NCBI GenBank assembly: GCA_001940645.1
Contig: MDVS01000147.1
Span: 1 to 32,310, forward strand
Source: Candidatus Heimdallarchaeota archaeon LC_3
GTDB taxonomy: Archaea > Asgardarchaeota > Heimdallarchaeia > Hodarchaeales > LC-3
Direction: 5' to 3'
Length of the DNA: 32,310 bases
The notes under the pieces: model-generated
Seen by the model: only the letters and a program-made list of their open reading frames with translations
What the model was told of the DNA's origin: nothing
Database searches by the model: none
Shown: positions 1 through 32,310 of the stretch, piece after piece
Layout of the letters: every line of letters begins with the position of its first letter
How positions within the stretch are numbered: position 1 is the stretch's first letter
Position numbers and translations under genes: made by a program

Positions 1-60
1 AAAGAAAAATTCAAAAGGTTAGTTCATTTATAAATTAATTCTTTTTTCTTTTAGATTATT

Positions 61-1722
61 TCATTCTCTTAATTTCCTTCTTAGTACTTTTCCTACCATC
101 GTTTGGGGTAATTCATCTCGAACTTCAATAGATTTTGGAACTTTATAAGCCGCCAATTTTTTCGCACAGAATTTAATAAGTTCCTGTTCAGTAGCTTGTT
201 CTCCGGGTTTAAATACAACAAAAGCCTTTACTTTTTCTCCAGAATGAGAGTCAGGTACACCTATAACTGCTGCATTAGCGATTTTAGTATGTTCAAATAG
301 TATTTCTTCAACATCCCTGGGATAGACCTTATAACCCCCAACTATTATCATATCTTTCTTACGATCTGTTATGAAAAAAAATCCTTCTTCATCAAAGTGA
401 CCTATATCTCCAGTTCTGAAAAAACCATTACTATCAATCACTTCAGCTGTTTCTTCTGGTCTATTATAATATCCTTTCATAACTTGTGGACCTTTAATAG
501 CAATTTCTCCAGTTTCTCCCACTCCTAATTCGTTTCCAGTGTCTAAATCAAACACCTTCATTTCTGTATTAGAAACTGGTAGACCAATCGAACCGAGTTT
601 TTTTCCTTCTTTCAAAGGATTAACGGATGCTACCGGGCTTGTTTCCGTTAATCCATACCCTTCTACTACATTTCCACCTGATACTGCCTCAAAATCTACC
701 ATGACTTGTTTAGGAAGAGGTGCGGCTCCAGATGCACAAGCTTTGATTGAACTTAAGTCATAATCTTTTATTTTAGGATGATTAGTTAATGCACCATACA
801 AAGTTGGAACAGCATGAAAATAAGTAGGTTTGAACTCATTAATTGCCTCTAGAATATCGGTAAATGGTGGATTTCCAGCCCTAGGATCTGGAATACAAAT
901 TACTTTTGCTCCATGATAAGCAGCAGATAATAAACATGTAGTTAATCCATAACTATGATACCACGGGAGTCCACCTAAATAACATTCATTTCCAAAGTCT
1001 ACTTTTGGCCACATTACTTCTGTTAACTGCAATACATTAGCAACAAAATTCCTATGTGTAAGCATTGCTCCTTTAGGGGTCCCTGTAGTTCCACCAGTAT
1101 AAAGTATTAGACCAAGTCCATTTTTTGTATCAATTGAAACTTTCGGTGCCTCTGCTGGATATTTCTTCATGATATCTGCAAATTTGTGATGGTCTTTTGC
1201 AATTGGTTCGGGTGATTTTGGTACTTTTCCAATTAAACCTCCAATAAATCCTTTTACAGGTGATAAAAAATCCTTAACACTACAAACAATAACATTATCA
1301 ATTGGACTTATTTCGATAGCTTTCATAGCTGTTGGATGAAGCGTGGGATGATCCAAAACTACCAATGTTTTAGCACCACTATCATTTATTTGATGAGCTA
1401 GTTCTTTATCAGTATAGATGGGGTTACAGGTTATATTTACTGCTCCCGCTTTACAAACCCCAAAGAAAGCTATTGGGAAATGAGGTAAATTTGGCATAAA
1501 CAGAGCTACTTTATCACCAAGTTTTACACCTAAGTCCTGTAATGCATTAGCAAATTTATTTGCCATATTATTTACCTCAGCAAAGGTAGTTCCTTTTCCT
1601 AAAAATACCATATAATCATTATCTGGAAATTTCCTAGCAGATTCTTCTAAAAAATGCTGCACTGGATAATCTGGTATTTCAATTTGGTCGGGCCAATATT
1701 TATATTTATTTTTTACAGCCAT
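61..1722 (-). CDS. long-chain fatty-acid--CoA ligase (AMP-forming)
   Basis: Adenylate-forming enzyme that activates a carboxylic acid, probably a medium- or long-chain fatty acid, to acyl-AMP and then acyl-CoA in the cytoplasm. Numbered from the ATG at 1722, the family motifs are all present: the P-loop YTGGTTGTPKG (208-218), GYGLTE (355-360), TGD (437-439), the hinge region DRKKD (453-457) and the C-terminal catalytic lysine in MVGKVLRR (K545). Length of 553 residues is normal for the family. A GTG lies in frame 9 bases upstream at 1731, but the Shine-Dalgarno AGGTGA (1728-1733) sits 5 bases before the ATG and overlaps the GTG, so the ATG is preferred. The gene stands alone and is divergent from the next gene. 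Acyl chain specificity cannot be read from sequence; FadD-like is the closest description. In archaea it would serve fatty acid uptake or degradation. Confidence 0.9.
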   Translation of the reverse strand: MAVKNKYKYWPDQIEIPDYPVQHFLEESARKFPDNDYMVFLGKGTTFAEVNNMANKFANALQDLGVKLGDKVALFMPNLPHFPIAFFGVCKAGAVNITCNPIYTDKELAHQINDSGAKTLVVLDHPTLHPTAMKAIEISPIDNVIVCSVKDFLSPVKGFIGGLIGKVPKSPEPIAKDHHKFADIMKKYPAEAPKVSIDTKNGLGLILYTGGTTGTPKGAMLTHRNFVANVLQLTEVMWPKVDFGNECYLGGLPWYHSYGLTTCLLSAAYHGAKVICIPDPRAGNPPFTDILEAINEFKPTYFHAVPTLYGALTNHPKIKDYDLSSIKACASGAAPLPKQVMVDFEAVSGGNVVEGYGLTETSPVASVNPLKEGKKLGSIGLPVSNTEMKVFDLDTGNELGVGETGEIAIKGPQVMKGYYNRPEETAEVIDSNGFFRTGDIGHFDEEGFFFITDRKKDMIIVGGYKVYPRDVEEILFEHTKIANAAVIGVPDSHSGEKVKAFVVFKPGEQATEQELIKFCAKKLAAYKVPKSIEVRDELPQTMVGKVLRRKLRE

Positions 1723-1727
1723 AATCT

Positions 1728-1733
1728 TCACCT
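1728..1733 (-). promoter_or_regulatory. Shine-Dalgarno deciding the acyl-CoA ligase start
   Basis: On the minus strand AGGTGA lies 5 bases before the ATG at 1722. It overlaps the in-frame GTG at 1731, which makes that GTG an unlikely start. Confidence 0.6.
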
Positions 1734-2167
1734 TTAAATAAAATATATATTTGATGGATTAGAAGAAACAGATTTTTTCAATTAGCATTAAAATCTCATT
1801 CTCAATTTTGTGGTATATTTCGCTAGTAGAAATTTGAATATATTTAAAAATTGTCTAAGGTTTTTATATACTAAAAATATAGATTTTCTTTCAATTCTTC
1901 AATATCTCATAAAATAAGAATTTATTTTCTTCTTAAATTTTTTAATAACTTTATAAGTTTAAACCATTGTTATCCTGATGATCATTAGATTTATTAATTT
2001 AAAATTAGAAATCATTTCAAATTTATTTTATAAAACAAACTTGATTCATATTTTAACAAAAATTTTGATGAAATAATCCATATTTGTTCAATAAATAATT
2101 TTTCAATTGCTAAGTTTTTCATTTTTTCATTAATAAAAAGATCTAATTTTTTCTTAAGGTAGATAAT
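1734..2167. other. AT-rich divergent intergenic region, no gene seen
   Basis: This stretch separates the ligase from the divergently read gene at 2168. It is almost entirely A and T with many short homopolymer runs. I see no RNA gene, no repeat and no convincing open frame. It must hold two divergent promoters, but TATA-like strings are too frequent in such sequence to single any out. Confidence 0.5.
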
Positions 2168-3118
2168 ATGGACTTAAATGAGAGAAAATCATTGGAAAAG
2201 ATTATGAATTCTAACTCTCTCACTGTAAAAGGTTCTAATTCAGAGGATAATCCAAATCATTTGTATAAGTTCTTGAAAAACATAGTTGTTGACTTATTTA
2301 ACAATGATAACAAACAAACTATCAAAAAATTTCTATCACAAGAATTTTCTTTAAATAGATATAATAAAGAAGATTTAGTTGATCTAATAAATGGTTTACA
2401 GAAAATAATTGATGCTGATGATGAAAATTTAAGATATTTTTCAATTTTTTTATTACATACCGATAAAGATATAAGAAATACTGCTCTTAACGCACTAAAA
2501 TATATTATAAAACGAGGAGTTTCGTTTTCAGCAACAATTTTTGAAATTATTCTTTCTTCTCTATTGGTTGATGTTAAACAAGAAACTACTGAAAATTTTG
2601 CAATTTTTCTAGCTAAAAACGCAAATACACGGTTAATTGAATACTTAGTAGAGAATCTTTATTATGAAATTTATTTGAAGAAGGAGTTTCTTCGAAAAGA
2701 AAAAGATCGTGTTAAAAACTTAATGACTGATGATAAAGATCAGTATTTAAAAGAATGGGAGACTTTTGCACGATATCGCTTAATGTCGGGAGAAAAAATC
2801 ACTAATCTTGTTGCTTCTGCTGATTGTGGAGAATACCAAGACGCCTTACTTGAAGGTAAAGGGTTAATATCTTTTCCTACTTGTATTAAAGCTTTATCTG
2901 AATATGGAACGAATTTATATTTACCTTCTCTATCAGGATTAATTCATCATGCTGATAATAAATTTCATAAAAATTGGTTAATGTTTTTATCTATCGTTCA
3001 AGGGAATGAACAATATTTTCCAGAATTGGTAAATGAAATTGAAAAAAATTCTGATTCTTCCTCCGGAAAATATATTCTTGAAAGTTTAAAAAGCAAATTA
3101 AATCAACAAATTAATTGA
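2168..3118 (+). CDS. uncharacterised helical protein, possibly HEAT/ARM-like
   Basis: Soluble 316-residue protein with no signal peptide or membrane segment and no family I can name with confidence. Most of it reads as successive amphipathic helices. A segment around residues 85-130 (LRYFSIFLLHTDKDIRNTAL, then a helix ending in IIKRG) has the leucine pattern and the charged turn (D-K-D-I-R) common in HEAT or armadillo repeats, so an alpha-solenoid is a reasonable guess. Residues 165-200 are strongly charged and may form a coiled coil. There is no recognisable catalytic motif. AAGGTAG precedes the ATG by about 7 bases. The gene converges on the small GTPase gene downstream. A GTPase partner role would be speculation based only on adjacency. 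Confidence 0.65.
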   Translation: MDLNERKSLEKIMNSNSLTVKGSNSEDNPNHLYKFLKNIVVDLFNNDNKQTIKKFLSQEFSLNRYNKEDLVDLINGLQKIIDADDENLRYFSIFLLHTDKDIRNTALNALKYIIKRGVSFSATIFEIILSSLLVDVKQETTENFAIFLAKNANTRLIEYLVENLYYEIYLKKEFLRKEKDRVKNLMTDDKDQYLKEWETFARYRLMSGEKITNLVASADCGEYQDALLEGKGLISFPTCIKALSEYGTNLYLPSLSGLIHHADNKFHKNWLMFLSIVQGNEQYFPELVNEIEKNSDSSSGKYILESLKSKLNQQIN

Positions 3119-3161
3119 GAATCATACACTAATAAGAAGATGAATCTTAATTAACTTTTTA

Positions 3162-3731
3162 TCAGATGTCAATTTTGTTAAATTCAACAAAAGCTCTGGT
3201 TAATTCTACAAAAGCTTTGTTGACATTATCACCGGTTTTTGCACTTGTTTCTACATAATTAACTTTAAACGGAGCATCTATTCTTCCCACTATCCTCATT
3301 CCATCATCATATTCTAGTGCATTATCGATTTCTTCTCTAAGATCGATCTTGTTTCCAATAATGACTAAAGGTATTTTACCTCTACCATTAAATTTCCAAA
3401 ATTCGTCAACCCATTTATCTATGTTTTCTGCTGATTTTGGATTACTAACATCAAAACAAATAAGAGCTGCTTGACTTCCAGTGAAAAACCCTTTCCGTAA
3501 AGCATCAAATCTTGGTTGTCCAGCTAAATCCCATATTTGATATCTAAAGGGAACCCCGTTATAATCACCTTTTTTAATAGCAAAATCTGCTCCTAAAGTT
3601 TCTAGATAAGTTGTATTATAACCTAATCCCATGAACCTTCTTCTTAAAGATGTTTTTCCTACATAACCATCCCCTAAAAGAATAGTTTTTAAATTATAAG
3701 ACAATCCGGGTGAATTTTCACTTATAGCCAC
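3162..3731 (-). CDS. Ras-superfamily small GTPase (Rab/Arf-like)
   Basis: GTP-binding switch protein of the Ras superfamily. All G motifs are visible in order: G1 GDGYVGKT (20-27), a switch I threonine near T45 (ETLGADF), G3 WDLAGQ (67-72), G4 NKID (127-130) and G5 ETSAK (161-165). The glutamine after DLAG is retained, so intrinsic or GAP-stimulated hydrolysis is plausible. Length of 189 residues is typical of Rab, Ras or Arf proteins. The protein ends in FNKIDI, with no C-terminal cysteine for prenylation and no obvious N-terminal lipidation site, so any membrane association must come another way. The start is GTG at 3731 with a weak GGTTGA upstream. Asgard archaea are known for many such GTPases. 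No GAP, GEF or roadblock/longin protein is recognisable next to it. Confidence 0.93.
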   Translation of the reverse strand: MAISENSPGLSYNLKTILLGDGYVGKTSLRRRFMGLGYNTTYLETLGADFAIKKGDYNGVPFRYQIWDLAGQPRFDALRKGFFTGSQAALICFDVSNPKSAENIDKWVDEFWKFNGRGKIPLVIIGNKIDLREEIDNALEYDDGMRIVGRIDAPFKVNYVETSAKTGDNVNKAFVELTRAFVEFNKIDI

Positions 3732-3958
3732 AAATATTCAACCATTGTGTAATTTTTTAATAAATAATTATTTTTGTTTTATTTCAAAATATTTATTTTT
3801 TTATAAAAAATAGCTAGTAATTATGCTAAACTTTTTAGATTAAATTTCATTTCCTGAAAAATTTTATCATTTTATTATAACCTTTCTCACTTATTAAAGA
3901 TTCTTAAAAAGGAAGTTGTAAACAAAATCCCAAAAAAAATATTGTTTTTTATTTATTA

Positions 3959-4783
3959 TTAAAAAATTAATAATTCACTTATTGAGTTTAAGACCTTGAA
4001 ATAAGGAAACGATGGAAATTGTTCAAATTCAATTTTACCAAAACCTGTTTTCACTAATAATCCCTCAATTCCTGCATTTTTTGCAAATTGGAGATCCGTA
4101 GAAACTCGATCACCAATCATTAAAATATTTTTGGGATTTAAATTCAATGAAGGGTCATTTAATAATAAATTAGCCATAAGAGGATCCGGTTTTCCACAAA
4201 TTATCTCAGGAAAAATGTTTAATGCTCCAGATATTGCAGATATCATTGTTCCAGCTCCTGGAGAAATACCATCTTCAGAAGGATATGTGGGATCTGGATT
4301 TGTTCCTATAAATCGTGCTCCATTTATTATCGCTCTGATTGCAATAGTCAAAACTCTATTATTTACCGTTCGATCCATCCCAACAATTACGACATCTATC
4401 TCTTTGATTAAGTTATTTTCAACGTCATCATGATAAACATTGTACCCACCTAATCTTATTGAATCTACTAATCCGTCTTCTCCAACTACATAAACATTCA
4501 ATATATCTGATTGATTTTCTAAATATTTCAAGGTTGCTAAACTTGAAATCATTATTTCATTTTCATCAACTGAAATACCATAATTTTCAAACTTTTTAAG
4601 ATAATCGTTAACTGTCTTGGTACTATTGTTTGATATAAAAAAAGTTCCTTTATTATTTTCCTTTAAAAGTAAAATAACATCTTTTGCAAAAGGAATCAGT
4701 TTTTCTCCTTCCCATAAAACTCCATCACAATCTAAAAAAAAAGTATCAAAATTATCTATATATGGTTGTAGTCTCATTAACAT
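3959..4783 (-). CDS. HAD-superfamily IIA phosphatase (NagD/phosphoglycolate phosphatase-like)
   Basis: Cytoplasmic hydrolase that removes phosphate from a small metabolite. HAD motif I is FLDCDGVLWEG with nucleophile D18 and general acid/base D20; motif II is the serine in FISNNSTK (S51); motif III is K198 in ICGKPDP; motif IV is MIGDRVSTD with D225 and D230. The cap between motifs II and III, with a GTNPDPTYP stretch and SPGAG near residue 175, is typical of the IIA subclass that includes NagD, AraL and 4-nitrophenyl/phosphoglycolate phosphatases. Its 274 residues are normal for this group. There are two in-frame ATGs at the start (residues 1 and 3), and neither has a strong ribosome site. 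The substrate cannot be decided; the downstream aldolase gene is transcribed in the same direction but about 110 bases away. Confidence 0.85.
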   Translation of the reverse strand: MLMRLQPYIDNFDTFFLDCDGVLWEGEKLIPFAKDVILLLKENNKGTFFISNNSTKTVNDYLKKFENYGISVDENEIMISSLATLKYLENQSDILNVYVVGEDGLVDSIRLGGYNVYHDDVENNLIKEIDVVIVGMDRTVNNRVLTIAIRAIINGARFIGTNPDPTYPSEDGISPGAGTMISAISGALNIFPEIICGKPDPLMANLLLNDPSLNLNPKNILMIGDRVSTDLQFAKNAGIEGLLVKTGFGKIEFEQFPSFPYFKVLNSISELLIF

Positions 4784-4890
4784 ATTTCCGTAAATTTTAA
4801 AGCTTTTGATGTGAATTTAAGTTAGAATAGGAAATTTGAAAAATTCAATCAATTTGACAATGGTAAAAAATGTTTGGATTTAATAATAAT

Positions 4891-5808
4891 TTAGCTTTTA
4901 TATATCGTCATAATATCGTTCAGAAGTTGAATAGCTTCTTTTTTTGGTCTTTGAAAAGCATTTCGTCCAACTATAGATCCAAATCCTCCACCTTGATGAA
5001 TTTGCTTAATTTCCTCCAATAACATTTGATTATCGTCCTTCTTAGCTCCCCCTGAAAAAATGATAATTCTTTTTCCATCGAATGCAGATTTTACTACTAA
5101 TTCTATTCTTTTTGAAAGAGTTGAAATATCTAAATTCTTGGTTTCAATTACTTTTTTGTTTTCAGGCTGTTCAATGATTTCTGTTGGGGGTTTTACTTTT
5201 ACAATATTTGCACCCATTTGACAGGCTATTTGTGCAGCATAAGATGCAATATCAATTCCTGTTTCTCCTTCCTTTGAAATATTGCTTCCTCGTGGGTAAC
5301 TCCAAACTACTACGGCTAATCCATTTTCTTTAGCCGCCAAAGTAAGCTGTTGAAGTTCTTCGAAATTCTGCTTTTTGTTAGCAGTACCTGGATAGATTGT
5401 ATAACCAATTGCTCCGCACCCTAATTGCAAAGCATCTTCGATCGTTGAAGTGATTGAAGGAATAGGATCTTTTGTCTTGTATAGTGAATCATTATTATTA
5501 ATTTTTAATATCATAGGTATTTGGCCAGGATACTCTGACGCAGCCATTTGAATGAACCCTAATGGTGCAGCATAGGCATTGCATCCGCTTTCAATCGCTA
5601 ATTCGACATGGTATAAAGGATCATATCCTGAAGGATTAGGTCCAAAGGTTCTTATTGGACCATGTTCAAATCCTTGATCTACTGGTAAAATAACTACTTT
5701 CCCAGTTCCTGTTAACGTTCCATGATTTAAAATTCTAACAATGTTGGATCTTACACCAGCATTTTCATGCTTATAATTATTCAAAATCTCATTTATTCGA
5801 TTTGACAT
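4891..5808 (-). CDS. class I fructose-bisphosphate aldolase, FbaB/archaeal type
   Basis: Schiff-base aldolase interconverting fructose 1,6-bisphosphate with dihydroxyacetone phosphate and glyceraldehyde 3-phosphate in glycolysis and gluconeogenesis. It has the FbaB/DeoC-like TIM-barrel signatures: LPVDQGFEHG near residue 41, WSYPRG at 169-174, MGANIVKVKPP at 198-208 holding the catalytic lysine (K204 or K206) and the phosphate-binding IFSGGAKK near residue 252 with GSIVGRNAFQRP further on. Its 305 residues fit the longer FbaB forms; short archaeal enzymes are about 260-280. The start ATG is preceded by GGTGACC. There is no glycolytic neighbour. The alternative, an ADH/DeoC paralogue such as 2-amino-3,7-dideoxy-heptulosonate synthase, is less likely because of the QGFEHGP and SYPRG context. 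Confidence 0.85.
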   Translation of the reverse strand: MSNRINEILNNYKHENAGVRSNIVRILNHGTLTGTGKVVILPVDQGFEHGPIRTFGPNPSGYDPLYHVELAIESGCNAYAAPLGFIQMAASEYPGQIPMILKINNNDSLYKTKDPIPSITSTIEDALQLGCGAIGYTIYPGTANKKQNFEELQQLTLAAKENGLAVVVWSYPRGSNISKEGETGIDIASYAAQIACQMGANIVKVKPPTEIIEQPENKKVIETKNLDISTLSKRIELVVKSAFDGKRIIIFSGGAKKDDNQMLLEEIKQIHQGGGFGSIVGRNAFQRPKKEAIQLLNDIMTIYKS

Positions 5809-6015
5809 TTTTTGGTCACCTTATTTGTTGTAAAATTATAAAATAACCAGATTTTAAAAAACTTCTTCAAAGTTTTCTCTAATTATCTATGAAAATTTGA
5901 TTTCAAAAAAAATTATTCATTGACTCATTGTTATTATGACTTACTTAACTAGATATTTATGCTTAAAAACAATAATTTAATCATACTACATCGATTTACA
6001 AAGTAGGTAATCTTT

Positions 6016-6288
6016 TTGCAATCAGAATCAGTTTTAATCGGAACTAAACCTTTACACAGTTATATATTAGCAGCTTTTACAAAATTTAATGAAAATTTGT
6101 GTACTAAAGTTATATTAAAAGCAAGAGGAAGGGCTATTTCTCGTTGTGTAGATGTTGCTGAAATAATTACTAAAAAATATTTCAAAGATATTGTGGATAT
6201 ATCAGATATCAGAGTATCTACTGTAGCAATTAATGGAAATAATATATCTACAATAGAAATTGATTTAACAAGAATAAATCATAAATGA
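6016..6288 (+). CDS. albA: Alba-family DNA/RNA-binding protein
   Basis: Small basic chromatin and RNA-binding protein that dimerises and coats nucleic acid. The 90 residues carry the Alba signatures: VLIGTKPLHSYILA at the N-terminus (the lysine after IG-x is the classic nucleic-acid contact that Sir2/Pat act on), then VILKARGRAISRCVDVAEII around residues 36-55 and the final beta strand VSTVAINGNNISTIEIDL. Length is right for a one-domain Alba. The start is TTG at 6016, with AGGT 7 bases upstream (6005-6008) and no nearby ATG that would keep the IGTKP motif. It is divergent from the aldolase and convergent with the nucleotidyltransferase, so it is monocistronic, as Alba genes often are. A TATA-like tract lies around 5950-5965. 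Confidence 0.9.
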   Translation: MQSESVLIGTKPLHSYILAAFTKFNENLCTKVILKARGRAISRCVDVAEIITKKYFKDIVDISDIRVSTVAINGNNISTIEIDLTRINHK

Positions 6289-6302
6289 CAATATACTACC
6301 AA

Positions 6303-7532
6303 TTATTTCCTGGTTTTTAATATTTGATTTATTTTTTTATGTTTTTGATCTTTTATTACAGTACCTGGTAGAGTATTCTTTTCAATAACCGAGACAGGTT
6401 CTAAAACACCATTTGCCCCTATTTTTATATCAGGACCAATAATAACTCCTGCTTTATTGAAAATTGACCCTCTTATGTCCAAATACGTATCGTCAGGTAG
6501 CTCGTTAATAATAGTAACTCCAGATTTTATGGATGTATGATCTCCAACAATACTGTCACCGACAAAACTTAATCTCCCTATATTTGAATAAGGTTGAAAA
6601 TGACTCCTTGTAATTTCCACACAATAGCCTATCGTACATCCTTCTTCAATAGAAGTATAATCTCTAATCAGGCTATTGGTCCCAATATATACGTTCTTAC
6701 CTATATAAACAGGTCCTTTTATTACAGCTCCGTGTTCTATTTTTACCCCTGATTCTATAACAACTGGTCCTTCGATTTGAGCACTAGGAGATATATTAGC
6801 TAATTTTGATATTCTTGTTTCGAAATATTGAGAAAACAAAATTCTATTTGCAGTTATTAAGTCATACGGATTCCCTAAATCCATCCATAAGCTTTCTTCT
6901 GAAAATATAGAAGCATTTATTATTATTCCACTCCTAATTAACTCATTTATTGCCTTGTCAAAGCTATTCTTTGAATCTGATTTTATATGTTTAAAAAATG
7001 ATTTAGGAAATATATAAGCTCCTGCTCCTATATAATTTCCAATATCTGTCTTATCTTCTCCAGGATGTTCAATAACTTCACTTACATAGCCAGTATTATC
7101 GAGTTGGATTACCCCAAAATCAGAAATTGAACTTTTTAATGTAATTGCTATTGCTCCATCTCCTCCACTTTTAAATGTCCTCATTAATTGTTTATAAAAT
7201 CTTGATGGAGCGATAATATCACCATGTGCTAGAAAAAAGTGTGAATCCTTTATTTCATCTTTTACCGATAAAATTGCTCCCTCTACACCTGGACTCATTT
7301 GATTTATAATTGTGAATTTTAAATTTGAATCAATTTTTTTCAAGTATTTTACAATGGGTTCTCCTGAATCACTCACAACTACAATAATCTCTGTGATGCC
7401 GGTAGTTTGTAATCCATTAATTATGTGTTGAACAATTGGAATTCCTTGTAATATAATATTTGATTTTGGAGTCTTTGCAGAAATAGGCATCATTTCTTTT
7501 CCTTTTCCCCCACATAAAATAATTCCTTTCAT
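6303..7532 (-). CDS. bifunctional GlmU-like sugar-1-phosphate nucleotidyltransferase with left-handed beta-helix
   Basis: Predicted to make a nucleotide-activated sugar (possibly UDP-GlcNAc, GDP-mannose or dTDP-glucose) for glycan or cell-envelope synthesis. An N-terminal Rossmann-like nucleotidyltransferase domain covers about residues 1-230, with the opening KGIILCGGKGKEMMPIS, the PKSN lysine, FLAHGDI (metal-binding Asp) and WMDLGNPYDLITAN. From about residue 250 there are hexapeptide repeats (IGKNVYIGTNSLI, VGDHTSIKSGVTI) forming a left-handed beta-helix that may carry acetyltransferase activity, as in archaeal GlmU-like enzymes of about 400 residues. The start may be ATG 7541 or 7532. GGATGA (7538-7543) sits 5 bases before the latter, and most homologues begin M-K-G-I-I-L, so 7532 is chosen. 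The usual arginine of the GxGTRL motif is replaced by glutamate. Confidence 0.85.
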   Translation of the reverse strand: MKGIILCGGKGKEMMPISAKTPKSNIILQGIPIVQHIINGLQTTGITEIIVVVSDSGEPIVKYLKKIDSNLKFTIINQMSPGVEGAILSVKDEIKDSHFFLAHGDIIAPSRFYKQLMRTFKSGGDGAIAITLKSSISDFGVIQLDNTGYVSEVIEHPGEDKTDIGNYIGAGAYIFPKSFFKHIKSDSKNSFDKAINELIRSGIIINASIFSEESLWMDLGNPYDLITANRILFSQYFETRISKLANISPSAQIEGPVVIESGVKIEHGAVIKGPVYIGKNVYIGTNSLIRDYTSIEEGCTIGYCVEITRSHFQPYSNIGRLSFVGDSIVGDHTSIKSGVTIINELPDDTYLDIRGSIFNKAGVIIGPDIKIGANGVLEPVSVIEKNTLPGTVIKDQKHKKINQILKTRK

Positions 7533-7717
7533 AAAATTCATCCATATTGTGATTATTAATTATATTTAACTAATAAATATAAATGCAAATAAAATAATAT
7601 GTAATTTAATCTCAGGTAAATAACCATAATAATATTATCATAGAGAATAATAATTACTCTAATTGTGATTACTACTAAAGTTTTGAACTCAAATTGGATA
7701 TTTTATGAATAATCTTT

Positions 7718-7722
7718 GAGGG
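7718..7722 (+). promoter_or_regulatory. Shine-Dalgarno deciding the LysRS start
   Basis: GAGGG lies 7 bases before the TTG at 7730 but only 1 base before the TTG at 7724. Correct spacing therefore selects 7730. Confidence 0.6.
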
Positions 7723-7729
7723 TTTGTTA

Positions 7730-9415
7730 TTGGCGAAGGATAGAAAATTTTGGGCTGATAGATACGTCGAATTATTGCAGAAAAAGGTAGATCAAGAATT
7801 AATATTAAAAGATATTATTAAAGAAAAGGGTTACATTTGTTATGACGAAAAAACTCCATCTGGAACAATTCATATAGGGTCAGGGAGAGGGTGGGTTATC
7901 CATGATACTGTAGCAAGAGCATTACGTGATATAGGTTTAAATGGACGTTTTATTCTCTCTGCTGATGATTTTGATCCAATGGATGCACTGCCATTAATTA
8001 AATCTGATTTTTATAAGCAATACATGGGAATACCTTTTAAATATATTCCTTCACCAGTTGATGGATATGCTAGTTATGCGGATTACTATTTTGAAGAAGC
8101 AACCTCAAAATTTGATGAATATGGTATTGAAGCTGAATTGGAAAGTACTGGTAATCATTATATAAATGGAGATTTTAATAAAACAATTAAACTTGCTCTT
8201 GATAACGCTGATAAAATTCAAGAAATCTTCACACGATTCTATTCGAATACTGTTATGTCTAAGAAACTACCATTCAATCCTATTTGTGAAAAATGTAACA
8301 AAATTGGAACAACTATAGGGTACAAATGGAATAAAGAAGAAGAAAAGGTTTCCTATCGTTGTTCTCCTGACCTAGTGGAATGGGCTACTGGTTGTGGTCA
8401 TGAAGGTATGATATCACCATATAACGGTAATGGAAAATTCCCATGGAAAGTTGAATGGGCAGCAAAATGGCCAACTATTGGAGTAGTTTTTGAAACAGCA
8501 GGAAAAGATCATTTTTCGGCAGGAGGGTCTAGAGATATATCAATAGCAATTGCTCGAGAGGTTTTTGATTTCCCCCCTCCTTTTCCATCATCTTATAAAA
8601 AAACTGAAAATGGTTACAAATACAAAGTTGGAGAAGCTTATGAATTTTTTACAATTGATGGAGCTAAAATGTCCACAAGTAAAGGATCCGGATTTTCCTT
8701 TGCTGAAATGGGAAATTTTGCTCCTGGACATATAATAAAATATCTTTTAGCGAGAAAAAGACCAAAATCTACAATTGAATTTGATCCTATAGATGGTCTG
8801 GGGGATGTTTATCGAGATTATGATAAAACTGAAAAAATGTATTATGAAGCTATTATGGATAAAAAGTTATTAGAAAATGATGTATATTTCAATGCACATA
8901 GGTTATTTCAATTATGTTATGTTGGAAAATTCTATGACGAATTACCACCTCAAATAGAATTCAAATTCGGTGTTATGCTTGTTCAAATAACAGATACGAC
9001 TGAACAAGCAATTGAGAGATTAAAGGAGAAAGGTCATATTGATTCAGATGTTGGAGAAGATAAATTAGATAGGCTTAAATTACGTTTAAATTTTCTTAGA
9101 AAATGGGTTAAAGATTTAGCTCCTGAAGACAAAATTATTAAAATCTCTTCCGGGAAAATCAAAAATATTGGTGAAATGGATAAAAAATTTATCACTGATG
9201 TAATCACAACGATTAGGGAATCTAATAATGATGAAAATAAGTTAAGAGAGGGATTTAGGACTGTTTATTCTAATCATAATCTCTCTCCGAGTGATTTTCA
9301 TTCCAAGATTTATAAATTTTTATTTAACAAGAATTCTGGTCCGAGGCTTGTTCCATATATTGTGTACACAGGAGAAAAGAAAATAATTGATAGATTTGAA
9401 TTTTTAATCAAATAG
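7730..9415 (+). CDS. lysS: lysyl-tRNA synthetase, class I
   Basis: Charges tRNA-Lys with lysine. This is the class I form found in most archaea and a few bacteria, unrelated to the class II enzyme of eukaryotes. The HIGH-equivalent is PSGTIHIG (43-50) and the KMSKS loop is KMSTSKG (313-319). A zinc-binding CEKC pair with later cysteines (CSPDLVEWATGCGH) sits in the middle, as expected for the family. The 561 residues are near the usual 510-560. Three leucine/TTG codons crowd the start; GAGGG at 7718-7722 is 7 bases from TTG 7730, so the protein begins MAKDRKFWADRY. The helical C-terminal anticodon-binding region is complete to residue 561. It converges with the wHTH regulator 13 bases downstream. 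Confidence 0.95.
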   Translation: MAKDRKFWADRYVELLQKKVDQELILKDIIKEKGYICYDEKTPSGTIHIGSGRGWVIHDTVARALRDIGLNGRFILSADDFDPMDALPLIKSDFYKQYMGIPFKYIPSPVDGYASYADYYFEEATSKFDEYGIEAELESTGNHYINGDFNKTIKLALDNADKIQEIFTRFYSNTVMSKKLPFNPICEKCNKIGTTIGYKWNKEEEKVSYRCSPDLVEWATGCGHEGMISPYNGNGKFPWKVEWAAKWPTIGVVFETAGKDHFSAGGSRDISIAIAREVFDFPPPFPSSYKKTENGYKYKVGEAYEFFTIDGAKMSTSKGSGFSFAEMGNFAPGHIIKYLLARKRPKSTIEFDPIDGLGDVYRDYDKTEKMYYEAIMDKKLLENDVYFNAHRLFQLCYVGKFYDELPPQIEFKFGVMLVQITDTTEQAIERLKEKGHIDSDVGEDKLDRLKLRLNFLRKWVKDLAPEDKIIKISSGKIKNIGEMDKKFITDVITTIRESNNDENKLREGFRTVYSNHNLSPSDFHSKIYKFLFNKNSGPRLVPYIVYTGEKKIIDRFEFLIK

Positions 9416-9428
9416 TTCGTGTTTTATA

Positions 9429-10562
9429 TCATTTAGAAAGTAATTTTTCTACTAAGGGAAGGTATTCATGATCTTTCAATATTTTAGCATGAGGTAACGA
9501 AAAAAATGTAACTTTATGCTCCGAAACTAGTGATAACTCAGAAAAATAATGTAGAACCTCTGTAATTTGAGCGTGATAGTCTTCAAAATTTCTTGTTGCA
9601 TATAAAATTAAGAATTCTAAATCCTTTACTAAAAGAAGAATTGGTTTTAATGTCTCATCGACTTTTTTGATACCTTTCTGTCTCTGACTGATTGTAGTTC
9701 CCGAATGAAAAGATCCATGGAACAATATCATGAGTTTTATTCCTAATTTAGTTAGATTAGGAACAATTCTAGGTAAAATTAGTTGTTCTTCAAGATATTT
9801 CTTTTTTATTGTAGCAAGAGTATTTTTCGAAACATTAATTTCTTCAGCTAATGCTCTGTTAGATTTGTCTGGAAATTCTAAGAGTCCATTAAACACTTTT
9901 TTTTCTGTTTGTGACATTTTGAGGACATGTTGATCTTCCTCATATAACAAGGAATCATCTTCTATTTTTTTATCAGAATCTTCATCTGCTGGGTTCCCTA
10001 TATTAAATAAATTGCTTATTAATGGTGCATAAGAAAAAAATCGTACAAATTGTGTTGTTTCAAATGGAAATACAAGATAACTTAATGCTGTTCGTAAGAA
10101 AATATTCTTTTCTGATCCAGTTTGAGCCAAAAGCTGATTATTTCGATCAAAATCTGTGAAATTTTTTGAAATTGAAAATAACATTACATTTTCTGCTTCC
10201 CCTAGAGCAAATACATCTTCTCTAAATAGTTTTAGTACTTCTTGAAGATATTCCAATCTTTCCTCTGAATTCAATCTTAAACTTAGTCTTGCTAGTGAAA
10301 GACTGAATAATTCTGCTCCTATTTTTGGAAAACCAGGTAATGCAATTCTGTTAAACAATTTCTGTTCTTCTAATCTACTTTTAATTGTTGAAAATGTAGA
10401 TTTCCTCATTTCTAGAATTGAACATATTTCAGTGTCCTTTTTACTTGGGTAACGAAGTAATCCCACCAATACTTTCTTCTCATTAGGCGATAACTTTACA
10501 GTTTCATCTTTACCTTCATAATTTACTGACTCCAAGAACGAAGAAGAATCAAGATCAGACAT
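9429..10562 (-). CDS. transcriptional regulator built from two tandem winged-helix units
   Basis: Likely DNA-binding regulator with an unusual internal duplication. Residues 23-90 (LSPNEKKVLVGLLRYPSKKD, then a helix with KSTFSTIKSRLEEQKLFNRI) and 215-282 (MSQTEKKVFNGLLEFPDKSN, then KNTLATIKKKYLEEQLILPRI) align almost end to end. Each looks like a winged helix followed by an alpha/beta region of about 100 residues that may sense a ligand or mediate dimerisation. The two copies are joined by an acidic linker around residues 188-210. The helix-turn-helix plus small alpha/beta domain recalls Lrp/AsnC-type layouts, but the second half is not a clear RAM domain. The ATG at 10562 has no good ribosome site, so translation may be leaderless. 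The target is unknown; the divergent upstream neighbour region offers no known operator. Confidence 0.75.
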   Translation of the reverse strand: MSDLDSSSFLESVNYEGKDETVKLSPNEKKVLVGLLRYPSKKDTEICSILEMRKSTFSTIKSRLEEQKLFNRIALPGFPKIGAELFSLSLARLSLRLNSEERLEYLQEVLKLFREDVFALGEAENVMLFSISKNFTDFDRNNQLLAQTGSEKNIFLRTALSYLVFPFETTQFVRFFSYAPLISNLFNIGNPADEDSDKKIEDDSLLYEEDQHVLKMSQTEKKVFNGLLEFPDKSNRALAEEINVSKNTLATIKKKYLEEQLILPRIVPNLTKLGIKLMILFHGSFHSGTTISQRQKGIKKVDETLKPILLLVKDLEFLILYATRNFEDYHAQITEVLHYFSELSLVSEHKVTFFSLPHAKILKDHEYLPLVEKLLSK

Positions 10563-10689
10563 TTTAATCTATAGGCTCATAATCAAATTATTTAATATTT
10601 TCTTGAATTAAATATAGCATTATACTTATTTTTTTCTAATAAATTCGTAAAAATATAAAATTTTCGCAAAGAATCAAATTAATTTTTCA

Positions 10690-12384
10690 TCAAAAATTTT
10701 TCTCACTAATATTAGGTCGAAAAAGCCCGGATGAGGGATTTAATATGTTATTTGGATCTAAACTTTCTTTAATTTCTTTTAAAAGTTTAAATGACAATAA
10801 ATTTTTTTCCAAATGTAGTGATTCTTTGAAAGCATTCCCTACTCCGTGATGATGTGATAATGTAGCTCCGTTTTTGTTAAAAATCTCTAAAATTGCCTTT
10901 CTAATTTTTTTAATTAACGGATTATCCCAATCATAGTCCTCTTCTGTTAAAAAGGTGAAATAAATAGCTGCACCCTCGTTATATATATGTGAAATATGAG
11001 ACATAGCCACTAAACAATACTGTTTTAATTCAGATATTACTTTTTCATATATTATAGGTAGATTACTCCAAATAGTGGCTGTTTCTAATGTGTCAACTAA
11101 TAATCCATGTTCCATAAAATTTGATCGGTAGAATGGGAACTGATAACGTTCTTTGTACCACGATTTAGCTGGACTCTCTCCAATAGATATACCTTGATTT
11201 GATTTGCATATCGCAGATATTTTGCTTTTTTGGACTTTATTTATTTCTTCAATGCCATCAAAAACTAAAACTAATAGACATTGATGATCAGTTATAAATC
11301 CTTTTCGTTTTAGATAGAAAGAAGTAGCTTCTTTAAAAATAGTTTCGATCATTCCTTCTTCTGTATTAGATGCTAATCTTAAAAATAGTTTCGTTTCTTC
11401 TTTATCTGATAATCTTATAACAGAAGGTTTCAATCCAAGTTGATAGAATTCCTTAATGGCATTAATTCCATCAAAAAATGTTTTAAATAGAAAAGAAGAA
11501 AAATTTAATTTCATTATTGGTCTAATTCTTAAATAAGCTTTTGAGATTATTCCTAAGGAGCCTTCTGACCCTATCATTAAATCGGTTATATTTGGACCCA
11601 CAGCGGATTCAGGTACTAATAAATTTCTGTTTGTAATTGATCCTATTGGAGTAATTACCTCCATATCAAGTATTAAATTTTTTATATTTCCATACAGACT
11701 TGAAAATTGACCCGCTCCTTTCGCGGAAATTGCCCCTCCAATGCTAGTGAGGAGAAAACTTTGGGGACTATGTCCAAATTTATAGTTTCTTTCATTAAGC
11801 CATTTTTCTAAATCAGGAAGAATGATTCCACTTTCTACTAATGCAATGCTTGAATCTGGAAAGAATTCGAGAATTTTGTTCATTAATGACATGTTTATTG
11901 CTATATTTGTTTTATTTTTTAAAATCGGTTCGATAGCTTCAGTAACTGAAGTTCTTCCACCAGAGGGTATTACACATAAATCATTATCATTTGCTATTTT
12001 TAAAAATTCCTTCAAGGCTTCTACATTATTAGGAAAAACAACAGCATCTATTATATTTTTTACCTTTCCATTTCTTAATCTTAAAAGGTCCCAATATGAC
12101 ATCCCAAATGAAAACTTTATTCTTTCTACTTTATCAATACTAATTTTTAGATCTGGGATGTTTTTAATTTGTTTGAACAAATTATCTGAAATTTTTGACT
12201 CAGGAACCATTATAGGAAATTGAGATTTTTCTCTGTTAATATTTTCTTTCATTTTACGTTCCAAATTTGTGATAGAGAAGTAATCTTTAATAAATTCACT
12301 CATCTGATCAGTTAACCAAATTTTTTCACCTCCCCAGTGAAATAGCGAATTTAATTCTTCATAATTAATAATGTCTTTCTTCAA
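10690..12384 (-). CDS. FAD-linked oxidase, alkylglycerone-phosphate synthase (AGPS)-like
   Basis: Flavoprotein of the VAO/PCMH family with more resemblance to alkyldihydroxyacetone-phosphate synthase than to glycolate or lactate oxidases. In eukaryotes that enzyme swaps the acyl chain of acyl-DHAP for a fatty alcohol, making the ether bond. Visible features: a lead-in LRLRNGKVKNIIDAVVFPNN (101-120); FAD-binding PSGGRTSV (140-147); GHSPQSFLLTSIGGAISAKG (204-223); YGNIKNL and TPIGSI; the GSEGSLGII loop (272-280); SVIRLSD (321-327); the substrate-domain tyrosine in GAAIYFTF (Y475); and the diagnostic HHHGVG with H511-H513. Length of 564 residues fits. The start is TTG 12384 with GGGT upstream. 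No peroxisomal signal would be expected here. Glycerol-phosphate or D-lactate-type oxidase is the fallback. Confidence 0.8.
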   Translation of the reverse strand: MKKDIINYEELNSLFHWGGEKIWLTDQMSEFIKDYFSITNLERKMKENINREKSQFPIMVPESKISDNLFKQIKNIPDLKISIDKVERIKFSFGMSYWDLLRLRNGKVKNIIDAVVFPNNVEALKEFLKIANDNDLCVIPSGGRTSVTEAIEPILKNKTNIAINMSLMNKILEFFPDSSIALVESGIILPDLEKWLNERNYKFGHSPQSFLLTSIGGAISAKGAGQFSSLYGNIKNLILDMEVITPIGSITNRNLLVPESAVGPNITDLMIGSEGSLGIISKAYLRIRPIMKLNFSSFLFKTFFDGINAIKEFYQLGLKPSVIRLSDKEETKLFLRLASNTEEGMIETIFKEATSFYLKRKGFITDHQCLLVLVFDGIEEINKVQKSKISAICKSNQGISIGESPAKSWYKERYQFPFYRSNFMEHGLLVDTLETATIWSNLPIIYEKVISELKQYCLVAMSHISHIYNEGAAIYFTFLTEEDYDWDNPLIKKIRKAILEIFNKNGATLSHHHGVGNAFKESLHLEKNLLSFKLLKEIKESLDPNNILNPSSGLFRPNISEKNF

Positions 12385-12544
12385 ATCTAAACCCGATCAT
12401 TCTTATTATGAATCAAGAAGTTTTCATAAATTATTAAGATTTTTAATTTTTCTCAGTAAGAAAAGAAGTACTTTTTAGTTAATTAGTTAAATTAAACATT
12501 AAATCATAATTTTTCAAAAGATAAATATTAAGGTTTGTGAGTTT

Positions 12545-13570
12545 GTGTCAAATTTAAGGGAAGTATTAAGAGATGCTGTAATTGTTTATAAACAAGCGAA
12601 TTTTAGAGTTTTTACTTCGCTAGGGTTAGTAGTATCATTAATAATAATATTAATTTTTAGTTTGATTCATTTTTTTGGTTTTGAAATTGGCGGTGTTTCA
12701 GTCACTGGGGGATTATCAAATTTTTTATTTAATTTTACCCTAGCTTTTGGATCTGCTTTATTTACTAGTTCATTATTTTGGATGATTGGTAAAAATTATG
12801 GTCCAAAAATTGGAACTTTATTAGTTACCAATAAAATCTTAAAAATTGTTTTTACTAAAGGAGATTCTCATTATTTTGAAAAACTTGGTGTCTCAGAAAG
12901 AAAAATAAATCCAGGAATGGCTATTAATAAATTCATCAACCTTTTATTATCTTGGTTAGCTGTTTCTGCATTTCTTATTGGCAGTACAATACGCTTATTT
13001 GATTTTCCTGTTTCAGAATTCCTTATATCAAATGATAACTTGTTATATATTTTCTTGAGATATATATTTGTTTTAATAATTTCACCTGTTTTACTTCTGA
13101 TAGTCATTCCAATTCCGTGGATGCTTACCGATACACAACTGAAAAGTTATTCTTCAAAATTAAGGTTGAATAATTTAGTGGGTCGCTTGGTTCAACAAAG
13201 AGTTGCCTCACTTTTTGCTATTGGTGGAGTAATTTCATTATTTTTAATTAGTCCATCAATTGAACTCCTATTAGCTTTGATTGGTTTTATCATTATATTT
13301 GTTGGTTTACCAGCCTCACTTGTTGCTTTTCTATATAATCTTTTATTTCAAATGGAATTTTATGATGAATTTATTAAAACTATTCCTGTACCCTATGGCT
13401 TAACACAAATCATTATGGAATCAAAATCGATAGAAGATGACTCAAAAGAAATTTCTAAGACGGAAGAGTCTGAAAAAGTAACTGAAGTTCAAGAAAAATC
13501 AGAAAAAGATTCTCAAGAAAATTCTGGTGAAAAGAAAAATGATGACCCTTCAATAGGACCTTCAAGTTAA
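12545..13570 (+). CDS. polytopic membrane protein of unknown function
   Basis: Integral membrane protein of 341 residues with about six hydrophobic spans: roughly 22-45, 58-83, 130-152, 165-193, 218-238 and 241-268. A short positively charged loop with a KNYGPKIG motif follows span 2. The last 55 residues are a soluble tail very rich in Glu, Lys and Ser (EESEKVTEVQEKSEKDSQEN), probably disordered and cytoplasmic. I do not recognise the family: there are no transporter signature motifs, no histidine or aspartate pairs in the membrane and no rhomboid or CAAX-protease motif. The start is GTG 12545, with AGGT about 10 bases upstream. It reads away from the AGPS-like gene and is followed by the secreted peptidase, 145 bases on. 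Confidence 0.7.
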   Translation: MSNLREVLRDAVIVYKQANFRVFTSLGLVVSLIIILIFSLIHFFGFEIGGVSVTGGLSNFLFNFTLAFGSALFTSSLFWMIGKNYGPKIGTLLVTNKILKIVFTKGDSHYFEKLGVSERKINPGMAINKFINLLLSWLAVSAFLIGSTIRLFDFPVSEFLISNDNLLYIFLRYIFVLIISPVLLLIVIPIPWMLTDTQLKSYSSKLRLNNLVGRLVQQRVASLFAIGGVISLFLISPSIELLLALIGFIIIFVGLPASLVAFLYNLLFQMEFYDEFIKTIPVPYGLTQIIMESKSIEDDSKEISKTEESEKVTEVQEKSEKDSQENSGEKKNDDPSIGPSS

Positions 13571-13715
13571 AGCTATGTCTGTAAATCAGCTAAAATTTTG
13601 AGGATTTTCTATTTTTAATATATTTTTATAATGATTAATTATGATCTAAGTAATTACACAGAATATTGATTAATTTAGATGATTATAATAATAATCAATA
13701 AAAATAATTAATAAA

Positions 13716-15707
13716 ATGGATTTAAGAGTTAACATGGAAAAAAAAAGTATATTTTTTATTATTTCAATTCTTCTTCTTTCAATTTCACAAATAGTTTATT
13801 CACTAGAAAAACCTAGCACGGGAAGTATTGAAAATTTTTTATCTGTTTTAAGTCCCTCAACTTCCCAAAACTCTCAGAAAATTATTTCTGATGAAATTTC
13901 TTTATCTGAAGATAAATTAGACCAAAAAATAAAAATCTACAAACAGGGAAATTTAGATTATACTATAAAGAATCTTTACAAAGTTAATGAGAACTTCAAT
14001 ATTAATGATACAAAACTTTTTTGGGCTCTTGATTTAAGAAAAGACTCAAATAATTATGCAGAAGCATATTATCAAATTAATGCTACTGTTGTCGCAATTT
14101 CTCAATATTCATATATATTTGTGGAAACAGCATCTGCTCCATTTTATTCAGGAGAAAATGGACAAGGAGAATCCATTGCATCATCCTTCGATCAAATTTA
14201 TTTGAAAGAAGTTCTTTTTTTTGGCAATCCATCAGATGTAGATGAAAATGGGAAGATAATAATTTTGATTTTGAATATTTTAAATGATGGAAACAATGTT
14301 GCAGGTTTTTTTTCTCCCTTGAATTGGTTTCCAATTTCAGAAAACTCTGAGGAAATTGATTTTTATTCAAATTATGCTGATATGATTTATATTGAAAAGG
14401 ATTTTGTTCTATCCTCTGGTTTAGCTACATTAGCACATGAATTTCAACATTTAATTCAATTTAATACAGACGATTCAGAGGATATATGGTTAGATGAGGG
14501 ATTATCAATGTATGCTGAAAAATTAACCGGTCATGATGGTACTATCAATGATTATGTGAAAAATGTAGCCGAGGGATTTGGAAATAACATTGATTTGTCT
14601 TTAACGTATTGGGAATATTCCGAAATTGCTCACTATGGGGCATCCTATTTGTTCTTACTTTACTTATCGGATCGATTTGGTAAAAATATTATTAGCCAGA
14701 TTAGTAGGGATATTAACAATCAAGGTATGGAGAGTATAGAAAAAAATCTGAAGAGTATAAATACTGGAATAAATATTTCTGATATATTCCAAGATTGGTC
14801 TATTTCTCTTGCAATAAATGATAAGCAATCCTCACCATATTTCTTTAATAATTATTCCTCACAAGTAAATATTCAATCTAATTGGAATTTAAATGAAGAG
14901 AATGAATATTTTGGACAAAAAGTTGATCATTGGGCAACAGATATTATTGATTTAAGTTCAACGCCAGAGGGAAGATACTGGATAACTTTTCGAGGAGAAA
15001 TTTCGAAATGGGAAGATGAATTTGAACGGGAGTTTTCGCTAACTTTACTGCAATACGATTCGATGAATTCAAGTTGGTTAATCAGCAAATTAAGAAATTT
15101 TAACTCGATATTACTAGAAATGAATTCAAATTATACAACTACACTATTATTAATAAATTCTATAACAGGGACAAGCTCTGGGTATTATGAAGCAGAACTT
15201 CCGAAAACATGGTATTCAAATTATAATTTATATGGTCAAAAACAGATAACTAACCTTCCATTGATTACAGGAGAAGTAAAAGATTCGTTTACTAGCAGAA
15301 TAATTATTCCCATGCCTAAAAACCTTAATGGAACAAATTGGTCAATACCATTGCTCACAGAAATCCTTCTTCAAGTTCATGATACTAAAACAGGAAACAT
15401 AATTACTAGTTTTGATACTTTTAATTGGAATAATTCAGAGGAATATTTCTTTTTAGACCTTGGAAATTCTTTGTTTAGCGCAGGAGACTATTTTTTTTCA
15501 GCTAAATTAACAACACTAGGAGAAGAAATCACCCTTTTTTCTAAGGGATGGACAGAATTAGGTCAATTTATTTCAAATAATTCCATTTCTTCATCCAATG
15601 ATTACAATGATACTTCTACTGTGGCCAGTTCAGCTTATGGATTTACTTTAATGTCTCTCTTTATTTTGTTATGTATAATTTATATGAAAAGAAAAAGAAA
15701 GTTCTAA
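13716..15707 (+). CDS. secreted, membrane-anchored zinc metallopeptidase (M30/hyicolysin-like)
   Basis: Extracellular zinc peptidase. An N-terminal signal peptide (MEKKSIFFIISILLLSISQI, residues 7-26) is followed by a long extracellular region. The zinc site is HEFQH (241-245), with glutamate E242 catalytic and the third ligand E261 in WLDEGLSMYAE, an arrangement seen in gluzincins, particularly M30-type peptidases. Residues 370-610 look like beta-sandwich domains with many Asn and Ser, including N-glycosylation sequons. A single hydrophobic span near 640-657 followed by KRKRKF anchors the C-terminus in the membrane with a positive-inside tail. Two possible starts exist (ATG 13716 or 13734); the second gives a cleaner signal peptide, but neither has a strong ribosome site. 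Substrates are unknown; surface protein turnover or peptide scavenging is likely. Confidence 0.8.
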   Translation: MDLRVNMEKKSIFFIISILLLSISQIVYSLEKPSTGSIENFLSVLSPSTSQNSQKIISDEISLSEDKLDQKIKIYKQGNLDYTIKNLYKVNENFNINDTKLFWALDLRKDSNNYAEAYYQINATVVAISQYSYIFVETASAPFYSGENGQGESIASSFDQIYLKEVLFFGNPSDVDENGKIIILILNILNDGNNVAGFFSPLNWFPISENSEEIDFYSNYADMIYIEKDFVLSSGLATLAHEFQHLIQFNTDDSEDIWLDEGLSMYAEKLTGHDGTINDYVKNVAEGFGNNIDLSLTYWEYSEIAHYGASYLFLLYLSDRFGKNIISQISRDINNQGMESIEKNLKSINTGINISDIFQDWSISLAINDKQSSPYFFNNYSSQVNIQSNWNLNEENEYFGQKVDHWATDIIDLSSTPEGRYWITFRGEISKWEDEFEREFSLTLLQYDSMNSSWLISKLRNFNSILLEMNSNYTTTLLLINSITGTSSGYYEAELPKTWYSNYNLYGQKQITNLPLITGEVKDSFTSRIIIPMPKNLNGTNWSIPLLTEILLQVHDTKTGNIITSFDTFNWNNSEEYFFLDLGNSLFSAGDYFFSAKLTTLGEEITLFSKGWTELGQFISNNSISSSNDYNDTSTVASSAYGFTLMSLFILLCIIYMKRKRKF

Positions 15708-15737
15708 TTTTAACTTTAAGTGAACCAAGTTCTAATA

Positions 15738-17459
15738 TTAATCTAATTCAATAATGAATTCGCAATATGAAAATCCTAATGAATGACAGGAAACTTCTTT
15801 TACTCTAATATCATCCTCTAATATTCTTTCTAATCTTCCTTGAATAAATCCTGCGGTAAAATTACAAAGAACTGCCTTTTCTCTATCAACTTCAAATAAA
15901 AGTTGTCCCTCCACTTCGAAGTTTAAACCTGCGCTGATTGCGGATTCATAGATCTTAATTCTAATTGTTTCTTCATCTTCAACTTCTAAGAAAGATTGAC
16001 CATAAAGTCGTGTCAGGATTGTAGAAGGGTCATTTAGATATCCTAAAAGGGCTTTACATCCTACACCAAACTCTAATGGGCTTTCTAAGTTTGACTTTTT
16101 CATTATTCTTTCCATAATTTCGAAGTCTTTACCATGCTTTCCATAATGAATACCTGCATAATATAATAATGAAGAAAAGAAAGGATCTGAAAATTTAATT
16201 CCATTTAATGCTTGTTGTAAAACAGAAATATGCACATAATCCCCAGGATTCGGTCTTAATACAGTCCTCAACAAAGAACTTTGATACATATTCTTAGATA
16301 TAACGTTAAGTGAATTCTGGAATCTAGCTTTTTCTTCTTTATTTAAGAATGGTCTTGTTTTTTCATGACTGAAATCCTTTTTTTTTCCAATTTCGATATC
16401 GAATTGACACAAATTATCACCTAAACCCCAACATTTACTTTCAACAACAGAAACATTCTCTTCTCCAATGGTTGTTTCGATTAACCCAGCAATTTCTCCT
16501 GCTATTAAATAACAAACCGGTTGACCTATTGGAGCCATTCTTGCTGAATATGCTGAATCATAGACCTGAATTGAAGCAATTTTTTTCTCATTCCTAGTGA
16601 CTAACGATCGACTAGTTAAAAATAAGGGTAATCCATATGAATTTGCAGAATATAGTTCCTGTAAACCTTCTAATAAATCCCTGAATTTACTAGTAGAGTC
16701 AGTATGTTCTAAGATTCTAGGATTGGCTGTTAAAAAACGAAATTGAGTATTAGAATACTTTCCCATATTTACTCCTACATCATAAAGATATTGTCTGGAT
16801 GCTGGATTAATTGCAAGAATACTTGTTACAATCGATTGTAATACCCCAATATGTACGTAATCTCCCAAAGAAGGTCTTGTAAGCTCTTGAATAGTCTCAA
16901 GAGTCATAGTTTTTTGAGATATTGTTAACATGTTATATTTTTGCCATCTACCCAGTTCTTCTTCTGAGGATTCGACTGAAGCTTCAATTAAGCTATTGAA
17001 TAATTGGTTAAATATTGCATTATTTGCAAATATTCCTCCACCTGAATCTCCTTGATCAAAATTTAAAGCACTAATAGGATTTGATTCATCAATGGGTGGT
17101 GTTTCCGATTCAAAAGGTGATTGTCCCTGTGGTAAATCAAAAGTCCCAAATGGATTTCCCTGGTTTTCACCATTCATACCGGCTGCACTAGTAGAAAATG
17201 CTCCCAATTCTTCACTCAGAAGCTCTGCAGCCATTTGAGCAGTTAACACCATTTTATCATTAAACAATACAGCAGGAACGTTCCGAACATTATATTTCTC
17301 TGAAAGTTCAGGTTCTTCATCAGTGTCTATTAAAGTTAACGATACATTTGACATCGAAGATGTAGAAATGATAGTTCTTAAATTCCGTTCAATAACTTTA
17401 CAAGGAGCACATGATACTGACTTAAATAATACAATCGAAACTCTGCCTATATTCTGCAT
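15738..17459 (-). CDS. thioredoxin-V4R-V4R fusion protein
   Basis: A three-part cytoplasmic protein. Residues 1-85 form a thioredoxin fold with a CAPC redox motif (C17-C20) and the cis-proline segment NVPAVL (60-65). Residues 86-170 are a Gly/Asn/Pro-rich linker. Two copies of a unit of about 165 residues follow (195-357 and 400-573). Each begins with PGDYVHI- or LGDYVHI-like strings, then a helical part (DVGVNMGKY / YAGIHYGKH), then a V4R domain with the typical ending: KCWGLGDNLCQFDI (342-355) and SCHSLGFSYCEFII (557-570). V4R domains bind small hydrophobic ligands or metals and share the fold of Bet3/TRAPP subunits. A redox sensor or ligand-gated scaffold is plausible. The ATG has an AGGACC site upstream. 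Confidence 0.85.
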   Translation of the reverse strand: MQNIGRVSIVLFKSVSCAPCKVIERNLRTIISTSSMSNVSLTLIDTDEEPELSEKYNVRNVPAVLFNDKMVLTAQMAAELLSEELGAFSTSAAGMNGENQGNPFGTFDLPQGQSPFESETPPIDESNPISALNFDQGDSGGGIFANNAIFNQLFNSLIEASVESSEEELGRWQKYNMLTISQKTMTLETIQELTRPSLGDYVHIGVLQSIVTSILAINPASRQYLYDVGVNMGKYSNTQFRFLTANPRILEHTDSTSKFRDLLEGLQELYSANSYGLPLFLTSRSLVTRNEKKIASIQVYDSAYSARMAPIGQPVCYLIAGEIAGLIETTIGEENVSVVESKCWGLGDNLCQFDIEIGKKKDFSHEKTRPFLNKEEKARFQNSLNVISKNMYQSSLLRTVLRPNPGDYVHISVLQQALNGIKFSDPFFSSLLYYAGIHYGKHGKDFEIMERIMKKSNLESPLEFGVGCKALLGYLNDPSTILTRLYGQSFLEVEDEETIRIKIYESAISAGLNFEVEGQLLFEVDREKAVLCNFTAGFIQGRLERILEDDIRVKEVSCHSLGFSYCEFIIELD

Positions 17460-17661
17460 TTTAAGGTCCTATATGATTGGTTTTCAAAATGAATTTAAAT
17501 TTGAATAAATTATTAATCAAGTACAATTATTTATTTATTATTTATTTAATTTACCGATTGATTATTTTTTGGTATATTAATTCTTTCTAAATTGAACTTA
17601 TATTAAATTCATTAATAATTTAAAATGATTGAATCGTCTAATTTCTTGCCCGAGTAGCTCA

Positions 17662-17692
17662 AAATTTTAAGCTTTGTTCTTAGATTGGCTAA
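17662..17692 (+). other. tRNA intron in the D-loop (between positions 14 and 15)
   Basis: A 31-base intron. Exon AGCT (17656-17659) pairs with intron GGCT (17687-17690), one G-U. The flanking 3-base bulges are CAA and AAG; cutting after their second bases leaves exactly the normal D-loop AGCACGGTA. Inside, AATTTTAAG pairs with CTTAGATT around the loop CTTTGTT, with one bulged T. This is a bulge-helix-bulge at a non-canonical site. Confidence 0.75.
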
Positions 17693-17716
17693 GCACGGTA
17701 GAGCAAATGGCTGTTA

Positions 17717-17760
17717 TTATTCAAAAACTTTAGATTTTTCTAATAAATCAATTAACAGAC
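17717..17760 (+). other. tRNA intron at the canonical 37/38 position
   Basis: A 44-base intron. Exon CTGT (17711-17714) pairs with intron ACAG (17755-17758), with 3-base bulges TAT and ACA; cleavage after the second base of each gives the 37/38 junction. The outer helix is the anticodon stem AATGG/CCATT; the helix further inside the intron is weak. Confidence 0.85.
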
Positions 17761-17826
17761 ACCATTGGGTCGTGGGTTCAAATCCCTCCTCGGGCGTTAA
17801 TTTATTTAGTTTCTCAATTAGGAAAA

Positions 17827-17839
17827 TTTTTTTTTTTTT
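17827..17839 (+). terminator. poly-T tract downstream of tRNA-Asn
   Basis: A run of 13 T begins about 30 bases after the tRNA. Archaeal RNA polymerase terminates at such tracts on the non-template strand. No stable hairpin is needed or seen. Confidence 0.55.
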
Positions 17840-17965
17840 CATGTTCTAAAAAATAAGAGCTTTACACTTGAAATCAATAATCAATTCTAAATTTATTTTA
17901 TCTCAATCATATAGATTTTACTTATTATACAACACGCATACTATGAATCTATCTAAATTATCCAT

Positions 17966-17984
17966 CACTGGTATGCGGACAGTG
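17966..17984. repeat. short hairpin downstream of the tnpB relic
   Basis: CACTG (17966-17970) and CAGTG (17980-17984) form a 5-bp stem around 9 bases. It lies about 60 bases beyond the 3' end of the tnpB remnant, where IS200/IS605-type elements carry their right-end hairpin and omega RNA. The assignment is only positional. Confidence 0.3.
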
Positions 17985-18043
17985 TGAAGGATCGAAAATC
18001 ATGAAAGGGAAGCTGTTTGTCTCGAAAAATTTGTTAACTCACG

Positions 18044-18601
18044 TCACTTTATAACTTTAGCTGCATGAACATGAGTATTAAGTCTATCATCACACCCAGA
18101 GCAATTAGCATAATCATGTGATTGCGAAGTGCGAGATATAGTACCCGAGAGATTTTTAGAACACCTTATGTGTTTTTCTTTACTGGTATTACGTGGATCG
18201 ACAGGAATTAGTTTAATAAATCGTCTGGTATTATGTTCACTAACAAAGCATGCTTTTTCTACGAGATCAGGTTCATCAGGCATAGAAAGGGTAGTTTTTG
18301 CGAGCGCACCTCGTTTTCCCCTTACACTTATATGAAGATCTTCTATACAAAGAATAAAGGATTGTGATCGGACTAACATGGTGCTGATAGTATGACTGAC
18401 CTCCCTGTGAAGTTCTTTGAGTAATCTAGCGCGACGAGCATACAGACGGGAAATTTCACAACGAAGTTTAATAAGCATCTTTTTCCTATTGAATCTTTTA
18501 GTAGTGTGAATAAAATCCTTAGCATTCTTACTATCTGGTTTTGTGTCTGGATTTGAGATGAGGTTCTTTAGATTTTCATACTTCGATTGATACTGAGATT
18601 T
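18044..18601 (-). pseudogene. tnpB: decayed TnpB (IS200/IS605/IS607-type) C-terminal remnant
   Basis: Remnant of an RNA-guided transposon nuclease. The open frame continues upstream of the first ATG (18478) to a stop at 18602-18604, giving about 185 residues against a usual 350-450; the N-terminal half and the first RuvC aspartate are gone. What remains reads like TnpB: ELHREVSHTI, the RuvC glutamate in CIEDLHISVRG, TSK with a broken zinc-ribbon first pair, an intact CSGC second pair and NTHVHAAKVI at the site where TnpB has the final RuvC region. Several zinc and catalytic positions are not conserved, so it is probably inactive. Base and codon use is clearly richer in G and C than the neighbours, indicating foreign origin. 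It is flanked by tRNA-Asn and a degenerate copy of that tRNA. Confidence 0.7.
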
Positions 18602-18618
18602 TCACCTTCATTCATTTT

Positions 18619-18719
18619 ACGGTGGAACAAATAGCTGTTACTGCCTCCATTGTACAGAATTTATTTTAAAGTATCTTAACAGAAATTTTTAGTTCGAAGA
18701 TTCAAATCCCTTTTAGGAA
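18619..18719 (+). pseudogene. degenerate tRNA-Asn 3' copy (possible old attachment-site repeat)
   Basis: This segment aligns without gaps to tRNA-Asn 924 bases upstream. ACGGTGGAACAAATAGCTGT matches its D-loop/anticodon part with 3 changes, all transitions. The stretch corresponding to the 44-base intron has the same length and about half its bases matching, including TTAACAGA at the end. TTCAAATCCCT of the T-arm is identical. The acceptor, T-stem and anticodon stem are too mismatched to fold. The same offset would put its 5' end near 18572, but similarity there is not convincing. It is best explained as a decayed partial duplication. Confidence 0.65.
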
Positions 18720-18801
18720 TCACTTCCTTCTTATTAATTAGTACTAATTTTTTAATATTTTCTCTCTTATGTCTTTTTTTAATAAGATCGTTATATTAAG
18801 G

Positions 18802-18823
18802 AAAAAAAGCTGGGAAACCCAGC
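18802..18823 (-). terminator. intrinsic-terminator-like hairpin with T-run
   Basis: Reading the minus strand, GCTGGG-TTT-CCCAGC (18809-18823) is a perfect 6-bp G/C-rich stem followed by seven T (18802-18808). It lies 42 bases beyond the stop of the gene at 18865-19296 and is the strongest hairpin-plus-T signal in the window. Confidence 0.6.
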
Positions 18824-18864
18824 AAAAAATAGAAATTTAGAAAAGATATAGTTTTTTTTGTTTA

Positions 18865-19296
18865 TTAATACCTTTTGTTTCGTCGGTATTGGGGATCGTT
18901 GGCTGTTTTTTTTCTTCGTTGCTGATTTTTAGGTTTTTTGGATGCATTATTCCTTGAAAAAAATGGTCTTTTCAATGAAAATTTTCGTTTAGTGTCGGAT
19001 TTTGAATTTCCTGATGTTTTTATTTCACTTTTCTTAGGCTTTTCATCTTCGAATACTAATCTATCATCCTCACCCATATTCAATGAATTTTCTAAATCGG
19101 ATTCCATCTTAAAATCCATTTCATTCTCGTTTGTTCTTATTTCACTCATTTTTGTTCTAAAATTTGCAAGAAGTTGTGAATTTTTTGATTTTTGTTTTTT
19201 AAAAGTCCTTTCTTTTGCAGCTTCTTCTTCTTCGAAGATTCCTGCTATATCTTCTCCAGCGTAACTTTTTTTTAATTTTTTGTCGTAGGACGTCAT
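18865..19296 (-). CDS. charged, probably disordered protein of unknown function
   Basis: A 143-residue protein dominated by Lys, Glu, Arg, Asn and Ser with almost no hydrophobic core. The N-terminal third has an acidic patch (IFEEEEAAKERTF, near 20-32). The middle may form one helix (residues 35-55). The last 45 residues are strongly basic (KRKFSLKRPFFSRNNASKK, then QQRRKK and RRNKRY), which suggests binding to nucleic acid or ribosome. No known domain is visible. The reading frame has clean boundaries: an ATG with GTGAT upstream and a strong terminator hairpin just downstream (18802-18823), which supports a real transcription unit. A perfect inverted repeat (19328-19345) lies 32-49 bases upstream of the start. 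Confidence 0.6.
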   Translation of the reverse strand: MTSYDKKLKKSYAGEDIAGIFEEEEAAKERTFKKQKSKNSQLLANFRTKMSEIRTNENEMDFKMESDLENSLNMGEDDRLVFEDEKPKKSEIKTSGNSKSDTKRKFSLKRPFFSRNNASKKPKNQQRRKKTANDPQYRRNKRY

Positions 19297-19625
19297 TTTA
19301 TATCACGTTTTCGTTGTAAAGTCTTTATACCAAGTATTCTTGGTAGTATCCATCGATTTCCTTGGATAATTCCTTCCTTTCTCTATATTCCTTTAACAGG
19401 ATATAAATGAAGCTTATGCGTTAGCAATTATTATTTTTATATATGCATTACACTAGGATACATTACTTATGGTTCATATTGAATTAGTTTTCTTTCATTT
19501 AGCTATTTTAACTATTTAAGCTAGATGATTTACAATAATAATCTAGACTCAAGAATAAATAAGTTTTTGTAAACTACCGAACAAATTTAATAATTAATTT
19601 CTTCGTCTATGAGATTCTTCTGAAT
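19297..19625. other. divergent intergenic region with two inverted repeats
   Basis: No gene is seen. Two palindromic sites stand out: TACCAAG-TATT-CTTGGTA (19328-19345), perfect over 7 bp, and CTAGAT-14 bases-ATCTAG (19521-19546). The first sits just upstream of the minus-strand charged-protein gene, the second 80-105 bases upstream of the JAMM gene. Either could be an operator. Confidence 0.4.
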
Positions 19626-20273
19626 ATGTCGTTCAAGAAAAATAGTCAACAACATAGGGGTAAATTTCACAAGGAATCAAATGAGACGATAAAGCATATT
19701 TTTGATATGCTTGATTTAGAAATAAGCAAATTTCCTGATGAATCGTTTTCAAATTTAAAAACTGATATAGTTCTAACACCTAAAGCTTATTTAGGTATTT
19801 GTGTTCATGCAATCAAATATGCTGATCCACGTAAACAATCACAAAATTGGAGTGAAGTAATTGGTTTGCTCCTAGGGAAGATAAATGAAAGAAAAAATGT
19901 TTTTCCACAAGTTTTTATTCAGGATTGTTATCCAATTGGACATGGTACAGCTAGTTATGTTGAAGTTAGTGAATATGCTTTTTTACCAGAATTAATGAAA
20001 AAAAATATGGTTATTGTAGGATGGTATCATAGTCATCCAAGTTTTGGCCTTTTTATGAGTAATGAGGATTATAACACTCAATTACTTTATCAAAAACAAT
20101 GGAAATATTCAGTTGGTTTAGTAGTGGATCCTACCTTAATTTCAAGTTTAAATTTTGGCATAGATGTCTTTCGTTTAGATCCTAACGATTTAGACCACTT
20201 TGAATTAACTACTTATTGCTTATCAGGAAATTTTAAACCTAGATCAATTAATAATTTACTTGAAATGGTTTGA
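19626..20273 (+). CDS. JAMM/MPN+ metalloprotease, Rpn11-like
   Basis: Predicted zinc isopeptidase that removes ubiquitin-like modifiers. The MPN+ signature is complete: E77 in EVIGLLLG, then H135-S-H137-P, S145 and D148 (GWYHSHPSFGLFMSNED), followed by NTQLLYQ and VGLVVDP. The run from GWYHSHP to VVDP closely resembles Rpn11 and CSN5, the eukaryotic proteasome-lid and signalosome deubiquitinases, more than bacterial or RadC-type JAMM proteins. Length of 215 residues is shorter than Rpn11 (about 310); the C-terminal helices are missing, and about 45 residues of polar N-terminal extension are present. No ubiquitin, E1 or E2 gene is in the window, unlike the compact ubiquitin clusters of some archaea. 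The ATG at 19626 has no clear ribosome site. Confidence 0.88.
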   Translation: MSFKKNSQQHRGKFHKESNETIKHIFDMLDLEISKFPDESFSNLKTDIVLTPKAYLGICVHAIKYADPRKQSQNWSEVIGLLLGKINERKNVFPQVFIQDCYPIGHGTASYVEVSEYAFLPELMKKNMVIVGWYHSHPSFGLFMSNEDYNTQLLYQKQWKYSVGLVVDPTLISSLNFGIDVFRLDPNDLDHFELTTYCLSGNFKPRSINNLLEMV

Positions 20274-20350
20274 ACTTTAATAATAAATAATTTTTATTTC
20301 ATAGGCATATTTTTACATAATGTGTAATAACTTGATTTTGGTATTGTATT

Positions 20351-21499
20351 GTGACTAGTTCAAATAACTCAAAAAAAATACTCATTACAGGGTCAACTGG
20401 ACTGTTAGGATCTCATATATTGCGGTTGTTGCTTGAGCAGAGGCAATATACACCCGTAGCTATGGTCCGGACACTTTCACAAAAACAAGCTTGTGAAAAT
20501 ATTGGGATAGACGCTGTTATTGGAGATTTACAAAACTCTGCTTCATTAAAAGTTCTATCTGAAACCGATTTTTATGCAGTTATTAATTCAGCCGCAATTG
20601 CTGGAGACTGGATAGATAAACAACTAGCACAAGAGGTAAATGTTAAAGGTACAAAAGAACTGATTAAAAATCTCCCCCATGTTAAAATTTTTGTTCATAT
20701 CTCGACAATAGGAGTATATGGTCACAAAGCTTATCATAATATAACAGAAGATAGGAAATATAGAAAATCTTCAACTTATGAGGATAGTAAAATTGATGCA
20801 GAGAAATATATAAGGCGTATAGTGGATAAACAGAAACAAACTAAATTTATTATTATTCGTCCACCAACCCTTTATGGCGAAAATGATAGACATTTCTTTC
20901 CACGACTATTAAAGTACATTAGACTAGGAAAATTCAAGTTTGTTGGTAAGGGAATAATTTTTTTTCCTTTAATCCATGCGGAAGATGCTGCAAGAGCAAT
21001 ATTATTGAGTTTGGAATCGAACTGCAATTCGGGTTCAGCTTTTCACATTTCCGGACCAGATACAACTATAAGAGACTTTATTCACATTTTGTCGAAGAAA
21101 ATGAATCAAAAAACTATAAATAAAACATATCCTTACTATCCATTTTTATTTTTGTCATTTTTCTATGAACTTTTTGGAAAATTATCAGGAAAAGAACCTT
21201 ATATATTCAGAAAGCGTGTTAGATATTTTGGAAGATCCAGACATGTCAATATTTCAAAAGCTAAGAATGAGCTTAAATTTGAACCAAAAATATCTCTTGA
21301 AGAGGGAATAGAAAGAACTTTGAAATTTTTTATTGAGGAAGAATCGATCAAAAATATCAAATTGAATATAAAAAGAATTGGACCTTATGTGATGGACATC
21401 CCGTACTATTTCGTTTTTATTTTGGAAAAAATATCTAATAGAATTTCAAATGAGAAATCTCTGATAAAAAACGATATTGTTTTCGATAAATCTACTTAA
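20351..21499 (+). CDS. NAD(P)-dependent epimerase/dehydratase (extended SDR)
   Basis: Oxidoreductase of the extended short-chain dehydrogenase family. The dinucleotide motif TGSTGLLG is at 13-20, the acidic DL pair at 59-60 matches the adenine pocket, the catalytic serine is in HISTIGVYG (S118) and the catalytic pair is Y143-K147 (YEDSK). Further family strings are IIRPPTLYG and FHISGPDTTI. The substrate may be a nucleotide sugar, a sterol-like compound or a polyketide alcohol; the LFxRLLKYI and PLIHAEDAARAI strings are general. After about residue 330 there is an extra basic segment with a hydrophobic stretch (YYFVFIL) that is not part of the usual fold and may touch membrane. The start is GTG 20351. 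Its 382 residues are longer than the typical 310-340. Confidence 0.85.
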   Translation: MTSSNNSKKILITGSTGLLGSHILRLLLEQRQYTPVAMVRTLSQKQACENIGIDAVIGDLQNSASLKVLSETDFYAVINSAAIAGDWIDKQLAQEVNVKGTKELIKNLPHVKIFVHISTIGVYGHKAYHNITEDRKYRKSSTYEDSKIDAEKYIRRIVDKQKQTKFIIIRPPTLYGENDRHFFPRLLKYIRLGKFKFVGKGIIFFPLIHAEDAARAILLSLESNCNSGSAFHISGPDTTIRDFIHILSKKMNQKTINKTYPYYPFLFLSFFYELFGKLSGKEPYIFRKRVRYFGRSRHVNISKAKNELKFEPKISLEEGIERTLKFFIEEESIKNIKLNIKRIGPYVMDIPYYFVFILEKISNRISNEKSLIKNDIVFDKST

Positions 21500-21544
21500 T
21501 TTTAAAATATTGGACATTATAAACAAAATAATTGTTTCTTTAAT

Positions 21545-22954
21545 ATGTCTCAAATTAAATTTTCAACCGGATTTGGATCACATCGGAATTTTTCTCAAGC
21601 ATTATCTGATATGAAAAATGAAGTTAATTCAATCATTTCAAACCCTGATGGACTCTTATTGGTCATTGGACCTTATTCTCTCACTAAACAAGAATTTCAA
21701 ACAGAATTGGATTCATTAAGAGAGCATTTCAATAATTGTCCTATGATTGGAACTCAACAGCAAGCTGTTTTCACATTTAATGGTGACAAACCAAAATATG
21801 CCTTAAAAGGTGTTGCTTGTTTAGCATGGAAAGGAATAAAGTTTATTCCTAAGCGAATAAAAAATATCCGCTTAAATCCGAAAAAAAAAGGTAAAAAATT
21901 TAGAAAGGTAGCTAAGAATAGGAAAAAATCTGAATATCATTTATTTTTCCCCCCTGGGATATACTATCCTCCACCAATATTGAATCCATTGAGGGGAAAA
22001 CCAGTATTAAATCCTTTATCAATTTATAACACACGAGCAGTACGTCATACAAAAATTTTTTATCCAATATTCAAACTTGTTAATAAAATGCAAAATATAT
22101 TTAACATGGGAATTCCTTATACAAGTATTTGGGATTTTATAGAAAAATTTAGGAATAATGAGACTTATCACAATTTTTCTGGTGCTTTTGGGATTAATAC
22201 TGATACTTTTAATCGGACATACCAATTCCATAACTGGAAGGTTACTGCAAATGATTTGATAATTGGATCATTTTCTAATTCTAAACTTAAATTTGGAACA
22301 GGTTTTGGTGTAGGAATAGATTCACAATCAGCTAAAAAATTAGAAATATCAAATAATTTATCTGGGGGAATTATTACTGCGTTCAATAATTCTCAAAAGA
22401 TATCTAAACACATATTGGCCAATGAAACACTATTTAACCAATTAAGTATTGATTCAGATATTTGGAATAGAAATACTGAAGCTAACTTAGGATTAAGTGT
22501 TTTTCATCCCTATTTCATTCAACCAGAATCTTTAACTAAAAAAAACAATTCAAAAAATGTTCTAGATAATTTTCCTTCATTATATTTCTTAATGGCAAAT
22601 AATAATATGAAATCAACAATGATTGCTGCACCCGATCAAGTGGTTGACCAAATACGTCAGAAGAAAGTTAGTGCATATTTAGGAATCCAATCTGCTAGGG
22701 ATATAATTGCTTCAGTTAAAAATGCCGTTAATGGTGCTTTAATAAATGGAAATATAAATAATTTACACGCAGGGATTTTTATAGAATGTTCTAACAGAGC
22801 ACAAGCATTAGAAGAACAATTTATTAGACTTTTAGATGAGAATATTCATTATGTAAATAAACCATTCTTAGGATTAGTAACTTCAGGTGAGATTGCACCA
22901 AGAACATTTCCAATTGTGTGTAGTTCTCTTGTTACGGTTCTTATCGGAGAATAA
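21545..22954 (+). CDS. FIST-domain sensory protein
   Basis: A 469-residue cytoplasmic protein that resembles FIST proteins, which bind small ligands such as amino acids and act as signal inputs. Clues are the opening KFSTGFGSHRNFSQAL, a first half of alternating strands and helices with GLLLVIGPYSL and MIGTQQQAVF, and the C-terminal region LHAGIFIECSNRAQ followed by KPFLGLVTSGEIAPRTFPIV, which matches the closing part of FIST_C, where the GEI motif lies near the ligand pocket. Residues 110-160 form a very basic insertion (NPKKKGKKFRKVAKNRKK) ending in a proline-rich FPPGIYYPPP, not normal for the family. No kinase or receiver domain is attached, and no two-component partner is adjacent. Confidence 0.6.
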   Translation: MSQIKFSTGFGSHRNFSQALSDMKNEVNSIISNPDGLLLVIGPYSLTKQEFQTELDSLREHFNNCPMIGTQQQAVFTFNGDKPKYALKGVACLAWKGIKFIPKRIKNIRLNPKKKGKKFRKVAKNRKKSEYHLFFPPGIYYPPPILNPLRGKPVLNPLSIYNTRAVRHTKIFYPIFKLVNKMQNIFNMGIPYTSIWDFIEKFRNNETYHNFSGAFGINTDTFNRTYQFHNWKVTANDLIIGSFSNSKLKFGTGFGVGIDSQSAKKLEISNNLSGGIITAFNNSQKISKHILANETLFNQLSIDSDIWNRNTEANLGLSVFHPYFIQPESLTKKNNSKNVLDNFPSLYFLMANNNMKSTMIAAPDQVVDQIRQKKVSAYLGIQSARDIIASVKNAVNGALINGNINNLHAGIFIECSNRAQALEEQFIRLLDENIHYVNKPFLGLVTSGEIAPRTFPIVCSSLVTVLIGE

Positions 22955-23104
22955 TAAAAGAATAAAATAGAACTTTTTTTTTCATTTTAACCGTGGAGGC
23001 TAATTCTTTTTTATAATCATTATTTAAAATTTTATTATTAGAGAAATAGTTTTTAAAATTCTTTATAAAAAATTTTTTATTCTATTTAAACATAAAAGAA
23101 AAGC

Positions 23105-23111
23105 AAAGGAG
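23105..23111 (+). promoter_or_regulatory. strong Shine-Dalgarno of a 58-residue gene
   Basis: AAAGGAG lies 8 bases before the TTG at 23120, one of the best ribosome sites in the window. It is the main reason to accept the short gene. Confidence 0.55.
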
Positions 23112-23119
23112 TATTTTTT

Positions 23120-23296
23120 TTGTCTGAAATAAATTTAACAGGAATTTCTATTAAAAAAACTAATAACGGATTCAGTATTAATTTGACTGGAGATATTTAT
23201 AGGAAAATAGGCGAAAAAGTTAATAACGGAGAATTAACCAAGCCATTCTATGGTGAATTAAAGAAATTTATCAGAGAAATAACAAAGTTAGCTTAA
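23120..23296 (+). CDS. small protein of 58 residues, unknown function
   Basis: Short gene that is easily missed. It starts at TTG 23120, eight bases after AAAGGAG, and ends at TAA 23294-23296, 27 bases before the next gene. The protein begins MSEINLTGISIKKTNNGFSI, which looks like a small beta-sheet, and ends in a basic amphipathic helix (FYGELKKFIREITKLA). Codon use matches the neighbours. The beta-beta-helix pattern could be a small nucleic-acid or protein-binding domain, but no family is recognised. Because of the close spacing it may be co-transcribed with the gene at 23324. Confidence 0.6.
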   Translation: MSEINLTGISIKKTNNGFSINLTGDIYRKIGEKVNNGELTKPFYGELKKFIREITKLA

Positions 23297-23323
23297 ATTT
23301 TAGAATTTAATTCTGTATTAATC

Positions 23324-24004
23324 ATGAAATTAAAATACTCACTTGTTTCATTAAGTAAAGAGTTTGATCCAATCCTTTTCAAAGGAATTATTGATATTGC
23401 TTATACTTTTTTTCACAAATACTTGAAAGATTCAGAGTATTTTTCATCGACAAAGACCATTGATGAGATTAATGAATTTCTCAGTAAATATCAAGGAACT
23501 TATCAGCCTGGGGGACAATCTGTAGTATTCACTTTAAAGTTTTACAATTTTGGGAGCCAATATCCTTCAATGTTAAAAATTTATGATAAAATTGCACCCC
23601 TGCAACTTATTAACCATATTTTATCAGTTGAATTTTTCAATGAGGAATTCTATAATGGAATTGAAATAAAAAACAAGATATATAAAATTACATTACCAAA
23701 AAATTTAGTAGTTTCCTCCTGCCCTGATATAAACTCCGCTCTCTTAATCCAAGAATTTTCAGAGGGACCAATTCCAGATTCTTTGGTACCCTTAAGTAGT
23801 ATCTGTAAAGTAATAGGAAAAAGCGGTTACGTTATTGATTTTTTTTCAAAAAACTGGAGAATTTTAAAGAATTTAGATATACAGTCAATGAATCTAAGTT
23901 ATATTGATATTTTATTTTCAAATAAGGTATTTGATATTAATCGAATGAATAAACTAAAAAAACAATTACTAAATACTTCAATAACAGTAACAGATGATAT
24001 CTAG
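23324..24004 (+). CDS. protein of unknown function, possibly kinase-like fold
   Basis: A 226-residue soluble protein without a recognised family. Order of elements loosely recalls an aminoglycoside-phosphotransferase or choline-kinase-like fold: a strand with MLKIYDK (a lysine after hydrophobic residues) near 82-88, a hinge-like LLIQEFSEGPIPDSL around 140-154 and GYVIDFFSKNWRIL near 168-181, resembling the region around the metal-binding Asp of such kinases. The canonical HxD-N motif is absent, so catalysis is doubtful. It lies between the 58-residue gene (27 bases upstream) and the NUDIX-MBL gene (50 bases downstream), so the three may form one operon. This is a structural guess, not an assignment. 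Confidence 0.55.
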   Translation: MKLKYSLVSLSKEFDPILFKGIIDIAYTFFHKYLKDSEYFSSTKTIDEINEFLSKYQGTYQPGGQSVVFTLKFYNFGSQYPSMLKIYDKIAPLQLINHILSVEFFNEEFYNGIEIKNKIYKITLPKNLVVSSCPDINSALLIQEFSEGPIPDSLVPLSSICKVIGKSGYVIDFFSKNWRILKNLDIQSMNLSYIDILFSNKVFDINRMNKLKKQLLNTSITVTDDI

Positions 24005-24053
24005 CTCATATTTATGTCTTTTCACAATAATCGAAGTTCGGGTTGAATAATAG

Positions 24054-25658
24054 TTGTTCAAACATCCGGGTAAGAGGAATGCGATACAGTATTTTCCTTC
24101 TGCATCCATAATTTTATTCACATTAGATAAAAAAACTAACGAACTGTTAATATATTTAGCGAAACGAAGAGATGATTTAAAATTTTTCCCGGGTTTATAT
24201 TCTGGTATAGGGGGAAAAATCGAGAAATCTGATTATAAATTTGCTGAATTAATTAAAAACAACAGCGATTTTAGTGAATCACCAGATGAGATCAGTTATC
24301 TAATTTGTGCATGGAGAGAGCTCCTTGAAGAAGTAGGAATATTCTACTACAAAACTAATAACACCGAACTTGGAAATCGTGTACTAAACTATGCTATATC
24401 ACAAAAAAGTATAGATATAAGCGTATTATTTGAAAAATTTCAATTGAATATACATAATATTCATTTTAATGATTTTATTAAGGCAGGTTTTAGATATACA
24501 CCTGAATTTACTAATAAAATATTCACAACACGATTTTATTTGTTATATATTGATAATGAAAACTATTATCCCTTAATTAATGATTCTCATAATGAATTTA
24601 CCACTGGATTATGGGCTAAACCTGAAGATTTATTTTTAAAATTTAAACAGAACAAATTTCAAACTTCTCCACCGATTTTAGGAGTGATTCGTGAACTTTT
24701 TAATTTTCCTAAATTAAAAAAAAGTGGTAATTCAATTTTACCATACAATGCAATTGAAGTCTTGAATACAAATGATGATCTTCCATTAGGACTTCAAGTG
24801 AGAATTGAACCTCATTCAGGTATACAAATAATCCCATTTAAAAGTTTAACAAGGCCACCGGCAACAACTACAAATTTTATAATAATTGGCAATGAAAAAA
24901 AAATAATTGTCGATCCAGGAACACACATACCTCAAGAGAAGAAACGTTTAGATTTAATAGTTAATTTGTTAAAAGCAGATGATTCGGAAGTAATGTTTCA
25001 GGTGATAACACATCATCACCAAGATCATTGGCAAGCAGCTACTTACATAAGGGATAAATATGATATTCCCATAGCTTTGCATCCACAATTTAATGATTAT
25101 TTGGATGAAAGTGAAATTATCCCTATCGATCTAAAATTAAGTGATGAACAGAGAATCAATTTAGGAGTAGATAAATTTAATAAGATTAATTGGGATATTC
25201 GGGTAAAATTTTTGCCTGGACATACTAATGATCATCTTGTATTAATTGATGAAAGATTTCAGGCATTAATGGCTGGAGATTTAATAGCTGGAGTTGGTAC
25301 GGTAATCATTGAAAATTTAGAACAATATTATAGCTCATTAAAATATTTGGATAAAGAAAATATAACAATGATTTTTCCCGGTCACGGACCTGTTATTACC
25401 AAGGGAAAGGAAGTTATAAAAAACTATATTCGACATAGAACTTTACGAGGTGAGCAAATCCTAGCAACAATAAATTCTGGTCAAGGAAAAACAATCAAGG
25501 AAATTACTCAAAAAGTGTATAAAGATATTCCAAACTCTTTTCTTATGATTGCTGAAAAACAAGTAAGGGTTTATATGAAATATTTTAAGGATAAGAATTG
25601 GGTAAAATTTAATCCGAATAATTCCAAATGGATTCAAACAAAAGAAAAAGTTCACTAA
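24054..25658 (+). CDS. NUDIX hydrolase fused to metallo-beta-lactamase-fold hydrolase
   Basis: Two catalytic domains in one chain. Residues 10-225 are a NUDIX domain: PGLYSGIGGKIE (46-57) begins the NUDIX box and RELLEEVGI (88-96) ends it, so the metal site is intact, though the box has a long insert (about 25 residues) between its two halves. Residues 240-530 are a metallo-beta-lactamase fold with HHHQDH (320-325; metal ligands H320, H322, D324, H325), H390 in LPGHTNDH, D409 in MAGD and H444 in FPGHGP, followed by a winged-helix-like C-terminus as in LACTB2-type proteins. It may hydrolyse a nucleotide or CoA derivative and then a thioester, phosphodiester or RNA. The start is TTG 24054 with GGTTGA 7 bases upstream. 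Confidence 0.87.
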   Translation: MFKHPGKRNAIQYFPSASIILFTLDKKTNELLIYLAKRRDDLKFFPGLYSGIGGKIEKSDYKFAELIKNNSDFSESPDEISYLICAWRELLEEVGIFYYKTNNTELGNRVLNYAISQKSIDISVLFEKFQLNIHNIHFNDFIKAGFRYTPEFTNKIFTTRFYLLYIDNENYYPLINDSHNEFTTGLWAKPEDLFLKFKQNKFQTSPPILGVIRELFNFPKLKKSGNSILPYNAIEVLNTNDDLPLGLQVRIEPHSGIQIIPFKSLTRPPATTTNFIIIGNEKKIIVDPGTHIPQEKKRLDLIVNLLKADDSEVMFQVITHHHQDHWQAATYIRDKYDIPIALHPQFNDYLDESEIIPIDLKLSDEQRINLGVDKFNKINWDIRVKFLPGHTNDHLVLIDERFQALMAGDLIAGVGTVIIENLEQYYSSLKYLDKENITMIFPGHGPVITKGKEVIKNYIRHRTLRGEQILATINSGQGKTIKEITQKVYKDIPNSFLMIAEKQVRVYMKYFKDKNWVKFNPNNSKWIQTKEKVH

Positions 25659-25804
25659 AAAAAAATCAGCAGAATCTCCACTATCAGAAACATTATCTTT
25701 TAAGATAGAAAAAAATTAACAAATATAACAGGGTTTTCTAGGAAACCTTTGTACATGATTTAATTCATGGAAATTAAACACCAGTACAAAGTAGAGGAAT
25801 ACTA

Positions 25805-26197
25805 ATGGGTTTACAAGATACTTTAGCGAGTGGATTGAACAATATCTTAAACGCGGAACGTTTAGGAAAAAAGCAAGTGACAATAAAGCCAGCATCAAAA
25901 ACATTATTAGCTACACTCCGAGTAGCTCAAGAAAACGGTCACCTTGGTGAATTTGAGTATATAGACGACGGTAAATCTGGATATATTGAAGTCCAATTAC
26001 TTGGAAGAATCACCAAAATTGGTGTAATTAAGCCACGTTTTCCTGTGAAATCTAATGATTATGAAAAATGGGAAAAAAATTTTCTACCTGCCCGTGATTT
26101 TGGTTATTTAATTGTTAGTACATCTCTAGGGATTATGAATCACCGTGAAGCATTTGATAAACATACAGGTGGTCGTCTTTTAGCGTATGTATATTAA
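25805..26197 (+). CDS. rps8: 30S ribosomal protein uS8
   Basis: Binds the central domain of 16S rRNA during small-subunit assembly. The 130 residues follow archaeal/eukaryotic uS8: an opening [20 protein letters not shown], a middle [18 protein letters not shown] and the closing [20 protein letters not shown] ending in [16 protein letters not shown] (25794-25800) is correctly spaced before the ATG. It is followed 19 bases later by uL6, the normal order. No uS14 or uL5 lies upstream; the preceding gene is the NUDIX-MBL hydrolase, so the conserved spc cluster is broken here. Confidence 0.96.
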
Positions 26198-26216
26198 TTA
26201 GTAAGTTGGTGAGTGT

Positions 26217-26789
26217 ATGAAATATAATCAAATAATTGAAAGACGAAAGGTAGAAATTCCTGATGAAGTTACTGTTACTATTGAATCGGGAAAGAAAATT
26301 GTTGTTAAAGGAAAATTAGGTAAATTAGAAAAATCATTTCCGAGAGTTTCAACATATGTTGAAATTCAGAAAGAAGAAGGAAAAAAAGTTCTAGCAATTT
26401 GGGATTATTTTCCTAAGAAAAGACAAAAAGCTATGGTTGGAACAATTCAAGGATTAATAAATAATATGATAACTGGTGTTCAGAAAGGTTACAGCTATAA
26501 ACTAAAGATAATTTATTCTCACTTTCCTATTACTGTAACAACTGCTAAAAATGGAGTTATAATCACAGGTCAATATGGAAATCGTGAGAAACGTTTCATC
26601 CCTATATATAAAGGTATTAAAACTACAGTGAAGGGTGAAGATCTAACATTAGAAGGAAATGACCTCGAAAAAGTTTCACAATCAGCAGCAAGAATTCAGG
26701 AAAGTACCAAATTACGTGGTAAATATTCTAAAGATCCTAGAATATTTCAAGATGGAATCTATATCTATGAATCAGGACCAAATGTATAG
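26217..26789 (+). CDS. rpl6: 50S ribosomal protein uL6
   Basis: Large-subunit protein near the factor-binding site. The 190 residues match archaeal uL6: two similar beta-alpha domains, with VEIPDEVTVTIESGKKIVVKG at the start reduced here to its core, the first-domain ending GTIQGLINNMITGVQKGYSY, the second-domain strand YSHFPITVT and the C-terminal DLEKVSQSAARIQESTKLRG followed by KDPRIFQDGIYIYE. GGTGA precedes the ATG by 4 bases. It is the last gene of a two-gene ribosomal unit; the usual next genes (eL32, eL19, uL18, uS5) are missing, and a tRNA follows after about 200 bases. Confidence 0.96.
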   Translation: MKYNQIIERRKVEIPDEVTVTIESGKKIVVKGKLGKLEKSFPRVSTYVEIQKEEGKKVLAIWDYFPKKRQKAMVGTIQGLINNMITGVQKGYSYKLKIIYSHFPITVTTAKNGVIITGQYGNREKRFIPIYKGIKTTVKGEDLTLEGNDLEKVSQSAARIQESTKLRGKYSKDPRIFQDGIYIYESGPNV

Positions 26790-26986
26790 AAGTAATTAGA
26801 ACTTATTCTAAATCATCATTTAGTCCTTAAGGGAAATTTTATTAAAATAATTTTTAATTTGAAAAAACTAACAAATAATTAAAAATCCTTTAAGGTGAAA
26901 AAAAAAAAGGTAAATAAAACACATAATGTTTATTAACCATCGCAGACATAAATACGCGTAAATTTTTAATGAAAAATAAAAATAAA

Positions 26987-27066
26987 GGGCCTGTAGCTCA
27001 GCCTGGTTTAGAGCGCTCGGCTCATAACCGATTGGTTCGGGGGATCGAAGCCTCCCAGGCCCACCA
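26987..27066 (+). tRNA. tRNA with CAU anticodon (elongator Met or Ile2)
   Basis: Acceptor GGGCCTG pairs with CAGGCCC; discriminator A; CCA is encoded (27064-27066). D-stem GCTC/GAGC, anticodon stem CTCGG/CCGAT (first pair C-T mismatched), loop CTCATAA with anticodon CAT, T-stem GGGGG/CCTCC with one G-T. It is not an initiator: the G1-C72 pair and the lack of three G-C pairs in the anticodon stem argue against that. Elongator Met and the agmatidine-modified Ile2 cannot be separated by eye. The T-loop is ATCGAAG instead of TTCGAAT, the variable loop has six bases and the D-loop one extra T. Confidence 0.85.
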
Positions 27067-27120
27067 CTTTTTCTATCTCATCATTTTTTTAAAAAAAAGG
27101 TAAATAAGATCAATTAGGTA

Positions 27121-27129
27121 TTATAAATA
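27121..27129 (+). promoter_or_regulatory. TATA-box-like element before a candidate small RNA
   Basis: TTATAAATA lies about 25 bases before a segment of consecutive hairpins with no open frame, the right spacing for an archaeal TATA box driving transcription from near 27150. Confidence 0.35.
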
Positions 27130-27149
27130 GTATTTCAAGAGAATAATAA

Positions 27150-27240
27150 ACTTAATTCTGTGCTTGAGATAGTTTTATCATCTAAAATGGCAAGAAGACC
27201 ATTTCTTTCAGGTGATGGATGAAATACCATCATTTTTTTT
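27150..27240 (+). ncRNA. candidate small RNA with three hairpins and a T-tract end
   Basis: Three stem-loops follow one another: GATA-gttt-TATC (27168-27179), AAATGG-8 bases-CCATTT (27185-27204) and TGATGG-8 bases-CCATCA (27213-27232), the last followed directly by eight T (27233-27240). A TATA-like box sits at the proper distance upstream. No open frame covers the segment. C/D or H/ACA box motifs are not convincing. The last hairpin and T-run also form an intrinsic-type terminator. Confidence 0.35.
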
Positions 27241-27465
27241 AAATAATTCCTTTTCAATGATATGTGGTTAATTTTTTTAAAGAATTTAAAGAGAAAAATA
27301 TTTGTCGGTTAGTCTTTCGACCTAAATAAAAAACGGATGCTCTAAGATACGAATTGAACATTTGCATGATAAAAAGTGCTTGCTTGTAACTAACATTCAA
27401 GTAGATCACTGATACGTTACCATTACTAATCCGATTGCTGATTAGAATGTTGTAAGAGGATCATA

Positions 27466-27672
27466 TCACCCATTGTTACTGAAACAAACGTGGTAATGCT
27501 GAGAAAACAAAAGTAGCTCCCAATTATTTTTCTGTTCTAGAAAAATCTGAGGAATTGGTGGTCGTGTGATTCGACCTGAACGAATAAGATTGGGTAGTTT
27601 CAAAAAACTAATAAAATAGCCTTCGTTTGAAGCCACGTCCTTCAGATCGTGATAATTCACTTCTATTCGAAA
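27466..27672 (-). pseudogene. transposase-like remnant (IS4/DDE type, tentative)
   Basis: A short open frame bounded by stops, with a first possible start GTG at 27660 and no ribosome site. The translation includes NYHDLKDVASNEGYFISFLK, which recalls the stretch of IS4-type DDE transposases around their second aspartate (a tyrosine-rich turn followed by a strand reading YF-x-S/T-x-x-K). The rest of a transposase (about 400 residues) is absent. The segment from about 27300 to 27660 has visibly more G and C than surrounding DNA and codons such as GGC, CAC and GTG, unlike the neighbouring genes. It is more likely a fossil than a working gene, and the family call is weak. Confidence 0.35.
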
Positions 27673-27850
27673 TTAATTGTCAATAAATATTAGTAATTTT
27701 TTTAATCTTCTCTTAATAAATCAAGAAGATTCATAAATATGGAAAATTTTGGTGTAAATATCTTAATTTTTTAGATATTTATTGATTTGTTCAAAAATTA
27801 TTTCTTAATAATTATATTGTAGCTCAATATGTAATTTTAGTTGATTATTC

Positions 27851-28078
27851 TTGAAAGCAATATTGTTAATTCGTGTAGTGCCGACAAAAGAAAAAATTGT
27901 TGGAGAATTATTAAGAAAATTTGAAGAAGTTAGTGATTGCTGGGTTACATATGGGGAGTATGATGTTGTTGCTATAGTAGATGTCAATGATTCTAATGCA
28001 ATAGCTAATTTTGTAACAAAAAAAGTTAGGCAAATGGATGGAGTTAATAAAACCTCAACGCTGCTATCTATTGATTAG
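27851..28078 (+). CDS. stand-alone Lrp/AsnC ligand-binding (RAM) domain protein
   Basis: A 75-residue protein consisting only of the effector-binding domain of Lrp/AsnC regulators, without the DNA-binding helix-turn-helix. The beta-alpha-beta-beta-alpha-beta pattern is clear: ILLIRVVPTKEKIVGELLRK, then VSDCWVTYGEYDVVAIVDVN and a final VRQMDGVNKTSTLLSI. The V-TYGEYDVVA strand with its GEYD motif is the family hallmark for the amino-acid pocket. Such single-domain proteins are known in archaea and bacteria and may partner full-length Lrp proteins or bind amino acids in other settings. The start is TTG 27851 without a strong ribosome site. No full-length Lrp gene lies in the window. Confidence 0.85.
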   Translation: MKAILLIRVVPTKEKIVGELLRKFEEVSDCWVTYGEYDVVAIVDVNDSNAIANFVTKKVRQMDGVNKTSTLLSID

Positions 28079-28225
28079 AACTAATTGTGAGACATTAAAT
28101 TTTTAGAGATTTTTTTTCCACAAATAATTAAAGCTTACAATTAATATAATAGCTATAAATCAAAAAAATTGAATTGAATCTCATTTCAATTAAAATAACA
28201 CTCTTTTTGGATTATTGACAAAATA

Positions 28226-29302
28226 ATGCTTGAACAGGCAATACAATTTCTAAAAACTATTTCAAACACAAAGAAAAGATACGGATTAGACGTTCTTGAT
28301 TTATGTCAGATTGAAGGAAGAAAAGTTGCGTTTCATTCTACCTGTACTGATGGTATCGTATCCGCTACTATAATAAAATCAATCGAAAATGCTGAAATTT
28401 TTATACCGCTTGATTATTGGATTTTAAAACAGGAAATATTAAGAAAATATTTATCATTAATAAATTGGTATGCTTTAGTTGATTTAGAGCCATTTAATAA
28501 AAAGATCATTGAATTATTTGTTGATCACCATATATCTTCAATAGGAAAACCGATACAGAGTAAAAAAGTTCACATGGATATAGGGAAAGATGGTCCTTCA
28601 GCAGCGTATGTCCTTTTGAATACTTATAGTTTATTAAAAGAAATTCCCAGTCATCTAAAACAATTAGTAAATATTTCAAAAGTAACTGATACAGCATCTT
28701 ATAACATAAGTGCACCTGTTGAACCTATTAATCAAAATGATAAAAAGTTAAATTTCGACAAACAAATATGGCTTCTTGAAGATGCTTGCAAAAGTTGTTT
28801 AAATGTTTCACAAAATATTGCTATGGTGGAGTTATTATCAGAAAAAGGATTTAATGGATTATTTTCATATGATATTATAAGAAGAGTTAATTATCATAGA
28901 AAAAAAAGAAAATATTATTTGAATTATGCTGAAAAAATTGAAAGAGAAGATTTAATGATCTTAATTAACCCTCCCGATGCAATGGCTCAAGATACAATAG
29001 TAAGTAAGCTTTTAGAAAATCCTAGAACGACTGTTACTTGCTCATTAATTGAAACCCAGTCTGGTGTAAAAATATCCTTACGGAGATCAAAAATAATTGA
29101 AAAGAAAAACCCTGAACTAACAGAAAGAATTAGGTTAGATAAATTAGCTGGATTAATGGAGGGTGGTGGTCATCCTGCCGCTGCAGGCGCTATATCAAAT
29201 AATTTATTCAATGCCATACAAACTATTACTGATTGGTCTAAAAACTTCAATTTTGCAATTAAAAAAGTTAATGTCAGAGCAGAAATTAAACCGTTCAAAT
29301 AA
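28226..29302 (+). CDS. DHH-family phosphoesterase (RecJ/nanoRNase-like)
   Basis: Predicted manganese-dependent phosphoesterase acting on nucleotides or short oligonucleotides. Motif I is HSTCTDGIVSA (H37, D42), close to the usual H-x-x-x-D-x-D/G-I form; an aspartate of motif II is in YALVDLEP; motif III is DHH at D100-H102 (FVDHHISS); and the DHHA1 domain ends in GGGHPAAAGA with H316. The central 358-residue layout (DHH, linker, DHHA1) is that of NrnA-like and archaeal RecJ-like proteins. One position of motif I that normally holds a second Asp appears as Gly (CTDG), which could alter metal binding. The linker carries a basic stretch (NYHRKKRKYYLNYAEK) suited to nucleic acid. Cytoplasmic, monocistronic. 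Confidence 0.85.
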   Translation: MLEQAIQFLKTISNTKKRYGLDVLDLCQIEGRKVAFHSTCTDGIVSATIIKSIENAEIFIPLDYWILKQEILRKYLSLINWYALVDLEPFNKKIIELFVDHHISSIGKPIQSKKVHMDIGKDGPSAAYVLLNTYSLLKEIPSHLKQLVNISKVTDTASYNISAPVEPINQNDKKLNFDKQIWLLEDACKSCLNVSQNIAMVELLSEKGFNGLFSYDIIRRVNYHRKKRKYYLNYAEKIEREDLMILINPPDAMAQDTIVSKLLENPRTTVTCSLIETQSGVKISLRRSKIIEKKNPELTERIRLDKLAGLMEGGGHPAAAGAISNNLFNAIQTITDWSKNFNFAIKKVNVRAEIKPFK

Positions 29303-29484
29303 CCTTTTTGTTTTCCTTCCCGCAACTCTAAAAATTGAATTAGAAATATTATCATTTAATTATACTGTTTAATATTAAAGAATAATTTATAAAGTTTTTA
29401 TCAAAAAGAATATTAGGAATATTAAAATTAACTAAATAGTTATTAAACAAATTAAAGACTATCTTAGATATCAAAGGGATTTTA

Positions 29485-30078
29485 TTGAAAATTTTAGATT
29501 ATGAATATCCAGGGGATCGCAAATATCTTATCAACAGCACACCAACCCATATTTGGATATTGAAAGGGGAAAACGGAGATAAATATTTAATCGGGTTATC
29601 TGATTTCTTTCAAAAACAAATTGGGGAATTAGATAAAATTACTTTAAAGAAAAAAGATATAGATATCGATAAAGGAAAAACTATATGCCTAGTTCAAGCT
29701 AAAAATTACTCAGCTATATTAAAATCACCGTTTAATTTTAAAATCCTTGAAGTTAATTCAAAACTTGATAAGAAACCTAAAATGATCAATAAAGATCCCT
29801 ATAATTCCTCTTGGATATATAAAATTGAAGTGAGCTCATCAGGAAGTATGATCAGTGAAAATTTAGTATCTGCTGAAGACCCAAAATTAAAGAAATTTCT
29901 TGAAGATGAAATAAAAAACAATGCTCTCATCGGTGATGATTGTTGCCCAGATTTTATTGGAAAATCTGGTGTAGTCAGAAGAAAAAAGAAAAGGAAGGAT
30001 AAAGAAGATAACGATAAAAATAAAGAAGATAACGATAAAGATAAAGAAAATGAAAATGAAAAACCTAAAGAGTCATAA
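29485..30078 (+). CDS. glycine-cleavage H-protein-like (lipoyl-carrier) protein with charged tail
   Basis: The first 115 residues have the H-protein fold signature: THIWILKGENGDKYLIGLSD, then QIGELDKITL, then VQAKNYSAILKSPFNFKILE with K73 at the lipoylation position (ESVKA in classic GcvH), and KPKMINKDPYNSSWIYKIEV at the end, which matches the conserved P-x-L-I-N-x-D-P-Y-x-x-G-W block. The match supports a lipoate carrier of the glycine cleavage system or a relative such as LbpA. Unusual are a DDCCPDF segment (possible redox or metal site, around 150-157) and a C-terminal tail of Lys/Asp/Glu repeats encoded by tandem 21-base units (about 29998-30039). TTG 29485 has AAAGGGA five bases upstream. 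No GcvT/P genes are nearby. Confidence 0.75.
   Translation: MKILDYEYPGDRKYLINSTPTHIWILKGENGDKYLIGLSDFFQKQIGELDKITLKKKDIDIDKGKTICLVQAKNYSAILKSPFNFKILEVNSKLDKKPKMINKDPYNSSWIYKIEVSSSGSMISENLVSAEDPKLKKFLEDEIKNNALIGDDCCPDFIGKSGVVRRKKKRKDKEDNDKNKEDNDKDKENENEKPKES
29998..30039 (+). repeat. tandem 21-base coding repeat (two units)
   Basis: AAAGAAGATAACGATAAA occurs twice in succession with a 21-base period, coding for KEDNDKN and KEDNDKD within the charged tail of the H-protein-like gene. Polymerase slippage would explain its origin. Confidence 0.6.
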
Positions 30079-30277
30079 AATTAATCTCAATGAGACAATA
30101 AAGAAAAAAAACTAGTTTGATATCTGATATAAATTATTAATTTTTTTAATATTGAATTTTTTAATTTAATATTCTTATCTTTTCAAACATAATAGAAGAA
30201 GATTTTTTTTCAATATCTATATCTATAAATCAATCATAAAAAATTATTTAGAGCCCATTTATTGGATTGATTTTCTT

Positions 30278-31369
30278 ATGTCAAAAATTAAAGTTGCCAT
30301 TGCTGGTTTTGGAAACTGCGCTTCATCTCTTGTCCAAGGATTAACATATTATAAGGATGCTGATCCTTCAGAAATTGTTTCTGGTCTTATGCATGTAAAA
30401 TTCGGAGATTATCATATTTCTGATTTGGAAATTGTAGGGGCCTTTGATATCAATACCAAAAAAATTGGTAAAGATATAGGAGAAGCTATATATGAACCTA
30501 CTAATAATACTACTATTTTTTGTAAAGATTTACCAAAGAGATTAGGAGCAGAAGTAGTAGCGGGACCTATTAGTGATGGTGTTGCAGATCACATGCGTAA
30601 TTCATTTTTCACTTATGATGAAGCAACTACGAAAGCTGTCAACATTGCAGATACTCTTAAAGGATGGAATACTGATGTTTTAGTAAATTTTTTACCTGTA
30701 GGCTCAGAAAAAGCTACTAGAATCTATGCACAAGGATGTGTTGATTCAAAAGTTGCATTTGCTAATGGTATTCCAACATTTATTGTTTCAGATCCTCAAG
30801 GGGAATGGCCAAAGAAATTTCAAGACGCTGGAGTACCATGTGCTGGAGATGACATAAAAAGTCAATTAGGTGCAACGATTCTGCACAGAACTCTAGCTAG
30901 ATTAGCACAAGATAGAGGTATAGAACTTGAAAAAACTTATCAATTAAATGTTGGAGGAAATACTGATTTCGAGAATATGAAATTTGAAGAGAGATTGGAA
31001 ACAAAAAGAATTTCTAAAACCTCTGCCGTTACTTCTTTATTAAACAAAAATGTTCCTACTAGAATTGGTCCCTCAGATTATGTTCCTTTTCTTAAAGATA
31101 ATAAAATTTGTTATCTTTACTTTACTGGTCGTAACTTTGGTGATAATCCAATATCAGTAGAGCTGAAACTTTCAGTAGAGGATTCTCCAAACTCAGCTGG
31201 GGTAATGATTGATGTTATTAGATCATTAAAACTAGCTATAGATAGAAATATTAGTGGAGCATTACCAAGTGTCTCTAGTTATTTCTTTAAGCATCCTCCT
31301 AAACAAATCCCTGATTCTGAAGCACATAAGCTTGTAGAAAATTTTATTAAGGGAAAAGTTACCAATTAA
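30278..31369 (+). CDS. ino1: inositol-3-phosphate synthase (myo-inositol-1-phosphate synthase)
   Basis: Converts glucose 6-phosphate to inositol 3-phosphate using NAD, the first step to inositol lipids (archaeal phosphatidylinositol) or compatible solutes. The Rossmann motif is KVAIAGFGNCASSL (residues 4-17). Later family blocks are intact: LVNFLPVGSEKATRIYA, DDIKSQLGATILHRTLA (catalytic lysine region), YQLNVGGNTDFENM and EDSPNSAGVMIDVIRSLKLA. Its 363 residues match the archaeal form, shorter than the eukaryotic enzyme of about 510-550. The ATG is preceded by no strong ribosome site. Upstream lies the H-protein-like gene, and no CDP-alcohol phosphotransferase is adjacent. Assignment is secure. 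Confidence 0.95.
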   Translation: MSKIKVAIAGFGNCASSLVQGLTYYKDADPSEIVSGLMHVKFGDYHISDLEIVGAFDINTKKIGKDIGEAIYEPTNNTTIFCKDLPKRLGAEVVAGPISDGVADHMRNSFFTYDEATTKAVNIADTLKGWNTDVLVNFLPVGSEKATRIYAQGCVDSKVAFANGIPTFIVSDPQGEWPKKFQDAGVPCAGDDIKSQLGATILHRTLARLAQDRGIELEKTYQLNVGGNTDFENMKFEERLETKRISKTSAVTSLLNKNVPTRIGPSDYVPFLKDNKICYLYFTGRNFGDNPISVELKLSVEDSPNSAGVMIDVIRSLKLAIDRNISGALPSVSSYFFKHPPKQIPDSEAHKLVENFIKGKVTN

Positions 31370-31690
31370 ACTTGAAATTAATAAAGAACGATTTTCTTTA
31401 AACATAGAAAATGAAGTCCATTTAATTTTCCCTTTTTTTGTTAGTTTGAAAATTATTGAAGATGATTTAGGTCATATACAAAAATCAATTTACAGAAATA
31501 TTAGTGGAACGTTATTGTTTAGACCAGCTAAATGTATTTTGCGTGAATTTGTGTTTAGATCAAATTCAAATATAAACGCAATAAAAAATGTCCAGAATGT
31601 CACAGTGAACTGATAAATACAAATGTGTATAAAATTGAACATAAAAAATAAATAATCAATTTAAAATTATTCTTATTTTTTGTAATAAAT
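31370..31690 (+). other. gene-free stretch with a possible frameshifted zinc-ribbon relic
   Basis: An open frame without a usual start runs from about 31335 to the TGA at 31611-31613; its last in-frame TTG is 31446. In another frame, 31559-31651 encodes a short basic peptide with CPECHSEL. Joined by one frameshift, the two would give a small protein with a possible zinc site (AKC...CPEC). Neither part has a ribosome site. It could equally be chance. Confidence 0.25.
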
Positions 31691-32310
31691 ATGTTAGATC
31701 GGAAGCTTGGAGTAAAGATTTCAAATAAATTACTTAGTAATGTTACTAAAAAACAAATAAAGCTAGAAATTGGACGGTATATAGAAGAAGATCCCCTGAT
31801 TGACAATATTTTAAAAATATGGATTATTAACGCTAATGAACGTCAAATATATGAACGGTCTGTTGAACTAGATGAATATCCTGGTATATCTGTACAATTA
31901 ACCTTGGTTCCCCCAAAATTTTTTTCAGACGTGATCAGAGGAGAAATTAATGTTCCCTTTTGGCAAGTAGCTACTGTAGTACGATCTCTAAATTTAGCTC
32001 ATCCTGTTTATGATCCAAATTTTTTTATTGAACAGCATATGGATGCAGTAAAAAACATTAAATGGTCTGATGAACTAATTGAGGAAAAAAAGCAAGTTAC
32101 AGAGTTACTTTTACAAAAAGCTGAAAAATATGGGTTTGATGAAGATATGCTTGCTGATGGATTTATGTGGGCTATAAAAGCTGCTGAAGAAGCAATTTGC
32201 ATTCCCCTCATGAAAAAAGGATTATTTGGACTATCCTCTCCAATTTTGTTATTAGATACATTAAGACAAGAAACAGATTTATATAATTTTTATTTACAAT
32301 TACTTGGTGT
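31691..32310 (+). CDS. conserved protein of unknown function, partial at window end
   Basis: Begins at ATG 31691 (a TAA is just upstream in frame) and is still open after about 206 codons at the window edge. The visible part starts MLDRKLGVKISNKLLSNV. It has strands around WIINANERQIYERSVEL and ISVQLTLVPPKFFSDVIRGE, then NVPFWQVATVVRSLNLAHPV followed by YDPN, and helices with FMWAIKAAEEAICIPLMKKG and SSPILLLDTLRQET. The VQLTLVPP-type strand followed by a helix and the PVYDP phrase loosely resemble nucleotidyltransferase-fold proteins, in which such strands hold catalytic acids, but no GS-x-D-x-D motif is present. The family is uncertain. It follows inositol-phosphate synthase on the same strand, 321 bases apart. 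Confidence 0.6.
   Translation, partial: MLDRKLGVKISNKLLSNVTKKQIKLEIGRYIEEDPLIDNILKIWIINANERQIYERSVELDEYPGISVQLTLVPPKFFSDVIRGEINVPFWQVATVVRSLNLAHPVYDPNFFIEQHMDAVKNIKWSDELIEEKKQVTELLLQKAEKYGFDEDMLADGFMWAIKAAEEAICIPLMKKGLFGLSSPILLLDTLRQETDLYNFYLQLLG

Follow-up and report, generated by a model that had tools for sequence, protein, structure and literature searches.

Introns of archaeal tRNA genes are described as having medians of 12–25 nt and a range of 11–129 nt (PMC4090602). Besides those at the canonical position 37/38, non-canonical introns of the bulge-helix-bulge (BHB) class have been reported from Crenarchaeota, including Thermoproteales, from Thaumarchaeota and from Caldiarchaeum (PMC4090602, PMC8450103, PMC3293823), the last of these having introns in the D arm of its tRNAs (PMC3293823). 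In the parts of PMC4090602 drawn on here, insertion points are scattered and motifs may be relaxed, the HBh' form being described as a variant of the BHB. Relaxed motifs are tied to the (alpha-beta)2 and epsilon2 types of splicing endonuclease, EndA (PMC6379350), and in other archaea the positions of tRNA introns go with the kind of endonuclease (PMC6379350, PMC4033280). The closest described systems are those of Atabeyarchaeia and Freyarchaeia, in whose three genomes 92–95% of the tRNA genes carry at least one intron (PMC11291895, 2024). The relevant part of that report states that the introns are often non-canonical, that more than half of the tRNA genes have several of them and that some were missed by tRNAscan-SE. 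Non-canonical and multiple tRNA introns have thus been reported in Asgard archaea, and therefore the phenomenon is already known there. The novelty that the initial annotation had implied for introns outside 37/38 in such a host is reduced to that extent, since it is already in print (PMC11291895). This was the only report of non-canonical Asgard tRNA introns that we found in the open-access literature, and earlier ones may exist.

Here we describe a tRNA-Asn(GUU) gene with two interruptions, which occupies positions 17648–17796 (149 nt, plus strand) of a 32,310-nt stretch of archaeal DNA, referred to below as the window. The gene resembles those of Atabeyarchaeia and Freyarchaeia in its Asgard host, in the non-canonical position of one intron and in having more than one intron per tRNA gene (PMC11291895). 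Gene finders had difficulties in both cases; tRNAscan-SE missed some introns there, while ARAGORN and Rfam missed the gene here. Unlike in those genomes, with their 92–95% of intron-bearing tRNA genes, the only other tRNA found in the window (at 26987, anticodon CAU) is intronless, and the present contig looks Hodarchaeales-like rather than like either of those two groups. With the non-canonical introns of other archaea the locus shares a relaxed motif (HBh' or hBH in those described) and a D-arm site, and some of the described introns are likewise accompanied by one at 37/38. Those introns, however, belong to other phyla, and 14/15 is not among the example positions given in the part of PMC4090602 used here, a list that ends in 'etc.'. 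The two-intron tRNA-Asn thus probably extends a known Asgard phenomenon to another Asgard class.

The gene begins at the first base of the acceptor stem (17648, 5' GCCCGAG) and ends with CTCGGGC followed by the discriminator G at 17796. The acceptor halves enclose the D stem, the GUU anticodon arm, the variable loop and the T arm (Table 1). All 7 acceptor pairs and all 4 D-stem pairs are formed and the anticodon stem has 5 bp, while the T stem of the spliced form contains one mismatch, U50-U64, which is absent from the initial annotation. The spliced D-loop has 9 nt with the invariant positions right, and G15 stands opposite C48, the usual tertiary pair. A sigma-70-type promoter scan is inapplicable to archaea, and the TATA-like candidate in Table 1 was picked out by eye.

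Table 1. Coordinates of the two-intron tRNA-Asn(GUU) gene, of its splicing motifs and of viral genes used for comparison.
Feature	Position	Strand	Evidence or remark
Candidate TATA-like box TTTAAAAT, 22–29 nt upstream of the tRNA	17619..17626	+	by eye
Exon 1, tRNA positions 1–14	17648..17661	+	sequence, ARAGORN
Predicted D-loop BHB, 5' side: strand AGCU (17656–17659), bulge CAA (17660–17662)	17656..17662	+	
Putative relaxed-BHB (HBh') intron in the D-loop, 31 nt, placed between positions 14 and 15	17662..17692	+	
Predicted D-loop BHB, intron-side helix	17663–17667 / 17682–17686	+	5 bp, one G-U
Predicted D-loop BHB, 3' side: strand GGCU (17687–17690), bulge AAG (17691–17693)	17687..17693	+	
Exon 2, tRNA positions 15–37, anticodon GUU	17693..17716	+	motif enumeration, ARAGORN
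37/38 BHB, 5' side: strand CUGU (17711–17714), bulge UAU	17711..17717	+	
44-nt canonical 37/38 intron	17717..17760	+	motif enumeration; ARAGORN when the D-loop insert is removed
37/38 BHB, 3' side: strand ACAG (17755–17758), bulge ACA	17755..17761	+	
Exon 3, tRNA positions 38–73, discriminator G73, CCA not encoded	17761..17796	+	sequence, ARAGORN
Viral tRNA-like genes with inserts	L107, L109, L110, L111, L112, L113/L114		some clear hairpins

In the raw window both ARAGORN and Rfam at its gathering threshold reported the CAU tRNA at 26987 alone and did not call the tRNA-Asn. Under relaxed thresholds, Rfam gave a partial tRNA match at 17686–17788, scoring 25 bits where the cut-off is 29, and the non-tRNA Rfam matches near the gene were all under their own cut-offs. 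ARAGORN found 0 genes in the full 149 nt. After removal of the 31-nt insert, it returned a tRNA-Asn(gtt) with a full acceptor stem and found the 44-nt intron unprompted, and after removal of both inserts a 74-nt tRNA-Asn(gtt). The coordinates of the initial annotation, which had placed introns at 37/38 and 14/15 of a tRNA-Asn, proved exact. A scan of the window for T arms combined with 7-bp acceptor stems, which is blind to genes whose acceptor or T arm is disrupted, gave 7 rows, of which only those at 17648 and 26987 were judged by eye to look like tRNAs.

For the splicing motifs, we enumerated all sites within the 149 nt at which a 4-bp helix borders a 3-nt bulge on both strands (200 places). 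The 37/38 intron has a 4-bp central helix with 3-nt bulges and predicted cuts after the second base of each; its outer helix is the 5-bp anticodon stem and its inner helix has 2 bp. Its removal restores a normal anticodon loop, as called by ARAGORN. In position, 4-bp core, 3-nt bulges and anticodon-stem outer helix it is like a canonical archaeal 37/38 intron, and its 44 nt exceed the medians given in PMC4090602 but fall inside the range; a further difference is the inner helix of just 2 bp. The D-loop insert likewise has a 3-4-3 core at the junction that restores the tRNA, with one G-U in its central helix AGCU/GGCU. When a legal D-loop (A14 R15 ... GG ... A21) was demanded together with a 4-bp core and 3-nt bulges, one pair of cuts qualified, and it joins A14 to G15; the insert can be shifted one base to the left with the product unchanged. 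With the cuts placed behind the second bulge base on both strands, the two introns come out as delimited in Table 1. The BHB search thus bore out the earlier description of both introns as 3-4-3 motifs cut at that base, with the cores AGCU/GGCU and CUGU/ACAG. For the D-loop intron the BHB assignment holds in its core and its 5-bp inner helix. The outer helix, however, has 0 bp and the strict motif with helices on both sides is absent; therefore the motif is of the relaxed HBh' form.

How often such a motif arises by chance was estimated from dinucleotide shuffles of the insert. Any 4-bp core at a legal junction appeared in 1024 of 5000 shuffles (about 20%), and 34 of 5000 (about 0.7%) had a core flanked by a helix of at least 5 bp; with the whole loop shuffled, the respective counts were 1241 and 40 of 5000. 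The bare 3-4-3 core is weak evidence, because about 20% of shuffles have one. The initial statement that the match is unlikely to be chance consequently stands for the core with its helix of at least 5 bp but not for the core by itself. Folding did not favor the motif. With the D-loop BHB forced, the folding energy was -34.3 kcal/mol; the best fold that leaves the acceptor, T and anticodon parts unchanged reached -37.8 kcal/mol, and the one retaining the D stem -35.3 kcal/mol. The BHB thus costs 3.5 kcal/mol relative to the best of these folds and is not the preferred one. Being preferred is helpful but not strictly defining, and the energies come from a plain secondary-structure model without tertiary contacts or protein binding. 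With the 37/38 intron removed, the values were -27.7 (BHB), -32.8 (free) and -29.8 kcal/mol (D stem), and local folding gave -3.9 for the D-loop BHB vs. -7.2. Two further origins of the insert were considered and rejected: as a copy of the other intron (the best local alignment score between the two, 9, was reached by 770 of 5000 shuffles) and as a repeat of nearby sequence (no direct repeat of at least 8 nt in 17600–17850).

The spliced sequence was used as a query in 20 genomes and gave matches in 14 of them; among 105 loci scanned, tRNA-Asn rows were obtained in 14. Bacterial L067 and L078 (AGC), bacterial L073 (A14-A15) and viral L085 were left out of the comparison. The remaining 11 archaeal rows represent 10 genes, one seen twice, and three of them, from different genomes, have an identical printed sequence. 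The D-loop begins with A14-G15 in all 11 rows and with AGC in 9, as in the spliced form. This agreement is support rather than an independent test, because the loci were fetched by their likeness to the spliced form. The D-loop of the window tRNA had been called perfect; this is right for the invariant positions, but its 9 nt compare with 7–8 nt in the 11 archaeal rows. An archaeal genome has, adjoining an intact gene, a second tRNA-Asn-like gene with a different 3' half (L086:1687–1763, minus strand), which may be a decayed or intron-bearing copy.

Taken together, we consider it highly probable that the host, an Asgard archaeon near Hodarchaeales, has here a functioning tRNA-Asn(GUU) gene interrupted by two BHB-class introns, and a real, functional two-intron gene is, judged from its sequence, the most likely interpretation. 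Speaking against it are the missing outer helix, the unfavorable folding of the D-loop motif, the second tRNA-Asn that ARAGORN draws with a 5' half from inside the insert, the 9-nt D-loop, the U-U mismatch and the failure of the scans described below to give a relative with this intron. Both introns would presumably be spliced out. The precursor would be transcribed whole, the archaeal splicing endonuclease would cut each bulge between its second and third bases, and an RtcB-type ligase would join the exons. At the D-loop intron, strand A9-G10-C11-U12 would initially be paired with the intronic GGCU and not with its D-stem partners, and the D stem would re-form after cutting. As the D-loop motif has no outer helix, an EndA tolerant of relaxed motifs should be needed, a prediction that draws on published work on other archaea.

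An unlikely alternative is that the 31 bases are no intron but stay in the tRNA as an extended D-loop, as seems to be the case in some viral tRNA-like genes. Scanning viral contigs with patterns, we found tRNA-like genes in which 23–40 nt separate the D-stem half from GGTAGAGC (7 distinct inserts), so that a long D-loop region alone does not prove an intron. A CUUAG/CUAAG hairpin is also available to the window insert, and keeping the D stem gives a fold 1 kcal/mol better than that with the D-loop BHB. Against its own shuffles, however, the window insert folds with a z of 0.06, i.e., with no excess structure, unlike a selected hairpin, whereas 6 of the 7 viral inserts have z<0 and 5 of the 7 z<=-1.3 (range -3.39 to +0.6). 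The lowest value is that of L113, whose insert has two hairpins. A BHB with a flanking helix of more than 2 bp was present in none of 6 distinct viral inserts (some core in 3 of 6), as against 5 bp in the window; these six controls have little power, because the chance rate is a few percent, and in the viral scan the loop rule was somewhat looser, and the minimum insert shorter, than in the shuffle test of the window. We dropped as controls L108 (a pair of adjacent tRNA genes rather than an insert), L114 (identical in sequence to L113) and L106 and L111 (T-loop rule unmatched); L111 was folded against shuffles and stands outside the BHB count. No tRNA call by ARAGORN was seen for the seven viral genes with inserts, which are thus tRNA-like by pattern and eye only. 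We think that several of the viral inserts are retained hairpins and that the window insert is not, the six controls proving little in this respect.

The viral scans also brought up one contig as a tRNA-Asn with a D-loop insert, the sole one from that pattern, and this candidate was rejected since it is actually a tRNA inside a tRNA. L085:6110–6258 (viral contig IMGVR_UViG_3300013947_000465) holds a complete tRNA-Asn(GUU), its CCA encoded, within the anticodon loop of a tRNA-Lys(UUU), at 36/37 by parse, and ARAGORN calls both tRNAs once they are separated. Release of the inner tRNA would leave tRNA-Lys halves needing ligation. No second nested tRNA of this kind was found in the viral contigs with exact and loosened patterns.

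It is very unlikely that the locus is a pseudogene in which an insertion broke the tRNA-Asn gene while another copy serves the cell. The U50-U64 mismatch in the T stem would fit such a history, as would the TnpB-like match, below cut-off, about 250 bases downstream, so that mobile DNA may be near. Yet the acceptor, D and anticodon stems (7, 4 and 5 bp) are intact, the BHB of the 37/38 intron is kept, and one gene per isodecoder is predicted for most archaea in the part of PMC4307357 used here. More improbable still is an assembly or sequencing artefact as the source of the D-loop insert. A second copy of the locus was not found in the LysRS, alignment and V4R scans of genome and viral contigs, as an artefact would allow. 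Specifically, the LysRS scan of genome contigs confirmed no close relative with the same tRNA, no Asgard name occurs in the titles of the best 80 of 157 loci from the alignment scan (several read just 'archaeon'), the V4R alignment against viral contigs confirmed no relative, and these scans together gave no relative with the same D-loop intron. The junction coincides with a BHB and a legal D-loop, a combination met in the 34 of 5000 shuffles, and the absence of direct repeats speaks against an artefact as well. Finally, a true 5' half starting at 17678 inside the insert, with 17648–17677 as a decoy, is scarcely credible: ARAGORN calls a tRNA-Asn(gtt) with that other 5' half when the 37/38 insert alone is removed, and the sub-threshold Rfam match likewise begins inside the insert, at 17686, but from 17678 ARAGORN draws 5 of 7 acceptor pairs, of which two are T+G, and the D stem is mismatched; the start at 17648 is preferred because of its 7/7 acceptor and 4/4 D-stem pairs.

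The reading as a two-intron gene includes an Asgard host, and the origin proposed at the outset as likely Asgard was upheld by the neighboring proteins. The gene upstream, 15738–17459, encodes a protein with thioredoxin and V4R domains and ends 188 bases before the tRNA. It has 57 relatives, and all 10 with organism names are Asgard (Hodarchaeales or Hodarchaeota, Heimdallarchaeota, Promethearchaeota). The best 19 matches of the LysRS besides itself have 54–71% identity, and the three with organism names are all Asgard as well (Thorarchaeota, Hodarchaeales, Promethearchaeota). A Ras-family GTPase and a JAB-domain protein are also encoded in the window. On these protein matches, assignment of the host to Asgard archaea appears secure, and a Hodarchaeales-like host is likely. 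The LysRS is of class I (7724–9415, plus strand); among the 120 matches listed for it, 11 below the top 20 are named, 6 as DPANN, 2 as Asgard and 3 as 'archaeon' alone. Downstream of the tRNA, 18044–18478 (minus strand) holds a TnpB-like ORF fragment (PF07282, below cut-off), perhaps the remnant of an IS200/IS605-type element. Elsewhere in the window, 24054–25658 (plus strand) encodes a fusion of a NUDIX and a metallo-beta-lactamase domain, the winged helix of the latter being weakly matched, and 27851–28078 (plus strand) a stand-alone Lrp/AsnC ligand-binding domain of 75 aa (PF01037), which is preceded, after the CAU tRNA, by about 0.8 kb without an ORF of at least 90 aa.

For the endonuclease itself, on whose type the initial annotation expected the D-loop intron to bear, a protein search from a DPANN EndA query had 224 matches; no Asgard name occurs among the 120 listed, most of which are without organism name. 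We found no description in the literature of the EndA subunit type or specificity loop for the Hodarchaeales-like lineage, and the words Asgard, Promethearch, Lokiarch and Heimdall are all absent from PMC12397907. We see about an even chance that Hodarchaeales-like Asgards splice relaxed-motif D-loop introns from an essential tRNA; if they do, their EndA would therefore be of broad specificity. A practical warning is that such genes can escape tRNA finders, as this one escaped two programs, and that Asgard genomes can then seem short of a tRNA. The Hodarchaeales-like group has been proposed as closest to eukaryotes (PMC12395588, in the part cited here). If D-loop introns were usual in Heimdallarchaeia-like Asgards, their EndA would provide a good test of the origin of the four-subunit eukaryotic enzyme.
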